Shown one piece after another: positions 1 through 64,000 of a stretch of DNA of 64,000 nucleotides. Source of the DNA: Akkermansia muciniphila. GTDB lineage: Bacteria; Verrucomicrobiota; Verrucomicrobiia; Verrucomicrobiales; Akkermansiaceae. The stretch lies in assembly GCA_945860285.1 (NCBI GenBank), contig CAMAQB010000002.1:28917-92916 (forward strand), given 5' to 3'. The notes below the pieces were generated by a model. The model made no database searches. It saw only the letters and a program-made list of their open reading frames with translations, and had not been told where the DNA came from. The position numbers and the translations under genes were made by a program. Each line of letters opens with the position of its first letter. The stretch's first letter is position 1.

Positions 1-1543
1 CGGTGCGTTTGAAATTCGCGACATCGCCCACCGAAATCACCTGGGTGTTCACGAGCAACGCCTTGCCGCCGGGTCCATCACGACGCTGCACGGCCGCAGG
101 GTTTTCGTAGGGCTTGCCGAGCAAGGTGCCGCGGATCGGGCCTTCCGCCTCATTGAGCGGCAGTTGCACCACCAACGACGGGTCGGGCGCATCTGCGGCA
201 GCCGCAGGCTGGGAGGCGAGCCATTTTTCAAAATCGGGACGCGCGTTTTTGGCGCGGTCGACGACATTTTTTTCATAATCGGCCAGCTCCTTGTCGAGTT
301 GCTCAACCCGCGAGCGATCCGCGAAAGTGGTCGCGAAAATGTTCGGCGGATGCTGGCCGTTGTTGCCGTCAAGCGCCGACATCGGCGTGTTGCGGAAAAA
401 CGCGCTGAGCTGGTAAAAGTCCTTCTGATTGACCGGATCAAACTTGTGATCATGGCATTGCGCGCACTGCGTGGAAAGGCCCAGCCAGATGGCTGAAGTG
501 GTGGTCACGCGGTCCGCGGCGTAGATCGCATCGTATTCTTCGGGGATCGCACCACCTTCACCGGTGGTCGGCAAACAACGGTTGAAACCGGTGGCGACCT
601 TTTGATCGAGGGTCGCATTGGGCAGGATGTCGCCGCCCATTTGTTCGATGGTGAACTGATCCCAGCGCATGTTGCTCTTGAACGCATTGATCACCCAGTC
701 GCGGTACGGCCAGATGCTGCGGTAGTTGTCGATGTGGATGCCGTGGGTGTCGGCGTAGCGTGCGGCATCAAGCCACTGCTTGGTAAAATGCTCGGCGCTG
801 GCAGTAGATGAAAGCAGGCGGTCGGCCGTGGCATCGATGGCCTTGTCGGGATCGAGCGCGAAATCCTTTTCAAAAGCATCAAGGTCCTCGGGAGATGGCG
901 GCAATCCAGTGAGGTCGAAATTCATGCGGCGCAGCAGGCGGCGGGGATTCTCGACCGGATTCGGCTTGAACTGGTTTTTCTCGAGTTTTTCGAGAATGAA
1001 CGCATCGATGGGATTCTTGCCCCAAGCGGCATCGGCGACGGCGGGAACCGTTGGTCGTTGCGGCGGGATGAACGACCAGTGAGGTTCGTACTTGGCACCC
1101 TGTAGGACCCATTTTTCCAGCAGTGCAATTTGTTCCGGTTTGAGATCCTTGTGGGCCTCGGGAGGCGGCATGCGCAATTCCGGGTCCGTCTCATGGATCA
1201 ACTGGATCATCAGCGAAGCCGCCGGATCTCCCGCCACGATGGCCGGTTTGCCGTTCTCCCGCTTCGCGAAGGCAAACTCAGCGGCGTCGAGCCGCAGCGG
1301 TTCTTTTTTCGGTTCGCGCGTGCCGGAGTCGGGACCGTGACAATGGTAACACGTCTCTGCGAAAATCGGCTGGATGTGCTCGTTGAACGAAACCGTTTCA
1401 GGCAGCAGCAACTGCACTTTCTGATCCGTGGCCTGTTCCACACCAGCGGATTTTTGCAGAAGACCCAATGCCACTCCCGACTTGTTGCACGAGGCAAAAA
1501 ACAGTATTCCCAAAAGCGCGAAAAATGAACGGCGGATTTTCAT
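1..1543 (-). CDS. DUF1549/DUF1553 planctomycete-type cytochrome c lipoprotein, C-terminal part outside window
   Basis: This gene is absent from the ORF track because it runs off the left edge. Translating the minus strand from the ATG at 1543 gives about 514 uninterrupted residues. The N-terminus is a lipoprotein signal with lipobox (LLGILFFASCNK). A PSCyt1 haem motif CYHCHGPD follows, then a DUF1549 region (FDLTGLPPSPEDLDAF, DAARYADTHG), then the family's second Cys motif CAQCHDHKFDPV before DUF1553. Such proteins are common in Planctomycetes and Verrucomicrobia and are usually paired with a DUF1501 gene just downstream, which would lie beyond position 1. They are thought to be extracytoplasmic haem proteins linked to polysaccharide or sulfated-glycan use; the exact reaction is unknown. 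The listed ORFs inside this interval are other-frame shadows. Confidence 0.9.
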   Translation of the reverse strand, partial: MKIRRSFFALLGILFFASCNKSGVALGLLQKSAGVEQATDQKVQLLLPETVSFNEHIQPIFAETCYHCHGPDSGTREPKKEPLRLDAAEFAFAKRENGKPAIVAGDPAASLMIQLIHETDPELRMPPPEAHKDLKPEQIALLEKWVLQGAKYEPHWSFIPPQRPTVPAVADAAWGKNPIDAFILEKLEKNQFKPNPVENPRRLLRRMNFDLTGLPPSPEDLDAFEKDFALDPDKAIDATADRLLSSTASAEHFTKQWLDAARYADTHGIHIDNYRSIWPYRDWVINAFKSNMRWDQFTIEQMGGDILPNATLDQKVATGFNRCLPTTGEGGAIPEEYDAIYAADRVTTTSAIWLGLSTQCAQCHDHKFDPVNQKDFYQLSAFFRNTPMSALDGNNGQHPPNIFATTFADRSRVEQLDKELADYEKNVVDRAKNARPDFEKWLASQPAAAADAPDPSLVVQLPLNEAEGPIRGTLLGKPYENPAAVQRRDGPGGKALLVNTQVISVGDVANFKRT

Positions 1544-1665
1544 AAATTGGTTAGTTACTAGGGTGACTACGGGCAAAGCAGCCTGATTCTTTCAGGTGGG
1601 AAACATAGCTGCGCCAGGCGATAAATCAAGCACCTGCATCACCGCGAGGGCGCAGAGTGAAGGAT

Positions 1666-1690
1666 GGTTGCTTTAGGGCGTAAAGCAACC
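1666..1690. other. Perfect 10-bp inverted repeat in the divergent intergenic region
   Basis: GGTTGCTTTA and TAAAGCAACC flank a five-base loop (GGGCG). There is no following T-run on either strand, so it does not look like an intrinsic terminator. It lies between the DUF1553 gene start and the cobalamin riboswitch, so it could be an operator or a transcript hairpin. The function is unknown. The rest of 1544-1760 shows nothing else recognisable. Confidence 0.55.
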
Positions 1691-1764
1691 GCCCCCCGCC
1701 GGAAACCTTGCAGAGCGTTCCTTGCCTTTTGATTGTTGCGGTCACAATTACCTTGCCAAGAACT

Positions 1765-1960
1765 CTGGTGGGGCATCAATATCGAGTGCCGAGTCAAACC
1801 GGCGTGATCGGGAAGCCCTTGGATGGGGCAGTCAATCGATGGGGAAGCCGGTGTGAATCCGGCGCGGTACCGCCACTGTGATTTCCCCCTGCGCAAGCAG
1901 AGGGAAAAAGTCAGATCGCCAGCCTGGTCATCATTCTAGCCGCCTGCGGATCTCAGGCAA
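1765..1960 (+). promoter_or_regulatory. Cobalamin (adenosylcobalamin) riboswitch
   Basis: The conserved core is present: GGGGAAGCCGGTGTGAATCC, then GGCGCGGTACCGCCACTGTGA, then AGTCAGATCGCCAGCCTG. This matches the B12-box consensus. A P5-like hairpin with a GCAA tetraloop (TTTCCCCCTGC / GCAGAGGGAAA) sits at about 1882-1906. A short hairpin GCCTG-CGGATCT-CAGGC (1942-1958) abuts the ribosome binding site ACGGAG of the next gene, which suggests control of translation through the usual loop-loop contact. The 5' boundary is approximate. It lies directly upstream of a BtuB-like receptor, the expected target. Confidence 0.93.
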
Positions 1961-1973
1961 ACGGAGACATTAC

Positions 1974-3779
1974 ATGAACGAAAAAAAAGCAAGGCCCCGG
2001 GCGGGTCAGCGTTGGCGTGCCGTCGTGGCACGGGGGTTGTTGGCATTTTGTATTCCAACAAATCCGGCAACAGCCGAGGTGGAATCGGAACTGGAAAAAC
2101 TGGTGGTCTCCGCGTTGCGGGTGCCGCGGGATGCCGCCGATATCACATCCGCCGTGACCATGCTCGATCCCGCCGAGTTGCAGTCGCGCGGGTTGCGGCA
2201 ATTGCGCGAGGCTCTCAATGAATCGCCCGGTGTGATCGCGACATCCACGGGCGGCGAGACCGGCGCCCTCGGCTCGCTGTTCATCCGCGGCACCACCACG
2301 AACTACTCGCAGATGGTCGTCGACGGCATGCGCTTGAGCGACTCCACCACTCCACTGGGCAACATTCTCGGGGCATCGCGGGTATTTGATCTCGGACGCA
2401 TCGAAATCCTGCGCGGTGCCCAGGGCGCGGCGTACGGCGGCGAATCGGTCGGCGGGGTTTTGTGGATGGAAACCGCACGCGGCCAAGGCGATCCGCACGT
2501 CGGCGTGTTTGCCGAAGCGGGCTCCTTCGGCAGCTATAGCACAGCATTGAAGTATCAGGGCGAAACCAAGGGACTTTCGTATTTTGTTTCCGGTGCGTAT
2601 GAAGAAACCGAGAACGACGCCCCATCGCAGGATTTCAATCAGAGCAGCACCGCGCTGCGGGTCGAGCAAGCGACCGGTCGCGATTGGTTGGTCGGACTCA
2701 CCTTCCGCGGTCTGACATCCGACTACAACAACCGCGGACTGTCGCAGGACGGCTACGATGCCACACTGACCACCGTGTACGCGAAGGGCCGGATCAACAA
2801 GGACTGGCGCACCCAATTTCTCGCGGGATTTCAGCAGGAATTCTACGACAGTGATTCCTCGTTCGGGCATTACGGAACCGACCTGAGGGCGATCAGTCTG
2901 AGCAATGATCACGACATCGCATTCTCCGACACCCTGCATTTCCTCTGTGGTGTTTTCGCGCATCGCAGCGATTTCAGCAACAGCATCGGCACCGCGGCGG
3001 ACCGCGACCGCTACGGGGCGCATGCGGCCTTGGAATGGGAGCCGTTGCCCGATTGGCAGACCTATGCGGCGCTGCGCTTCGAGCATTACGATGCCTATGG
3101 CGACGAGACAACCTGGCGAGTGGGTTCGTCGTATCAGCTGAAAAATTCCGCAACCATCGTTCGAGCGGGGATCGGCTCGTCATTCCGCGCGCCGAGTTAT
3201 TTGGATCTTTATGGTTCCTCTTTCGGAGCGGGCAATCCCGATTTGAGCGCCGAATCCGCGCTCGGTTGGGACATTGGCATCGAACAGAAAATCGGTTCCG
3301 CGTTATGGTTTCAGGCGACTTTGTTCCGCAACGAGATCCGCGACAACATCGACAGCTTCGCGCAGCCGATGCCGGTCAACCGCGAGGGAATCACCGCCAC
3401 ACAAGGTCTGGAAACCGCGGTCAAGGGTCGGTTGTTTCGCGATGACCTGACGTACCGGCTTGCATGGACCTATTTGCCCGAAAGCCTGAGCGAACAACCG
3501 AAAAGCCATCTCCAGGCTTCGCTCGACTGGCAGGCCGGGGAGAAACTGATGATCGGCATCGGCCTGCGTTCGCTGACCGATCATTCCTGGGGTGGCGACG
3601 ATCTCGAAGGCTACACGCTTTGGCGGGTTTATTCGCAGTATCGTGTTTCCGAGCATCTGCAACTGCATGCACGACTGGAAAATCTAACGAATGAAAACTA
3701 CCTGCTCTCAGACTTCTACGGTGATCCCATTGCCGGTGCCGGATTCGGAGTCTTCGGCGGTTTGAGCATCGAATGGTGA
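1974..3779 (+). CDS. btuB: TonB-dependent outer-membrane receptor, vitamin B12 type (BtuB-like)
   Basis: This 601-residue protein has an N-terminal export signal and a TonB-box-like stretch (EKLVVSALRVPRD). A plug domain follows (SRGLRQLREALNESPGV, FIRGTTTNYSQMVVDGMR), then a beta-barrel ending in an aromatic residue (GGLSIEW). The ORF track starts at 1878 inside the riboswitch. The ATG at 1974 is preferred because GGAG lies seven bases upstream and a signal peptide follows. The B12 specificity is inferred mainly from the cobalamin riboswitch immediately upstream; barrel size and plug agree with BtuB/CirA-type receptors. No btuCDF genes are in the window. The next gene begins 66 bases downstream on the same strand and may be co-transcribed, which would put it under B12 control. 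Confidence 0.88.
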   Translation: MNEKKARPRAGQRWRAVVARGLLAFCIPTNPATAEVESELEKLVVSALRVPRDAADITSAVTMLDPAELQSRGLRQLREALNESPGVIATSTGGETGALGSLFIRGTTTNYSQMVVDGMRLSDSTTPLGNILGASRVFDLGRIEILRGAQGAAYGGESVGGVLWMETARGQGDPHVGVFAEAGSFGSYSTALKYQGETKGLSYFVSGAYEETENDAPSQDFNQSSTALRVEQATGRDWLVGLTFRGLTSDYNNRGLSQDGYDATLTTVYAKGRINKDWRTQFLAGFQQEFYDSDSSFGHYGTDLRAISLSNDHDIAFSDTLHFLCGVFAHRSDFSNSIGTAADRDRYGAHAALEWEPLPDWQTYAALRFEHYDAYGDETTWRVGSSYQLKNSATIVRAGIGSSFRAPSYLDLYGSSFGAGNPDLSAESALGWDIGIEQKIGSALWFQATLFRNEIRDNIDSFAQPMPVNREGITATQGLETAVKGRLFRDDLTYRLAWTYLPESLSEQPKSHLQASLDWQAGEKLMIGIGLRSLTDHSWGGDDLEGYTLWRVYSQYRVSEHLQLHARLENLTNENYLLSDFYGDPIAGAGFGVFGGLSIEW

Positions 3780-3845
3780 TTGCGATGTCGGGATTTTCTT
3801 TTCAAGCGCTCGAAATGCGTTCATAACTCCGACGTGTTCCGGCCG

Positions 3846-4847
3846 ATGCGCAACGACGCGATGAAAGTGCTGCTGTACCTTTTGGTGTCCTTGCTGCTCG
3901 GCATGCTGATGCTGCCCGTGCTGCATTCCCTCGGCTCGGCGGCGCGGGAAATCACCCATGAAAAACTCACGAATTTCCTGTTGCTCGGATTCAGCAGGTT
4001 TTCGGAAAGCGCCACCCTCGTTGAATTTTTCCGCTGTTCCGTGGCGGTGTCGGCGCTGATCCTGCTACCATCGTTGCTCAAGGGTCTAACAAAAAAATCC
4101 GCATCGATGCCCGTGCAGCGCAGACCTTGGCAATTGCTGCTGCCCCCCACCGACACCGCCTCATCGCTGCGCGGACGATTGCGGCCCAATCCCCATAAGG
4201 TCCGCGATTTTTTCACAGGTTTTCTCCTCGCCGCCGCAATCCTGGTCATCGCGATCGGATTCGCCATGCACGGTGGTCCGCTGACGGGAAAAGTGGCGAT
4301 TGGTTGGTCGCAGATGGGGCGCTCCTGTCTGTGGGCGCTGCTAGTCGCCATTCTAACTGAAATCCTGCTGCGGGGAATTTTGTTAGGCTTTCTGTTGCGA
4401 AGCTTTTCCGCCTTTTCCGCGATTTTTCTGGTGGCGTTGCTGGGTGCGGTCGCTCATGTCTGGCAGCTTCCGATCACCTGGGTGGACCCGCCTGCGATTG
4501 GACTGGATGCGGGCTGGCTGGTTTTGAAGGCGATGTTCGCGCAGGCTGCGGACGTGCCAAGAGTTTGCGGATGGTTCATTCCCGTGCTGGTATTCGGCAT
4601 GGTGCTGGGGTTTGTGCGCCAACGCAGCGCGTCGCTCTATGCCTCCTGCGGGCTGCACGCTGCAAGCAGTCTGGTATTCGCGGCGTTTCCTTATTTTTTC
4701 ACTTCGCGGATGAGCAGCACGGCGGAATCCCTGTTCCGGATTGCTGGCTACAATCCGATCCAGGGGGCGCTTGCCATCACCGCAGCTGTGGCGGTCAGCA
4801 TGGTCATCCTGATATTCACTCAACGGCGGATGTATGAAGAGTTTTGA
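3846..4847 (+). CDS. CPBP-family intramembrane metalloprotease-like protein
   Basis: This is a multi-spanning membrane protein of about 333 residues. The conserved CPBP (CAAX protease/bacteriocin-processing) motifs are visible in weak form: TEILLRGILLGF corresponds to the EExxxR helix with the first Glu replaced by Thr, AVAHVWQL supplies a His, and CGLHAASSLVFA matches the third motif. Substrates of such proteins are generally unknown; they are membrane-embedded proteases or degenerate relatives. The ORF track start (TTG 3780) directly abuts the btuB stop. ATG 3846 or 3861 gives a cleaner membrane-segment start, but no ribosome site decides between them. The 3' end overlaps comF by 14 bases. 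Whether the altered EExxxR motif still supports catalysis is open. Confidence 0.65.
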   Translation: MRNDAMKVLLYLLVSLLLGMLMLPVLHSLGSAAREITHEKLTNFLLLGFSRFSESATLVEFFRCSVAVSALILLPSLLKGLTKKSASMPVQRRPWQLLLPPTDTASSLRGRLRPNPHKVRDFFTGFLLAAAILVIAIGFAMHGGPLTGKVAIGWSQMGRSCLWALLVAILTEILLRGILLGFLLRSFSAFSAIFLVALLGAVAHVWQLPITWVDPPAIGLDAGWLVLKAMFAQAADVPRVCGWFIPVLVFGMVLGFVRQRSASLYASCGLHAASSLVFAAFPYFFTSRMSSTAESLFRIAGYNPIQGALAITAAVAVSMVILIFTQRRMYEEF

Positions 4848-5601
4848 GAAGACTGGAGAATCCGTCTGGAAAAAAGGGACCGATGTCCTTCTCGACCTGC
4901 TATTTCCTCCTACCTGCGAAATCTGTCACCAGGTCCAGCAGCAGGGAAGATACTTGTGCGAGCACTGCAACAAAAACCTGCCGAGAATTGCCGAACCCTG
5001 TTGCGAAAAGTGCGGCGAGATGTTCGAAGGAAACATCCAGAGCAGCTTTGTCTGCCCGAATTGCGCGGGGCTGGATTATGCATTCTCGTTCGCGCGTCCG
5101 GTGCTCGACTGCAGCGATGCGGCGCGCGAATTGATCCATCATTTCAAGTACAGCCGCGCCATTCATCTTGCGCGCGATCTCGCGAGCATCGCCGCCGAGG
5201 CCTTTGACGACCCGCGATTCCAGCGCGCCCTCGAACAGCGCTGGCCGCTGGTTCCCGTGCCGCTGCACTGGCGGCGACGGCAGCATCGGTTTTTCAACCA
5301 ATCCGAGGAAATCGCCCGCCATCTGGGGAAAATGCTCGATCTTCCCGTCGTGCCCGCATTGAAGCGGATTCGCGCCACCGAGACCCAGACGCATCTGAGC
5401 CGGAAAAAACGCCTGCAAAACCTGCGCGGGGCGATGCAGCTATCCCGACACGGCAAAACGTTGTTGCGAAAAAATCCGCCGGCAGGGGCTGTGTTGATCG
5501 ACGACGTATTCACCACCGGGGCGACAGTACACGAATGCGCGAAAATTTTGCACGCGAACCGATTTGAAAACGTAGTTGTCGTAACCGTCATGAGAGGGTA
5601 G
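4834..5601 (+). CDS. comF: ComF family phosphoribosyltransferase-like protein
   Basis: This 255-residue protein has N-terminal zinc-binding cysteine pairs (CEIC, CEHC, CEKC, CPNC) within the first 75 residues. A ComF core follows (ELIHHFKYSRAIHLA, LVPVPLHWRRRQHRFFNQSEEIA) and then the PRPP-loop signature VLIDDVFTTGATVHEC near the C-terminus. ComF proteins are linked to DNA uptake and single-stranded-DNA handling in transformable bacteria, though many hosts use them for unproven roles. It overlaps the preceding CPBP gene by 14 bases, so the two are probably translationally coupled. No other competence gene is visible here. Confidence 0.92.
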   Translation: MKSFEKTGESVWKKGTDVLLDLLFPPTCEICHQVQQQGRYLCEHCNKNLPRIAEPCCEKCGEMFEGNIQSSFVCPNCAGLDYAFSFARPVLDCSDAARELIHHFKYSRAIHLARDLASIAAEAFDDPRFQRALEQRWPLVPVPLHWRRRQHRFFNQSEEIARHLGKMLDLPVVPALKRIRATETQTHLSRKKRLQNLRGAMQLSRHGKTLLRKNPPAGAVLIDDVFTTGATVHECAKILHANRFENVVVVTVMRG

Positions 5602-5649
5602 AATACCGCCGCAGGACGCGCCAAAACCCGGTGTCCGGCCATCATCATC

Positions 5650-6495
5650 ATGGGAATTTTCGACAAACCACGACTTCGTCCGCAGGACAAACGCGAGGAC
5701 ATGCCCGAAGGCATGTGGACCAAATGTCCGTCCTGCGACGCGATGCTGCACCAACTGGATCTCAAACAAAACCTCAACGTCTGTCCGCCCTGCGGTCATC
5801 ATTTTTTGATGGGATCGCACGAGCGCGTCGAGAATCTCGCCGATCCCGGGAGCTTCGAGGAAACCAACGCCGACATGGTATCCGCCAATCCGCTGGGCTT
5901 TGCCAACTACAGCGAAAAGATCGAGCAGCAACGCAAGAGCAGCGGATTGAACGACGCCGTGATCACCGGTCGGCTGCGCATCGAAGGCATGCCGGCGATG
6001 ATCGCGGTCATGGACTTCCGGTTTTTCGCCGGCTCGATGGGATCAGTGGTCGGTGAAAAAATCACTCGTGCGATCGAGCAAGCCACAGCGGAGAAACGCG
6101 GCGTGATCATCATCTCGGCATCCTCGGGCGCGCGCATGCAGGAAGGCATGTTGTCGCTGATGCAGATGGCCAAAACCTGCGGGGCTCTGGCCTTGCATGC
6201 CGAAACGAAACTTCCCTACATTTCCGTCATGACCCATCCGACGACCGGAGGTGTCACGGCATCGTTCGCGACCATCGGCGATGTCAATCTGGCGGAACCG
6301 AAATGCATGATCGGTTTCGCCGGACCGCGGGTGGTGAAGGAAACCACGCACCAGAATCTGCCGCCGGGATTTCAAACGGCGGAGTTCATGATGGAACACG
6401 GCCTGGTCGATGACATCGTCGCCCGCAAGGATCTCCGCGGCAAACTGGGCAAACTGCTGGCCTACATGCTGCCCCTCCCGCATGACCTATCCTGA
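5650..6495 (+). CDS. accD: Acetyl-CoA carboxylase, carboxyltransferase subunit beta
   Basis: This 281-residue protein matches AccD along its full length. It has an N-terminal four-cysteine zinc ribbon (KCPSCDAML ... CPPCGHHF), then the carboxyltransferase core with the acetyl-CoA pocket (SASSGARMQEGMLSLMQMAKT) and the oxyanion-hole region (TTGGVTASFATIGD, AEPKCMIGFAGPRVV). With AccA it transfers carboxyl from biotin-BCCP to acetyl-CoA, giving malonyl-CoA for fatty acid synthesis. The stop overlaps the folC start by 14 bases. The accD-folC pairing is a common bacterial arrangement and supports both calls. Confidence 0.97.
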   Translation: MGIFDKPRLRPQDKREDMPEGMWTKCPSCDAMLHQLDLKQNLNVCPPCGHHFLMGSHERVENLADPGSFEETNADMVSANPLGFANYSEKIEQQRKSSGLNDAVITGRLRIEGMPAMIAVMDFRFFAGSMGSVVGEKITRAIEQATAEKRGVIIISASSGARMQEGMLSLMQMAKTCGALALHAETKLPYISVMTHPTTGGVTASFATIGDVNLAEPKCMIGFAGPRVVKETTHQNLPPGFQTAEFMMEHGLVDDIVARKDLRGKLGKLLAYMLPLPHDLS

Positions 6496-7702
6496 AGCGA
6501 TCTCCTGGCTGTTTTCCACCCAGATGTTCGGCATCAAACTCGGGCTGGACGGACCCCGCGAGTTGCTGCGCCGCTATCTCGCCTATCCGGCTCACGGCGT
6601 CCGCGTGATCCACGTGGCCGGCACCAACGGCAAGGGCTCGACCTGCGCGTTCATCGATGCCGTGGCCCGCGCTTCGGGCCTGCGGACCGGACTGTTCACC
6701 TCGCCACACCTCATCGATTATCGGGAGCGCATCGTGGTTGCGGGCGCGGAAATTTCCGAGGAAGATTGCGTGAGACATCTGACCGCGTTGCGCGATCTCT
6801 GCGAATCGCTGGAGACGCATCCGACATTTTTTGAAATCACCCTGACCCTGGCGATGAAATATTTTGCCGAAAAAGAATGCGAATTGATCGTTCTGGAAAC
6901 CGGCATGGGGGGAAGGCTCGATGCCACCACGGCCGTGCCTGCGGATGTCGCGGTGATCACTCCGGTCGGACTCGATCACATGCAATGGCTCGGCGACACG
7001 CTGGAGAAAATCGCACTGGAAAAAGCCGGTATCATTTGTCCGCACAAGCCGGTGATTTCCGCCGCGCAGCATCCGGATGTCGAGCGGGTGATTGCCATGC
7101 AGTCTAACGAAATGCGGGCTCCGCTCACGGTGGTCAAAGATTCCCTGACCGGATATCCGCTGTCGCTGGCCGGCCCGCATCAACAACAAAACGCGGCGGT
7201 GGCGCTGGCGGCGCTGCATGCGGCCGCAATCGAACTTCGCTACGAATCGGTTCAATACGGTCTCTCCCACACGTATTGGCCCGGTCGTTTTGAAATGATC
7301 AGCCATCAAGGCGCGACACTGGTCCTCGATGGCGCACACAATCCCCACGCGGCAAAAGTGTTGGTCGAAACATGGAACACGATGTTTCCCGGCATCAAAC
7401 CCTCGCTGGTTTTCTCTGCCGTTTCCTCGAAGGACGTCTCGGGAGTGCTGGCACTGCTCGCCCCGCTAGCGGAGAGAATATTTTTCTGTCCGGTGAACAG
7501 CCCGCGCTCGCTCTGCACGGAGGAGTTGATGTCATCCACGCCCGATGCCAACCGATCCTGCGAGGCTCATGTGGATTTTGCTGCGGCACTCGATGCGGCG
7601 TTGAAGCACGCAGACCCGGTGTTGATCGCTGGCAGCCTTTATCTTGTCGGACAGGCGAAAGCGCATCTGAGCGGCGCGGATTTTCAAAGCAGCACCCAGT
7701 GA
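6482..7702 (+). CDS. folC: Bifunctional folylpolyglutamate/dihydrofolate synthase
   Basis: The 406-residue protein has the Mur-ligase-type ATP loop HVAGTNGKGSTCAF, the folate-binding signature SPHLIDYRERI, ETGMGGRLDATT, and DGAHNPHAAKVL in the C-terminal domain. FolC adds glutamate to dihydropteroate and to folates. The track ORF begins at 6410 inside accD; ATG 6482 is preferred because FolC homologues begin about here (MTYPEAISWLF). Translation is probably coupled to accD through the 14-base overlap. The gene ends eight bases before the convergent DUF4230-like gene. Confidence 0.95.
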   Translation: MTYPEAISWLFSTQMFGIKLGLDGPRELLRRYLAYPAHGVRVIHVAGTNGKGSTCAFIDAVARASGLRTGLFTSPHLIDYRERIVVAGAEISEEDCVRHLTALRDLCESLETHPTFFEITLTLAMKYFAEKECELIVLETGMGGRLDATTAVPADVAVITPVGLDHMQWLGDTLEKIALEKAGIICPHKPVISAAQHPDVERVIAMQSNEMRAPLTVVKDSLTGYPLSLAGPHQQQNAAVALAALHAAAIELRYESVQYGLSHTYWPGRFEMISHQGATLVLDGAHNPHAAKVLVETWNTMFPGIKPSLVFSAVSSKDVSGVLALLAPLAERIFFCPVNSPRSLCTEELMSSTPDANRSCEAHVDFAAALDAALKHADPVLIAGSLYLVGQAKAHLSGADFQSSTQ

Positions 7703-7709
7703 GGTGGCG

Positions 7710-8369
7710 TCACTTCGGCTCGAGAGCGGATTTCTCGCGTTCAATGCGCACGGCCTGGGTGCCGACGAGATCCTTGACCCTGGTGCGCAGGGTCGAGTCC
7801 ACGGCATCGAGCATGCCACTGGCTGCGGCATCCAGTTCCATTTGCTGTTTCAATTCGCGCAGCAGCCAGGCGCGATCCTCGCCGGTGACCTTGTTCGCCC
7901 AGCCGTCCTTGTTTTCCAGTTCATCAAAGTCGATCAGCTCGACGCCGAGAATTTCCGCGCGCGGAAAATTCGCCACCACTTCATTGCCGACCATCCGCAG
8001 CGACACGCCCGGTTCGAGGCGATAACCGGCTTTCACCTTGTAGTGTCCCCGCACGATCACCCTCTTGGTGCCCAGCGGCAGATACTTGAGCAGCGCACCG
8101 TTGTTTTCCAGTTCCCTCACCGCACTCATGCGCATCTCCATCAAGGCGAGTTCGGTGATGTCCTTCTTTTCCTCAATCACCGCCCGGTCGGCCACCATTT
8201 TCGTGCTGCTGTCCGTGATCGCCGCAAGCACCTGATCCAGCCGGTGAGCGGCCGAAGATGTGGTCTTCTGGATCGCCCGCTCGATTTTCCAGACCCCGAA
8301 AATGATCATCCCCGCAAGGAATCCCAGCGCGAGCAGCCAGCGCAGGGTTCGTCCAGTTTCCGCGTTCAT
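7710..8369 (-). CDS. DUF4230-like membrane-anchored protein
   Basis: This 219-residue protein has one N-terminal membrane segment (LRWLLALGFLAGMIIFGVW), a helical stretch, and a beta-rich domain resembling DUF4230 (ITELALMEMRMSAVREL, VIVRGHYKVKAGYRLEPG). The C-terminus is charged and helical. DUF4230 proteins have no established biochemical function. The gene is convergent with folC and divergent from the unknown gene at 8473. The family assignment rests on my recollection of the motif pattern, so it is moderate. Confidence 0.65.
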   Translation of the reverse strand: MNAETGRTLRWLLALGFLAGMIIFGVWKIERAIQKTTSSAAHRLDQVLAAITDSSTKMVADRAVIEEKKDITELALMEMRMSAVRELENNGALLKYLPLGTKRVIVRGHYKVKAGYRLEPGVSLRMVGNEVVANFPRAEILGVELIDFDELENKDGWANKVTGEDRAWLLRELKQQMELDAAASGMLDAVDSTLRTRVKDLVGTQAVRIEREKSALEPK

Positions 8370-8472
8370 GGCTCGATTCTACAAGCATTGCGGCATATTT
8401 CAACCAATCATCGATCTTGCCACTTGCATATTTCCGAAAATTTGCCCACAACACCGCACGCGCAATCCTGAT

Positions 8473-8973
8473 ATGAAGCCCCACGAACTGTACAAAGCCG
8501 TCGATCCCGCACTCGTCTCTCGCATGCTGGACTGGTTCCGCTCGAACGACAAGAATGTCTACAAACACACCGTGGCAACCCTGGCCAGCGCGCGCAAACT
8601 CCGGCCGGTTTTCGTCGCCAAGAAATCCACCGCCGATCAATACAAATGGATCCTGCAAACCCTGCAATTGCGGGCGTCGGACACTTTGGGCGAACATCTT
8701 CTGCAAGCCTGGTTCATGGCCGGACACCAGGCGATGCTGGGCACCTTCTGCGATGCGCTGGGCATCCTCCACGACGGCAAGGGATCGATCCACGGCGATC
8801 TGCCCGAGTCGATGGACGATACACGCCTGGACGATGGCATCACCAAACTGCTCGAGCACAACGAGCCGAAAATTGTCGGACTCTATCTACACGTGTTCAA
8901 CCTGCAGCGCGAAGGCGGCTGGGACAATCTTTCCGAACGCCTGGCGAACAACCCGCAATTGCAGGTGGCGTAA
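8473..8973 (+). CDS. Hypothetical protein, helical, no recognised domain
   Basis: I do not recognise this 166-residue protein. It lacks a signal peptide and membrane segment and looks soluble and largely helical (MKPHELYKAVDPALVSRMLDWF, QYKWILQTLQLRASDTLGEHLLQAWFMAGHQAMLGTFCDALGI). The last third holds an acidic DDTRLDDGITKLLEHNE segment. The track ORF starts at 8260 within the neighbouring gene's promoter side; ATG 8473 is preferred because coding character begins there. It is convergent with the aminotransferase-IV gene, so it is transcribed alone. The intact frame with typical codon use argues that it is real. Confidence 0.75.
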   Translation: MKPHELYKAVDPALVSRMLDWFRSNDKNVYKHTVATLASARKLRPVFVAKKSTADQYKWILQTLQLRASDTLGEHLLQAWFMAGHQAMLGTFCDALGILHDGKGSIHGDLPESMDDTRLDDGITKLLEHNEPKIVGLYLHVFNLQREGGWDNLSERLANNPQLQVA

Positions 8974-8994
8974 AGCACCGGGTGAGCAGGCTTG

Positions 8995-9807
8995 TCAGAA
9001 ACAGGCCTGCATCAGGGGTCGCAGCCAATCAGGCATGGTGAAATTTTTCCCGTCGCACGCGCTTGCGGAAACTACTCCACGGGTTGCCGAGGTGAAGAGC
9101 ATCGCCTCCGCCTGCGCGAAAAACTCACGGGAAATGTCCTGTTCTCTCAAGGGTATGCCATGTTTCGGGGCCGCCTCGATGAGCACTTCGCGCATCACAC
9201 CCGGCAGACATCCGGAACTCAGCGGTGGGGTGAAAAGCGAACCGGCAATGACAAGGAATACATTGCTGGTTGTGCCCTCGCAGAGATGACCGCTGGTATT
9301 GAAAAAAACGCCTTCGGCGGCTCCGCGTTGGCGTGCCCAATCGAGTGCGACGAGATTTTCCGCATACGAGGTGGTCTTCAGACCCGCCAGCGGACTGCGA
9401 TCGTTGCGCAGCCAGGGCAGGGTGATGGCGCGCAGGGAATCGATTTGCGGAGCACAAGGCAGCGCGCTGATGATGATTCGCGCAGTTGCACCGGGTTGCA
9501 AGCTCCGCAAGGTCCCCTCTCCCGCTGTCAGCGTGAGCCTGATTCTTGCCCGTCCGGTGTCACAATGGTTTTTCGCACACAATTCCGCCACCACATTGCC
9601 GAGATTGATGTTTTCCAAGGAGGGCAGACCTAACAAATCCACCGATTTCCGCAGTCGCGACAGGTGTTTCCCGGCATGGCGGATTTCACCATCGACCGCC
9701 AGCATCGTTTCAAAGGCCCCGAGTCCGTGCAGCAATCCGCGATCATCCGCTGCGATCGAAAGCACACCGTCATCGATCCATTTTCCATCGCACCAGACAC
9801 AAGGCAT
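8995..9807 (-). CDS. pabC: Class IV PLP aminotransferase / aminodeoxychorismate lyase-like
   Basis: This 270-residue fold-type IV PLP protein has DDRGLLHGLGAFETML near the N-terminus, the presumed Schiff-base lysine in LKTTSYAENLVALDWARQRGA, and the cofactor-phosphate region EGTTSNVFLV, followed by GCLPGVMREVLIE. Family members include aminodeoxychorismate lyase (PabC, making p-aminobenzoate for folate), D-amino acid aminotransferase and branched-chain aminotransferase. Length and the TSYAENLVAL pattern fit PabC or D-alanine aminotransferase better than IlvE. The presence of folC and folE2 in the window mildly favours PabC, but none is adjacent. It is divergent from argS. Confidence 0.75.
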   Translation of the reverse strand: MPCVWCDGKWIDDGVLSIAADDRGLLHGLGAFETMLAVDGEIRHAGKHLSRLRKSVDLLGLPSLENINLGNVVAELCAKNHCDTGRARIRLTLTAGEGTLRSLQPGATARIIISALPCAPQIDSLRAITLPWLRNDRSPLAGLKTTSYAENLVALDWARQRGAAEGVFFNTSGHLCEGTTSNVFLVIAGSLFTPPLSSGCLPGVMREVLIEAAPKHGIPLREQDISREFFAQAEAMLFTSATRGVVSASACDGKNFTMPDWLRPLMQACF

Positions 9808-9936
9808 GCATGGAACTTAGGGAAAAACCATGCAGGCTGCAACCATGCAAAAGTCGACGATGCCATGTTTCGCGGGATTTGTGGTGGAAATGCCCGTCGT
9901 TTCACTCTACAAGATGCGTCCCGCAGCACTCCGATC

Positions 9937-11685
9937 ATGACCCTTGTCAAGCAACTCGAATCCGCACTCGCCACTGTTCTATCCGACCAGTTGGGCGAGC
10001 CGACATCCGCGACTGTCAGCCCGGCGACGGATCTGCGCTTCGGCGATTATCAAACGAACGCCGCGATGGTGCTTGCGAAGTCGCGCAAGATGAACCCGCG
10101 CGCGCTTGCGGAACAAATCATCGCCGCCTGGCCGGCGGACGGCATCGCCACAGCGGAGATCGCCGGGCCGGGATTCATCAACTTCCGCATCAAGGCGGAA
10201 ATCTACTCGGCACGCATGCAGCAAGCCGCCAGCGATGATCGACTGGGTCTCGAACCTGTGGCCGATGCGCGCACCATCGTCATCGATTTCTCCGCACCCA
10301 ACGTCGCCAAACCGATGCACATCGGTCACATCCGCTCGACCATTCTCGGCGACAGCCTGGCGCGCATCGCCTCGTTTTTGGGTCACCAGGTGATCACCGA
10401 CAACCACATCGGCGACTGGGGCACGCAGTTTGGCATGGTCACCTGGGCGTGGAAAAACATCCTCGATGAAAACGCCCTGCTCGCGGATCCCCTCGCGGAG
10501 TTGCTGCGCCTCTACCGCCATGCCAGCGATGCATCGAAAGCCGACGAAGGCATCCGCGAGCAATGTCGCGCGGAATTGGTCAAACTTCAGCAGGGCGACG
10601 CCGAAAATTTTGCGATCTGGTCGCGCTGCCTGAAACTTTCGAAACAGGGACTGCAACAGATCTATCAACGCCTCGATGTGCGATTCGACCACTGGCTCGG
10701 TGAAAGCGCCTACAACGACGCCCTCGCGCCGCTGGTGGAAAAATTGTTAGAGAAACATCTTGCCCGTGACAGCGACGGTGCCGTGTGCATTTTTTCGGAT
10801 GCCTCGGTCGGCGATCCCACCAAGGATCCGTTTCTGATCCGCAAGGACGGCGAGTGGACCGATTTTCCGATGATGATCCGCAAGAGCGATGGTGCGTACA
10901 ACTATGCCACGACCGACATCGCAACGCTGCAATTCCGCCACGACGAATGGAAGGCTGATTCGATCTGGTATGTTGTCGACCACCGCCAGTCCTCGCATTT
11001 CCAGCAGCTTTTTTCGGTCGCGGCGCGACTTGATCTCGGCGCTCTCGATTTGCGGCACATCGCATTCGGAACCATTCTTGGCACCGACGGCAAACCGCTG
11101 AAAACCCGCGCCGGTGATCTGCCGCAGCTCGCGGATGTGCTCGACGACGCCGTCACCGCTTCGCGCAAAACAGTGAATGAACGCAGTCGACTTGAAACCG
11201 ATGACGAACGCGCCGCGCTCGCGGAGCTGATCGGCATCAGCGCGGTGAAGTTCACCGAACTCGCACATCACCGGCTGTCCGACTATGTTTTCGATCTCGA
11301 CAAAATGGTCGCGCTCGAAGGCGACACCGCGCCCTATTTGTTCTACAGTTACGTCCGCTCGCGCTCGATTTTCCGCAAGCTGGAGGAGCCGTTCCATCCC
11401 GGTGCCGCGATCGAACTGGTCGAAGACGCCGAACTGCATCTGGCGCGCCTGCTTTCCCGCTTTGCCGAAGTGGTGCCCGCCGTGCTCGACGACTGCCGTC
11501 CGAACATCCTCACGAGTTACCTGTTGGAAACCGCGCGGGCGTTTCATTCCTTCTTCGAAGCCTGTCCGGTTCTCAAGGCCGAGGGGATCACGCGCCACAG
11601 CCGGCTCACTCTCTGCCACGTGACCGCCCGCACCCTCGCCACGGGTCTGGAATTGTTAGGAATTCCCGTGCCGGAACGAATGTAA
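9937..11685 (+). CDS. argS: Arginyl-tRNA synthetase
   Basis: This 582-residue class I synthetase has an N-terminal Add-1-type domain (DLRFGDYQTNAAMVLAKSRKMNP), the HIGH motif in KPMHIGHIRSTILGDSLAR, and a degenerate KMSKS loop (GTDGKPLKTRAGD), as is usual for ArgRS. A C-terminal DALR anticodon-binding domain follows (LLSRFAEVVPAVLDDCRPNILTSYLLETARAFHSFFEACPV), ending in GIPVPERM. The track ORF begins at a GTG (9664) inside the divergent gene; ATG 9937 gives the normal ArgRS N-terminus. The FAD/Fe-S dehydrogenase follows after 12 bases. Confidence 0.97.
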   Translation: MTLVKQLESALATVLSDQLGEPTSATVSPATDLRFGDYQTNAAMVLAKSRKMNPRALAEQIIAAWPADGIATAEIAGPGFINFRIKAEIYSARMQQAASDDRLGLEPVADARTIVIDFSAPNVAKPMHIGHIRSTILGDSLARIASFLGHQVITDNHIGDWGTQFGMVTWAWKNILDENALLADPLAELLRLYRHASDASKADEGIREQCRAELVKLQQGDAENFAIWSRCLKLSKQGLQQIYQRLDVRFDHWLGESAYNDALAPLVEKLLEKHLARDSDGAVCIFSDASVGDPTKDPFLIRKDGEWTDFPMMIRKSDGAYNYATTDIATLQFRHDEWKADSIWYVVDHRQSSHFQQLFSVAARLDLGALDLRHIAFGTILGTDGKPLKTRAGDLPQLADVLDDAVTASRKTVNERSRLETDDERAALAELIGISAVKFTELAHHRLSDYVFDLDKMVALEGDTAPYLFYSYVRSRSIFRKLEEPFHPGAAIELVEDAELHLARLLSRFAEVVPAVLDDCRPNILTSYLLETARAFHSFFEACPVLKAEGITRHSRLTLCHVTARTLATGLELLGIPVPERM

Positions 11686-11697
11686 CAAAATCGCATC

Positions 11698-14628
11698 ATG
11701 ATCCCCGACTGGCAAAACCTCGGCGCACGACTCGAGGGCGAACTGCACACCGATGTGCTGTCCAGAAAACTTTATGCCACCGATGCCTCGGAGTATCAGG
11801 AACTTCCGGCGGCCGTTTGCATGCCGCGCAGCGCGGCGGATCTGCGCGAATTGATCGCATTCGCCCGACAACACCGGTTCGGCCTGATTCCGCGAACGGC
11901 GGGAACATCACTCGCCGGACAAGTCGTCGGCAGTGGCATTGTCATCGACATGGGCCGTCACATGAACGGCATCCTTGCCATCGATGCCGAAAGGCGGCGG
12001 GTGAAAGTGCAACCAGGTGTCGTGCGCAACGAACTCAATGCCGCGCTGGCACCCCATGGAATCTTCTTCGCTCCGGAAACCGCGACCGCCAACCGGGCGA
12101 TGATCGGCGGCATGGTCGGCAACAACTCCTGCGGTGCCAATTCCATCGTTTACGGCAGCACGCGCAACCATCTGGTTTCCTGCCGCGGCTTTTTAAGCGA
12201 CGGATCCGAAGTCACCTTCGGGGCGTTGACGCGCGAACAATTTCACGCCAAGTGCGGGGGCGACACGCTCGAATCGTCGATCTATCGGAAAATCCGCGCC
12301 ATGTTGGAAAACGCAGGCAACCGCGAGACCATCGAGCGGAATTTTCCGAAAAAATCGGTAACGCGTCGCAACACCGGATATGCGCTCGATGCCTTGATGG
12401 ATGCCGGTGTTTTTGATTCGCCCGGTGGAGACGATTTCAATTTCTGCCGCCTGATTGCGGGTTCGGAAGGCACCCTTTTTCTCGGCTGCGAGTTCGAATT
12501 GAACTGCGAGCCATTGCCGCCAACTGCTGTGCTGATGTGCGGACATTTCGCCACCGTAGACGAGGCGCTGCGGGCGACACTGCTCGCGATGGAGCATCGG
12601 CCGTCCGCCGTGGAATTGATCGACCGCAACATCCTCGACTGCACACGGCAGAGCCCCGAGCAAAGCCGCAACCGCGACTTCGTGCAGGGCGACCCCGGCG
12701 CGATCCTGGTTGTGGAATTGCGGCTTGAAGACAACAGCGCGGCCGATCAAACATTCCTGGCTCTCGAGCATCAAATGCGCGTCGCCGGACTCGGTTATGC
12801 ATGGCCGGTGCTGAGAGGTGCCGAGGCCAACAAAGTCTGGGAACTGCGTCGCGCGGGCCAGGGTGTGATGAGCAACGTTGCCGGCGACAAAAAACCGCGC
12901 GAAGTGGTCGAGGACACCGCTGTGGCAGTTGCGGACCTGCCGGACTACATCGCCGAATTCGACCGCTTGATGCGTGAAAAATACGGCCTTTCATGCGTCT
13001 ACTACGCCCATGCCGGCGCTGGTGAACTGCATAACCGGCCGTTGTTTGATTTGAAGACCACAGAAGGAGTGAAGCTCTTTCGCGATGTTGCGACTGATGT
13101 CGCCGCGCTGGTGAAAAAATACCGCGGCTCCTTGAGTGGAGAACACGGCGACGGTCGTCTGCGTGGCGAATTCATTCCCTTCATGGTTGGCTCCGCGTGC
13201 CACGGGATGATGCGTGAGGTGAAATCCGTCTTCGATCCAGATGGAATTTTCAATCCGGGCAAAATCATCGACACCCCGCCGATGGACACTTCGCTGCGTT
13301 ATGTGCCCGGTCGAACGACCACCGAACATGAGACGATCTTCGATTTTTCCGACACCCAGGGCATCACCAGGGCGGCGGAAAAATGCAACGGCTCGGGAGA
13401 TTGCCGCCGGAGCCACTTGTTAGGTGGCACGATGTGTCCGAGTTACCAGGTCACCCGCGATGAAAAACACAGCACGCGCGGTCGGGCCAACATGCTGCGC
13501 CAGGTTCTCAGCAACACATCGCCGCAGCAAGCACTGGCCAGTGGCGAACTCGACGAGGTGCTCGATCTGTGCCTCTCCTGCAAGGCCTGCAAGGCGGAAT
13601 GTCCCTCGACCGTGGACATCGCAAAGATGAAAGCCGAGGCCATGCAATGGAGTCACGATGTTCACGGAGTGCCGTGGCGTTCACGAATGATCGCCGCGTT
13701 TCCGTTTTTGTTAGAAATGGCGTCTTTTGTCCCGTGGTTTTGGAATGGCATCTTTGGCAGGCCGTTTTTCCGTCGGCACGCCAACAAGCTCTGCGGTTTT
13801 CATCCGGATCGGACGATTCCCCTGCTGCATCACACCACCCTGCGCCGCTGGTTCATGAGCCGTCCGCTGCGCCGCCCGCGCCCGTCACAGGGCCTGGTCC
13901 ATTTGTTCTGCGATGAATTCACCAACAGCTTCGACGTGACCACCGGCATCGCCGCAATCGAACTGCTGGAGGCGCTCGGATACGAAGTCGTGATCCCGAA
14001 ACATCATGAAAGCGGACGTTCCGCTTTGTCCAAGGGATTGCTGCGGCACGCGCGGGAACTGGCGGAAAAAAACGTCGGCCTGCTCAGCGATGTGATCACC
14101 GCGGAAAACCCGCTGATCGGCATCGAACCCTCCGCGATTCTCACATTCCGCGATGAGTACCCCGAGTTGTTGCGAGGTCGCGGGCAGGTGCAGGCCCGGG
14201 CTCTAGCGAAAAACTGCCTGACAATCGAAGAGTGGATCAGTCGGGAAGTGGATGCCGGTCGCATCAACCGCGCATCATTCCACGACCAGAAAAAAACCAT
14301 CAAGCTGCACGGACACTGCCACCAGAAGGCCCTTTCGTCGCTGGTGCCGACAGTGAAAATGCTGGAGTTACCGGCGGGCCATCAAGTGCGGATGATCCCC
14401 TCGGGCTGTTGCGGCATGGCGGGATCATTTGGCTACGAACAGGAGCACTTCGATCTCGCGAATTCCATCGGCGAGCTGGTTCTCTTCCCCTCGATCCGCG
14501 ACAGCGGGACCGATGTGCTGATTGCCGCATCAGGAACAAGTTGCCGTCACCAGATTCACGACGGCACCGGACGCATCGCCCTCCATCCCGTGCGGATCCT
14601 GCGCGATGCCCTCATCTCAGTTCGCTGA
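11698..14628 (+). CDS. FAD-binding and (Fe-S)-binding dehydrogenase (GlcD/GlcF-like fusion, YdiJ type)
   Basis: This 976-residue protein fuses a flavin dehydrogenase to an iron-sulfur electron-transfer module. Residues about 40-260 form a FAD_binding_4 domain (LIPRTAGTSLAGQVVGSGIV, GGMVGNNSCGANS), followed by FAD-oxidase_C with a conserved EHGDGRLRGEF. The 4Fe-4S motifs lie near residues 563-580 (CNGSGDCRRS ... GTMCPSY) and 624 (CLSCKACKAECP). The C-terminus has two CCG-type Cys-rich repeats (GHCHQKAL; SGCCGMAGSFGYE). Relatives oxidise D-lactate, D-2-hydroxyglutarate or glycolate; YdiJ of E. coli is about the same size. The substrate cannot be fixed from sequence. D-2-hydroxyglutarate is a by-product of SerA in serine synthesis, and serine-type genes lie near 34.5-37.4 kb, but that link is speculative. 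Confidence 0.88.
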   Translation: MIPDWQNLGARLEGELHTDVLSRKLYATDASEYQELPAAVCMPRSAADLRELIAFARQHRFGLIPRTAGTSLAGQVVGSGIVIDMGRHMNGILAIDAERRRVKVQPGVVRNELNAALAPHGIFFAPETATANRAMIGGMVGNNSCGANSIVYGSTRNHLVSCRGFLSDGSEVTFGALTREQFHAKCGGDTLESSIYRKIRAMLENAGNRETIERNFPKKSVTRRNTGYALDALMDAGVFDSPGGDDFNFCRLIAGSEGTLFLGCEFELNCEPLPPTAVLMCGHFATVDEALRATLLAMEHRPSAVELIDRNILDCTRQSPEQSRNRDFVQGDPGAILVVELRLEDNSAADQTFLALEHQMRVAGLGYAWPVLRGAEANKVWELRRAGQGVMSNVAGDKKPREVVEDTAVAVADLPDYIAEFDRLMREKYGLSCVYYAHAGAGELHNRPLFDLKTTEGVKLFRDVATDVAALVKKYRGSLSGEHGDGRLRGEFIPFMVGSACHGMMREVKSVFDPDGIFNPGKIIDTPPMDTSLRYVPGRTTTEHETIFDFSDTQGITRAAEKCNGSGDCRRSHLLGGTMCPSYQVTRDEKHSTRGRANMLRQVLSNTSPQQALASGELDEVLDLCLSCKACKAECPSTVDIAKMKAEAMQWSHDVHGVPWRSRMIAAFPFLLEMASFVPWFWNGIFGRPFFRRHANKLCGFHPDRTIPLLHHTTLRRWFMSRPLRRPRPSQGLVHLFCDEFTNSFDVTTGIAAIELLEALGYEVVIPKHHESGRSALSKGLLRHARELAEKNVGLLSDVITAENPLIGIEPSAILTFRDEYPELLRGRGQVQARALAKNCLTIEEWISREVDAGRINRASFHDQKKTIKLHGHCHQKALSSLVPTVKMLELPAGHQVRMIPSGCCGMAGSFGYEQEHFDLANSIGELVLFPSIRDSGTDVLIAASGTSCRHQIHDGTGRIALHPVRILRDALISVR

Positions 14629-14643
14629 GCCGCACTGGTTCGC

Positions 14644-14973
14644 TCAAAAAAATCCGTAGCGCTGCAGCGACCGATAGGCCCACAGGAGCATCACCACTGC
14701 GGCGATCAACAACAGCAGCATGAGGAACAAATTGCGGGTCACTTCGCGGCGGGTATTGGTGACTTCCCCTCGCGCCACAAGGTCGTCAAAGCTTTTTTCC
14801 TTGATCCTGCTGGTGACGAGATCCGAAGGCGGAAGGGTTCGTTGCCGCTCCATCTCCTCCATCTGGAGTTTTTCCGGCAATTCCTGCAACGCTTTCATCT
14901 CGGCATTAATTGCGTCATTCCGCTCCTGAAGACGCTGAAGATCGGACTCCCCGTTTGGCCCATGGTTTGTCAT
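14644..14973 (-). CDS. Small C-terminally anchored membrane protein
   Basis: This 109-residue protein has no recognised domain. The first 75 residues are charged and helical with coiled-coil character (LQRLQERNDAINAEMKALQELPEKLQMEEMERQR). A single membrane segment (NLFLMLLLLIAAVVMLLWAY) lies at the end, followed by a short tail. It starts nine bases after the stop of another tail-anchored coiled-coil gene on the same strand and is convergent with the dehydrogenase gene. The shared design suggests the two form a membrane-tethered complex. That is an inference. Confidence 0.75.
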   Translation of the reverse strand: MTNHGPNGESDLQRLQERNDAINAEMKALQELPEKLQMEEMERQRTLPPSDLVTSRIKEKSFDDLVARGEVTNTRREVTRNLFLMLLLLIAAVVMLLWAYRSLQRYGFF

Positions 14974-14982
14974 GACGATGCG

Positions 14983-15570
14983 CTACTTGAGAATGTAAAT
15001 GGCAAGCGCCAGCGCGCCGAGGGTTATGATCGGCAGATTGAACGCCAGCCCGCTTTTCATTTCCGCCAGAAAATCCCCGCCGTCCGGATGAATGCCGCCC
15101 TTGCGGCCTTTTTTCACATGACCGAAAATTTCGCCTGAACGCATCGATGCGAAATGATACGCCGCCTGCTCATACTCCTCGGCTGCATAATCGATCACGG
15201 ATATGGCTTTTTCCAGATTCAACTTCAAGTTCTCACGGCTCCAGGACTCGGGATCGTACTTGCCGATCTTCCGCAAGCTGTTGTCAAACGCCTGACGGCA
15301 CTGCTCCAATTCATGCAGTTCCTTTCTCATCGCCAGCAGTTCGCGGTCAATCAAGGTAACCGCGTTGCCCAGTTTTTCCGTCACCTCCACCTGGCCCGAC
15401 AAAAACACCTTTTTCTTGGTGTTCAATTCCTCCCATTCGCGAGCCTGGCGTTCAATCTCGTCGCGCTCCGACTGCAACTGCAGCAGCCGCGCCTGCGAAT
15501 CCCGCATCTTGCTCTCCAAGTCCTCCGACAAGGCAGACTGCCCGACAAAAGAATCGTGCTGCATCTCCAT
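14983..15570 (-). CDS. Coiled-coil protein with C-terminal membrane anchor
   Basis: The track ORF starts at 15687. ATG 15570 (MEMQHDSFVG) is preferred because GAGGGA lies just upstream at normal spacing. The resulting 195-residue protein has a long coiled coil (residues about 15-100: LESKMRDSQARLLQLQSERDEIERQ, TLIDRELLAMRKELHELEQCR), a helical middle, a Gly/Lys-rich linker (HVKKGRKGGIHPDGGDF), and a C-terminal membrane helix (LPIITLGALALAIYILK). No family recognised. It sits downstream of an Hsp70 gene and upstream of the 109-residue tail-anchored protein. The 232-base gap before it (15571-15802) is AT-rich and could hold a promoter. Confidence 0.75.
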   Translation of the reverse strand: MEMQHDSFVGQSALSEDLESKMRDSQARLLQLQSERDEIERQAREWEELNTKKKVFLSGQVEVTEKLGNAVTLIDRELLAMRKELHELEQCRQAFDNSLRKIGKYDPESWSRENLKLNLEKAISVIDYAAEEYEQAAYHFASMRSGEIFGHVKKGRKGGIHPDGGDFLAEMKSGLAFNLPIITLGALALAIYILK

Positions 15571-15642
15571 CTGATTCCCTCTGACATGAATATGATGTCG
15601 ATATTCCGTTTCCGTTGGCATAATTTTTTGTGGGTGACGGTG

Positions 15643-15663
15643 TGATATTCGCAAAAATTCGCA
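15643..15663. repeat. Short tandem direct repeat in the gap upstream of the coiled-coil gene
   Basis: On the minus strand the gap contains TTGCGAATTT directly followed by TTGCGAATAT. Two nearly identical ten-base units one helical turn apart could be a regulator site. Nothing else in 15571-15802 is recognisable, although the region is clearly AT-rich compared with the flanking genes. Confidence 0.35.
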
Positions 15664-15802
15664 ATCATGACCAGAAAAAAAATTCATTTTTCTTGACCAT
15701 CTTGTTTTCTTTGTATTTCAGCGAAATCAAAGTCGCTCGAGGGCTGTTCCGACAGGGGCAGCTGATGAGGGAAAAACCGGCACGACTTGACGCCGAAAAA
15801 CG

Positions 15803-17569
15803 TTAGCCCTGTCGATTTTCCCATTCACCCGGCAGGGCTTGTTCCATCGCCTGCTCGACAATTTTTGCCGCGAGGCTTTCCGTCGCCTTGTCCAACTCCT
15901 GCACCGCTTCCTTCAAGGCATTGGCTTGTTTCGAGGGCATGACTTCGCGCACCCGCGTGGCCGCGCGAAGGATCCGTTCCCGTTCTTCCTCACTGAGCCA
16001 CTGGGCGCCGACCTCAAGAGCGGCATCGACAGCCGGCAGCAACTCGTCAGCTTTCAGTCGGGCTTCGGTCCACACCCGTTCGGACATGTCGGCAAATGCA
16101 AACTCCACCGAGTCGCTGACCATTTTTTCCACCGATTCATCGCTGACATTGACAGCGGCATGTTGGATTTGCAGGATGCGGTCGCGACCGCTTTTCACAT
16201 CGCGTGCCAGCACTTCGAGAATTCCGTTTTCATCGATGCGGAACTGCACGCCGATGCGGGCCTGGCCTTTCGGCATGGGAGCAAATGCAATCTCGACGCG
16301 GCCCAACTCCCAGTTGTCGCAGGCCAGTTCGCGTTCCCCTTGGAGGACCCTGAGCATCATCGCGGTTTGCCCGGTCGCAGCATTCGTGAACATCTCTCCC
16401 GCCTTGCAGGGAATGGTAGTGTTGCGGGGAATGAGCACATTCATCAAACATCCGAGCGTCTCGATGCCCAGACTGAGCGGCGTGACATCCAACAGCACCA
16501 GTTTTTTCATCGCACCACTCATCACTCCCGCCTGGATCGTCGCTCCCAGCGCGATGGCTTCGTCGGGATGCTGTGAAACATCCGCGGTCCTCTGAAAACA
16601 GGCTTCCGCAGCCGCCCTGACAGCCGGAATCCGCGTGCTGCCACCCACCAAAACCAATGCATCGACGGACGACGGAAGCATGCCGGCATCGCTCAGCGCC
16701 TTGTTGCAGCAGGCGATGGTTCGGGCGATCCATGGTTGAATCCATGACTCGAATTCGCCGCGCGACAGCTCGTGGGAAAAACTACTATGCCCCTCGTAGA
16801 AAGGCAGGGAAAAACATTCGCGTTCGTTCGCACTCAGCGCGCACTTGACCCGTTCCGCCTCACCGAGCCAGCGGATCATGAGTTCGCGTGACACTTGCAT
16901 TTCATCGATGCCGGCTTTTTCGAGCATTTTGACGGCGACAACATGATCGAGATCGTCCCCGCCCAGTCGGGTGTCGCCGTGGGTCGCGATCACCTGAAAC
17001 ACCCCGTCCTGCATTTCCAACAGGGATAGATCAAAGGTGCCGCCACCGAAATCATAAACGGCTACCCTTGATTTGTCCGCCAGTTTGTCCAGGCCATAGG
17101 CCAGTGCGGCGGCCGTGGGTTCATTCAGAACCCGCAGCACCTCGAAACCGGCCAGTTCGCCCGCCCGTTTGGTGGCGTTGCGTTGCCCATCATGAAAATA
17201 CGCGGGCACTGTGATCACCGCCTTGCCGACCGACCGACCCAGCCGCCATTCGGCGATACGTTTGAGTTCGCGCAAAATCGTGGCGCTGATTTCCACCGGA
17301 TCGCGATCCTGCAAAACCTCGCGGTCTTCAGCCGACAGCTCGCGGCCGATGTAGCGCTTCACGCTGGTGACAACCCGCAATCCGTCGAGCTCCCTTCGTC
17401 TCAACGCCTTGCGCCCGACTTCCACCGCACCCTCGACACCATACCAAACCGCGCTGGGCATGATGCGTTTGCCTTCCTCATCGGCCAGCAGCATCGGAAA
17501 CCCCGAGTCCACAACTCCTATCGCAGAGTAAGTGGTGCCCAGATCGATACCGACAATCGTTTCGTTCAT
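15803..17569 (-). CDS. Hsp70-family chaperone, HscA/DnaK-like
   Basis: This 588-residue protein has a complete actin-like ATPase domain: phosphate-1 motif [15 protein letters not shown] at the N-terminus, [15 protein letters not shown], phosphate-2 [14 protein letters not shown], and the adenosine motif [14 protein letters not shown] substrate-binding domain follows ([46 protein letters not shown]). The C-terminal lid is short: the protein is about 50 residues shorter than DnaK and lacks its disordered tail. The [20 protein letters not shown] stretch resembles HscA. No iscU, hscB, fdx, grpE or dnaJ is nearby, so an Fe-S role is not supported by context. It follows the EIIA-like gene by nine bases. 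Confidence 0.9.
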
Positions 17570-17578
17570 ACCTGCGTC

Positions 17579-18046
17579 CTACGGCGCCACCGTTTTTTGC
17601 CGGAAGAGGGCGAAGATGTCCTCTGCATCAACGGCCGACAGCATCTTTGCGCAGGTTTCCGCGCGGGTGAACATGCGCGCGATCGCAGCAAGGGCATGCA
17701 GGTGCTTTTGATAGGATTTCCGCGGCGAAATGAACAGAATCACAAAGTGCACGGTTCCATGGTCCAGCGAGTCGAAGTCGATCCCCTCCCGGGACCTTCC
17801 AAAGACCGCGATCACATCATCGATGTGGTCGGAAAACGCATGAGGGATCGCTACGCCGCCACCCACGCCAGTGCTGACCATGTTTTCGCGCAATTGCAAA
17901 GACCGGCTGACTTCCTCCCTCAGAGCTGCGGTCAGGTCGCCCACCATCTCCAGATGGTCGAGCAACTCATCCATTGCCTGCCAACGATCCGTGGCCCGAA
18001 GGTCGGGAACAATGTGCCGATGGGAGAGTAACTGTGTCAATTTCAT
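17579..18046 (-). CDS. PTS EIIA-type (PtsN-like) protein
   Basis: This 155-residue protein matches the PTS EIIA type-2 (nitrogen/fructose) domain along its whole length. The phospho-acceptor is His69 in STGVGGGVAIPHAFSD, and the C-terminal helices (KSYQKHLHALAAIARMFTRAETCAKML) are typical. No EIIB/EIIC, HPr or RpoN-related gene is nearby, so a regulatory rather than sugar-transport role is likely. The Hsp70 gene begins nine bases downstream on the same strand, an unusual partnership. Confidence 0.88.
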   Translation of the reverse strand: MKLTQLLSHRHIVPDLRATDRWQAMDELLDHLEMVGDLTAALREEVSRSLQLRENMVSTGVGGGVAIPHAFSDHIDDVIAVFGRSREGIDFDSLDHGTVHFVILFISPRKSYQKHLHALAAIARMFTRAETCAKMLSAVDAEDIFALFRQKTVAP

Positions 18047-18110
18047 TCAGTGATACAAGATGATCATTAGTGCAGCGAGAACCAATTGGCAATAGGTTTT
18101 TGCTGGAAAA

Positions 18111-19961
18111 TCAGCCATCGTTCAAGTCTGTCCCCAATTCTCCTGTACCGGATGCCGGTGCGGTAAAGACGGCCCAGGCGGGAAGGTGATCGACAAAAAC
18201 CAGGCGCTCACTTGTCTCAGGATGATCGCATGCCAGCTTCCAGGCGTGCAGTTGCATCGGCTGCATATCAACATCGAGCGTCTGCCGCGCGGCGGATGTT
18301 CGCCCTGTCGAATAGGTGGCATCGCCGCATACCGGATGGCCGAGATGACAAAGATGAACGCGGATCTGGTTGGTGCGACCGGTGTGCAATGTTGCCTCTA
18401 ACAAGGTGGTGGAGTCGTCGAACCGATGCAACACGCGGAAGTCGGTGCGACAGGCCTGACCGTTTTCCTCATCCACTTCGCGCGACCCGGCGGCGGCGGG
18501 CAGACTGCTGATCGGTACCTGGCAGCATGTTTCCTGCCAATCCGGCCAGCCCTGCACGCGCACGAGGTAGGTTTTTTCGATTGTATGGCGCAGAAACTGC
18601 CGTTGCATGGCGGCACAAACATGCCGTGTGCGCGCAAACAACACCAGACCGGCGGTATTGGCATCCAGCCGATGCACTGGACGCGGCGCCGGATGAATCA
18701 CGGAGTTGATGATGTGTTGCAGGGTGTTGCGGTGAAATCGTCCGCTCGGATGCATCGGCAGGGGCGCGGGTTTTCTGACAACGATCAATGCGTTGTCCTC
18801 ATAAACGAAGCGGATGTCGCCACTCACATCCGGTTCCGCAGCCAGGGTCATGCGTTGATCATAGCGCTCGCCGTTGCGGACGATGTGACGGGCGCCGACC
18901 ACAGGGCCTCCTTGTTGCGAAAATCGACCATCCAACAAACGCTGCCGCCATTCGTCGGGGGCGATGTGGGGAAACAATCGGAGCAGCACCTCGCCGAGTT
19001 CCCAGCCGTCGAAATCCTTTTTGATGAAAAGGGGTCGCACGTTTTCATACGGCACGCCGCCCGGCAGGGGATTCACGCATTTCGCGATCGCCGCGTGCCG
19101 TCTGGCTAACAACTCCTCCATTTTCTCTTCCTTGCTTCGATAGCAGAAAGGGCAGGAAACGCCTTCCACATATCGCGGGTCCTGTTGATCCTCGGCTTCC
19201 AAGGGAGCCTGGCATTGAAAACACAAGGCCGCCGATGTCTCGCGCAAGCCGGGGTCCAGTCCCACGCGGTGATCAAACACAAAACACTGGCCATGGTAAT
19301 GCGCACCGCCCACTTCCTCGAAGTACTTGAGAATCCCGCCGTCGAGCTGAAAGACGTTCTCAAATCCGGCCAACTCCATATATGGCGCGGCTTTTTCGCA
19401 GCGGATGCCGCCGGTACAGAAAGTAACGATCGGTTGTTTCTTCAATTCCTCGGGCAAACGGGCCACGGCATCGGGAAACTGGCGGAAGTGATTGATGTCG
19501 ACCCGCAGCGCGTTGTCAAAAGTGCCAAGCTTGACCTCGTAATCGTTGCGGGTGTCAAGCAATGTCACCGGCCGGCCCTCGTCGAGCCACTGTTTCAAGG
19601 TGGCGGCGGCGAGATGGCGCGAGGTATAGCGCGCGGGGTTGATCGCATCGACACCAAACGAGATGATCTCCTTTTTGATCCGCACCAGCATGCGGTTGAA
19701 CGGTTGATGATCGCTTTCACTGAATTTGGCGGCGAAGTGTTCCAGTCCGGGAATAGTCCTGACCTCGGCCAGCAGGTGATCGATATCCCCGCGCAAACCC
19801 GCCAGGAAAAGATTGATGCCTTCGGTGCTGAGGAGGATCGTGCCCTTGAGACCATGAAGCTGGCATTCTTCCAACAACCTTGCGCGCCAGTGCTTCAAAT
19901 TGTCGAGATTCGCAAAAAGGTAGCCGGAGATATTGACAATGACTGCTGGCTCTGAGGTCAT
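18111..19961 (-). CDS. Fusion of tRNA uridine 5-hydroxylase TrhO and an RluA-type pseudouridine synthase
   Basis: This is a 616-residue two-enzyme protein. Residues about 1-290 match TrhO/YceA, the rhodanese-domain enzyme that makes 5-hydroxyuridine at position 34 of some tRNAs; the catalytic cysteine is in TFCTGGIRCEKAAPYM, with a Cys-pair tail (CFQC ... CPFCY). After a linker (RSKEEKMEELLARR), residues about 320-610 match RluA-family synthases, with the catalytic aspartate in PVHRLDANTAGLVLFART and the family's TGRTNQIRVHLCHLGHPVCGD. The track ORF uses TTG at 20000; ATG 19961 (MTSEPAVIVNISGY) fits TrhO better. No frameshift or internal start is visible at the junction. The target RNA of the synthase half is not predictable. 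Confidence 0.9.
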   Translation of the reverse strand: MTSEPAVIVNISGYLFANLDNLKHWRARLLEECQLHGLKGTILLSTEGINLFLAGLRGDIDHLLAEVRTIPGLEHFAAKFSESDHQPFNRMLVRIKKEIISFGVDAINPARYTSRHLAAATLKQWLDEGRPVTLLDTRNDYEVKLGTFDNALRVDINHFRQFPDAVARLPEELKKQPIVTFCTGGIRCEKAAPYMELAGFENVFQLDGGILKYFEEVGGAHYHGQCFVFDHRVGLDPGLRETSAALCFQCQAPLEAEDQQDPRYVEGVSCPFCYRSKEEKMEELLARRHAAIAKCVNPLPGGVPYENVRPLFIKKDFDGWELGEVLLRLFPHIAPDEWRQRLLDGRFSQQGGPVVGARHIVRNGERYDQRMTLAAEPDVSGDIRFVYEDNALIVVRKPAPLPMHPSGRFHRNTLQHIINSVIHPAPRPVHRLDANTAGLVLFARTRHVCAAMQRQFLRHTIEKTYLVRVQGWPDWQETCCQVPISSLPAAAGSREVDEENGQACRTDFRVLHRFDDSTTLLEATLHTGRTNQIRVHLCHLGHPVCGDATYSTGRTSAARQTLDVDMQPMQLHAWKLACDHPETSERLVFVDHLPAWAVFTAPASGTGELGTDLNDG

Positions 19962-20056
19962 AAGACGGGCGAAGCTATAACACTCCGCATTTTCTGCCAA
20001 GAGGGATTTGCGACGACACCAGGAAAGCTCGTCCTCGCCAAGATTGCCTGGCGCGG

Positions 20057-20398
20057 CTATTCCTCATCCAGATGGAGCCGATGCACCAAACGGTGCGCGA
20101 AAGGGGCGATGATCAGCGAGGCGATACCGACAAAGGCAAGTCCGGAGAACAGGGCGTAAAAGGAAGCGAACAGTTTCGCCGCCGGAGTGACAAGCGGATC
20201 GACAGGACCCATGCCGCCGAGAATCACCGAGGCGTTCAGAAGTGAATCCAGCCAATCCAGCCCGCAAAAATTGCGGTAGCCCAGCACGCCGAGGCCGAGG
20301 CCGATGCTGATCAATGTCAGTGACAGCAAAAGATGGCACAACACCCTGATGACGAAGGCGCGCCGCGTGATCAGCGGCTCTTTGCGTTGCTCATACAT
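20057..20398 (-). CDS. Two-TM protein with a degenerate ion-channel-like pore region
   Basis: This 113-residue membrane protein has a basic N-terminus (MYEQRKEPLITRRAFVIRV), a first membrane helix (LCHLLLSLTLISIGLGLGVLGY), a re-entrant-like segment (NASVILGGMGPVDP), a second helix (LFASFYALFSGLAFVGIASLIIAPF) and an acidic tail. The arrangement recalls two-TM ion channels, with GGMGPVD where a K+ channel has TVGYGD, so potassium selectivity is not expected. The ATG at 20398 overlaps the preceding lipoprotein stop by eight bases. The track ORF start (20473) lies inside that gene and is rejected. Confidence 0.6.
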   Translation of the reverse strand: MYEQRKEPLITRRAFVIRVLCHLLLSLTLISIGLGLGVLGYRNFCGLDWLDSLLNASVILGGMGPVDPLVTPAAKLFASFYALFSGLAFVGIASLIIAPFAHRLVHRLHLDEE

Positions 20399-20918
20399 GG
20401 AAAAATTCACCCACCCAGCGGTCTGCCGCCCTGCGGTCTTGCAGACAACAACAATCATTGATCTCCTCGTCATTCTGCGGGCGACGGCTGAAGCTCACCT
20501 TCCACACGCGGCCGTCGGTGTTGTGCATCTTGCCGGACCAGGTGATCCGGCCATTCGCGAGCGATTTTTTCAGCGTGAGGATCGCCGATTGCTTGCCTGC
20601 CGTGTATTCCGTTAGAACCAGTTCGCCATTGCGGGTGTTGTTGCCCTTGAGTTGATATGTCATGCCCGGACCATCCGCCAGGTCCTGGTAATTGCCCAGC
20701 ACGTTGCCGTCGGACTGCCAGGTCAGGGTAAACGTTGCGGTTCGCTTCCCGACAGTGCCGTTATAGGAGTGGGTGTCGCCGTATGGTTGGTCAGCAGGTG
20801 CTTCCGCCGTCACGGGGCTCTGCGTCGGAGTCGCACAGGAGGCAAGCAGCCAGATTACGGCGGTCATAGCAAGAAGGGTCAACTGGTTCAACAGGAAACG
20901 TCGAGGTGTTGTGTGCAT
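20391..20918 (-). CDS. Hypothetical lipoprotein
   Basis: This 175-residue protein has an export signal ending in a lipobox (AVIWLLASCATP) followed by a beta-rich domain (YNGTVGKRTATFTLTWQSDGNVLGNYQ, LTLKKSLANGRITWSGKMHNTDGRVWKVSFSRR) that I do not recognise. The last 25 residues (NDEEINDCCCLQDRRAADRWVGEFFHV) look different and partly overlap the next gene, so the functional protein may end near ARG-rich SFSRRPQ. It follows dnaB by 57 bases on the same strand. Confidence 0.7.
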   Translation of the reverse strand: MHTTPRRFLLNQLTLLAMTAVIWLLASCATPTQSPVTAEAPADQPYGDTHSYNGTVGKRTATFTLTWQSDGNVLGNYQDLADGPGMTYQLKGNNTRNGELVLTEYTAGKQSAILTLKKSLANGRITWSGKMHNTDGRVWKVSFSRRPQNDEEINDCCCLQDRRAADRWVGEFFHV

Positions 20919-20975
20919 GGGAGAATTTCTATCAGAGCTTGCCGTCGATGCAAGCGGTCAATCGCGGCATCGCTG

Positions 20976-22412
20976 TTATTTTTCCTGCTCCTGGACAGGT
21001 GCGCCGGTTTCAAACCGCATCAACGGCGCGATGAAAGTCAGCGGAATCGCCCCGGTTTCACCGTTGCGGTTTTTGGCGAGAAGCAGTTCGGCTTTTCCTT
21101 CCTCTTCCTCGCGCTCCTCTTGATTATCCTTGTAATAGGCACTGCGATACAACAGGCCCACAAGGTCGGCATCCTGTTCGATCGCCCCGGACTCGCGGAG
21201 GTCGGACATGCGCGGGGTGCCGCCCGCGCGAGCCTCCGGGCCACGATTCAACTGGGCCAGCACAATGATCGGAATGCCGAGTTCCTTGGCCAGACCTTTC
21301 AAACCCGCGGAAATTTCAGCGATCTCCCGCTCGCGGGAGTTGCTCGCCTGTTTGGTCAATGAACGCATCAACTGGAGATAGTCGACCGCGATCAGCTGGA
21401 TGTTCTCATCGCGATGCCTGCGTCGCGCTTTCGCCCGCAAGTCGTTGATCGTAATCCCTGCGGTGTCATCGATAAACAACTTCGATTCACTGATCTCCTC
21501 GGCCACTCGCTTGATGCTCAGCAGGTCTTTTTTATGCGGCGCCATGCCCTTGTGAACATCGGCGATTTTGAATCGCGCTCTTGAAAAAAGAAGGCGTTGC
21601 ACGATTTGGAAGGAACTCATTTCGCAGGAAAAAACCATCGACGGTTTTTGCTGGTCGAGGCATACGTGTTCGACGATGTTCATCATCAGCGAGGTTTTCC
21701 CCATTGAGGGTCGCGCCGCGATCACGAACAACTCGCCAGCTTTCAAACCATTGCTCATCCGGTCGAGAACCTCATAGCCTGTGGGGAGCCCTTGGGCGGT
21801 TTTTTCCCCCGAGCAAAGTGCGGACCATGACTCCCACACCTCCTTCATTGTCGATTTGATTGTGGCCGTACGGTTGACTTCCGCGCCCTCGCGGATCGCG
21901 AGCACCGCCCCTTCCACCCCATCGAGCAACTGCGGCACATCCTCCGGATTTTCGTACGCGTTGGCGATGGCCTCGTTGCAGGAATTGATGATCGAACGCA
22001 GGGTGTACTTGTTCTTCACCTCCTGCAAATGCGGCGCGAAATGGCCCGCATTGGGCGCATAGGAAAATAATTCGGTCAGAGCCGCAGGCCCGCCGACACT
22101 TTCCAACAAACCCCGGTCGACGAGTTTCTGCACCAGTGAAATCAGTTCGACCGCCATGCCTTTTTCAAAAAACTCGATCAGGATTTCGAACAGGATCCGA
22201 TGGGCAGGCAGGTAGAAATGCTCCTTGGTCATTTTTTCCTCCACCGCAGCACCGACATACTCCTGCGGATTTTGCAGCATCGAACTCAGGATCGATTTTT
22301 CCGGTCCGAGCGCGTGGGGCATGGCACGCATCACATCGTCCACCTTGGCCCCCGCCTGCTGCAGTGCCACGGTGCTTTTCTCTCCACCCTTTCCGTCGTC
22401 CGCTATAATCAT
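20976..22412 (-). CDS. dnaB: Replicative DNA helicase
   Basis: The call is DnaB, the hexameric replication-fork helicase. The N-terminal domain begins MPHALGPEKSILSSMLQNPQEYV, and the RecA-like C-terminal domain has Walker A AARPSMGKTSLMMN near residue 225, Walker B IQLIAVDYLQLM, and the terminal arginine-finger region (RGPEARAGGTPRMSDLRESGAIEQDADLVGLLYR). The track ORF adds 117 residues of non-homologous leader from 22763. ATG 22412 gives a 478-residue protein of usual DnaB size. The start is still uncertain because no ribosome site is clear. No intein is seen. Confidence 0.95.
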   Translation of the reverse strand: MIIADDGKGGEKSTVALQQAGAKVDDVMRAMPHALGPEKSILSSMLQNPQEYVGAAVEEKMTKEHFYLPAHRILFEILIEFFEKGMAVELISLVQKLVDRGLLESVGGPAALTELFSYAPNAGHFAPHLQEVKNKYTLRSIINSCNEAIANAYENPEDVPQLLDGVEGAVLAIREGAEVNRTATIKSTMKEVWESWSALCSGEKTAQGLPTGYEVLDRMSNGLKAGELFVIAARPSMGKTSLMMNIVEHVCLDQQKPSMVFSCEMSSFQIVQRLLFSRARFKIADVHKGMAPHKKDLLSIKRVAEEISESKLFIDDTAGITINDLRAKARRRHRDENIQLIAVDYLQLMRSLTKQASNSREREIAEISAGLKGLAKELGIPIIVLAQLNRGPEARAGGTPRMSDLRESGAIEQDADLVGLLYRSAYYKDNQEEREEEEGKAELLLAKNRNGETGAIPLTFIAPLMRFETGAPVQEQEK

Positions 22413-22581
22413 CCGAAGCGAACCATGCCAAAAAAGCCACCGGTACGTCAATCGGGGTAACATGTGAACAAACCAACTTTTGCCGCCAACCCTTGCTGTG
22501 CAACAGGAATGACCCGTTTTTTTGCTCGAAAAAAAATTTCCGCCCCTTAGTTTGAAGAGGAACCTTCGTTTACCTGATGTC

Positions 22582-23277
22582 ATGATTCCCTTCATTTTTT
22601 CCTGCGAGCACGCCACCTGTGCCGTTCCTGAGGCATTCAAAGAAGCGCTGCGCGGCGACGCGGAGTCGATCACTTCCTCGCGGGGCTGGGACCTGGGAGC
22701 CCTGAATCTGGCCCAGGCTTTTGCCATGAAATTCCGGACACCCCTCACCCATTGTGAGATCACCCGACTGTTGATCGACTGTTATCTACCGGAAACCAAC
22801 CCCGAACACTGGGGATTTTGTTCCAAAAAACTTCTACCCGGGCAGAAGGAAAAACTCCACGAACGGCAATACCTGACGCATATCAATACCTTGCGTCAAC
22901 GCGTCACCACCGAGCTGGCGCGTCATCCTGCGGTTGTGCACATATCCTTTCACACCTTCGATCCCGCCGAAAAGCCAGGCTTGCATGTGAGCCTGCTTTT
23001 TTCCGAGGGCAAAGTGGGAGAATCGCAATTTGCGTTAGATTGGTTGAAACAGATTAAAGCAATCATGCCGGGGGAAATCGTCGTCAAACCTAACGAAAAG
23101 TTCTATCCGAAGCAGCACAGAACCATACTCGATGTCCTGCGCGACGAGTGGCTATTTGATACTTACATGGCTGTGGAAATTCAAGTCAGCAACCGACTGT
23201 TTCTGGAGGGATCACCGATGCGCTGGGACAAGTTCAAAGCCGCCCTGCAGGAATCGCTGAAAAAAGCCGCCGAGTGA
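22582..23277 (+). CDS. N-formylglutamate amidohydrolase family protein
   Basis: This 231-residue protein begins MIPFIFSCEHATCAVPEAF, the metal-site signature of the FGase family, with further conserved pieces (GWDLGALNLAQAFAMKFRTPL, THCEITRLLIDC, VHISFHTFDP). The family is zinc-dependent and hydrolyses N-formyl-L-glutamate in histidine degradation, but many members act on other N-acylated amino acids. No hut genes are nearby. ATG 22582 is preferred over the track's 22522. It diverges from dnaB across 169 bases. Confidence 0.85.
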   Translation: MIPFIFSCEHATCAVPEAFKEALRGDAESITSSRGWDLGALNLAQAFAMKFRTPLTHCEITRLLIDCYLPETNPEHWGFCSKKLLPGQKEKLHERQYLTHINTLRQRVTTELARHPAVVHISFHTFDPAEKPGLHVSLLFSEGKVGESQFALDWLKQIKAIMPGEIVVKPNEKFYPKQHRTILDVLRDEWLFDTYMAVEIQVSNRLFLEGSPMRWDKFKAALQESLKKAAE

Positions 23278-23305
23278 CGTCGCGGGCATTTTTAGGCCAG
23301 CTTGA

Positions 23306-24301
23306 TCAAGCCTGCGCCCAGGCCCGCAGGCCCATGCTGCGGCGGCTGCTCTCCCGGAAATGTCCCGCCAGACCTTCACGGGTCAGCAAATCCTCAACCG
23401 CATTGCTCCATTGCGGCCAGCGAAAAACAAATCCCTCGTCGATCAGGCGCGCAGGCTCGACCCAGCGGCTCTTCAGGACCAATTCAGGTTCGGTTTTCAT
23501 CAGAAAAGCACCCAGTGCGATCATCCATTCCGCCGTCGGCAAACCAAGTGGCATGGCGACCTTTTCACGGAGCAGGTCAAGCATACGCCGATTGGTCGGG
23601 CACTCCGGAGCGGTGAGATTGAAAACCCCATCGAGCAATGGATTGGCTAACAAAAAGTCCAGCGCGTCCAGCCAGTCGCGGATGTGAATCCAGCTCACAC
23701 GCTGGTCTCCCGACCCCATCGCACCGGCCAACCCGAATTGCGCGAGACGCTTCAGGATTGCAAACGCCGTGTCCTTTTCATTCGCCATCACCATGCCGGT
23801 GCGCACGACGATTTTCCGCACCGCCGCCGGTGTGGCATCGCCGAAGAAAACCTCCTCCCAGCGCCGGGCGACATCCGCCGAAAACCCATCGCCCGGCTCA
23901 CCGCGCCACTCATCCTGAGGACCGTCCTCGGCGTGGCGATAGTAGGTCGCTGTGCCGACATTGATCCACAAGCCCGGCGGCTTGCGGCACTTGCGGATCG
24001 CCGCTCCAATCGCCTTCGTGCTGTCGATCCGCGATTCCAGGATCGCGCGACGGTTTTTCCCATCATAGCGGCAGTTCACCGAACGGCCCGCGAGATTCAC
24101 CACCACAGCGGCACCTTCCAAGGCCAGTTCCCAGGGGCCGGGATTTTTGCCATCCCATGGCAGAAACATGCCGTCGCCGCCCCAGCCTCGCTGACTCCGT
24201 CCCACCGCGACCACTTCATATCCGCTCCTCGTCCAATGGCGCGCCAGGTAGCGCCCCAAAAATCCATTGACCCCAAAAATCACTGCCACCGGTTTCATCA
24301 T
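23306..24301 (-). CDS. TIGR01777-family NAD(P)-binding epimerase-like protein (YfcH-like, DUF1731)
   Basis: This 331-residue extended short-chain dehydrogenase fold has the nucleotide-binding GVNGFLGRYLARHW at the N-terminus, VVNLAGRSVNCRYDGKNRRAILESR, and a C-terminal DUF1731 (LVLKSRWVEPARLIDEGFVFRWP). YfcH-like proteins are widespread epimerase relatives with poorly defined substrates; related proteins have been linked to cell division in cyanobacteria. A Tyr and Lys catalytic pair is not clearly conserved. It lies 123 bases downstream of the GbsR-type regulator on the same strand and may be its target. Confidence 0.85.
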   Translation of the reverse strand: MMKPVAVIFGVNGFLGRYLARHWTRSGYEVVAVGRSQRGWGGDGMFLPWDGKNPGPWELALEGAAVVVNLAGRSVNCRYDGKNRRAILESRIDSTKAIGAAIRKCRKPPGLWINVGTATYYRHAEDGPQDEWRGEPGDGFSADVARRWEEVFFGDATPAAVRKIVVRTGMVMANEKDTAFAILKRLAQFGLAGAMGSGDQRVSWIHIRDWLDALDFLLANPLLDGVFNLTAPECPTNRRMLDLLREKVAMPLGLPTAEWMIALGAFLMKTEPELVLKSRWVEPARLIDEGFVFRWPQWSNAVEDLLTREGLAGHFRESSRRSMGLRAWAQA

Positions 24302-24403
24302 TTTGTGTTCTTTTGCATTACTGCGCTCTTCTTTTTGCTTCCCGTACTATTTGCTTTTCTCTACTGTTTGATATGTCGTAATTATTTTATTTTCAGAAAA
24401 ATT

Positions 24404-24414
24404 TGAAATTTTCA
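24404..24414. promoter_or_regulatory. Candidate operator, 11-mer TGAAATTTTCA
   Basis: This AT-rich near-palindrome lies between the regulator gene and the epimerase gene. The same 11-mer occurs in reverse orientation (TGAAAATTTCA) just upstream of the regulator. A repeated near-palindrome beside a MarR/GbsR-type gene is a plausible binding site, but AT-rich matches can arise by chance. Confidence 0.3.
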
Positions 24415-24424
24415 TCGAAAAAAA

Positions 24425-24976
24425 TCAACCCAGGAGTTTTGCGGCGAGTTGAATGGCGAAGCCGTGTTTCATGCCTGACACCTGGTCGGCGACTTTCGAA
24501 GCAAAGCTGACGAATTCCTCCAGTTGGCGCATTTGTTGGTGAAACACCCTTGCCTCCGGGCTCTCCCAGGTCCGGCTTTTTTCCATGCAATCGCGCAGCA
24601 CCGCCAGCGCTGGTTCGATCTCCCGACGTTTTCTTTCCCGCGCCACGGTGCGGGCGATTTCCCACACATCCTTCTCCGCTTCAAAGTATTCCTTGCGTTC
24701 GCCGCGTTTGACGACCATCCGCACCAGACCCCAGGCGACCAGTTCCTTCACATTCGTGTGAGCGTTGCCGCGGCTGATTTCCAATTCCTCCATCATTTCA
24801 TCGGTGGTCAAAGGTTCAGCAGAAGTCATCAACAGCGCATGCAGTTGCGCCATCGTGCGATTGATCCCCCACTGCGATCCGAGCGCACCCCACTGCGACA
24901 CAAACTCCTCGCGCGCCGCTTTGAAAGCCGCTTTTTCCGCATTGCTGTTAATCTCCTCCGCGTTCATGTTTTTCAT
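24425..24976 (-). CDS. GbsR/MarR-type winged-helix transcriptional regulator
   Basis: This 183-residue protein resembles the GbsR family. A helical N-terminus (FVSQWGALGSQWGINRTMAQLHALLMTSAEPLTTDEMMEELEISRGNAHTNVKELVAWGLVRMVVKRGERKEYF) contains the winged helix, followed by a helical dimerisation or effector region. GbsR in Bacillus represses choline/glycine-betaine genes; in other phyla the effectors are unknown, and no betaine genes lie here. It is divergent from the large secreted protein and upstream of the epimerase. Two copies of a shared 11-mer flank it. The start could be 24976 or 24967. Confidence 0.85.
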   Translation of the reverse strand: MKNMNAEEINSNAEKAAFKAAREEFVSQWGALGSQWGINRTMAQLHALLMTSAEPLTTDEMMEELEISRGNAHTNVKELVAWGLVRMVVKRGERKEYFEAEKDVWEIARTVARERKRREIEPALAVLRDCMEKSRTWESPEARVFHQQMRQLEEFVSFASKVADQVSGMKHGFAIQLAAKLLG

Positions 24977-24983
24977 TTTATTC

Positions 24984-24994
24984 TGAAAATTTCA
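24984..24994. promoter_or_regulatory. Candidate operator, 11-mer TGAAAATTTCA
   Basis: This is the exact reverse complement of the site at 24404-24414. It lies eight bases upstream of the regulator ATG in an AT-rich divergent promoter region (24977-25130), where binding would affect both the regulator and the 1104-residue secreted protein. The remainder of the divergent region has no other clear motif. Confidence 0.3.
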
Positions 24995-25130
24995 TAATTC
25001 AAGAAATATTTGCGGAAAATATCGTGACGAAATCGTTGATCAAAATTTGCTCAATCTAGGTCTGAAATGTGCTAGCAATTGTTTTTCGCATTGCCCAGGG
25101 CGATCAAACAAGCATCCGAACTCTCCAACC

Positions 25131-28100
25131 ATGAACCATCTAACAGCCAATCATCACCGTCTCACTGGGATAAAACGAAAATTACCCACACTGGCCGTCA
25201 TGGCCTTCGCCGTTATTGCGGCATTACCAAGCCACGCTCAGTCTATCTGGACGAATCCTATCACCGGCACTAATCCGAACACTGCCAACCCATATACAGC
25301 GGGCCAAACTGTGGATGCAAACATTACCGTCTCAGGCATCGGCAGTGGTGCAGGAATTGCGGGAACCAATGCTAATAATCGCTACAATGCCAATGGTTGG
25401 AACACGGGGGCCTTAGACGCCACCGCATATTTCACATTCACCCTGACACCGAACCCAGGCGGTTTTATCAACCTCACCAGCTTTGTTTATATCAGTCAGG
25501 CATCCGGCACCGGACCAACTTCGTTCCGTTTCAGGTCGAGCTTAGATGGCTTCGCGGCAGATATTGCTAGTCCTATTGCTACAGGGGCGACGATCGATCT
25601 CTCTGGCGCGACTTATCAAAACTTGGGCTCAGCCATCGAGTTCCGTCTATACGGCTATGGTGCTAGCGCCGGCACTGGCACTTTCAGCGTCAATGATTTC
25701 ACCTTCAATGGAACAGTCACGACCAACGACACCACACCACCTACTTTGTCCTCGACCAGCCCGGCCGACAATGACACGGGCGTTTCAATAACTGCCAACC
25801 TTGTTGCCACCTTTGACGAAACCGTACAAAAAGGCGCCTCGAGCAATGTGGTCATCAAGAAAACCAGCGACGACAGCGTTGTCGAAACCATCGACATCAC
25901 CACTGCCGCCGTCACGGTAGCTGGAGCCGTGGTCACCATCGACCCAAGCGTCACCCTCGATTTCAATACGGAATACTATGTGACCGTTGATGCCAACGCA
26001 TTCAAGGACAACGCGACCAGCCCGAACAACTACGCCGGTCTCAGTTCGACCACGGCATGGAGTTTCACCACCGCGGCAGCCGTGGACACTACTGCTCCGA
26101 CGCTGGTTCTTCCAACCAGCCCGGCAGACAATACCACGGAAGTGGCCGTTACCAGCAATCTGGTCGCCACCTTCAGTGAAACGGTGCAAAAAGGCAGTTC
26201 TGGCAATGTTTACATCAAGAAAACGAGTGACGACAGCATCGTGCAGACAATTGACATCACCACTGCCGCCGTCACCGTCGCCGGAGCCGTGGTCACCATT
26301 GATCCGGCTGACCTCGAGAGCGGAACGGAATATTATATAGCGATCGATGCCAACGCATTCAAAGACACCGCGACAGTCCCCAACAACTATGAGGGCCTCA
26401 GTTCGAACACGGCATGGAGTTTCACCACGGTGGCTCCCTTCATTGCCGGACAAATCGTCATCAGCCAGGTCTATGGCGGTGGTGGCAACTCGGGCGCGAC
26501 TTACGCCAATGACTTCATCGAGCTGCACAACAACAGCGCGGTAACCGTCAGCATCACCGGTTGGTCGGTGCAATACGCTCCTGCTCCTGCTACAGGCGCT
26601 TTCAGCAACAAAACGGATCTCAGCGGCAGCATTCCTCCTGGTGGATATTATCTGGTCCAGGGATTTTCGACTGCAGCCGTCGGTCTGCCACTGCCCACGC
26701 CGGATGCCACGGGAACATTGAATCTTGCTGCCGCCAATGGCAAAGTTGCCTTGGTCGGCAACACCACGCTGTTGGGAGCCGGTGGTCCCACCGATCCTAC
26801 GGTATCGGACTTCGTCGGCTTCGGAACCGCGAGCCTTTACGAAGGTGACGGAGCGGCTCCCGCGGGAAGCAACACGCAGGCCGTCGTGCGTCAGAATTCG
26901 GGAACCCTCGACACCAACGTCAACAGATTTGACTTCGTCACCGCAGTGCCCGCGCCCCGCAACAGTGCGACCCCAGCCTACACTCCGACCGCCGACGGCA
27001 GTTGCGTCGCAACGGTGACCAACCTCACCCCTGCCAGCCCGCTGCTGAATTCGTCGGTGTTTGGCCGTAACCTCAGCAGTCAAACGGTTGCAATCACCCT
27101 GACCGGAACATTTCCGGGTTCGACAGTTACGAACGTAAGCATCGTTGTGCCCGCTGCAATCACGGGTCTGGTCGTTGGCAACGTCAGCCTCACCGGTGCG
27201 GGCAGCGCCAGTGTGACGGGCAATACAATCAACATCACCGGAGCCGCCATCACCACCGTCACCGGACTGACGGTAACGATCTCAGACCTCAGCACTCCCG
27301 ACACCAGCACGGACATCACCAATGACGGCAACTATCCGTTTGCAGTTTCCACGGCCCAGAGCGGCGGCACGTTGACAGCGATCAGCTCGGCGCCGAAAGC
27401 CTACGTGGTGATCCCGATCGCCAATATCCGCGATCAGGATGCCAACGGTGTGCCACTTGACTACAACGACAAAGTCGCCGTGCAGGGCGTTTGCATCGAG
27501 GAGGACTTCAACTCGAGTGTGACCGTCACCAGCGCCTATCTTCAGGATGGTGCAAACGGAGTGAACATCTTTTCCAACAGTGTCGATAGCCCCTACGTCC
27601 GCGGCAACGAATACGTCACACTCGGCAATGTGATTCAATTCAATGGTCTAACCGAAGTGAGTTTCACCGCCACGGCGGGTGCGGTCTTTGACCTGGGTGC
27701 TGCCACAGCTCCATCGCCTGTTACCGTCACCCTCGCGACTTTGATGGCATCACCGGAGAGTTACGAAGGCAAACTGGTGACCGTTGTTGGTCTCAGCCGC
27801 ACGTCACCCACCCCGGCTTGGGCGACAGGGGTGGTCATTCCTCTAACGGATGACGGGGGAACAACCACGCTCGACATTTACATTCACACCGGCTCCACGG
27901 CGACCAGCGAGCCTTTTTACCCCGTGAGCATCACCGGTGTGCTTGGTCAATTCGACAACAGCTCTCCCTATAGTAGCGGCTACGAACTTCATCCCCGCGA
28001 CCCTGCGGATTTGGTCAGTTCCGGGCTCTCCCCTTATCAACAGTGGGCTCAAGGCGCTCCTTACTACCTCAGCGGTGATGATGCGGACTTCCATGCCGAC

Positions 28101-28445
28101 CCCGACAATGACAGCGTGCCCAACGGCATCGAATTCATCGTCGGCGGCAACCCCACAGTGGCCAATGATGCCAATGCTCTGTTGCCGCAGGTCAGCGTGA
28201 CAGGCGCTCCGGGTTCCCGCATTGCCACGATCAGCTTCCGCACGACGGCGGCATCCAGTTACCTGAATCCCGCGCTGCAGCACTCCGCCAATCTCACTGA
28301 TTGGGATATTGCAACTGTTGGACTGAATGTGATCAGCTATGCGCTGGATGACATCACGATCCCTGGAGTGAACCTTTACACCCTCCAGGTGAACGCCAAT
28401 GATCCGAAAGGCTTCTTCCGTTTGTTTGGCGAAGCCACTCCCTGA
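25131..28445 (+). CDS. Large secreted protein with two Big_5 domains, lamin-tail domain and OB-like region
   Basis: This 1104-residue protein has a cleavable signal (LPTLAVMAFAVIAALPSHAQS). In order: a jelly-roll-like N-domain (residues about 40-200), two nearly identical Ig-like Big_5 repeats (SPADNDTGVSITANLVATFDETVQKG ... and SPADNTTEVAVTSNLVATFSETVQKG ...), a lamin-tail domain (GQIVISQVYGGGGNSGATYANDFIELHN), a beta region, and an OB-like module (YNDKVAVQGVCIEEDFNSSVTVTSAYLQDG) as seen in secreted nucleases such as ExeM. No nuclease domain follows. The end is the verrucomicrobial acidic linker (DADFHADPDNDSVPNGIEFIVGGNP) and a beta domain. ATG 25131 is chosen for the signal peptide. It is probably a surface or extracellular adhesin- or nuclease-related protein. 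A strong terminator follows. Confidence 0.8.
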   Translation: MNHLTANHHRLTGIKRKLPTLAVMAFAVIAALPSHAQSIWTNPITGTNPNTANPYTAGQTVDANITVSGIGSGAGIAGTNANNRYNANGWNTGALDATAYFTFTLTPNPGGFINLTSFVYISQASGTGPTSFRFRSSLDGFAADIASPIATGATIDLSGATYQNLGSAIEFRLYGYGASAGTGTFSVNDFTFNGTVTTNDTTPPTLSSTSPADNDTGVSITANLVATFDETVQKGASSNVVIKKTSDDSVVETIDITTAAVTVAGAVVTIDPSVTLDFNTEYYVTVDANAFKDNATSPNNYAGLSSTTAWSFTTAAAVDTTAPTLVLPTSPADNTTEVAVTSNLVATFSETVQKGSSGNVYIKKTSDDSIVQTIDITTAAVTVAGAVVTIDPADLESGTEYYIAIDANAFKDTATVPNNYEGLSSNTAWSFTTVAPFIAGQIVISQVYGGGGNSGATYANDFIELHNNSAVTVSITGWSVQYAPAPATGAFSNKTDLSGSIPPGGYYLVQGFSTAAVGLPLPTPDATGTLNLAAANGKVALVGNTTLLGAGGPTDPTVSDFVGFGTASLYEGDGAAPAGSNTQAVVRQNSGTLDTNVNRFDFVTAVPAPRNSATPAYTPTADGSCVATVTNLTPASPLLNSSVFGRNLSSQTVAITLTGTFPGSTVTNVSIVVPAAITGLVVGNVSLTGAGSASVTGNTINITGAAITTVTGLTVTISDLSTPDTSTDITNDGNYPFAVSTAQSGGTLTAISSAPKAYVVIPIANIRDQDANGVPLDYNDKVAVQGVCIEEDFNSSVTVTSAYLQDGANGVNIFSNSVDSPYVRGNEYVTLGNVIQFNGLTEVSFTATAGAVFDLGAATAPSPVTVTLATLMASPESYEGKLVTVVGLSRTSPTPAWATGVVIPLTDDGGTTTLDIYIHTGSTATSEPFYPVSITGVLGQFDNSSPYSSGYELHPRDPADLVSSGLSPYQQWAQGAPYYLSGDDADFHADPDNDSVPNGIEFIVGGNPTVANDANALLPQVSVTGAPGSRIATISFRTTAASSYLNPALQHSANLTDWDIATVGLNVISYALDDITIPGVNLYTLQVNANDPKGFFRLFGEATP

Positions 28446-28475
28446 TTTCTTCTGTGTTGTTGGTCAATAAATCAG

Positions 28476-28506
28476 CAGGGGTGGTTTCGGCCACCCCTGT
28501 TTTTTT
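28476..28506 (+). terminator. Rho-independent terminator
   Basis: A perfect nine-base-pair stem (CAGGGGTGG / CCACCCCTG) with a six-base loop (TTTCGG) is followed by seven T. It lies 31 bases after the stop of the large secreted protein gene and 15 bases before the convergent recJ stop. Confidence 0.93.
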
Positions 28507-28520
28507 ATGGGCATGTCTCA

Positions 28521-30218
28521 TCAGGCCGAGGCGCGCAGGTCCGTGATCACCACCTGCAGACTGGTTGTGCCGCGGAAGGTGTTACGATCGATGGTGAAGG
28601 CAATGTCCCAGGGCGGATCGGGAAGCTGGCGTTCGCCGCCGTTGAAAAACATCGCCGACAACTCATTCAGCCCGGACAAGCCCTGGCGCAGGAACAGCCG
28701 CAGATGTTTGTTTTTCAAATGCATCGGCGGGCGGCTCAGGTAAACATCGCGGGCGAAAAAAACCGGCTGGGGGTTGCCGCTGCCGAAGGGCTGGAGCAAT
28801 TCATAGGATTTGAGAAAATCCAACGACAACCAGTCAAAGCACAACTCGGCATCCAGATGGATTTTCGGGCTGCGTTGTTCCACCGTAGTGCTGGCCAGCA
28901 CGTGCGCCGCGAATTTCCTGCGAAACTCGTCGATCTGCTCCGCCTCGATGGAAATGCCCGCCGCCATTTCATGACCCCCGCCGGCGATGAGCGCTTCGCG
29001 ACAATCAGCAATCGCAGCCACCAGCGACACGCCCGCGATTGAGCGACCGGAACCCTTGCCGGTGTTTTTGCCATCAATGGCGATGACAAATGTCGGACGG
29101 TGATACTGCCTCATCAACCGCGAGGCAACGATACCGACGACACCCGGATGCCAATCGTGCGAACCAAGAACGATCACCGGATCGTTTTCGAAATCCTTCA
29201 TCATCTCGAGCGCCTCGCGTCGGGTGCGCTCTTCCATGGCCTGGCGTTCGCGGTTGAAATCATCCAGCAGCAGCGCCAGTTCGCCAGCTTCCTCCGCATT
29301 CTCGCACATCAGGGTGGCCAGCGCCATTTCCGGTTGATCCATGCGCCCGGCCGCGTTGAGGCGCGGTCCGATACGGAAGCCGACATCCATCGACGTCGCG
29401 GCTCCGTTCATTCCCGCGACTTTTTGCAACGCCCGCAGTCCGTGGTTCGAAGTGACAGGCAAACGTTTCAGGCCATGGCGCACGATCAGACGGTTTTCCC
29501 CGATCATCGGCACGATGTCGGCGATGGTGGCGACACTGACCATGTCGAGCAGGTTTTTCAGATCGTAGTCCTTCAGATGCCGCGTTTTCAATAATGCGTG
29601 GGCCACCTTGAAACAGACACCTGCGGCGCAAAGATAGCCGAATTGTCCGTCGCACTTCGGATTCACCAGTGCCACGCAATCGGGTCGACCACCCGGGCCG
29701 GGTTCATGATGATCGACAATGATCACATCGATGCCCCGCGCCGTCAGGCCGGCGATTTCCTCCACCGAGCTGGTGCCGCAATCCACGGTGATCAGCAAAT
29801 CAGGAATGCCACACTGGCTCATGCAACGCTCCAGCGCCGCCATGCTCAACCCATAGCCTTCGGCACTGCGCTGGGGCACGAAATACTCGGGCTCAATACC
29901 GTAAGCGCGCAGGATCGAACGCATGACGGTGATCGAAGTCACGCCATCGACATCATAATCGCCGAAGATGCAGATTTTTTGTTTTGCATCCACCGCTTGA
30001 AAAATCCTCTGCACGCAGAGCCGCATGTCCGGAAGCAAAAACGGATCGGCGAGATCCTTGAGCTTCGGATCGAGAAAACGCTCGAGGTCGTCCGAACCAA
30101 TGATGTTCCGTTGCTTGATCAAATGAGCGAGAATCGCGGGAAAATCGGTGGCCGCGCCGTTTTCATCCATTTGGAACGACTCGCCCCGGATCATCCACCT
30201 TTTTACTCCCTCGGACAT
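28521..30218 (-). CDS. recJ: Single-stranded-DNA-specific exonuclease
   Basis: This 565-residue protein carries the DHH phosphoesterase motifs of RecJ: CIFGDYDVDGVTSITVM, TVDCGT, VIVDHHEPGPG, and the DHHA1 region (VIVLGSHDWHPGVVGIVASRLM, GKGSGRSIAGVSLVAAI, GGHEMAAGISIE), with an OB domain at the C-terminus. RecJ is the 5'-3' single-strand exonuclease of recombination and mismatch repair. GTG 30224 and ATG 30218 are both possible starts; the ATG is chosen. It is probably the last gene of the scpB-pheA-recJ run. Confidence 0.96.
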   Translation of the reverse strand: MSEGVKRWMIRGESFQMDENGAATDFPAILAHLIKQRNIIGSDDLERFLDPKLKDLADPFLLPDMRLCVQRIFQAVDAKQKICIFGDYDVDGVTSITVMRSILRAYGIEPEYFVPQRSAEGYGLSMAALERCMSQCGIPDLLITVDCGTSSVEEIAGLTARGIDVIIVDHHEPGPGGRPDCVALVNPKCDGQFGYLCAAGVCFKVAHALLKTRHLKDYDLKNLLDMVSVATIADIVPMIGENRLIVRHGLKRLPVTSNHGLRALQKVAGMNGAATSMDVGFRIGPRLNAAGRMDQPEMALATLMCENAEEAGELALLLDDFNRERQAMEERTRREALEMMKDFENDPVIVLGSHDWHPGVVGIVASRLMRQYHRPTFVIAIDGKNTGKGSGRSIAGVSLVAAIADCREALIAGGGHEMAAGISIEAEQIDEFRRKFAAHVLASTTVEQRSPKIHLDAELCFDWLSLDFLKSYELLQPFGSGNPQPVFFARDVYLSRPPMHLKNKHLRLFLRQGLSGLNELSAMFFNGGERQLPDPPWDIAFTIDRNTFRGTTSLQVVITDLRASA

Positions 30219-30303
30219 GCTCACTGCACATTATGTTCAGAAACGGAAAGGTGACAAGCACGGAAGATTTTCTTTTCCAACAGATGACCCGCCCGAAGAC
30301 GGA

Positions 30304-31374
30304 TCACTCCCCGCAATCAGGATACGATCCCAGCAATTTGACCAGCGAGCAATGCTTGCGCAACTCCGCCAGCGCTTCATTGACACGCTGGTCCTCGCAG
30401 TGACCGCCGAGATCGACGTAGAAGATATACTCCCAGTCTTTTTGTTTCGAGGGGCGCGACTCGATTTTCGACATGTTGATTTCGAATTGATCGAATGATT
30501 GCAGGGCACTGACCAGAGCACCGGGTTTGTCCTGAATGGAAAATAGAATCGAGGTGCGGTCGTTTCCGGTGGGCGGACAGGTTTTTTCGCCGATCACCAA
30601 AAAGCGCGTGGTATTGGTGGCGCGGTCCTGGATCGACCGGTCAAGAATGTCCAAGCCGTACAACTCCGCAGCAAGCGCACCGCCAAGGGCTGCGGCACCG
30701 TGATCGGCGTATTCCTGAGCCAGCTTGGCGGCCTTGGTCGTGGAGGAAACCTCAACCATGTCCGCCTCGGGGAAGTTTTTCAGAATCCAGTTGCGGCACT
30801 GGCCGAATACCTGCGGGTGGGAATACAGGGTCTTGATCTTGTTGCGGGGAATTGCGGCCAAGAGGTTGTTCTCGATGCGCAACAATATCTGCGCGCAGAT
30901 GTGCAACGGTGAATCGACAAACAAATCGAGTGTGTGCGAAACAGCCCCTTCGGTGGAATTTTCGATCGGCACCACGCCGTAATCGGCCTGGCGGCGCGCC
31001 ACCTGATCGAAGACATCGGCGAAATTCGCCTGCGAGGCGTAGTTGACGGAATGGCCGAATTTTTTGATCGCCGCCTGGTGAGTCCATGTGCCCTCGGGCC
31101 CCAGGTAGGCGATCTTCAAATCATCCTCCAGCGCCAGAGCCGCCGACATGATCTCCCGGAAAATCGCACGGATCGACTTGTCCGGCAATCGCCCGTGGTT
31201 TTTCTCCAGCAGTTTCTTGAGCAGCGCGTCCTCGCGTTCGGGAGCATAAATCTGCAGGCCTTCGTTTTTTTTGATCAGCCCGACCTGGTGCACCAAGTCC
31301 GCACGTGCGGAGAGCAAATCCAGCAACTGCGAATCCACCTCGTCGATTTTTTTTCTGATGTCGTCCAAGCTCAT
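30304..31374 (-). CDS. pheA: Bifunctional chorismate mutase/prephenate dehydratase (P-protein)
   Basis: This 356-residue protein has an AroQ chorismate mutase domain (residues 1-85: DDIRKKIDEVDSQLLDLLSARADLVHQVG), a prephenate dehydratase domain (IAYLGPEGTWTHQAA, VPIENSTEGAVSHTLDLF, NTTRFLVIG) and a C-terminal ACT domain (PGALVSALQSFDQFEINMSKIESRPSKQKDWEYIFYVDL) with the ESRP phenylalanine-binding motif. It converts chorismate to phenylpyruvate and should be feedback-inhibited by phenylalanine. Its ATG overlaps the scpB stop as ATGA, implying coupled translation. A tRNA-Phe is elsewhere in the window; no leader peptide is seen. Confidence 0.97.
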   Translation of the reverse strand: MSLDDIRKKIDEVDSQLLDLLSARADLVHQVGLIKKNEGLQIYAPEREDALLKKLLEKNHGRLPDKSIRAIFREIMSAALALEDDLKIAYLGPEGTWTHQAAIKKFGHSVNYASQANFADVFDQVARRQADYGVVPIENSTEGAVSHTLDLFVDSPLHICAQILLRIENNLLAAIPRNKIKTLYSHPQVFGQCRNWILKNFPEADMVEVSSTTKAAKLAQEYADHGAAALGGALAAELYGLDILDRSIQDRATNTTRFLVIGEKTCPPTGNDRTSILFSIQDKPGALVSALQSFDQFEINMSKIESRPSKQKDWEYIFYVDLGGHCEDQRVNEALAELRKHCSLVKLLGSYPDCGE

Positions 31375-32090
31375 TGTTTTATCCCTGCCTCCGGCTCATG
31401 GTTCTCGGTTTCGGCATCCGTCCGATTTTCTGACATCGTCTCCGCCTCAAGGTCAAGAGCTTCCGTCGGCGGTTCCGGCAGTTTCACCTTGCGCAGTTCG
31501 GCCGAGTTGGGCAGATCATCAATGTTGCGAATCCCGAAATGCTCATAAAAAAGTTCGGTGGTTTCGTAAAGCAGCGGCCTGCCGGGCAAATCGGCGCGAC
31601 CACCGATGCGCACCAGGTCGCGATCAAGCAATTTTTGCAGCATGCCATCGCAGGAAACGCCGCGCACAGCCTCGATGGCCGCTTTGGTGATCGGCTGACG
31701 GTAGGCCACGATCGCCAGGGTTTCCATCGCCGGACCGCTGAGGCGCTCCGGTTTCCGACCCGGGAAAAGGAGTCGGACAAACTCGCCGTATGCGGGGTTC
31801 GTGTAAAATTTCCATCCCTTGGCCCGCTCCAGCAAGGCAAAGGATCGTCCGCTCGCCTGATAGCCATCATTCAACTGTTGAATCGCCTGCAAGACGGCCA
31901 CGCTGTCCACAGCGGCAAGTGCCATCAGCCACTCGGGCGGGGATTCTGCTTGCCCGCCGTCCTCGATCTCCCGCTGATGCGCCTCCTCGGCTTCCGCCAC
32001 CCGGCAGCGGACCAGACGTGCCAATTCATCGGCGGACAGGGCTTCGCTCGACGCGATCAACAGGGCTTCGACGATCAGTGATAAATCCAT
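31371..32090 (-). CDS. scpB: Segregation and condensation protein B
   Basis: This 239-residue protein is a tandem winged-helix SMC partner: LSLIVEALLIASSEALSADELARLV, ERAKGWKFYTNPAYGEFVRLLF, and the family core LSGPAMETLAIVAYRQPITKAAIEAVRGVSCDGMLQKLLDRDLVRIGGRADLPGRPLLYETTELFYEHFGI. ScpB works with ScpA and Smc in chromosome condensation; scpA is not in the window. The C-terminal 40 residues are acidic and probably disordered. The track's start (32186) adds an unrelated leader; ATG 32090 is preferred. It is divergent from the dksA-like gene over about 200 bases in which I see no other gene. Confidence 0.93.
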   Translation of the reverse strand: MDLSLIVEALLIASSEALSADELARLVRCRVAEAEEAHQREIEDGGQAESPPEWLMALAAVDSVAVLQAIQQLNDGYQASGRSFALLERAKGWKFYTNPAYGEFVRLLFPGRKPERLSGPAMETLAIVAYRQPITKAAIEAVRGVSCDGMLQKLLDRDLVRIGGRADLPGRPLLYETTELFYEHFGIRNIDDLPNSAELRKVKLPEPPTEALDLEAETMSENRTDAETENHEPEAGIKQ

Positions 32091-32292
32091 AACTCGCAGC
32101 GACAGTATGAAGCTTCTCGTTCTGGTGCAAGCCTTCAAAAAAATCATCATAAAATCACCGCGCGAAAATATTCCATCATTTTGCAATTTTTCCCTTGCAG
32201 CCAGAGCATCTGACCGCTAATCAACCACGCCTGTTGCGACTAGAGCGTAGCAGAGTTAGCCCCGAACATTCATCTCCATTCCATCCAATTCC

Positions 32293-33069
32293 ATGGCTGC
32301 AAAAAAAGTTGCGAAAAAACAAGCGCCGAAAAAAACAGCCAAGCCTGTTGCCAAAAAGGCTCCCGCCAAACCGGCTGCGAAGAAGATTGCCAAACCTGCT
32401 GTCAAAAAGGCTCCCGCCAAACCGGCTCCTGTGGTCAATAAATCGACCACCGCGACCACACCGTCCAAACCTGTTGCCACCAGCTCGGAAAAACCGGCGG
32501 ATACCGCAATATCGAGACCTGTTTTCAAACCGCTGAAAAAGGCTGTTCCCCTCCCCGAGCCTCCTTCCATCATCGTCGAGCCGATCACCGATCCCAAGTT
32601 TCTCGCTTTCGCCGAAAAACAAAAACACCGGCTGCTCGACCTGCGCGATGACATTGTCGATGCCATGACCGGTTCGGCACGCGAGGCCATCCGCAGTTCT
32701 CCCGAGGGCAGCGAAGCCTCCGGCAGTGGCATGCACCAAGGCGATGCCGGAAGTGATGCCTACGATCGCGAGTTCGCCCTCAGCGTTCTTGCCAAGGACC
32801 AAAGCTCGCTTTATGAGATCGACGATGCATTGCTGCGCATCAAAAAAGGCCTCTACGGACTCTGCGAAATGTCGGGCAAACGCATCCCCATCGCCCGGCT
32901 AGAAGCGATCCCTTTTGCCCGGCTGACTGTGGAATGCCAGGCTCAATGGGAAAAGGAGCACGGCAAGCGCCAATTCCGCCCCAGTGGCAGTGTCGGCTTC
33001 AGCGGCGGCGGGATTTTTGAAGAAGATGAAGAAACAGACACGATTTTGCTTGACGACGACGAGGATTGA
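32293..33069 (+). CDS. TraR/DksA-like protein with Lys/Ala/Pro-rich N-terminus and incomplete zinc finger
   Basis: This 258-residue protein has a histone-H1-like basic, low-complexity N-terminus (residues 1-60: AAKKVAKKQAPKKTAKPVAKKAPAKPAAKK), a linker, a coiled-coil pair ending in a TraR/DksA finger (YEIDDALLRIKKGLYGLCEMSGKRIPIARLEAIPFARLTVECQ), and a strongly acidic tail (EEDEETDTILLDDDED). Two of the four usual zinc cysteines are replaced (CEMS instead of CxxC; TVEC instead of CxxC), so zinc binding is probably lost, as in DksA2-type proteins. The expected role is binding in the RNA polymerase secondary channel. The basic tail could bind DNA. It leads a run with rpmG, rpsR and folE2. Confidence 0.85.
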   Translation: MAAKKVAKKQAPKKTAKPVAKKAPAKPAAKKIAKPAVKKAPAKPAPVVNKSTTATTPSKPVATSSEKPADTAISRPVFKPLKKAVPLPEPPSIIVEPITDPKFLAFAEKQKHRLLDLRDDIVDAMTGSAREAIRSSPEGSEASGSGMHQGDAGSDAYDREFALSVLAKDQSSLYEIDDALLRIKKGLYGLCEMSGKRIPIARLEAIPFARLTVECQAQWEKEHGKRQFRPSGSVGFSGGGIFEEDEETDTILLDDDED

Positions 33070-33099
33070 TCTAGTTTCTCCCTCCCATCAATTTCAGCC

Positions 33100-33273
33100 A
33101 TGCCAAGAGACATCATCATCCTAGAATGCACGGAAGCCAAAGCAGAGGGCAAGCCCACTTCGCGCTACGTGTCCACACGCAACAAAAAGAGCCTCCGCAC
33201 TCCGGGACGTCTTGAGAAAGTGAAATTCAATCCTTTCCTCAAACGCAGGACTCTTCATCGCGAAATCCGCTAA
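33100..33273 (+). CDS. rpmG: Ribosomal protein bL33, zinc-free form
   Basis: This 57-residue protein is too short for the ORF track. It reads [14 protein letters not shown] ... [12 protein letters not shown] ... [21 protein letters not shown], which matches bL33. The two CxxC pairs of zinc-binding L33 are missing: one cysteine remains in LECTEAK and none in FNPFLKRRT. This is the C-minus type. It lies 30 bases after the dksA-like gene and 12 bases before rpsR. Confidence 0.95.
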
Positions 33274-33285
33274 CCGATCCCGTAT

Positions 33286-33534
33286 ATGCAAGAAACAGAA
33301 CCAAAAACAGTCGAGCGCCGCATTGCCTTCCGCAAGGCCAACCGCCGCATGACCCGCCGCCGTCAGGACATTCCCGTGGACAAACTCTGCCACACCAATC
33401 CTGACCTTCTCGCGAAATTCACCTCGATCACCGGCAAGATCCTTCCCCGCCGCGTGACCGGCGTTCCCGCCAAAGTGCATCGCAAGATCACCCGCGAGAT
33501 CAAACGCGCCCGCGCCCTGAACCTCGCGCCGTAA
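33286..33534 (+). CDS. rpsR: Ribosomal protein bS18, zinc-free form
   Basis: This 82-residue protein contains the S18 core (DKLCHTNPDLLAKFTSITGKILPRRVTGVPAKVHRKITREIKRARALNLAP). The extra cysteines of zinc-binding S18 paralogues are absent; GVPAKVHRK stands where C-plus forms have GTCAKHQRK. It is a small-subunit protein pairing with bS6. rpsF and rplI, its usual neighbours, are not here; instead it follows rpmG and is followed by a terminator. Confidence 0.95.
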   Translation: MQETEPKTVERRIAFRKANRRMTRRRQDIPVDKLCHTNPDLLAKFTSITGKILPRRVTGVPAKVHRKITREIKRARALNLAP

Positions 33535-33555
33535 GACCCGGTTCCCACCATTTTC

Positions 33556-33590
33556 AGGGCTTGTCCGTTGCATTTCGGGCAAGCCCTTTT
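33556..33590 (+). terminator. Rho-independent terminator after rpsR
   Basis: An 11-base-pair stem (AGGGCTTGTCC / GGGCAAGCCCT, one T-G wobble) with a ten-base loop is followed by TTTT and CCTTT. It lies 22 bases after the rpsR stop, so folE2 at 33611 is either separately transcribed or reached by read-through. Confidence 0.85.
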
Positions 33591-33610
33591 CCTTTCTCCC
33601 GCACTCCGGC

Positions 33611-34420
33611 ATGCAAGAACTGACCGATACGCAGAACGAAAAAGACGACCGCAATCTCCCCATCGACCAGGTGGGAGTGAAAAACCTGCGCTTCCCGGTG
33701 GAGGTTCGCGAGAAAAACGGCGGCACCCAGAAAACCATCGCCACGGTCTCACTGGCGGTGGCCCTGCCTCAACACTACAAGGGCACCCACATGAGCCGCT
33801 TTGTCGAGGTCCTCAACTCCCACGGCAATTGCCTCGACATCCGCACCATCAACAGCATACCGAAAGAATTGATCGAACGACTCGACGCCCAGCGCGCCCA
33901 CGTCACGTTCCAATTCCCGTTTTTCATCAAAAAACTCGCCCCGGTCAGCGGCGGCGAGGGTTTGGTGGATTATGAAGTACGTTTTGAAATCGACTACCAT
34001 CGCGATGGTCGATCCGACTTCGTACTGACAACCATCGTCCCCGTCACCACACTTTGTCCCTGCTCCAAGGCGATCAGCGAGCGCGGCGCGCACAACCAAC
34101 GGGGCATTGTCACCTATGCGATCCGCTCGAAAAAATCGATCTGGGTTGAAGACCTGATCGCCCTCGTCGAGCGGTCCGCGAGCTGTGAACTCTACAGCCT
34201 GCTCAAAAGGCCCGACGAAAAATTCGTCACCGAAAAAGCCTATGACAATCCGGTTTTTGTCGAAGACCTGGTGCGCAACATCGCCTCGCGCAGCAACGCC
34301 CACGAGAACATCACCTGGTACCGGGTGGAAGCGGAAAACTACGAGTCCATCCACAACCACAATGCCTACGCCGTGATCGAACACTCCCATCCCGCAAGCG
34401 ATCCATCGTCTCCGGCCTGA
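33611..34420 (+). CDS. folE2: GTP cyclohydrolase FolE2
   Basis: This 269-residue protein matches the FolE2 (COG1469, GTP cyclohydrolase IB) family: VGVKNLRFPVEV, TVSLAVALPQHYKGTHMSRFVE, VTTLCPCSKAISERGAHNQRG with the metal-site cysteine, and ENITWYRVEAENYESIHNHNAYA. It catalyses GTP to 7,8-dihydroneopterin triphosphate, the first step of folate synthesis, and unlike FolE works without zinc, so it often replaces FolE under zinc limitation. It sits behind three zinc-free proteins. A terminator separates it from rpsR. Confidence 0.95.
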   Translation: MQELTDTQNEKDDRNLPIDQVGVKNLRFPVEVREKNGGTQKTIATVSLAVALPQHYKGTHMSRFVEVLNSHGNCLDIRTINSIPKELIERLDAQRAHVTFQFPFFIKKLAPVSGGEGLVDYEVRFEIDYHRDGRSDFVLTTIVPVTTLCPCSKAISERGAHNQRGIVTYAIRSKKSIWVEDLIALVERSASCELYSLLKRPDEKFVTEKAYDNPVFVEDLVRNIASRSNAHENITWYRVEAENYESIHNHNAYAVIEHSHPASDPSSPA

Positions 34421-34533
34421 GCAAACCTTTCGCCGGTCCGACGGGAGCACGAGCGTCCGCAATTTTCTTGCCGATCGCATCTTCCCGCTTTGACAAAGCT
34501 ACCGAACTGCCGCAAACTCCGCGCCCCGAATCC

Positions 34534-35604
34534 ATGGCTACTCCCAAACTTTTCATCCCCGGTCCAATTGATGTCTCCCCCGCCACCTACACCGCGATGT
34601 CGCGCCCGATGATCGGCCACCGCGGTTCGGAATTCGAAGCACTCTATGCCTCCACGCAACCAGGATTGCAACAGCTCGCCGGCACCCAACGCCCGGTGTT
34701 TCTCTCGACCTCCTCCGCGTGGGGCGTGATGGAAGCCGCACTGCGCAACCTCGCCCGCAACAAAGTGCTGACCCTCTGCAATGGTGCCTTCTCGGACAAG
34801 TGGTTCGATGTCGCCAAAAAATGCGGCAAGGAAGCCGATAAAATCCAGGCCGAATGGGGACAACCGATCGACCCTGAACTGGTGCGCGCCAAACTGTCCG
34901 AAGGTGGCTACGATGCCGTGACCTTCATTCACAACGAAACCTCCACCGGGGTGATGAGCGACCTCGCTGCGATCGCCAAAGTCGTGAAGTCGTTTCCGGA
35001 TGTCATGCTGATTGTCGATACCGTCTCATCCTTTTCCGCCGTGCCACTGGCGATGGATGATCTGGGCATCGATGTGCTCCTCGCTGGAGTGCAGAAGGCC
35101 ATGGCGCTGCCACCCGGACTGGCGGTTTTTGCCATTTCCGAAGCAGCACTGGAGCGCGCCAAGTCCGCCAAAGACCGCGGTTACTATTTTGATTTTGTCG
35201 AATTCGAAAAAAACGCCGCCGCGAACAATACTCCGTCAACCCCGGCGATCTCGTTGATTTTCGGTCTTCAGAACATGCTGGAAAACATCGCATCCGAAGG
35301 CCTGCCACAACGTTTCGCCCGTCATCTACAGAACAACCAAATGATCCACGACTGGGCTGCCCGCCATGGATTCCAACATTTCGCTCCCGAGGGATACCGC
35401 TCGGTCACGCTGAGCTGTTTCCATACGCCGGAAGGATTCGACCAGGGAGCATTCATCAAGGCCCTGAAAACCAAACACAATTTCCTGATTAACGGAGGAT
35501 ATGGAAAGATCAAGGGCATCACCTTCCGTATCTCGAACATGGGCAATGAAACTCCCGCCACCATGCAGGAACTCATTGATGCCATGAATGACGTGCTCGC
35601 CTAA
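34534..35604 (+). CDS. Class V aminotransferase (alanine-glyoxylate/serine-pyruvate/phosphoserine type)
   Basis: This 356-residue fold-type I PLP protein has FIPGPIDVSPATYTAMSRPMIGHRGSEFEALY near the N-terminus, FIHNETSTGVMSDL, the cofactor aspartate in LIVDTVSSFSAVPLAMDDLGIDVLLAGVQKAMALPPG with the Schiff-base lysine in GVQKAM, and a usual C-terminal domain. Members include alanine-glyoxylate and serine-glyoxylate aminotransferases, and some act as phosphoserine aminotransferase in organisms lacking SerC. Because a SerB-type phosphatase is encoded 0.7 kb downstream, a phosphoserine role is attractive but unproven. ATG 34534 is chosen over the track start 34468. Confidence 0.88.
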   Translation: MATPKLFIPGPIDVSPATYTAMSRPMIGHRGSEFEALYASTQPGLQQLAGTQRPVFLSTSSAWGVMEAALRNLARNKVLTLCNGAFSDKWFDVAKKCGKEADKIQAEWGQPIDPELVRAKLSEGGYDAVTFIHNETSTGVMSDLAAIAKVVKSFPDVMLIVDTVSSFSAVPLAMDDLGIDVLLAGVQKAMALPPGLAVFAISEAALERAKSAKDRGYYFDFVEFEKNAAANNTPSTPAISLIFGLQNMLENIASEGLPQRFARHLQNNQMIHDWAARHGFQHFAPEGYRSVTLSCFHTPEGFDQGAFIKALKTKHNFLINGGYGKIKGITFRISNMGNETPATMQELIDAMNDVLA

Positions 35605-35616
35605 CTCTCTAACAAA

Positions 35617-36315
35617 ATGAAAACAACCCTGCTCACACTCCTGCCGGCCCTCGCCTTGCCCCTTTTCGCCGCCGAGCCCAATACGCTTTCCGACCAGGAA
35701 AAAAAGGACGGCTTCGTATTGCTGTTCGACGGCAAAACGCTGGACGGCTGGCGCAACTATAAAAAAGAACAGGTCAACCCCAAATGGACCGTCGCGGACG
35801 GCGCCATCACTCTGCTGAGCAAGGGCGCGGGAGATCTCATCACGACGAAGCAATTCGCGGATTTCGAACTGCGTGTGGAATTCAAAATCGCCGCCGACGG
35901 CAATTCGGGCATCATGTGGCACGTATCGGAAAAATTCGGAGCACCCTACCAATCCGGGCCCGAATACCAAATCCTCGATTCTTTCGCAAAAACCGGATTC
36001 CAGGCCGAAGTCGCCAAGGGCAACATGGCAGGAGCCTTTTATGACATCATTCCTGTCAAAGCCGAAATCTCCAAACCCGCCGGTGAATGGAACGAGGGTG
36101 TGATCCGCATCGTCGGATCGAAAATCACGCTGTCGATCAATGGCAAAGTCACCGCCGATGTCGACAGCACGACCGATGAGTTCAAGGCCATGCTGGCGAA
36201 ATCCAAATTCGCCAAGTGGGATCATTTCAACAAGGAAACCACCGGTCACATCTGTTTTCAAGACCACGGAAATCCGGTCAGCTTCCGCAGCATTCGCATC
36301 AAGGAAATCAAATAA
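35617..36315 (+). CDS. Secreted DUF1080 (3-keto-disaccharide hydrolase family) protein
   Basis: This 232-residue protein has a signal peptide (LLTLLPALALPLFAAEP) and a concanavalin-like DUF1080 domain (GFVLLFDGKTLDGWRNYKKEQVNPKWTVADGAITLL, FELRVEFKIAADGNSGIMWHVSE, GPEYQILD, GHICFQDHGNPVSFRSIRIKEIK). The family contains 3-keto-disaccharide hydrolases acting on sugars oxidised at C3 and is greatly expanded in Planctomycetes and Verrucomicrobia. It lies 12 bases after the aminotransferase. Its TAA is followed in the same frame, nine bases on, by the GTG start of the YkuD-SerB fusion. Confidence 0.92.
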   Translation: MKTTLLTLLPALALPLFAAEPNTLSDQEKKDGFVLLFDGKTLDGWRNYKKEQVNPKWTVADGAITLLSKGAGDLITTKQFADFELRVEFKIAADGNSGIMWHVSEKFGAPYQSGPEYQILDSFAKTGFQAEVAKGNMAGAFYDIIPVKAEISKPAGEWNEGVIRIVGSKITLSINGKVTADVDSTTDEFKAMLAKSKFAKWDHFNKETTGHICFQDHGNPVSFRSIRIKEIK

Positions 36316-36324
36316 CACCGGCTT

Positions 36325-37440
36325 GTGCACATCAGCATCTCCATCGATGAACAGCTGCTGAGGCTGTCGGAAGGTGACGAGATTCTCCGCGAATACCCGG
36401 TTTCCTCCGCGGCCAAGGGCGTGGGCTTTCGCGAGGAAAGTTACCGCACCCCGACCGGTCAATTCCGCATTTGTGAAAAAATCGGCTACGACCAGCCCTT
36501 GGGAACGATTTTCAAAACACGCGAACCCACGGGTCTGTGGTCGACAGACGATGTGGTGGAAGACGACCTGATCACCTCGCGCATCCTCCGGATCGACGGC
36601 CTCGAACCCGAAAACAAGAACACGCTGGCGCGCTGCATCTACATCCATGGCACCAATCAGGAAGAGCTGATCGGCACCCCCGCCAGCCACGGCTGCATTC
36701 GCATGTCGAACATCGATGTCATCGAACTCTTCGATCTCACCCCGCTCGACACACTGGTGTCGATTGAGGCCCCGCAGCGACAACGCGGCAAGTTGATTTT
36801 TTTCGACTGCGACTCCACCCTCTCCGCGATCGAAGGCATCGACGAACTCGCCCGCGCCCGCGGACCGGAAATTTTTCAACAGGTGGTCGACCTCACTAAC
36901 GCGGCGATGAACGGGGAAATACCGCTCCACGAGGTTTTCCCGCGCCGCATGGAAATCATCCGACCCGACAAAGCCCTCTGTGAAAGCGTGGCGCGCCAGT
37001 ACATGGAAACCATCGTCGTAGGGGTTCGAGAAACCTTGCAAACCCTGCGCGAGGACGGCTGGACGATTGTCATTATCAGCGGCGGTTTCGCCCCGCTGAT
37101 CAAACCGCTGGCGGAAACATTGGGCGTGGAGTTCGTCGAGGCGGTGCCGCTGTTTCTCGATGAAAGCGGCGATTACGCGGGCTACGATGCCCATTTCCCG
37201 AGCACCCGCAATGGCGGCAAACCGGAAATCATCCGCGAATGGAAAGCGGCAATGCGGCCCAAAACAACCGTGATGGTGGGCGACGGCATCTCCGATCTGG
37301 AGTCACAAAATGAAGTCGACCTGTTCATCGGCTTCGGCGGTGTCGTGATCCGCGAGGTCGTGAAAAACAGCGCGAACCATTTCGTCGAATCCTTCGCCGA
37401 CATCCCGGCCCTCGCCAAAAAAGCCGCGAAACGCAAGTAA
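36325..37440 (+). CDS. Fusion of YkuD-type L,D-transpeptidase and SerB-type phosphoserine phosphatase
   Basis: This 371-residue protein starts at GTG 36325 and has no signal peptide. Residues about 1-146 form a YkuD domain with the catalytic motif His108 (YIHGTN) and S121-HGC124-IRM (SHGCIRMSN). Residues about 155-371 form a HAD phosphatase of the SerB type: FFDCDSTLSAIEGIDELA (Asp161/Asp163), IISGGFAPLIKPL, the lysine in NGGKPEII, and VGDGISDLE. The junction (VSIEAPQRQRGKLIFFDCD) is continuous, with no ATG or frameshift. SerB makes L-serine from phosphoserine in the cytoplasm, while YkuD normally cross-links peptidoglycan outside, so this combination is puzzling. It may link serine supply and wall chemistry, or the YkuD domain may have another cytosolic job. 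Confidence 0.9.
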   Translation: MHISISIDEQLLRLSEGDEILREYPVSSAAKGVGFREESYRTPTGQFRICEKIGYDQPLGTIFKTREPTGLWSTDDVVEDDLITSRILRIDGLEPENKNTLARCIYIHGTNQEELIGTPASHGCIRMSNIDVIELFDLTPLDTLVSIEAPQRQRGKLIFFDCDSTLSAIEGIDELARARGPEIFQQVVDLTNAAMNGEIPLHEVFPRRMEIIRPDKALCESVARQYMETIVVGVRETLQTLREDGWTIVIISGGFAPLIKPLAETLGVEFVEAVPLFLDESGDYAGYDAHFPSTRNGGKPEIIREWKAAMRPKTTVMVGDGISDLESQNEVDLFIGFGGVVIREVVKNSANHFVESFADIPALAKKAAKRK

Positions 37441-37487
37441 GCGGCTCAGTTTCCCTGCCCGCGTCCATCGCGAACGGTTGCACGAAA

Positions 37488-38129
37488 TCATTCCTTCCTT
37501 CGCCGCCGCCTCAAGACCAGGCCGACCCCCGCTGCCGCTAGCAATGATACCGAGGGCTCGGGTATCGCATTTCCCATAATGTTCAGGGCGAAGCTGTTGA
37601 GAATCATTGTGTCACCGGTCGCCAAATCGGCTACATACAAACTCCACAATCCGTTAGGGTCCAGCCCGTTGAATGATGAAAGGAATGCCGTCCGCGGCGA
37701 GGTGTCCACGCTGTCGTCAGGATCCACGGTGCGGGCATCGGGTTGGAAAATCCCGGTGACATCGCCGTCATCGGCGATTCCCGTGTGGATGTCGGACAGC
37801 CCATTGTCGGCAAAGCTGACCAACAGACTGGTGGCACCCGAGCCGTCCGGCACACTCAAACTTCTTCCGGGACGGTTCAGTAGCACCGAGAACCCGCTAT
37901 CGTGGGTGATGTAAGAATACATGTCCCCCGCCCAACCGCCGGACATGTCGAGTATCACCGATAGTTCCGTGATCGAGACGATGGTGGATGTCACCGGAAA
38001 CGTGATGGACAATCCAATCGGCGAATTGTCAGGGACCGGGAGGCCGACGACAGAAATGACCGTCGCTCCCTGGGATGGAAGGATCATCAGGGCGAACAAA
38101 ACAAAGGGTAGCTGTTTCATGGTTGGCAT
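37488..38129 (-). CDS. PEP-CTERM sorted exported protein
   Basis: This 213-residue protein has an N-terminal signal (MKQLPFVLFALMILPSQGA), a beta-rich domain resembling proprotein-convertase P-like domains (ITELSVILDMSGGWAGDMYSYITHDSGFSVLLNRPG, FNGLDPNGLWSLYVADLATGD), and a C-terminal PEP-CTERM signal (IPEPSVSLLAAAGVGLVLRRRRRKE) for exosortase-mediated sorting. No exosortase gene is in the window. It lies 36 bases downstream of the giant RCC1 gene on the same strand and may be co-transcribed. The start may be 38129 or 38120. Confidence 0.88.
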   Translation of the reverse strand: MPTMKQLPFVLFALMILPSQGATVISVVGLPVPDNSPIGLSITFPVTSTIVSITELSVILDMSGGWAGDMYSYITHDSGFSVLLNRPGRSLSVPDGSGATSLLVSFADNGLSDIHTGIADDGDVTGIFQPDARTVDPDDSVDTSPRTAFLSSFNGLDPNGLWSLYVADLATGDTMILNSFALNIMGNAIPEPSVSLLAAAGVGLVLRRRRRKE

Positions 38130-38165
38130 GGGAAAACGTTAGTGATTAAATCGTAAACTGGTTCA

Positions 38166-41100
38166 TCAAGGAAGCGCAAGCTGGTAGAAGGCACTCGGCT
38201 GGGGTGGAGATTCGTCAGTGAAACTCACCACACCAGTGGGACCGGCGGTGACCGTTGCAATGGTCTGCCAGACAACCATGTCCGTTGATCGCTCGATCTG
38301 ATAGGAACGCCCCGGGATCCCTTGGAATCGAATACCAACATGACCGCCTGGCAGCATCGTGAGGATGGGTGGATTGGTGGACGGACCGCCAGCTCCACCA
38401 CCAGCCGGCGCGGGACCGACAGTGACTGTGACCGTCCCGTTCACCGTGCCGCCGCGCCCGTCGCTCAAGGTCAGCGCAAAGGTGTCGATGCCCGAGAAGG
38501 AAGCTGGCGGCGTGTAGAGGATGGCAGTGGACTGCAACGCCACCGTGCCGCCCATGGTCGATGCCGGGCCGGCAGCAGCGACTGTGAGCAGATCGCCATC
38601 GGGATCGGCCCCCTTGGCCAGCAACTTGCGAAGCGAAACCGAAGCCGCCGTCTGGTAGGGCGTACTGAAGGCATACCCGGAGAAAGTCGGTGGTGAGTTG
38701 GTGGTGAAGGTCATGTCCAGCCCGGCGGCGTTGCCGTTGGCGTTGCTGGCAAGCGTCCGGTAGTGGTAGGTGGTTCCGGCAGTTAGTCCATTGATCGACG
38801 CGCTGACGGCGGTGGCCGAACTCGCCGTGACCGGCGACGGAATGCCAACCACCGTGGTGCCGTAGTTTGTTGTTAGACCGTACTCGAACGACACCGTGGT
38901 GCTGACGCCGCTGCCGTTCACGGTTCCGTTGAGGGTGGCGCTTGTGGTCATGATGCCCGAAGCGGCGGTCGTCACGGCACCGGGCGGAGGCGGCGAGCCG
39001 GACAAAGCCACGCAATGATTCGCCAAGGCACCTGTGAACACGGCCACAAGCCGGTCTCCAGCGGTGACAGTGCTGGTATCAAAGACGGTGGGCAGCAGCT
39101 TGACATTGCGGCGTCCCCACGCGGCGAGAGTCCCGTCGGCAAAGAGCGCGAGGTTTTCCCGATCCCCAGCCTTGACCATGCGGATGGTCTTACCGGCCAA
39201 CACGCCGGTGATGGAAACCCGCACCGGCACCAGACGTCGGGTCGCCGTATTGTCACCCACCTCGCCAGAGGAATTGTTGCCCCATGCGGCCATGGTGCCG
39301 TCGGAGCAGATGACAAGGCTGTGAGATGACCCTGCGTGGATCGCGGTGATTGTCTTGCCCGCCAACACGCCTGTTTGGTCCACCAACACTGGCACGCTGC
39401 GGTTGGTGACGCTGTTGTTGCCTAACTGGCCACCTGCATTGTATCCCCAGGCGGCCAGCGTGCCGTCCGCGCACAGCGCGAGGCTATGGCTATGGCCTGC
39501 GGCGATGGCGGTGACTTGTTTGCCGGCGAGCACGCCCGTCATGTCGACCAGCACAGGCACGCTGCTGCTGGTGGTGCTGTTGTTGCCTAACTGGCCGAAG
39601 GAGTTATCCCCCCAAGCGGCCACGGTTCCGTCCGAACACAGCGCGAGGATGTGGTTGTTTGTGGCGGAAATGGCGACCACGGATTTCTTGATCAGTACGC
39701 CGCTCTGATCTACGAGAACGGGCTGCAAGACGTAGCTTGCCGTGCCGTTGTTACCCAGCACGCCGTTGGAGTTAATCCCCCATGTGGACAAGGTTCCGTC
39801 CGAACACAACGCGATCGAATACTGGTTGCCGGCCGCAACGGCGATCACTCGTTTGCCTGCAAGCACCCCGGTGAGATCGGTCAACACCGGCATTAGTACC
39901 AAGCTGTCGGAGGTAGTGCCATTGCCGTACGCTCCCATGTTATTATGTCCCCAAGCGGCCACACTCCCGTCCACGCACAAGGCGAGATTGTGACTAGAAC
40001 CCACGGCGGCGGCGGTGACTGTCTTGCCAGCGAGCACGCCGTTCATGACCGTCGCCACCGGCGTCGTCGAGAAGGTCCTGCTGTTATTGCCCAACTGCCC
40101 AAAGAAATTCTCCCCCCATGCCCACAACTTCGTGTTCGCCCATTGCAAGACCAAATCGTTGCCGGTTCCACCGAAGTAATCGGCGACGAACGAGTAGGTG
40201 ACCCCGTCGTATGTCAACTGCACCAATTGTCCCTGCGCAAGGTTGCCAAAGGCACCTTGGATCGGGCCGTTGCCGGTTTTTCTGACAACCGTCAGACTGG
40301 TGCCCGTCGCCGGGGCGAAGTTCAGCGCGAAACCCGGCACGTTGCCAGTCGCCGCGAATTCACTGACGGTCACAGGCACGTCAGTTTCCGATTGGAACGT
40401 GATCACTTCCGCCAAACGGGTGACGACCACAGTGTAAGTTTTTGTGTTGGCAGGATCGGCACCAATGACGACCGTCTGGATCACCGTGTTGCCGACGGCC
40501 AGGTTGATCGGGGCACTCGTCGAACCCGATGTCACCGAGGCACCGTTCACCTGAATTGTCGAACCCGTGTCGGTGGCGGCAGGCGTAACCGTTAGATCGG
40601 CGGTGGCGAAGGGCACGGTGACACTATAATCGACGCGGGCGGACGAGAACCCAGGCACCAAGGTGGAGTTGCTCAACGACAACCCGGACAGCGTGGCGTA
40701 GGCCTGCGTAGTGAATGTCATATCATCGCCGTATCCGGTATCGTTGGCATTGGCGGCGACCACCCGGTAGTGATAGGTCGTGCCAAAGGCCAAGCCCTCG
40801 AGCAGGACGCTAACGGCTGTTTCTCCGGTGCCGCTGACCGACACCGGACTAGGCGTGACGGTGGTGTCGTACGCTTGGGTCAGACCAAGCTGAAACGACA
40901 GGTTCGCGGTCGTGTTGTTCGGCATGACGCTCGCATTCAAGGTGGCCGTTGTTTCGCCAATCCCGGTGGCGGCCAAGGTGGTGGTGGCGGGGCGCGGCGG
41001 CGAAGCCACGACGGCATTGCATTGGATGTAATCGTAGGAATCGCCGGAGACGGCGGACACAAAGCGTTCGCCCGTTCGCAACGCGGTGGTAATGCTCAAC

Positions 41101-44100
41101 ACCGGCACGCTGCTGCTGGTCGTGCTGTTGTTGCCCAACTCGCCGTAACTGTTAGACCCCCAGGTGGCCAGCGTGCCGTCCGAGCAGACGACGAGATTGT
41201 GCCCGATGCTGGAGGAGATTCCGGTGACTGTCTTGCCAACAAGCACGCCGCTGCGGTCCACCAACACCGGCACGTTGCTGTTGCCGGTGGTGCCGTTGCC
41301 CAGTTTGCCGGTACTGCCTGAACCCCAGGCGGCCACCGTGCCATCCGAGCACAGCGCGAGGCTGTGGGTCTGCCCGGCTGCCGCCGCCGTGATCGTCTTG
41401 CCCGACAGCACCCCGGTCTTGTCCACCGCTACCGGCGTCGAACTGTCGGTCGTGGTGTTGTTGCCCAACTGCCCGCCGGCGTTGTCGCCCCATGCCGCCA
41501 AGGTGCCATCCGAGCATACCGCCATACTGTGAGCTGTGCCAGCCGTGATGGCAGTCGGCGTTTTGCCGGAGAGAGCGCCAGTTTGGCTAACCTGGGTCGG
41601 CAGCGGATTACTGATCACCGAGGTGTTTCCCAGTTGCCCATCGCTGTTAGATCCCCATGAGGCGATGGTTCCATCCGAACACAAGGCGAGATTGTGGGCG
41701 CGGCCGGCCGCGATACCCACGACTGTCTTGCCGGCCAGTATGCCTGTCTGGCTCACCAAAACCGGACGCAAGGCATCGACATAGTTGCCATTGCCGAGTT
41801 GACCGGAGCCATTGTCCCCCCAAGCAGCCAGTGTGCCGTCGGCGCACAGCACAAGGCAATGAGCAAATCCGCAAGTGATGGCGACGATGGTTTTTCCGGC
41901 GAGCACCCCCGTTGTGTCCACCAGTTGCGGCACTGAGCTGTCGTTAGTGGTGCCGTTACCGAGTTGGCCTTGGGAGTTGCTACCCCACGCTACCAGCGTG
42001 TTGTCCGAGCACAACACCAGCTTGTGATAACTCCCCGTGGCGGTGGCGATCACCGTCTTTTGGCTGAGGATGCCCGTCATGGGCACCGCCATCGGCACCA
42101 TTTGGCCGGTGAACGATTGAAACCTGCCCCAGACCATGAGACGGTTGTTGGCCCATTGCAGCACGAGGTCGTTGCCGGTACCGCCGAAGTAATTGGCCGT
42201 GAAGGCGTAGGAAATGCCGTTGTATGTTAGATAGACCACCTGCCCCTGCGCGAGGTTGGCGAAGGTTCCCCTGATCGGGTTGTAGCCGGTGTTCTTGACC
42301 ACCATCAGGATGGTGCCGACATCCGGAGCATAGGACAGGGAAATGGCGGGTGCGTTGCCTGCGGCGGCAAACGCGCTTGCCGTCACCGGCACGGTGGTGG
42401 CGGAAGCAAAGGCGAATGCCGCCGGCAGACGGGTCACCGTGATGGAGTAGGTCTTGGTGGTGCCGCCGGTGGCGGTGACCACGGTGCTGATAGTATTGTT
42501 GCCAACGGACAGGGTGATCGCGCCACTGGGCGAGTCGGAGGCCACCGTGACGCCGTTCACCTTCACGGTGGACGTGGAATACGTCACCACCGGGGTCACG
42601 GTGATGCTGCCCACCTCGTTCGGCACCGTCAGGAGATAGCTGGTGACGGAACTGGCGAATGCAGGCGAAAGCGTGCCGTTGCTCGGTGTCAAGAATGATA
42701 GACACGCCAAACTACTGGTGGTGAAAGTGAGGTCGTCACCTGTCACCGTGCCGCCGTTGCTTGTGGCCACCACGCGGTAGTGATAGGTCGTGCCCGAGAG
42801 CAATCCGCTGAGCGTGGCACTGACCGCCGTGGCCGTGGTTCCTGTGAGAGTCGCGGGCGAAGCGGTGACGGTGGTGCCGTAGGCGGTGGTCAAGCCATAT
42901 TCGAAGGAAACCGAGGTGCTGGTGCCATTGGCGCTCACGTTGCCCCGCATGGTGGCTCCGGTGTCGGTCTCGCCGGTGGTCGCAAGGGTCGTCGCCAGCG
43001 GCGGCGGCGGCGAGGCGACCAACGCAAAGTTGTGCCCGGACCACAATCCGGAAAGTCCGCCGACGATACGCTCTCCGGTTTTCAAGGCAGTGGTGGCGAC
43101 CAACACCGGCACCATGCTGTTCGTGGTGCTGTTGTTACCCAACTGGCCGTAGAAATTGGTACCCCATGTCGCCAGGGTTCCGTCGGAACATCGTGCGAGG
43201 CTGTGGTTTTGGCCGGCGGCTATGCCAACAACGGTCTTGCCGGCGAGCACGCCCGATTGGGTGACCATGACCGGCACGTTGCTCTGGGTTGTGCTGTTAT
43301 TGCCCAGTCCACCGTTTGAATTGGCTCCCCATGCCACCAGTGTCCCGTCCGCACAAAGCGCCAGGCTGTGACTTGCCCCGGCCACCAGTGCGACCGGAGT
43401 CCTGCCGACGAGCACTCCGGTTCGATCGACCAACACCGGCACTGAGGAATTTGTGGTGCTGTTGTTGCCCAACTGGTTACTGTCGTTGGATCCCCACGCG
43501 GCAATTGAGCCGTCCGAGCACAGCGCGCAACTGTGGGATCCGCCGGCAGTCACGGCCGTAACAGTCTTTCCTGCCAACACTCCGGTTTGATTCACTAACA
43601 CCGGAACGTTGCTTTGTGTCTTGCTGTTGTTGCCGAGTTGGCCGCTGGCATTGCCACCCCACGCAGCCACCGTTCCATCCGCGCAAAGTGCCAAGCTGAA
43701 CTTCAATCCCGCCGCGATCGCGACCACTCTCTTGCTGACCAGGACACCGCTCATATCCACCAGCACTGGCACCTTGCTGTTGGTCGTGCTGTTGTTGCCT
43801 AACTGCCCGCTATCATTGCTGCCCCACGCAACGAGCGTCCCGTCGGAGCACAATGCGAGCTGGTGGTTGGCACCTACCGCGATGGCCACCACCGTTTTAC
43901 CCGCCAGCACGCCGGTCCGGTCAACCAAGACAGGCACGGCGGAATCCTCGTTGCTGTTGTTGCCCAACTGGTCGAAATAATTGGCTCCCCATGCGGCGAG
44001 CGTGCCGTCCGAACACAAGGCCAAACTGTGTACTGAGCCCGCCGCCACGGTCAGGATCGTCTTGCCGACAAGCTCGCCTGAATTCACCACCGCCACAGGC

Positions 44101-47100
44101 ACGTTAATCTGTGTCAAATGATTTGTACCCAACTGTCCGCTGCTATTGGCACCCCAGGCCAACAACCGGTTGCTCGCCCACTGCAGTACCAGGTCATTGC
44201 CAGTGCCGCCGAAGTAGTTGGCAACAAAGAAGAAGGTGACCCCGTTGTAAGTTAGAGTCACCCGTTGTCCTTGCGACAGGTTGTCAAAGGTGCCGCGGAT
44301 CGGGGCGAGGCCGGTGTTTTTCACCACGGTAAAGTCGGTGCCGACTGACGGGGCGTAGCTCAGCGCGAACGATACCGACTTGTCGGAAGCCTCGAAGTCG
44401 GGGACGGTCATGGGCACATACGTGGCGGAGTTGTAGGTGTAGACGGAGGCCAACCGGGTCACTGTCACGGTGTAGGTCTTGGTGATGCCGCCTCCTGCGG
44501 CCGTGACCTTGATGTTGATCGGGTTGTTACCTATCGTTAGATCGAGCAGCCCGCTGGCGGTGCCGGATTCCACCGGGACATCGTTGATCGTGACGGTGGC
44601 ACCCGGATTGAGGACGACCGGGGTGAACGAAATCGTCGTGGCGCTGTTCGGCACCGAGATCGAGTAACTGGTGACCCTGCTGTCGAAGGCTGGCAACAGC
44701 GTGCCGGTGCTCGCGGTCAGGCTGGCAAGAGAGGCAAAGGTGGACGTGGTGAAACTCATGTCCTCGCCCTTGACCGTGCCTCCGGCGCTGGTTGCCACCA
44801 CCCGATAATGGTAGGTGGTCCCGGAGGTCAGGCCGGCGGGGGTAGTCGCCACCGCCGTCACCGCCGCTCCTGTTAGCGTCGCGGGCGTGGCCGCAGCGGT
44901 GAGTCCGTAAGACGTGGTGGTGCCGTATTCAAAGGAGACGCTGGTGCTGCTGCCTTGGGCGCTGATGGTGCCGTTTAAGGCAGCGGCGGTGTCGGTGACA
45001 GCGGTGGCCGCCAGAGTCGTTACCGCGGGTTTCGGCGGCGCACTCACGGTGGCGAGACTGTGAGAATTCCCGCCGCTCACCGCGGTGAAACGTTCGCCTG
45101 TATTCAAGGCACCGGTGTTGACCTCCACAGCCACTTTACTGTTAGATGTGCTGTTGTTACCCAACTGGCCATAGTTGTTATAGCCCCAAGCGGCGATTGA
45201 TCCGTCGGAACACCGCGCAAGACTATGACCGCTCGTCGCCGCAATGCCCGTGACCATCTTGCCGGCCAGTACGCCTGCAGAGTTGATCACGATCGGGATG
45301 TTGCTTTGACTGGTGCTGTTGTTTCCGAGCTGGCCGTATGTGTTCTGCCCCCAAGCGGCGATGCTTCCGTCCGAGCACAATACCAGATTGTGACTCCCCC
45401 CTGCGGCAATGGCGGTGACCGTCTTGCCGAAGAGCACACCGCTCCGATCCACCAGTACCGGCACCGAGGCACTGATAGTGCTGTTGTTGCCCAACTGGCC
45501 GCTGAAGTTGTTGCCCCAAGCGGCCAAAGTGCCATCCGAACACAGCACAAGGCTGTGGTATTCTCCGGCGGCGATGGCAATGACCGTCTTGCCGGATAGC
45601 ACGCCAGTGCGATCCACCAGCACCGGAAGGTCGGCGTGCATGGTGCTCTTGTTGCCCAATTGGCCGGAAGAATTGTAGCCCCATGAGGCAAGAGTGCCGT
45701 CCGAGCAGAGTGCCAACGCATGGTTGGATCCGGCGGCGATCGCCACCACGATTTTGCCGGCAAGCACCCCCGAATCGCTGACCAGGACCGGCCGGTAGCT
45801 CTGCTCGATCGTACCTCTGCCCAGTTGGCCGGAGTCGCCCCGACCCCACCCGGCTACCCGGCCGTCGGAGCACAACGCCAGACAATACTGGTTCCCGGTC
45901 GCCACGGAAACCACCGTCCTGCCTGAAAGCACGCCAGTCTGGTCAACCAACACTGGGATGTCGCTGCGCGCCGAGCTGCCGTTGCCCAATTGAAAGAAAG
46001 TGTTGTCGCCCCATGTGACCACGGTGCCGTCGGAACACACGGCCAGACACAGGTCGCCGCCTGCGTCACTGGCGATCACGACCTTGCCGTCGAGCGCTCC
46101 CTTCATGAACACCGGCACCGGCACGCTGCTGCTTGTGGTCACATTGTTGCCCAATTGGCCAGAAGAATTGTAGCCCCAGGCTAACAATCGTGCGTTGGCC
46201 CACTGCAGAACCAGATCATTGCCATTACCGCCAAAATAGTTTGCCACAAATACATAGGTAATCCCGCCGAAGGTCAAATTCACCGCCTGCCCTTGGTTCA
46301 GGTTGTCAAACTTGCCCTGGATGAATGCCAAGCCGGTGTTGTTGACAACCGTTAGATCTGTCCCGACTATCGGCGCAAAATTCAACGAAAAATTTGCTGT
46401 GTTTCCTATAAGCGTGAGCACGTCTACTGTCAAAGGGACATCCTGCATGTTGGTAAAGTTGGCACTTAGGTTGTTGCTGCTGAAACTTGCCACTATCGTA
46501 TGCGCGCTGGAAACGTTTGTGATCGTATAGTTGGACAACGAACCCTTTGAAGAGCCGTCCACCAAGACGTCCGCAATGTGATAGCCGGGCTCGGCAGTGA
46601 TCGTATAGGCCTGACTTTCTCCTTGATTCAGGGTCACCCCCCCCGCCGGGCTGATGCTTCCATTCGGCCCCGCCGTCGCCTCGACGGTCCACGAGAATGC
46701 TTCGTCGGCACCGATGTCAGGCGTGCTGGCGTTCCGGGCACTTCCGTCATAATCCAAGGGAACTCCGGTAAGTGGTGTCCCGGTGTTGTTCGCAGGACTA
46801 CTGAAGGCGATGTGCAGATCCACCGATGCAGGAGGCTGGGCCGCGCCAAGAAAAAGAGGATCGCCGGTCAGACTGTTCGCATCCTGCCCGGTCGCGGTCT
46901 GCCATGTGGCAAGAGAACTGCGGTCGACGCTGTTGTAGCGGCCGAGCATACCGCCCGTGCCCGAGCTAAAGACGAGATTGTTGCTTGCGGTCAGGCCGGC
47001 AGGATTCGCCACCGTGCCGCCGTACTGCAGGGCATAATGTTTGCTGGTAGCTCCGCTGTTGCTGCGCGAATTGAAAAAGATGTTGTTCACGTATGCGCGG

Positions 47101-49148
47101 ACATTGCTCACTCCGCTTAGACCATCAAAGGCAAACGTATTTGCCGAACCTGCGGTCTGCAGACCTCCCACATAAACGGAATTGTGATAGAAATTGCGCC
47201 CTGCGTTCGTGCCGTTGTCGTAGATGCCCCGTATGGAAGAGGCTCCTGCTGTGCTCGCTCCACTTGCACCAATGCCAACCTGCACCATGTTGTTCCGCGC
47301 GGTGAAAATCCCAGCCACGAACTGCATCCCGGTCATCTGTGACGCGGCGCTGGAGGAAGAAAGGGCGAGATTGTGAACCAGATTCCGCTCGATGAGATTC
47401 GTTCCCGTCGTCGGTCCTGCAAAGTACAGCCCTGTTACATTGACAGCCGCAGCAGCTGACTTGTTCGCAAGCGAATGAACTTTGTTGGTGGAAACGGTCT
47501 GGCCCGCCGTGGTGGAGGTGGCGGCGATTCCCACAACCGACTGCGACGTGGTCGCGTTGGCATTAGAACTCGTGGTCGAAAGATCGCGGACGACATTGCC
47601 GATGATGCTGTTGACTCCAGCCGAGGTTGCGACACCGCGAATCTGCGAAGTGGTGGAGATCGAGTTGTCGTTGTTGTTGAGATTCGCCACCGTATTGCCT
47701 GTGATCAGCGCGCTGGTGCTGCTGGTGCTCAGAATGCCGGTGACCTGCTGACCTCCGGCGGCGGTCGAAGCAGATGTGGCATTGAGGCTGTTGGCGGTGT
47801 TGGTGCTGCCGATGAGGTTGTTGCTGATGGTATTTGTTCCCGCCCTGACCTGAATTCCGACGAGAGATGCTGCCGAGTTGAGGATTGCGGAATTCGCCGC
47901 GATGGCGCCGATGTTGTTGTTCGAGATCACCACTGTGCCCGAGCTGATCGAGCCGAGACCGTATGTGGTGCCACCGCTGCCCGAAGTATTGGTCGAGATG
48001 GATTCCGTGCCGCTGGCGCTGCCAATGGTGTTTCCGGTTTCCGTGCCGATGTTCACAGAACCAGCCTGCACATAAATCCCGCTCCAGATCCCCGGAACTG
48101 CTGTTGTGGTACTGTTCGTCGTCCAGCGGATGTTCGCAATGGTGTTGTTCTGCAAGCTGCTGGCCATGGCCGTGCCGACATTCAGATGGATGCCTGCGAA
48201 AAGAAATGCCGCCGTGGTGGTGGTGGTGGTCCATGCCGCCCCCCCGGCGCCTGGCGTGCTGCCGCCGATGAAATTATTCGTCACGACGAAGTTGTTGCCA
48301 AGACTGTTGTTGATGTAGATCGGACGGACCGTCGTCGCTACCGCTGCGCGTGTTGCGGTTTGGTAAAAACTGTTGCCGGTAATGGTCCAGTTGGCATTGC
48401 CGGCATTCAGGCGCACGCCCGCCGATTCAACGCTTGCTGTGAGGGAGTGGAAATTGAATACATTGCAATTGGAAACGGTGTTGCCGCTGTTGTCCTTCGG
48501 CGACGCCGTGCCGGTCGAACAAATGCCGTTGACGGGAGTGCTCGCTCCGTCGCGAATGTCACACTGATCAATTGTGTTATTGTCATTGCCATCCGCTCCG
48601 GTGGTCGTGCTGAACAAGACCGTGCCACTGTTGGCGCTGGTATTCACTCCCGCAAGCGTCAGGTGTCGGATCGTGTTGTTGCTGGCCTCGTTGATGAAGC
48701 AAAGCGCCACTCCGGCATTCGCGGTGTTTGCAATGGTGAGTTGTTTCGCTGTGCCCGTGCCGCCGGGGCGTCCGTCGAGGACAACATTTTGCGCGCCATT
48801 CATATACACCGTTGCCGCAGTGGTGTTCGCACTGGTAATGGAGAGCGAGTTTGCACCAATGGCTGGCCGGATGGTGAGGTTGTTCGCCGCGCTGGAACCT
48901 GTGAGCGCCGGAATGGTCAGCGGAAATGTCTCGACGCTGCTAACATAACCGGCCTGAAGCTCGAGAATGAGCGCGCCATCAAGCCCGTTTCCGGCCGTCT
49001 GCACATCAGCGATGGCGGCAGTGAGGGACGTGTAATTTCCTGTCGGTCCAACGGTTTTGACGCCTGAGAGAGGTAGCGCATGCCCATTCAGTCCAAGAGC
49101 AATGGATAACAAGACAATAAGCTGGGGAAGTCGGAGGTTTCCTATCAT
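38166..49148 (-). CDS. Giant secreted protein with beta-helix and four seven-repeat RCC1 arrays
   Basis: A single 3660-residue frame. The N-terminus is a signal (LRLPQLIVLLSIALGLNGHALP). Residues about 30-820 are a parallel beta-helix rich in N/T/S repeats (NNTIDQCDIRDGAS, LEGNTIANL-like turns), ending DIGADEAFSW. An InlB-B-like repeat follows (GPNGSISPAGGVTLNQGESQAYTITAEPGYHIADV). Then come four cassettes, each with a beta linker ending NYFGGxGNDLVLQW, an array of seven RCC1-type repeats (AWGxNxxGQLGNN ... LALCSDGT), an FN3-like domain (SVSFEYGTTTSYG ... TTYHYRVVATS) and, in the first three, a cadherin-like beta-sandwich (LVPAFSS...YTVTVTRL). The end has a cadherin-tandem repeat (GADPDGDLLTVAAAG) and the verrucomicrobial terminal module (YQIERSTDMVVWQTIATV). 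No PEP-CTERM or autotransporter barrel is seen. Function unknown; probably an adhesin or a carbohydrate/protein-binding surface fibre. Confidence 0.9.
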   Translation of the reverse strand: MIGNLRLPQLIVLLSIALGLNGHALPLSGVKTVGPTGNYTSLTAAIADVQTAGNGLDGALILELQAGYVSSVETFPLTIPALTGSSAANNLTIRPAIGANSLSITSANTTAATVYMNGAQNVVLDGRPGGTGTAKQLTIANTANAGVALCFINEASNNTIRHLTLAGVNTSANSGTVLFSTTTGADGNDNNTIDQCDIRDGASTPVNGICSTGTASPKDNSGNTVSNCNVFNFHSLTASVESAGVRLNAGNANWTITGNSFYQTATRAAVATTVRPIYINNSLGNNFVVTNNFIGGSTPGAGGAAWTTTTTTAAFLFAGIHLNVGTAMASSLQNNTIANIRWTTNSTTTAVPGIWSGIYVQAGSVNIGTETGNTIGSASGTESISTNTSGSGGTTYGLGSISSGTVVISNNNIGAIAANSAILNSAASLVGIQVRAGTNTISNNLIGSTNTANSLNATSASTAAGGQQVTGILSTSSTSALITGNTVANLNNNDNSISTTSQIRGVATSAGVNSIIGNVVRDLSTTSSNANATTSQSVVGIAATSTTAGQTVSTNKVHSLANKSAAAAVNVTGLYFAGPTTGTNLIERNLVHNLALSSSSAASQMTGMQFVAGIFTARNNMVQVGIGASGASTAGASSIRGIYDNGTNAGRNFYHNSVYVGGLQTAGSANTFAFDGLSGVSNVRAYVNNIFFNSRSNSGATSKHYALQYGGTVANPAGLTASNNLVFSSGTGGMLGRYNSVDRSSLATWQTATGQDANSLTGDPLFLGAAQPPASVDLHIAFSSPANNTGTPLTGVPLDYDGSARNASTPDIGADEAFSWTVEATAGPNGSISPAGGVTLNQGESQAYTITAEPGYHIADVLVDGSSKGSLSNYTITNVSSAHTIVASFSSNNLSANFTNMQDVPLTVDVLTLIGNTANFSLNFAPIVGTDLTVVNNTGLAFIQGKFDNLNQGQAVNLTFGGITYVFVANYFGGNGNDLVLQWANARLLAWGYNSSGQLGNNVTTSSSVPVPVFMKGALDGKVVIASDAGGDLCLAVCSDGTVVTWGDNTFFQLGNGSSARSDIPVLVDQTGVLSGRTVVSVATGNQYCLALCSDGRVAGWGRGDSGQLGRGTIEQSYRPVLVSDSGVLAGKIVVAIAAGSNHALALCSDGTLASWGYNSSGQLGNKSTMHADLPVLVDRTGVLSGKTVIAIAAGEYHSLVLCSDGTLAAWGNNFSGQLGNNSTISASVPVLVDRSGVLFGKTVTAIAAGGSHNLVLCSDGSIAAWGQNTYGQLGNNSTSQSNIPIVINSAGVLAGKMVTGIAATSGHSLARCSDGSIAAWGYNNYGQLGNNSTSNSKVAVEVNTGALNTGERFTAVSGGNSHSLATVSAPPKPAVTTLAATAVTDTAAALNGTISAQGSSTSVSFEYGTTTSYGLTAAATPATLTGAAVTAVATTPAGLTSGTTYHYRVVATSAGGTVKGEDMSFTTSTFASLASLTASTGTLLPAFDSRVTSYSISVPNSATTISFTPVVLNPGATVTINDVPVESGTASGLLDLTIGNNPINIKVTAAGGGITKTYTVTVTRLASVYTYNSATYVPMTVPDFEASDKSVSFALSYAPSVGTDFTVVKNTGLAPIRGTFDNLSQGQRVTLTYNGVTFFFVANYFGGTGNDLVLQWASNRLLAWGANSSGQLGTNHLTQINVPVAVVNSGELVGKTILTVAAGSVHSLALCSDGTLAAWGANYFDQLGNNSNEDSAVPVLVDRTGVLAGKTVVAIAVGANHQLALCSDGTLVAWGSNDSGQLGNNSTTNSKVPVLVDMSGVLVSKRVVAIAAGLKFSLALCADGTVAAWGGNASGQLGNNSKTQSNVPVLVNQTGVLAGKTVTAVTAGGSHSCALCSDGSIAAWGSNDSNQLGNNSTTNSSVPVLVDRTGVLVGRTPVALVAGASHSLALCADGTLVAWGANSNGGLGNNSTTQSNVPVMVTQSGVLAGKTVVGIAAGQNHSLARCSDGTLATWGTNFYGQLGNNSTTNSMVPVLVATTALKTGERIVGGLSGLWSGHNFALVASPPPPLATTLATTGETDTGATMRGNVSANGTSTSVSFEYGLTTAYGTTVTASPATLTGTTATAVSATLSGLLSGTTYHYRVVATSNGGTVTGDDLTFTTSSLACLSFLTPSNGTLSPAFASSVTSYLLTVPNEVGSITVTPVVTYSTSTVKVNGVTVASDSPSGAITLSVGNNTISTVVTATGGTTKTYSITVTRLPAAFAFASATTVPVTASAFAAAGNAPAISLSYAPDVGTILMVVKNTGYNPIRGTFANLAQGQVVYLTYNGISYAFTANYFGGTGNDLVLQWANNRLMVWGRFQSFTGQMVPMAVPMTGILSQKTVIATATGSYHKLVLCSDNTLVAWGSNSQGQLGNGTTNDSSVPQLVDTTGVLAGKTIVAITCGFAHCLVLCADGTLAAWGDNGSGQLGNGNYVDALRPVLVSQTGILAGKTVVGIAAGRAHNLALCSDGTIASWGSNSDGQLGNTSVISNPLPTQVSQTGALSGKTPTAITAGTAHSMAVCSDGTLAAWGDNAGGQLGNNTTTDSSTPVAVDKTGVLSGKTITAAAAGQTHSLALCSDGTVAAWGSGSTGKLGNGTTGNSNVPVLVDRSGVLVGKTVTGISSSIGHNLVVCSDGTLATWGSNSYGELGNNSTTSSSVPVLSITTALRTGERFVSAVSGDSYDYIQCNAVVASPPRPATTTLAATGIGETTATLNASVMPNNTTANLSFQLGLTQAYDTTVTPSPVSVSGTGETAVSVLLEGLAFGTTYHYRVVAANANDTGYGDDMTFTTQAYATLSGLSLSNSTLVPGFSSARVDYSVTVPFATADLTVTPAATDTGSTIQVNGASVTSGSTSAPINLAVGNTVIQTVVIGADPANTKTYTVVVTRLAEVITFQSETDVPVTVSEFAATGNVPGFALNFAPATGTSLTVVRKTGNGPIQGAFGNLAQGQLVQLTYDGVTYSFVADYFGGTGNDLVLQWANTKLWAWGENFFGQLGNNSRTFSTTPVATVMNGVLAGKTVTAAAVGSSHNLALCVDGSVAAWGHNNMGAYGNGTTSDSLVLMPVLTDLTGVLAGKRVIAVAAGNQYSIALCSDGTLSTWGINSNGVLGNNGTASYVLQPVLVDQSGVLIKKSVVAISATNNHILALCSDGTVAAWGDNSFGQLGNNSTTSSSVPVLVDMTGVLAGKQVTAIAAGHSHSLALCADGTLAAWGYNAGGQLGNNSVTNRSVPVLVDQTGVLAGKTITAIHAGSSHSLVICSDGTMAAWGNNSSGEVGDNTATRRLVPVRVSITGVLAGKTIRMVKAGDRENLALFADGTLAAWGRRNVKLLPTVFDTSTVTAGDRLVAVFTGALANHCVALSGSPPPPGAVTTAASGIMTTSATLNGTVNGSGVSTTVSFEYGLTTNYGTTVVGIPSPVTASSATAVSASINGLTAGTTYHYRTLASNANGNAAGLDMTFTTNSPPTFSGYAFSTPYQTAASVSLRKLLAKGADPDGDLLTVAAAGPASTMGGTVALQSTAILYTPPASFSGIDTFALTLSDGRGGTVNGTVTVTVGPAPAGGGAGGPSTNPPILTMLPGGHVGIRFQGIPGRSYQIERSTDMVVWQTIATVTAGPTGVVSFTDESPPQPSAFYQLALP
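39005..40130 (-). repeat. RCC1 array 4 of the giant protein (seven repeats)
   Basis: Seven WG-centred units: LWAWGEN, VAAWGHN, LSTWGIN, VAAWGDN, LAAWGYN, MAAWGNN and LAAWGRR. The last unit has lost its GQLG turn. Seven repeats equals one complete RCC1 beta-propeller. Confidence 0.85.
41020..42140 (-). repeat. RCC1 array 3 of the giant protein (seven repeats)
   Basis: Seven units: LMVWGRF, LVAWGSN, LAAWGDN, IASWGSN, LAAWGDN, VAAWGSG and LATWGSN. The first unit is aberrant (WGRFQSFTGQMVPMAVPM) and lacks the LGNN turn. Confidence 0.85.
43020..44165 (-). repeat. RCC1 array 2 of the giant protein (seven repeats)
   Basis: Seven units: LLAWGAN, LAAWGAN, LVAWGSN, VAAWGGN, IAAWGSN, LVAWGAN and LATWGTN, each about 50 residues and ending in a GQLGNNS-type turn. 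Confidence 0.87.
45050..46195 (-). repeat. RCC1 array 1 of the giant protein (seven repeats)
   Basis: Seven units: LLAWGYN, VVTWGDN, VAGWGRG, LASWGYN, LAAWGNN, IAAWGQN and IAAWGYN, separated by about 50 residues with a conserved LALCSDGT strand. Confidence 0.87.
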
Positions 49149-49333
49149 GGTAAGGGACGGAGTTTAAGGTGAAACGAAGGCTTTAGAGACAATGGTTTTT
49201 AGATGGGTATTTAACTCAAAAAACGTGAAATGAGGCGGCGTTAGTGCAAAACAATGAAGAGTGTTGTCGGCAAAGCAAGCATCTCGATCACAGCACAACA
49301 AATTCACTGAAAAAGTAAAACGTGCACGATGAA

Positions 49334-49357
49334 GTTAGTTTGCCTAACTTCGTGAGA
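49334..49357. promoter_or_regulatory. Inverted repeat upstream of the giant gene
   Basis: GAAGTTAG and CTAACTTC form a perfect eight-base-pair repeat around a five-base loop (TTTGC). It lies roughly 190 bases upstream of the giant gene ATG. There is no T-run after it. It may be an operator or a leftover terminator. The surrounding stretch 49149-49540 contains no recognisable gene; the short ORFs there do not resemble proteins. Confidence 0.4.
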
Positions 49358-49542
49358 GTAAATTGGTCATAAGAAAAGGAAAGAAAAATGATGCGAGCTG
49401 ACAGATCGTCACACGGCGTTTACTCCAGCACATGATTCTCAAATCCACCCCTGACCCCGAAAAAATATTTGGAAGTATTGAATGTCTACGCACTGGTGAC
49501 AACAAATACCACCACTTCGGCGATGCGCATATTAAGGCATGT

Positions 49543-49731
49543 TCAGTCACAGCCCGCTTTGACGAGATAATCGCGCATTTTCAAGTTATCCAGCGCGAAC
49601 TTCCCGCCGTGCAGGGCCTCGGCGGCGGCGATTTCCGCAGCGTTGAGCTCCCGATTGTAGCGGACATAGGTGAATGCTTTGCCCGCCGATGGACCAATCA
49701 GATCACCGATCTCGGAGTCGATCGGACCACC
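49543..49731 (-). pseudogene. C-terminal remnant of a patatin-like phospholipase
   Basis: About 60 residues (GPIDSEIGDLIG, KAFTYVRYNRELNAAEIAAAEAL, DNLKMRDYLVKAGCD) resemble the C-terminal segment of patatin-like phospholipases, which carry an IDxEIGDL ... YxRYNxxL pattern. The nucleophile elbow GxSxG and the catalytic Asp-Gly are absent, and the upstream sequence lacks patatin coding, so this is a decayed fragment. The assignment is from memory of the family motif and is moderate. The opposite-strand ORF at 49432-49773 is taken to be its shadow. Confidence 0.5.
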
Positions 49732-49834
49732 GTGAAGACAGCGTCCAAGCCTGGAGAAGTGCCCGCGTCTTGACAAGCGCGTGTGACCGGCATTTTTTCT
49801 CGCAGCAGCTTATCCATGCGCCTACGATTCCTCC

Positions 49835-50545
49835 ATGACGCATCGGTTCACCACCTTTTCCGGCACGCATGCCGTCACCTTGATCATTGGAGTTGCGGTG
49901 CTTGCGATCCTCCTGGCTGGTGCGCGACTATCGGATCGAGCGAAAACCCTTGTCACTGCCATTCTTGCGTTTCTGAATTTGACGGCGTACGGCTACACCC
50001 AGTTCGCGTGGTCCTGCTGCGATCATGCGGCAGCTCTCGACAACATCGTGCCGTTTCATCTTTGCGACATTTCCTCATTCCTCGGCGGATACGCGTTGCT
50101 CACCCGGAAACAACTGGCCTGCGAACTCATCTACTACTGGGGTCTCGCGGCGGCCACACAGGCCCTCATCACCCCCGCGATCGATTACAGTTTCCCGCAT
50201 CCGGCCTACTTCACTTTTTTCATCCAGCATTTTGCCATCGTCGGCGCGGCGTTGTATCTGCCGCTTTGCGAAGGCTGGCGGCCGCTACAACCTTTTTGGC
50301 GAAGCCCGCTGCGTGCGATATTGTGGGTGAATGTCTATTTCCTCTTCGCTTGCCTCATGAACCTGCTGTTGGACACCAACTTTGGCTACCTCGCCCACCC
50401 GCCGCCACATCCAAGCCTGATTGATCATCTCGGACCATGGCCGTATTACATCATTTCCTTCGAAATCATCGCGTTTACTATGATTCTGATCCTGACAATT
50501 CCCTTTTTGAAGAAAAATCAACGGCATGGTGCAATCACGGGTTGA
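49835..50545 (+). CDS. TIGR02206/YwaF-family integral membrane protein
   Basis: This 236-residue protein has about six membrane helices and the YwaF-family pattern: FSGTHAVTLIIGVAVLAIL, NIVPFHLCDISSFLGGYALLT, YYWGLAAATQALITPAI, FFIQHFAIVGAALYL, NVYFLFACLMNLLLDTNFGYLAHPP and PWPYYIISFEIIAF. No biochemical function is established for the family. The LutA-like gene starts 34 bases downstream on the same strand. Confidence 0.85.
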   Translation: MTHRFTTFSGTHAVTLIIGVAVLAILLAGARLSDRAKTLVTAILAFLNLTAYGYTQFAWSCCDHAAALDNIVPFHLCDISSFLGGYALLTRKQLACELIYYWGLAAATQALITPAIDYSFPHPAYFTFFIQHFAIVGAALYLPLCEGWRPLQPFWRSPLRAILWVNVYFLFACLMNLLLDTNFGYLAHPPPHPSLIDHLGPWPYYIISFEIIAFTMILILTIPFLKKNQRHGAITG

Positions 50546-50578
50546 AATTTTCACAAGAAACCACGATGATCTTGCCAC

Positions 50579-51337
50579 ATGGCCCCGACTTCATCACGAC
50601 CCGCCGGAAAAAAAGTTCTGCTCATGGGCACCTGCCTCTGCGATGCGTTTTATGACGATGTGGCCCGCGCCACCGTGGAGGTATTGGAGCATCTGGGCGT
50701 GGAAGTTGTTTTTCCTGAAAACCAAACCTGTTGTGGCCAGCCGGCCTTCAATTCCGGTGACTGGGAGGCATCGAGAAAAGTGGCGCGACACACGGCGTCG
50801 GTCTTCGCCGGGGATCTTCCCGTGATTGTTCCCAGCGGCTCTTGCGCGGCCATGAATTTCCACGGCAATCTTTTGCAATTCGAGGAATGCCCCGAGCCCG
50901 CGATCAACTCCCTCGCCCATCGCACCTGGGAAGTTATGGACTTCATCGTCCACGGTCTCGGCATCAGCCAATGGCAAGGTGCTCTGGAGTCTCCGACGAA
51001 AATCGCCTTTCACCGGTCCTGCCACTCCCGCGGCACCTGTTCGGGAGAAGCCACACGCACCCTGTTGTCATCGATTCAAAACGTCACACTGCTGCCCTTC
51101 GGCCAGTCCGAGCAATGCTGCGGTTTCGGCGGAACCTTCTCGGTCACTTTCCCGCACATTTCCGGAAAAATGGGCACATTGAAACTGGATCACATTCTCG
51201 ATCAGCATCCCGATCTGTTGATCAGCGGCGACATGTCCTGTCTGATGCACCTTGCGGGACTGGCCACGAACCAGGGTCGGCAAATTCCGATCAAACACGC
51301 CATCCAGATTCTCCGCGACACGATCCGGAAACCGTAA
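50579..51337 (+). CDS. LutA/YkgE-like (Fe-S)-binding CCG-domain protein
   Basis: This 252-residue protein carries two Cys-rich CCG domains: LMGTCLCDAFYDDVARATVEVLEHLGVEVVFPENQTCCGQPAFNSGD at the N-terminus and HRSCHSRGTCSGEATRTLL ... FGQSEQCCGFGGTFSVTFPHISGKMG at the C-terminus. This is the LutA subunit type of the LutABC L-lactate oxidation complex. LutB and LutC are not adjacent, so it may act with distant partners or with another flavin dehydrogenase. It ends 14 bases before ffh. Confidence 0.9.
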   Translation: MAPTSSRPAGKKVLLMGTCLCDAFYDDVARATVEVLEHLGVEVVFPENQTCCGQPAFNSGDWEASRKVARHTASVFAGDLPVIVPSGSCAAMNFHGNLLQFEECPEPAINSLAHRTWEVMDFIVHGLGISQWQGALESPTKIAFHRSCHSRGTCSGEATRTLLSSIQNVTLLPFGQSEQCCGFGGTFSVTFPHISGKMGTLKLDHILDQHPDLLISGDMSCLMHLAGLATNQGRQIPIKHAIQILRDTIRKP

Positions 51338-51351
51338 CGCCCACACATCCC

Positions 51352-52731
51352 ATGTTCCAATCCCTCGCCGACTCGCTCGACAAATCCTTCCGCAATCTTC
51401 GCGGTGTTGGCAAAATTTCCGAATCCAACATCGCCGATGCCCTTCGCGATATCCGACTGGCCCTGCTGGAGGCCGATGTGGAATTTTCCGTCGCCCGCGA
51501 TTTCATCAACCGCATCAAGGAAAAAGCCGTGGGCGTGGAGGTGCTCAAATCGATCAAACCCGGCGAGCAGGTTGTCAAGATTTTCCACGATGAACTCGCC
51601 GCGTTGCTCGGTGGCGATCACGCGCCGCTGAATCTGAATCCTCCCGCGCGGATCCTGCTCTGCGGCCTCAACGGCGCCGGCAAAACCACGACGGCCGCCA
51701 AGCTCGCCTATCGATTGAAAAAGGAGGGCCGCCGTCCCGTGCTCGTTGCCATCGACCTCTACCGTCCCGCCGCCATCGAGCAACTCGCGACGCTTGCCAG
51801 GCAGGTGGATGTCCCCTGCTACACGCCCGATTCATCGGAAAAAGATCTCGTCAAGGTTGCCAAGGACGCGCTCAAATGGGCGGAGACCCAGGACCACAGC
51901 GTGATCATTTTCGACACTGCTGGTCGACAGGAACTCGATGACTCGCTGATCGGCGAACTGAAAAAACTGCACCAGTTTCTGGCACCTCGCGAAACCCTTT
52001 TGGTCGCCGACTCGGCCGCGGGCCAGCAGGCGGTTTCGGTCGCCACCCACTTCAATAATGCTGTCGGCATCACCGGCATCATCCTGACCAAGCTCGACGG
52101 CGATGCCCGCGGCGGAGCCGCCCTGTCAATGCGAGCCGTTACAGGCAAACCGATCAAATACATCGGCGAAGGGGAGAAAATCGATCAACTCGGTGAGTTT
52201 CATCCGTCGAGAATGGCCGACCGCATCCTCGGCATGGGCGACATTGTCAGCATGGTCGAACAGGTGGCCGACAAGATCAACGAGGCCGATGCCATGCGCA
52301 GCGCGCAACGCATGGCCGAGGGGAAATTCGACTTCTCCGATTTCCTCGATCAAATGAAAATGATCCAGAACATGGGTCCGCTCGAAGGTCTGCTCGGGCT
52401 GATGCCGGGATTCAGCAAAATCAAAAAGCAGCTTCCGGCCAATGCGCTTGACGGAAAAAAACTCAAACGCACCGAAGCGATCGTATTGAGCATGACCCGG
52501 GATGAGCGCCAGCGACCCGAAATCATCCGCGGCACGCGGCGCAAACGCATTGCCGACGGCTCGGGCACCTCCCTGCAGGAGGTCAACGCGTTGCTCAAGC
52601 AGTTCGGTCAGATGCGCGAAATGATGCGCTCCCCGCACAAGATGAAGAACATGATGAAAGCGATGTCGGGTGAGTCCGGCGGCCCGGGTGACATCAGCAA
52701 CTATCCGCGCGGCTTCGGCAAGAAAAGGTAG
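51352..52731 (+). CDS. ffh: Signal recognition particle protein Ffh (SRP54)
   Basis: This 459-residue protein has the N-domain (SLADSLDKSFRNLRGVGKISESNI), the GTPase G-domain (LLCGLNGAGKTTTAAKLA; DTAGRQELDDSLIGEL; TKLDGDARGGAALS; GEGEKIDQLGEFHPSRMADRILGMGD) and the Met-rich M-domain (FLDQMKMIQNMGPLEGLLGLMPG; FGQMREMMRSPHKMKNMMKAM). It binds signal sequences of nascent membrane proteins with 4.5S RNA and FtsY. DTAGR is as usual. The ORF track start at 50842 overlaps the previous gene; ATG 51352 is the proper N-terminus. No 4.5S RNA gene was recognised nearby. Confidence 0.97.
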   Translation: MFQSLADSLDKSFRNLRGVGKISESNIADALRDIRLALLEADVEFSVARDFINRIKEKAVGVEVLKSIKPGEQVVKIFHDELAALLGGDHAPLNLNPPARILLCGLNGAGKTTTAAKLAYRLKKEGRRPVLVAIDLYRPAAIEQLATLARQVDVPCYTPDSSEKDLVKVAKDALKWAETQDHSVIIFDTAGRQELDDSLIGELKKLHQFLAPRETLLVADSAAGQQAVSVATHFNNAVGITGIILTKLDGDARGGAALSMRAVTGKPIKYIGEGEKIDQLGEFHPSRMADRILGMGDIVSMVEQVADKINEADAMRSAQRMAEGKFDFSDFLDQMKMIQNMGPLEGLLGLMPGFSKIKKQLPANALDGKKLKRTEAIVLSMTRDERQRPEIIRGTRRKRIADGSGTSLQEVNALLKQFGQMREMMRSPHKMKNMMKAMSGESGGPGDISNYPRGFGKKR

Positions 52732-52749
52732 TGTCGCCACCCACGGTTC

Positions 52750-53706
52750 TCATCCGCGCGGGTGAAACGACTTGTGGATCGATTTCAACCGCTGCTGGTC
52801 GACATGAGTGTAGATCTGCGTGGTTGAGATGTCGGCGTGACCTAACAATTCCTGGATCACCCGCAAGTCCGCACCGCCCTCCAGCAGGTGGGTGGCGAAA
52901 GAATGGCGCAGCAGGTGAGGATACATGTTCTGCTCCATGCCCGCCTTCGCCGCCCGTTCCTTGACGATTTCACGCACGCGATCCGGCGACAATGCGCCGC
53001 CGCGCACCGAGAGGAAAATGTGCGACGACGTTCTGCGTTTCACCAGCGCGGGGCGTTCGACCGCAAGATAATGAAACAACGCTTCACAAGCCACGGCACC
53101 AATCGGAACAATGCGGGTTTTGTTGCCCTTGCCGGTGACGCGGATGAACTTTTCCTGAAGATCGAGGTTCTCCAGTCGCGCGCCGCAGAGTTCGAACAAG
53201 CGCAGGCCCGAGGAATAGAAAAACTCCAGCATCGCGCGGTCGCGGCTGCCGAGAAATTCACCCGTGTCGATGCTCTCCAGCAGGCGCGCGCACTCGACAG
53301 CATGCAAGGTTTCCGGCAAGGTCTTTTCCGGTCGGGGCGAATGCAGCGGTTCGGCGGGATCCATGGGCAATCGGCCCTTTCCGGCCAGCCAGCGGAAAAA
53401 AATCTTCAAATGCACGGCGCAAATCCGCAGCGAGGATGCCTCCAACCCCTCCGCCTTGCGGGCGGTTAGAAACTCCGACAGCTCATCGGTGCCGAGGTCG
53501 TCCAGAGGCCGCTTTCCCGCCTGCATCCATTTCATCAACGCATCCAGGGTCTGCCTGACCGACAACTGATAGGCCGTGGACAAGCCGCGCTCCACGGCGA
53601 TGAAGAATACGAATTCATCGATCTCCCTCCCCTCCCATGGTGCGGAATCGCTCAACAACTCAACCCGGTTTTTCGTTTTTGCGCGCCTTGTCCTTGAGTC
53701 CGTCAT
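52750..53706 (-). CDS. XerC/XerD-type tyrosine recombinase
   Basis: This protein of about 318 residues has an N-terminal SAM-like domain (IDEFVFFIAVERGLSTAYQLSVRQTLDALMKWM) and a C-terminal catalytic domain with the RKHRHY set: SGLRLFELCGARLENL (Arg), GKGNKTRIVPIG (Lys), HLLRHSFATHLLEGGADLRVIQELLGHADISTTQIYTHV (His-Arg, His, Tyr). Its size and the LLGHADISTTQIYTHV end fit XerD/XerC, which resolve chromosome dimers at dif. ATG 53706 overlaps the preceding gene by 47 bases; a later start is possible. No attachment site or phage gene is nearby, so a housekeeping role is likelier than an integrase. Confidence 0.92.
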   Translation of the reverse strand: MTDSRTRRAKTKNRVELLSDSAPWEGREIDEFVFFIAVERGLSTAYQLSVRQTLDALMKWMQAGKRPLDDLGTDELSEFLTARKAEGLEASSLRICAVHLKIFFRWLAGKGRLPMDPAEPLHSPRPEKTLPETLHAVECARLLESIDTGEFLGSRDRAMLEFFYSSGLRLFELCGARLENLDLQEKFIRVTGKGNKTRIVPIGAVACEALFHYLAVERPALVKRRTSSHIFLSVRGGALSPDRVREIVKERAAKAGMEQNMYPHLLRHSFATHLLEGGADLRVIQELLGHADISTTQIYTHVDQQRLKSIHKSFHPRG

Positions 53707-54418
53707 GCACTTTGAGAAACCCCTGTTTTTCCACCTGTTCGAGCAGGCCGTTGGCACTTAGTGCAGAACCGACGTTGATACTCAATCCGCACGACTCCAA
53801 CGACTGCGCTGTCCAGACGTTGCAAATACGAGGAAAATAGTAGGAATGTTTGCAGTCGATCAGGTATCCATCACCCCAGCTCGAAGGTGCGATCACCTGC
53901 GGGTTGCCATTCTGGTCGAACTTGTTGCAACTGTTGAGAAACGAGGCGAAAGCCTGTCCGTTTTTTTCCTGGATCTCCCCCCGATAGATGCGCTGCTGGA
54001 AACAGACATCCTCGATCTTCCAGGAAACCGGAATCACTTCGGTCACGGAAGGCGAGGGCAGGCAGAGCGCATTGAAAACCTCCCAGGGGTACAACCAACG
54101 CTTCTGAACATAAGCCACCCGGTTGCCCCAGCTCATTTCCACATAGCGGTAGGGTCCCTGGGGGAACTTGAAACCTGCCGGTGCACGGTAACCATGATTG
54201 ACAATCCAATCATAGGGAACGACCAAAGCCGTATGAAGTGAGTCGGCGACCACATACACCGGCACGGTAGAACCAAGAGGAGCATGTTTTTTGATCGAAA
54301 CCTGCTGGGTCGATGTCGCGCTTTTTTCCGGAACGGGAAGGCGCAGTGTGCACGATTGCAGAACCAGCAAGCAGGCGATCGAGGCGGACGGAAGCAGAGC
54401 GGAGAACAAACGATTCAT
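53660..54418 (-). CDS. DUF2459-family lipoprotein
   Basis: This 252-residue protein has a lipoprotein signal (IACLLVLQSCTLRLP) and matches the DUF2459/TIGR02117 pattern: VPVYVVADSLHTALVVPYDW, YRYVEMSWGNRVAYVQ, SWGDGYLIDCKHSYYFPRICNVWTAQSLESCGL. The domain contains conserved His, Trp and a Cys-Asn-x-Trp motif of unknown role. The C-terminal 50 residues overlap the recombinase start in another frame. It follows the PDZ protein by 71 bases. Confidence 0.8.
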   Translation of the reverse strand: MNRLFSALLPSASIACLLVLQSCTLRLPVPEKSATSTQQVSIKKHAPLGSTVPVYVVADSLHTALVVPYDWIVNHGYRAPAGFKFPQGPYRYVEMSWGNRVAYVQKRWLYPWEVFNALCLPSPSVTEVIPVSWKIEDVCFQQRIYRGEIQEKNGQAFASFLNSCNKFDQNGNPQVIAPSSWGDGYLIDCKHSYYFPRICNVWTAQSLESCGLSINVGSALSANGLLEQVEKQGFLKVHDGLKDKARKNEKPG

Positions 54419-54489
54419 CAGTGGGGTGCGTCAATCCATAACATCCGGCGACCGTCACTGCGAGAATTTTTCAATGAAGAATTTGTAAC

Positions 54490-55515
54490 TTACTTTTCAG
54501 GTTGAACTTCCGGCTGGACTTTCAACTCGATGCCATTCGCACCGCCGAAACCGATGTTCAGGCCGTCGAGCCTTTCCCGGATTTGGGGAGGAACCGCCGC
54601 TTTGTCCTGTTGGGTTTGATAGGGGCCCGACCATTGCAGATTATTGTCCTTGTCGAACACCTTGGCCTCGGTGGAATCACCGTCGCGGCTGATTTCAATT
54701 CTTCCCTCGCCATCCATCATGTTAACGGAGCTTTTCATTCCCATTTGAATGGCACCGCGGCCACCGGGTTGCAAATGCAGCATCCCCATGTTGGCGTCCT
54801 TCATCATCTTTTCCACCCGCCCTCTCAGGTCGGCGGCACCAGGTGGCAATATCTGGTTTCCCGCCGCGCCGCCGGCGATGTCATTCGCGCCCAACGCCTT
54901 CAAATTTTTTTCGATGGCATCGCGCATCTCCTTCGGCAGTCCTTCCAGCATTCTCTGCGGAGCCGGTCCGTCACCAGGCTCACAATTCTCCAGCCCGGCG
55001 ACCTGCTCGGCCGGACGCGGCACCAAGGCCAGGGATTTTTCACTCAACTGACCCCGATGAATCACGCTGACTTTGACCGAGTCGCCCGGCTTGTGTTTTT
55101 CGAGCACGTCGCAGAGGCAGTCGTGACACTTCACGGGTTGTCCATCAACCTGGGTGATGACATCCGATTCCTCGATGCCCGCCTGCGCGGCAGGACCGTT
55201 CGGATCGATCAGCCGGACCAAGGCGCACGCGTCCTCGGCCAGACCAAGATGCGCGGCCAGAACATGGGGAACAGGGGCCATGCCAAGACCGATATACGCC
55301 TTGTCCACAGCAGCCGCCTGTGCCTTTTGGGCATCTTTCTTTTCCTTGTTGCCCTCCGCAAGATCCGACTGGGCGGCTGCGGGCGCGGATTCCTCACGCT
55401 GCTCCTTGGGGGCTTGATTCGGTGCAAGAGGCTCAACTTTCTGTGGAGGTTCGAGGGCAAAAATCCGGAAAGCCGTGAGAGCGGAGATGCTTAATGTGAT
55501 GGTATGCAGTTTCAT
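54490..55515 (-). CDS. Exported PDZ-domain protein of a sigma/anti-sigma operon
   Basis: This 341-residue protein has an export signal (LHTITLSISALTAFRIFALEPP), a low-complexity charged linker, a PDZ domain at about residues 70-165 (AYIGLGMAPVPHVLAAHLGLAEDACALVRLIDPNGPAAQAGIEESDVITQVDGQPV), and an unrecognised C-terminal half. No serine-protease triad is visible, so it is not an HtrA protease. The PDZ loop contains a CHDCLC cluster, which is unusual. Its position after the sigma factor and membrane anti-sigma-like genes suggests a periplasmic sensor or partner. That is an inference. Confidence 0.8.
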   Translation of the reverse strand: MKLHTITLSISALTAFRIFALEPPQKVEPLAPNQAPKEQREESAPAAAQSDLAEGNKEKKDAQKAQAAAVDKAYIGLGMAPVPHVLAAHLGLAEDACALVRLIDPNGPAAQAGIEESDVITQVDGQPVKCHDCLCDVLEKHKPGDSVKVSVIHRGQLSEKSLALVPRPAEQVAGLENCEPGDGPAPQRMLEGLPKEMRDAIEKNLKALGANDIAGGAAGNQILPPGAADLRGRVEKMMKDANMGMLHLQPGGRGAIQMGMKSSVNMMDGEGRIEISRDGDSTEAKVFDKDNNLQWSGPYQTQQDKAAVPPQIRERLDGLNIGFGGANGIELKVQPEVQPEK

Positions 55516-55571
55516 AATTACTTGTTTTTTCTTTGCGATTGCAGCGACCCGATCCGGGACATTTGTTCAAA

Positions 55572-56219
55572 TTAATGGATTTTTTCGGGGACGATCATCA
55601 GCTCCTCGCGCGGGATGAAAAGCATGCGTTCGATGCCGTTCTCATCGCGAACGAGAACGCGGTCCTGATAGCGGAATCGCAGCACGCGTTTCGGCTGGCG
55701 GTTCTGTGTCCAGATCACACCTTCATCGGCAGCCTTTTGAATACCGGAGCCATAACTGGTGGTGACAATGCCCGGCGACATCGTTTTTGCCGGGAGTAAA
55801 GGGAGATTGCCGCCGTCCGACGAAGAGGCGAGAGGCTGCGCAGTTTGGTCCACGGGGATCAGGAAAGCAGCGAGACCGCCGATCGCGGCCACAGCAGCGG
55901 CGGCCAGCATTCTTTTTACGCGCAGGTGTTTCGCCTGGGGAGCCGCGACGGCATCCTTGTGGGAACCGGGAAACATCAACACCTTGTCGTTGAGAGCGAA
56001 GGGAACATCGGCAACAATCGCATGAAACCGGGCCATGCTTTTTTCATCAAGCGCACGTGGTTTCTGACCGACAAGCAAGGCCTCCAAAGGACGCAGCGAT
56101 GCATCCACTTCGCGTTGCCCGCACACCGCGTCCTCCAGGCGGGCAAGAGTGCGTTCGCTCAACCCGGCGGGTTTCAGTGAGCACAGGATGTTTTCCAATT
56201 CTTTGCGGTTCATTTCCAT
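55572..56219 (-). CDS. Anti-sigma-factor-like membrane protein
   Basis: This 215-residue protein has a cytoplasmic helical N-terminus (MEMNRKELENILCSLKPAGLSERTLARLEDAV) rather than a classical zinc anti-sigma motif, a single membrane segment (MLAAAAVAAIGGLAAFLIPV) near residue 115, and a periplasmic beta-like tail (QPKRVLRFRYQDRVLVRDENGIERMLFIPREELMIVPEKIH). I infer the anti-sigma role from topology and from its position 19 bases behind the ECF sigma gene. It is not a recognised family. Confidence 0.65.
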   Translation of the reverse strand: MEMNRKELENILCSLKPAGLSERTLARLEDAVCGQREVDASLRPLEALLVGQKPRALDEKSMARFHAIVADVPFALNDKVLMFPGSHKDAVAAPQAKHLRVKRMLAAAAVAAIGGLAAFLIPVDQTAQPLASSSDGGNLPLLPAKTMSPGIVTTSYGSGIQKAADEGVIWTQNRQPKRVLRFRYQDRVLVRDENGIERMLFIPREELMIVPEKIH

Positions 56220-56238
56220 GACTGAGACAGGTAAGTTG

Positions 56239-56844
56239 TTAAATCAAAAGATCGCCCTTGGTCTTGGACTCGATCAGTTTTCGCTTGAGGATTTCCAATC
56301 CGTATCGATAGCGCGAAGCGGCAGTGTTCTGTGAGATGCCGAGCATTTCGCCGATCTCGGCGAACGTTTTCTCCGCCCAGATTTTCAACAGAATCACCTC
56401 GGAGAATTTATTCGGCAGTTCCTTGATCCCCTGTTCAAGCTGCGACCTGGTTTCCTCGTCCGATGCTTCGGATTCAAACCATGGATCGAACTTCAGCGCG
56501 GCTTCACACTCCATCTCATCGGAAACATAGTCCTCGCGTTTTTTTCTGCGATCATCCTTACGACCCAGGTCGATCGACAGACGCCGGATCGTAGTGTAAA
56601 GGTAGGCCATCCACATTTCCTGACCACCGTCGAAGGTGCCGTCGTTGATTTTCTCGACAAGTTTCACCAAGGCATCCTGCACCACGTCCTCGGCATCGTG
56701 GGCGTTGCGCGTCTGACTCTTGGCAAAGAGCATCAGCCGCGGCCCCTGTTCGGACAGCCAATCACGCCAAGCGAGGGAAGAAGGGGATAAACTGATCGCT
56801 GCACTCATGGGAATATCAGGTTGCGAAAATCCAGCGTCATCCAT
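56239..56844 (-). CDS. ECF-type sigma-70 factor
   Basis: This 201-residue protein has region 2 (LFAKSQTRNAHDAEDVVQDALVKLVEKIND, AYLYTTIRRLSIDLGRK) and region 4 (LEQGIKELPNKFSEVILLKIWAEKTFAEIGEMLGISQNTAASRYRYGLEILKRKL), separated by an acidic linker (DEMECEAALKFDPWFESEASDEE). It starts 21 bases after uvrA, so it may be transcribed with that repair gene. A start at 56808 (MSAAISLSPSS) is also possible. An anti-sigma-like membrane gene and a PDZ protein follow, suggesting an envelope-stress circuit. Confidence 0.92.
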   Translation of the reverse strand: MDDAGFSQPDIPMSAAISLSPSSLAWRDWLSEQGPRLMLFAKSQTRNAHDAEDVVQDALVKLVEKINDGTFDGGQEMWMAYLYTTIRRLSIDLGRKDDRRKKREDYVSDEMECEAALKFDPWFESEASDEETRSQLEQGIKELPNKFSEVILLKIWAEKTFAEIGEMLGISQNTAASRYRYGLEILKRKLIESKTKGDLLI

Positions 56845-56865
56845 GTCGCGATTTGTTTGTTTTTC

Positions 56866-59691
56866 TCAATTGCCGGCCAGCCATTGACGCAATGCCATGC
56901 CGGTGGCGGATGTGGAATTTGACGCGACTTGCTGTGGTGTGCCTTCCGCCACAATCCTGCCACCGTTGACCCCGCCACCGGGGCCGAGGTCGATCACCCA
57001 GTCGGCTGCCGCAATGACTTCCAATTGATGTTCGACAACCAGAACGCTGTGTCCGGCATCGCGCAACCTGGCGAATGCCTCCAGCAATTTTCTTACATCG
57101 CCGAAGTGCAGTCCGGTGGTTGGTTCATCGAACAGATATAGAGTCTGCCCTGACGAAGCCGGGCGTGCCAGTTCAACGGCAAGCTTCAAACGTTGAGCCT
57201 CGCCTCCGGACAGGGTGTTCGCCGCCTGTCCCAGGGTCAGATAACCGAGTCCGAGATCGTGCATCACATCGAGCAAATGCCTGATTTTCGGAACGGCTTG
57301 GAACAAGTCCCTGGCTTTGTCGATGCTGCATCCGAGCAGGTCTGCGATGTTGTGACCTTTGAAGGCGATTTCCAGGGTCTCGCGATTGAATCGTCGTCCC
57401 TCGCAGGCAGCACACGTCACCCAGGCATCGGGCAGGAAGTGCATTTCAATTTTGATGCGACCCGCACCCTCGCATCGCTCGCAGCGTCCGCCGCGGATGT
57501 TGAAACTGAAACGCCCGGAATTGTAGCCACGTTGTCGGGACATCGGCAGCTTGGAAAACAAATCCCTGACGATGTCGAACAATCCCGTATAGGTCGCCGG
57601 ATTCGAACGCGGGCTTCTGCCGATCGCGCTTTGATCGACCACGACCACCTTGCTCAGCCACTGCGCTCCTTCCAGCCCCGCATGAAGGCCTGGTGTCTCG
57701 CCCGAGCGGGAAAACCGGCGAATCAGCGCGCGGGCAATCACATCCTCGGCGAGGGTGGATTTTCCGCTACCGCTCGGGCCGGTGAGACAAACGATTTTCC
57801 CTAACGGAATCCGCACGTCCATTCCCGTCAGGTTGCGTTCGCTGACCTTCTTGACCACCAGCCAGGGGCCTTCACTTTTCACCGCTTGATGAACGGGCCA
57901 GACTCTTTTTTCCCGCAACCAGTCGACCGTCGGCAGGTGATGCAGGTCCTGCAATCGCCCGGCACCAAGAACCGCACCTCCGGAAACTCCCGCACCGGGA
58001 CCCATTTCGATCAGCCAATCGGCGGCGCGAATCACTGATTCATCATGTTCTACTACGACAATCGTATTTCCCATGTCGCGCAGATTGAGCAGGGCGGTGA
58101 TCAGTCGGCCGGTGTCTCCCGGATGAAGGCCGATGCTTGGTTCATCGAGAACATACAACACGCCTGAAAGCCCCGAGCCCAGTTGCGAGGCGAGGCGGAT
58201 GCGTTGAGCCTCGCCGCCGGAAAGAGTGCCACTGGCCCGATTCAATGCCAGATAGGATAGACCCACATCCATCAAAAAACCCAGCCGCCTGGAGGTATCG
58301 CCGAGCACTTGACGCAGCGCCGGATTTTTTTCCATCGGCATCTGAATTCCCTTCAACCACTGCAATGACTCGTTCACCGGCAGGGCGCAGAAATCCTGTA
58401 TCCCCAGCCAAAGACCACCCGAGCCTTCGACCCGCACCGCCAGAACCGATGCCTTCAGGCGTTTGCCGTTGCAGACCCGGCAGGGCCGGTGCGACATCAC
58501 CCGCAGCAAACGGCGGCGCGCTGCTTCCGATTTGACTTCCCTGACCTTGCGCTCCGCTTCCGGGCACAAACCTTCGATGGTTTTTGTCTTGCTGCGTTTC
58601 TCCAAACCAGCCTTCCATCCGGTGTCGACTTCCCCTCCATGGATCAACACCGCATGCAGGGATTCGGGCAAATCCTGCCACGTCGTTTGTTCGTCCACCC
58701 CGTGCATGCGCAACAGCGCCCGGGCCTCGCGCACGAACTGCAATCCGCGCGGTCCGCCGGGTTTCCACCATCCGGCCACCGCCCCTGACAGAACCGCTTT
58801 GGTTTCATCGGCAATCAACAAAGCAGGGTCACAGAACATTTCCGTGCCCACACCTTCGCAGGACTCGCAGGCGCCGAGATGGGAGTTGTAGGAAAAATGT
58901 TTGGGAGAAAGTTCACCCATCACAAAGCCCGTCTGCGGATTCCGATAACTGGTCTGAAAAGAGATCGTTGTCCATTCCTCCGCTCCGGGCTCGCTGAGCA
59001 GCACGCGGGCCTCGTTGCCGCACAGCCGCAAACAGGCCTCGATGCTGTCGGCCATGCGCGATTCCATCCCGCCGCGAATCACCAGTCTGTCGACCACGAT
59101 TTCAAGCGATGCGACGGATTCATGCGGCGAAACCTCTTCGATATCGAGCATCACGCCATTGACCCGAACTCTAACAAATCCCTGACGTTTTAGGTCGGAC
59201 AACAGCGCGGAAATGTCGCCCAGGTTCACGACGTCCACAGGTGCCAGCAACACCACCTTGGTGCCCTCGGCACGGGACAGCAGCGATGCAACGATGTCCC
59301 GGGCACTCATGCGCTCTAGTTTTTCGCCGGTCTGCGGGTCGTGCGGTACTCCGACCGCCGCCCACAAGACCCTCAGAAAATCGTAAATTTCCGTGGCGGT
59401 GGCCACCGTTGATCGCGGGTTGAGCCCACCGCTGCGTTGTTCGATCGCGATGGCCGGGCAAAGGCCGTCGATGCCATCGACATCCGGTTTTTCCAACTGA
59501 TCGAGAAACTGTCGCGCATAAGCCGAAAGCGATTCGACATAACGGCGCTGCCCCTCGGCATAAAGAGTGTGAAAGGCCAGAGAGGATTTTCCGCAGCCGC
59601 TGGGTCCAGTGATGACCACGAGTTTGCCCTTGGGAATGTCGAGGGAAACATTCTTCAGATTGTGCTGCCGGGCGCCCCTGATACGAATCAT
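56866..59691 (-). CDS. uvrA: Excinuclease ABC subunit A
   Basis: This protein of about 941 residues has two ABC ATPase halves. The first Walker A is VVITGPSGCGKSSLAFHTLYAEGQRRYVESLSAYARQFL and the second CLTGPSGSGKSTLAEDV, with the LSGGEAQRIRLASQL and LSGGEAQRLKLAVELA signatures. The second zinc motif is intact (GGRCERCEGAGRIKIEMHFLPDAWVTCAACEGRRFN). In the first zinc module the leading CxxC is lost (TSYRNPQTGF instead), although GACESCEG remains. UvrA finds bulky DNA lesions for UvrBC. Planctomycetes and Verrucomicrobia carry such variant UvrA copies, so this may be a paralogue rather than the main one. GTG 59697 is an alternative start. The ECF sigma gene follows closely. Confidence 0.95.
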   Translation of the reverse strand: MIRIRGARQHNLKNVSLDIPKGKLVVITGPSGCGKSSLAFHTLYAEGQRRYVESLSAYARQFLDQLEKPDVDGIDGLCPAIAIEQRSGGLNPRSTVATATEIYDFLRVLWAAVGVPHDPQTGEKLERMSARDIVASLLSRAEGTKVVLLAPVDVVNLGDISALLSDLKRQGFVRVRVNGVMLDIEEVSPHESVASLEIVVDRLVIRGGMESRMADSIEACLRLCGNEARVLLSEPGAEEWTTISFQTSYRNPQTGFVMGELSPKHFSYNSHLGACESCEGVGTEMFCDPALLIADETKAVLSGAVAGWWKPGGPRGLQFVREARALLRMHGVDEQTTWQDLPESLHAVLIHGGEVDTGWKAGLEKRSKTKTIEGLCPEAERKVREVKSEAARRRLLRVMSHRPCRVCNGKRLKASVLAVRVEGSGGLWLGIQDFCALPVNESLQWLKGIQMPMEKNPALRQVLGDTSRRLGFLMDVGLSYLALNRASGTLSGGEAQRIRLASQLGSGLSGVLYVLDEPSIGLHPGDTGRLITALLNLRDMGNTIVVVEHDESVIRAADWLIEMGPGAGVSGGAVLGAGRLQDLHHLPTVDWLREKRVWPVHQAVKSEGPWLVVKKVSERNLTGMDVRIPLGKIVCLTGPSGSGKSTLAEDVIARALIRRFSRSGETPGLHAGLEGAQWLSKVVVVDQSAIGRSPRSNPATYTGLFDIVRDLFSKLPMSRQRGYNSGRFSFNIRGGRCERCEGAGRIKIEMHFLPDAWVTCAACEGRRFNRETLEIAFKGHNIADLLGCSIDKARDLFQAVPKIRHLLDVMHDLGLGYLTLGQAANTLSGGEAQRLKLAVELARPASSGQTLYLFDEPTTGLHFGDVRKLLEAFARLRDAGHSVLVVEHQLEVIAAADWVIDLGPGGGVNGGRIVAEGTPQQVASNSTSATGMALRQWLAGN

Positions 59692-59800
59692 CTCCACACG
59701 CCCACTTAAAACGCGAATCGTGCTTCTGGAAACTAAAAACTCCCCGTGGCGGAAGGAACCTTCATTGCCAGACGGTTTCTACTTCAGCGGAGCTAGAAGG

Positions 59801-59873
59801 TGGCTCGAGCCGGGATCGAACCAGCGACACATGAATTTTCAATCCATTGCTCTACCAACTGAGCTATCGAGCC
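59801..59873 (-). tRNA. tRNA-Phe (GAA)
   Basis: On the minus strand the sequence is GGCTCGATAGCTCAGTTGGTAGAGCAATGGATTGAAAATTCAT ... GGTTCGATCCCGGCTCGAGCCA. It forms a full cloverleaf: the seven-base acceptor stem GGCTCGA/TCGAGCC, D-arm with AGCTCAGTTGGTAGAGC, anticodon loop TTGAAAA with GAA, and a T-arm with GGTTCGATCC. The 3' CCA is not encoded. Confidence 0.97.
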
Positions 59874-60013
59874 ATGCATTTCTGCATCGGACAACCTGCT
59901 TTGGGCGGGTCGGGACAGCGATTATGGAAACAAAAGCCGTTTTGGCAATGGAAAAATGCCTCGATCCTGAAAATTTCTGTCACCGATGATTGCACCGCAG
60001 TGCGGTTCTTCCT

Positions 60014-60856
60014 ATGCTGATGCCCATGGCCACTCTCACTCTCGGCAAGCGTACGGTGTTCTCTCTAACGGGAAACGACGCGGTCCGATACCTGAATGGC
60101 CAGGTGACTCAGGACGTGCGAAGGTTGTTGACAGATCCGGCACGCGCTTTGGCCACCTGCGTCACCGATGCGAAGGGTCGATTGCAGGCGCTTGCCACAC
60201 TGTATCTGATCGACCCGCAGAAGCCGGAAATTTTGATCGAATCCGCTCCGGAGCTGCGGGAAATGCTTTACGCAAGACTCGGCCGCTATTTGATTGCCGA
60301 TGATGCCGAGCTTGCCGATGTTTCCGACGAATGGATTCTGCTTCACCATCTTGGTCACGCACCAACCGGACAATCGTATGCTTATCCTCGACTGGGGATT
60401 GCAGGCTTCGACCAATGGGTTCCGGCAGATGTCGTAGTTTCTTTGGAAGATAAATTGACACAGCTCGAGTCGGAAAAAATCCGTATCGAACATGGTGTGC
60501 CGGCATGGGATGTCGACCTGCAACCAGGCATGCTGCCGCAGGAAGCGGGACTTGAGGAACTGACCTTGTCATTTCAAAAAGGCTGCTACATCGGCCAGGA
60601 AGTCATATCCCGCATCAAGTCTGCGGGCAAACTCAACCGCATCCTGCGAAAATTCCACTTGCGCAACGATCAGGTTGTCAAAGGCGGAGAACTGCTTTCC
60701 TTCGCTGGCCAGGATGTCGTCGGCACGCTCACCAGCGTGGTTTACCCCCACGCCTTGGGGTTTCTGCAGAAAAAAGGCTTCGGCCAAAAAACCTTCGACC
60801 TGCGGCTGTCCGATGGCAGCATACTCGCACAGGCGGTTGACATGGCCGAAGGATGA
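60014..60856 (+). CDS. ygfZ: YgfZ/CAF17-like folate-binding protein
   Basis: This protein of about 280 residues resembles the GcvT-fold YgfZ family: VFSLTGNDAVRYLNGQVTQDVRRL at the N-terminus, ATCVTDAKGRLQALATLYLI, the YgfZ hallmark LSFQKGCYIGQEVISRIKSAGKLNRILRKF with its Cys, and GTLTSVVYPHALGFLQKKG. YgfZ uses tetrahydrofolate to help maintain Fe-S enzymes such as MiaB. Several in-frame starts exist (TTG 59990, ATG 60014, 60020, 60026); the start is not settled. It is convergent with the double retropepsin gene, six bases away. Confidence 0.88.
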   Translation: MLMPMATLTLGKRTVFSLTGNDAVRYLNGQVTQDVRRLLTDPARALATCVTDAKGRLQALATLYLIDPQKPEILIESAPELREMLYARLGRYLIADDAELADVSDEWILLHHLGHAPTGQSYAYPRLGIAGFDQWVPADVVVSLEDKLTQLESEKIRIEHGVPAWDVDLQPGMLPQEAGLEELTLSFQKGCYIGQEVISRIKSAGKLNRILRKFHLRNDQVVKGGELLSFAGQDVVGTLTSVVYPHALGFLQKKGFGQKTFDLRLSDGSILAQAVDMAEG

Positions 60857-60861
60857 CAGCC

Positions 60862-62271
60862 TTACCGCTGGATCAGGAAAATACGGTTTTCCCGATAGGT
60901 GATCACGGCATCCAGCTCGCGCATGAAGTCGGCTCCAAACAGACCCACGTAGTCGAGCTGCCCGCCGCTGCGGGTTGTCATGTCGGTGGCGAGGGTGCGG
61001 CGGTTCGTCAGTTCCACCTTGCCCATGGTGAGTTTTTTGATCACCGTCTCGCCCGCCGGTGCCGAGCCACCGATACCGTAAACCTTGTGTTCCATCGGAC
61101 CGACCTCACATCCATTCTTCTTAGCTTCGACAAGGTCGAGCAACGAGGTATTCGCTCCGGTATCGATCATGTAGGTGACCTTGTTCGCATTGAGCGTGCC
61201 ATCGACAAAAATGTGATTGCCGCGTCGCTCATACTGAAACGAATTGTACTTGCGCAGGTTGAGCAGTTCCTCGATTTTCAAAGCACCGCAATGGCGTAGA
61301 AAGATGTCGCCCGCCTCGGTCCAACTGTTGGCGAACTCCTGATCCTCCTTGGACAAATTCGCCACTGGAATTTGCTGCTCCTTGCCGGCGGCGAGCTTGA
61401 CCGTAATCACCGTGGAAGTTTTGGATACGATGTTCGCGCGAAAACTTTTTCCGTCGAGCGTTTTGAAAATGCGGAAGTTGAGCACCTCGTCCTTTTCCTT
61501 CACCTCACCCTCGACACCGGCATCGGTTGATTTCGCGGACTCGCCGTCGAGGCGTTTGACATCGGAATTGTCCGGACGGAAGAAAATGCGGTTTTCCTTG
61601 TAAGAAATCACCGTGTCGAGCTGCGAAAGCAGGTCCGCCCCGAACAATCCGGCGGAAGTCGAGTCCTTGGCATTCTCGGGTTTGTCCTTGTCCATGTCGG
61701 TGGCGAGGATCTTGCGGTTTTTGAAAACCGACTCGCCCATCGCAAGGGTCGGCACCTCGACCCAGCCCGCAGGCACTTCGCCCGCAACGCCATGGACCTT
61801 TTCCGTCATCGGCCCGACTTTCAATCCGCATTTTTCGACGATTTTCGTGTGCAGCAGGCTGGTGCCGGCTCCGGTATCGACAACAAAACGCGCGTCCTTG
61901 TCATTGAGCTTGGCGGTGATGATGATCGAATTGCCTTCGAGCGTCATCGGAAATGATTCGTACCCCCGCAACTCCAGCAGTTGGCGCACCGTCAGGCTCA
62001 GGCATTTTTGCAGGAACAGAGCCTTTTCCTTGCTCCAGCCTTTGATGTACTCCTGGTCTTCGGCGGAAAGGCTGGTCAACGGGACCACGGCGCGACGTTT
62101 GTTTTCCATCAGCAGGGTGGCGGAAGTATCGGTCTTGTCGATCAACGCGGCCTTGATTTCCTTGCCGGTGGAGCCCTTGAACACCCGGTATTCCTGGCCG
62201 CTCTCGGTCGTCTGCGCCCGCAGCGAAGCCATTCCGGATACGGCGAAAATGATGCAAATCAATCTTTTCAT
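60862..62271 (-). CDS. Exported tandem SHD1-retropepsin protein (two aspartic protease domains in one chain)
   Basis: This 469-residue protein has a signal peptide (LICIIFAVSGMASLRAQ) and is an internal duplication. Each half has an SHD1-like domain (YRVFKGSTGKEIKAALIDKTDTSATLLMENKRRAVVPLTSLSAEDQEYI; FRIFKTLDGKSFRANIVSKTSTVITVKLAAGKEQQIPVANLSKEDQEFA) followed by a retropepsin-like fold with a catalytic DTG (Asp132 in FVVDTGAGTSLL, Asp370 in YMIDTGANTSLL) and a shared end (GLFGADLLSQLDTVISYKENRIFF / GLFGADFMRELDAVITYRENRIFL). Each retropepsin normally acts as a homodimer, so two DTG motifs in one chain could form an internal pseudo-dimer. SHD1 domains are typical of Planctomycetes and Verrucomicrobia. 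It is followed by another SHD1 gene upstream on the same strand. Confidence 0.88.
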   Translation of the reverse strand: MKRLICIIFAVSGMASLRAQTTESGQEYRVFKGSTGKEIKAALIDKTDTSATLLMENKRRAVVPLTSLSAEDQEYIKGWSKEKALFLQKCLSLTVRQLLELRGYESFPMTLEGNSIIITAKLNDKDARFVVDTGAGTSLLHTKIVEKCGLKVGPMTEKVHGVAGEVPAGWVEVPTLAMGESVFKNRKILATDMDKDKPENAKDSTSAGLFGADLLSQLDTVISYKENRIFFRPDNSDVKRLDGESAKSTDAGVEGEVKEKDEVLNFRIFKTLDGKSFRANIVSKTSTVITVKLAAGKEQQIPVANLSKEDQEFANSWTEAGDIFLRHCGALKIEELLNLRKYNSFQYERRGNHIFVDGTLNANKVTYMIDTGANTSLLDLVEAKKNGCEVGPMEHKVYGIGGSAPAGETVIKKLTMGKVELTNRRTLATDMTTRSGGQLDYVGLFGADFMRELDAVITYRENRIFLIQR

Positions 62272-62301
62272 AAAAATATCTAACAGGAAAAATGCAGGCT
62301 C

Positions 62302-63573
62302 TTATTTGAACTCGCTGCTCTTGATGTATTCGACCCAGTCGGCTTCCATTTTTTCCACGCTGTCAAATCCGTAGATCTTGGCAAACTCAATCGGCTCGGG
62401 GATGGTATTGTTCGACTCCACCCGGCGTACCAGGCGGGCGAACGCGCAAATCCGCTTCGGATTGCTTTGCAGATAATTCGCAAACGAATAGACCAGCACC
62501 AGTTTGGCCGGATTGAGCGATGCCTGATCGACCCCGAGAATTTCCTGCAAATTGGGGGTGAGCTTGCCGCGTTTCACCTCTGTTTTCAAAATTTTTGCCC
62601 ACGCCGTGCCGTCCTCATATCCCGATTTGGAAGTGATCTCGATTCCCGATGAACCGCTGGCATCGATCAAATGCGTCTCGGTCTTCTCGGCGAGTTTGAT
62701 TTCCTTGTAGTAGGCGTGACCGGTGACGATGGTGAAGTATCCTTTTTGACCCACGCTGCCGACTCCGCCCATTTGCTGGTTGAGCAGATGACCGGCAAGA
62801 CAGTGAGTGGGAAACGGGGTGAACACTTTTTTGAACTCGATGCCGTTGTCGATGTTGAACACCGAAGCCACCGGGTGGAAATTCCCCTTCTCCTGCTCTT
62901 CCTTGGGCAGGGCGACGGTATTGCCGCCGACCTTGTCCCATATGGCCTTGACCTGCGCCACTTCCTTCTGGGCTTCCGCATTGGCGGCATCCTCCATCAG
63001 AACTTTGGCATACCAATCGCCCAAGGCCTTGTAGATCTTGCGGTCCTCGACCACGAAAATCACCCGGCGTTTGTCACCCCAGTCGCGCCGGAAGTTCATG
63101 TGATAAAACGCCATGCCGTGCCATAGCCGCTCGGCGATCTCCGCGACAACATGGGGCCGGACATCCCCCGCGTAGGCGATGAGGAAATGTTCCGTCTCCA
63201 TCTGGTCAAAGGGCCCGACCGTCCGGTCTCCCCCGGTGAGCGACAATTTTTTGTCGAGCTTTTTGAAGGTCTTCGAATCCAGCCTGACATCCTTTTCGGG
63301 TTCGCTCAATACGCCCTCGGTCAGGATTTTTTCATCAGCCTGGGCGTTTTCGACCAGATACTGGCGGTCGGCCAGCGACAGGTCGGTCACCAGCAGTTTC
63401 TTTTCCTTGCGGTCGGGACCAACGAGAATCACGTTGGCTCCATCCAGCTTCACCAGCGAGGCATCCAGGGTGCTCCCTTTCAGCGATGTCCACACGCGAC
63501 TGTCCTCCGCCTGCAGCAAGGTGGCGGAGAACACCGCAACAGCCAACACAATGAATGAATGTATGTTTTTCAC
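62302..63573 (-). CDS. Exported SHD1-domain protein with unknown C-terminal domain
   Basis: The track ORF starts at 63672. GTG 63573 gives a good signal peptide (MKNIHSFIVLAVAVFSATLLQAEDS) and a 423-residue protein. An SHD1-like segment follows the signal (RVWTSLKGSTLDASLVKLDGANVILVGPDRKEKKLLVTDLSLADRQYLVE). The remainder (AYAGDVRPHVVAEIAERLWHGMAFYHMNFRRDWGDKRRVIFVVEDRKIY, FPTHCLAGHLLNQQMGGVGSVGQKGYFTIVTGHAYY) resembles gluzincin-type MA peptidase or DUF1570 scaffolds in layout, but there is no HExxH, so catalysis is doubtful. It lies 30 bases upstream of the retropepsin gene on the same strand and probably forms an operon with it. Confidence 0.78.
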   Translation of the reverse strand: MKNIHSFIVLAVAVFSATLLQAEDSRVWTSLKGSTLDASLVKLDGANVILVGPDRKEKKLLVTDLSLADRQYLVENAQADEKILTEGVLSEPEKDVRLDSKTFKKLDKKLSLTGGDRTVGPFDQMETEHFLIAYAGDVRPHVVAEIAERLWHGMAFYHMNFRRDWGDKRRVIFVVEDRKIYKALGDWYAKVLMEDAANAEAQKEVAQVKAIWDKVGGNTVALPKEEQEKGNFHPVASVFNIDNGIEFKKVFTPFPTHCLAGHLLNQQMGGVGSVGQKGYFTIVTGHAYYKEIKLAEKTETHLIDASGSSGIEITSKSGYEDGTAWAKILKTEVKRGKLTPNLQEILGVDQASLNPAKLVLVYSFANYLQSNPKRICAFARLVRRVESNNTIPEPIEFAKIYGFDSVEKMEADWVEYIKSSEFK

Positions 63574-63937
63574 GCCCAGTATTCCAACAGCGGATTCCCA
63601 AAATGCAAGCAAAATCATGGCAATGACGCAAAGCCGCGAAGTCCGACAATAGCAATTGGCTTCATGAATCAAAGATGCACATCTAACGCCCGATACTCAC
63701 AGGCTGATCCCGTGTGCGGCATGCTCAACCATCAAAAATTCTCATTGGCTGAACTCATGAAGCAAGCATCCGCTTGCCAGGATCTGCCATTCTGGCTCTT
63801 TTTGTCGAAATCCTTGCTGATCACTTTTCTCGGAAAATCACCAGAGCCATGAACCTAAAGTTCGCAGTTGGAATTGCAGAATTTCTCTTAAAGCCTTGTA
63901 GAACATGGGCTAGAGAGGAAATAAGATTCGTTTTTCG

Positions 63938-63956
63938 TTTCACCTAATGGGTGAAA
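63938..63956. other. Short perfect hairpin in the right-end intergenic region
   Basis: TTTCACC and GGTGAAA flank a five-base loop (TAATG). The stretch 63574-64000 upstream of the SHD1 gene contains no gene that I can support; the ORFs there look like noise. The hairpin may be a regulatory site, but no neighbour beyond 64000 is visible. Confidence 0.35.
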
Positions 63957-64000
63957 ACATGGCAAAAATGTAATTTGCATGCTGGTAACGCTGCATCAAT

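Follow-up and report, generated by a model that had tools for sequence, protein, structure and literature searches.

We analysed a window of 64,000 nucleotides, the whole stretch of Akkermansia muciniphila DNA under study, and detected near its end an ATG-initiated ORF of 469 aa, identified from the ORF list and its translation, that encodes a tandem SHD1-retropepsin and occurs once in the genome. The protein starts with MKRLICIIFAVSGMASLRA, a signal-peptide-like stretch as read from the sequence, and is probably exported. A second gene, encoding the SHD1 protein P0002 (423 aa, likely starting with GTG at 63573), is located immediately upstream on the same strand. The features of both genes are collected in the table below. 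Downstream of the protease gene are a UvrA-type gene (56866-59697, minus strand) and a YgfZ/GcvT-type gene (59990-60856, plus strand), both named from sequence; only part of the genus retains the latter next to the protease. The same window also contains a very long ORF of 3660 aa (38166-49148, minus strand).

Table. Features of the SHD1-retropepsin locus, with their positions in the window.
Feature	Position	Strand	Basis or remark
Tandem SHD1-retropepsin gene, 469 aa, product probably exported	60862..62271	-	ORF, translation, Pfam, orthologues
Signal-peptide-like N-terminus, residues 1-20	62212..62271	-	Read off the sequence; hydrophobic N-termini alike in orthologues
SHD1-like domain 1, residues 27-90	62002..62193	-	Pfam SHD1 at 18.5 bits (below cut-off); 17/24 orthologues match; profile finds 2hbp
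Retropepsin lobe 1, residues 115-234	61570..61929	-	PF13650/PF13975 stretch 118-216
Active-site motif 1, DTGA, Asp132 to Ala135	61867..61878	-	At least 95% conserved
Inter-unit linker, residues 235-264	61480..61569	-	241-264 with pLDDT below 50 in the model
SHD1-like domain 2, residues 265-328	61288..61479	-	Aligned to domain 1 and family alignment; no Pfam detection in this sequence
Retropepsin lobe 2, residues 353-469	60865..61215	-	Second PF13650 stretch
Active-site motif 2, DTGA, Asp370 to Ala373	61153..61164	-	At least 95% conserved
Partner P0002, SHD1 protein, probably exported; helical part gluzincin-like but without HExxH	62302..63573	-	Its end is 30 bp from the start of the protease gene

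The chain is composed of two tandem units, each with an SHD1-like domain and a retropepsin domain. Alignment of residues 28-230 with 266-465 gave 81 identities at 200 positions (40%) with a single 3-residue gap and a BLOSUM62 score of 396. Pfam detected Asp_protease_2 (PF13650) in two stretches at 86.7 bits against a cut-off of 24.3 bits, and gag-asp_proteas (PF13975), Asp_protease (PF09668) and RVP (PF00077), all above their cut-offs, also matched in two stretches. The sequence-only reading had placed two DTG motifs, at Asp132 and Asp370, in one chain of duplicated SHD1-retropepsin units, and both the duplication and the motifs were borne out, with DTGA present at 132-135 and 370-373. The psi-loop motif (hydrophobic-hydrophobic-Gly) is found as LFG at 209-211 and 444-446. 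Each lobe matches retropepsin families and has Ala after D(T/S)G, and by profile and by this Ala the protein is assigned to the retropepsin type.

In the protease itself SHD1 (PF03983) was detected below the Pfam cut-off (18.5 vs 23.7 bits) and for the first copy only. Among 24 orthologues, 17 have an SHD1 match (Pfam, E up to 1; best E 2.1e-6), and a profile built on the SHD1 domains of the protease found the Sla1 SHD1 structure 2hbp at E 0.008 by sequence alignment only. SHD1 was previously taken to be known otherwise from eukaryotic Sla1; this view does not hold, since the domain was reported from extracellular proteins of bacteria (PMC5906684) and, in this genome, also scores above the cut-off in two other proteins. 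Binding of NPFxD peptides by the SHD1 domains of the protease is unlikely because the protein is probably exported, and the Sla1 function is not to be carried over. Our literature search for SHD1 together with a retropepsin found no report. The SHD1 proteins L169 and L170 have HEITH metallopeptidase motifs, thus SHD1 recurs on different peptidases in Verrucomicrobiales.

About 100 ortholog loci were collected from 97 related genomes and a named genome collection, of which 69 are distinct and full-length after deduplication. These 69 come from several families of Verrucomicrobiales. Each is a two-unit protein with D(T/S)G retained in both lobes, lobe 2 reading DSG in one orthologue (L026/L081). 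A check for close homologues that had lost the motif, which would have told against the sequence-only reading, found none among them. The retention of two units and both motifs in 69 distinct orthologues argues that the tandem design is not due to chance. The D, T, G and A of the motif, the psi-loop Gly (G211/G446) and several further residues, including glycines, reach a conservation of at least 95% in either lobe. Almost no lobe-specific conserved residue passed the filter across the whole family, since the lobes resemble each other in the deep f3 lineage. Shortened protease copies are located at contig ends; one of them (L145, on contig C51 of genome G032) is a lone 174-aa remnant of the second half that starts within 34 bases of the contig end, and the partner homologue of this genome is on a different contig. 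In a broad scan of the phylum, 6 of 289 genomes had matches, four of them strong, full-length and all from one family, and two weak and partial.

The partner gene is conserved together with the protease gene. A partner homologue adjoins the protease in 62 of the 69 loci, either upstream on the same strand (39 loci), downstream and convergent (13) or upstream and divergent (10). These are the numbers after hand correction; the script itself had classed 38 loci as co-directional, 16 as convergent and 7 as divergent in addition to L039, and L039 and L083-L085, with overlapping stop-to-stop ORFs, were reassigned by hand. The partner is not adjacent in 7 loci, 4 of which are at contig ends. Among the 97 genomes, the partner is present in 31 of 31 that bear the protease and in about three without a full protease, and two genomes of the same genus (G001 and G005) have neither gene. 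The adjacency survives the changes of orientation, suggesting a functional link between the two proteins. One partner homologue (G002, contig C216, 1698-3017) has a single in-frame TGA within the match.

The partner model (pLDDT 88.3, pTM 0.85) has an N-terminal domain superposable on the Sla1 SHD1 domain 2hbp (TM 0.78, 1.6 Å), and beyond SHD1 the comparison of the model with PDB detected no relative. The layout recalls L169 and L170, the SHD1 proteins of the order with an HExxH metallopeptidase part. No HExxH is conserved in the partner family, in which the candidate helix reads PTHxxAxxL. One homologue (G032) scored 26.5 bits with PF13485 (Peptidase_MA_2), below the cut-off of 32.4, and profile comparison of the partner with Peptidase_MA_2 domains gave no match. 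The strong match to DUF1570 proteins comes mainly from the common SHD1 domain, and with SHD1 removed it is weak (E 0.002, probability 13%). The partner is perhaps a relative of the gluzincin metallopeptidases and may be a pseudo-peptidase.

The fate of the catalytic motif was followed in a census of retropepsin-fold ORFs fetched from Verrucomicrobiales by similarity, in which the single-unit class is small. According to the motif search, the two-unit full ORFs outside the protease family have at least two D(T/S)G motifs in 32 of 39 cases, one in 6 and none in 1; the six with one motif count against a pairing of lobes within the chain. Single-unit relatives, which the sequence-only reading had proposed to search for, were found, and DTG is absent in 6 of the 6 SHD1-bearing ones examined (L100, L101, L102, L104, L105 and L106), where the site reads, for instance, FVIDAGH, FLLDPNR or MLIDHRN. 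These six are apparently pseudo-proteases, from genomes of the same family. A single unit without SHD1 (L144) keeps DTG. One ORF of 902 aa (L103, 1253-3958, minus strand) strings together four retropepsin units, all of them with D(T/S)G, and may represent two fused pseudo-dimers in tandem. Nearly all DTG-retaining chains of the census have two or four units, and within the SHD1-bearing kind the catalytic motifs were seen only where the chain has two units. Four two-unit retropepsins (L138, L142, L153 and L154) come from a genus that may be Akkermansia, and L153 and L154 have DTA in place of DTG in the first unit.

A tree was computed from 82 units together with the 6 single ones. It shows a deep split between first and second lobes in most lineages, but places them as sisters in family f3. 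Whether lobe 1 and lobe 2 each go back to one origin in all orthologues was tested by holding lobe 2 together, which was marginally rejected (AU p 0.031) because of the sister lobes of f3. Gene conversion or a second, independent duplication could have produced this f3 arrangement.

The AlphaFold2 model of the protease, built with 24 aligned orthologues, has a mean pLDDT of 80.8 and a pTM of 0.73, with very low confidence (below 50) confined to residues 12-25 and the linker 241-264. Two well-folded halves placed at random to each other would, by our estimate, give a pTM of about 0.45, and since the observed value is 0.73, the chain is predicted with some confidence to pack as one body with a defined arrangement of its halves. 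The best Foldseek match in PDB was 9iy9 from Bacteroides fragilis (TM 0.44 by target), followed by plasmepsins (about 0.50, 411-440 alignment columns), renins and proteinase A. TM-score multiplied by target length, taken as an approximate count of superposed residues, was 168 for plasmepsin II (1sme), 185 for 9iy9 and 124 for a 203-residue viral target, which by its length we take to be a tethered HIV protease dimer. The one-lobed viral proteases gave 74-107, the viral structure library being used as a yardstick only. More than one lobe is thus superposed on the two-lobed proteases. The RMSD over the full Foldseek alignments is large (8-16 Å): the lobe placement may not be exactly that of pepsin, or the SHD1 inserts may spoil the alignment. 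The matches argue, though only indirectly, for DTG loops facing each other. The pepsin-like pseudo-dimer proposed in the sequence-only reading is supported by the single-body model and by the resemblance to two-lobed single chains, but the design is not unique.

We consider it probable that the gene product is an exported aspartic protease with its two lobes paired in one chain, which acts together with the neighbouring SHD1 partner. Retropepsin halves usually come as two molecules that have to pair; here the two lobes would fold together inside one chain, and Asp132 and Asp370 would meet where the lobes join to make up a single catalytic dyad, as in the two subunits of homodimeric retropepsins or the two lobes of pepsin. 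The SHD1 (SH3-fold) domain that each lobe possesses would most likely be a docking or structural module rather than a part of the active site. A specific protein outside the cytoplasm would be the target of the protease, and the SHD1 protein of the adjacent gene may cooperate with it as a substrate, anchor or regulator.

The same chain could alternatively hold two independent homodimeric proteases, each lobe binding the equivalent lobe of a second molecule; the resulting intertwined dimer would have two active sites. APRc (PMC4140852) and RloA (PMC12239564), the characterised single-lobe retropepsins of bacteria that our literature search found, are dimers, and the scarcity of lobe-specific conserved positions across the family is consistent with such pairing. 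However, the pTM of the monomer points to a defined intramolecular arrangement, the best structural matches are two-lobed single chains, and DTG was detected among SHD1-bearing relatives only where one chain has two units. We regard the intertwined dimer as unlikely.

Somewhat less likely again is a catalytically inactive protein that would use the retropepsin fold, with intact-looking motifs, for protein binding only. The SHD1-bearing single-unit relatives without DTG suggest that the fold is used non-catalytically in this lineage, but both D(T/S)G motifs are retained by every full-length orthologue in several families of the order, and DTGA and the psi-loop Gly are conserved at the level given above. 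Homology to pepsin itself (family A1), in place of a retropepsin fusion, would agree with the two lobes in a single chain and with the pepsin-like enzymes among the top structural matches, but is very improbable: PF00026 is absent among the Pfam families up to E 1 for the protease and among those shown for the 24 orthologues, both lobes score with retropepsin families, an Ala comes directly after the motif, which PMC12239564 gives as a criterion for retropepsins, and the lobes have 40% identity, while those of pepsin have nothing in common but the active-site and psi-loop motifs (PMC2761423).

Going beyond the protease with intramolecularly paired lobes, we suggest a wider and more speculative hypothesis, which we hold to be doubtful as a whole. 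The lineage may have produced a pepsin-like enzyme of its own by duplication and fusion of an SHD1-retropepsin unit, possibly repeatedly, and the enzyme would belong to an exported system that includes an obligately linked SHD1 pseudo-metallopeptidase partner and the single-unit paralogues without the catalytic Asp, which might serve as lobe-docking regulators or decoys.

Fused tandem retropepsins occur elsewhere as well. The profile of the family found 9iy9 at E 1.7e-9, with DTG units at 165-281 and 302-411, the second being weak alone. This entry, released in 2025 and deposited as 'Exported protein', is a putative endopeptidase of B. fragilis and the best PDB match both by sequence and by structure; like the present protease, it is a bacterial single chain with two DTG units of retropepsin type, so single-chain tandem retropepsins are already represented by a crystal structure. 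It differs in that no SHD1 was seen in the match, its N-terminal 160 residues or so are of another kind, its two units are directly consecutive, and its sequence is only distantly similar. The literature search found no publication on 9iy9. Two-unit Asp_protease_2 proteins (for example L107-L109, L113 and L138; about 320-370 aa) with two D(T/S)G units and signal-peptide-like starts are common in Verrucomicrobiales, although they lack SHD1 and their lobes are far less alike. The present protein is thus not the first of its design. What is new here is the loss of DTG in six of six examined single-unit SHD1-retropepsins and the conserved partner gene.

The aspartic protease Amuc_1434 of Akkermansia is inhibited by pepstatin (PMC6982040) and has a mass of 35.9 kDa and a signal peptide (PMC10688800); its size fits two units, as in the ORFs L138 and L154, and it possibly belongs to the two-unit Asp_protease_2 proteins. 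The retropepsin fold and DTG are shared with RloA, RimB and APRc, whose chains are one-lobed and pair between chains, in contrast to the arrangement predicted here; RloA, a secreted protein, forms a pseudosymmetric dimer in the crystal (PMC12239564). The relation to Sla1 is one of domain only: the N-terminal domain of the partner has the fold of 2hbp and the SHD1 domains of the protease match it weakly by sequence, whereas Sla1 is a cytoplasmic endocytic adaptor that binds NPFxD and the SHD1 domains described here are probably exported and joined to protease domains in the enzyme.

The pepsin family A1, including the shewasins, has two lobes in one chain, and a single active site is expected in both cases. 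The bacterial A1 enzymes likewise have two lobes and a predicted intracellular location, and pepsin is thought to be derived from a homodimeric ancestor by duplication and fusion, its lobes now sharing almost no sequence (PMC2761423). The lobes of the present protease differ in being of retropepsin type and still 40% identical, so that separate halves and the fused form are directly comparable at the bench. Together with the single-unit paralogues that have lost the motif, the conserved partner suggests that Verrucomicrobiales, to which Akkermansia belongs, have an exported proteolytic system not yet characterised, in which the protease resembles a young version of the fusion thought to have given pepsin.
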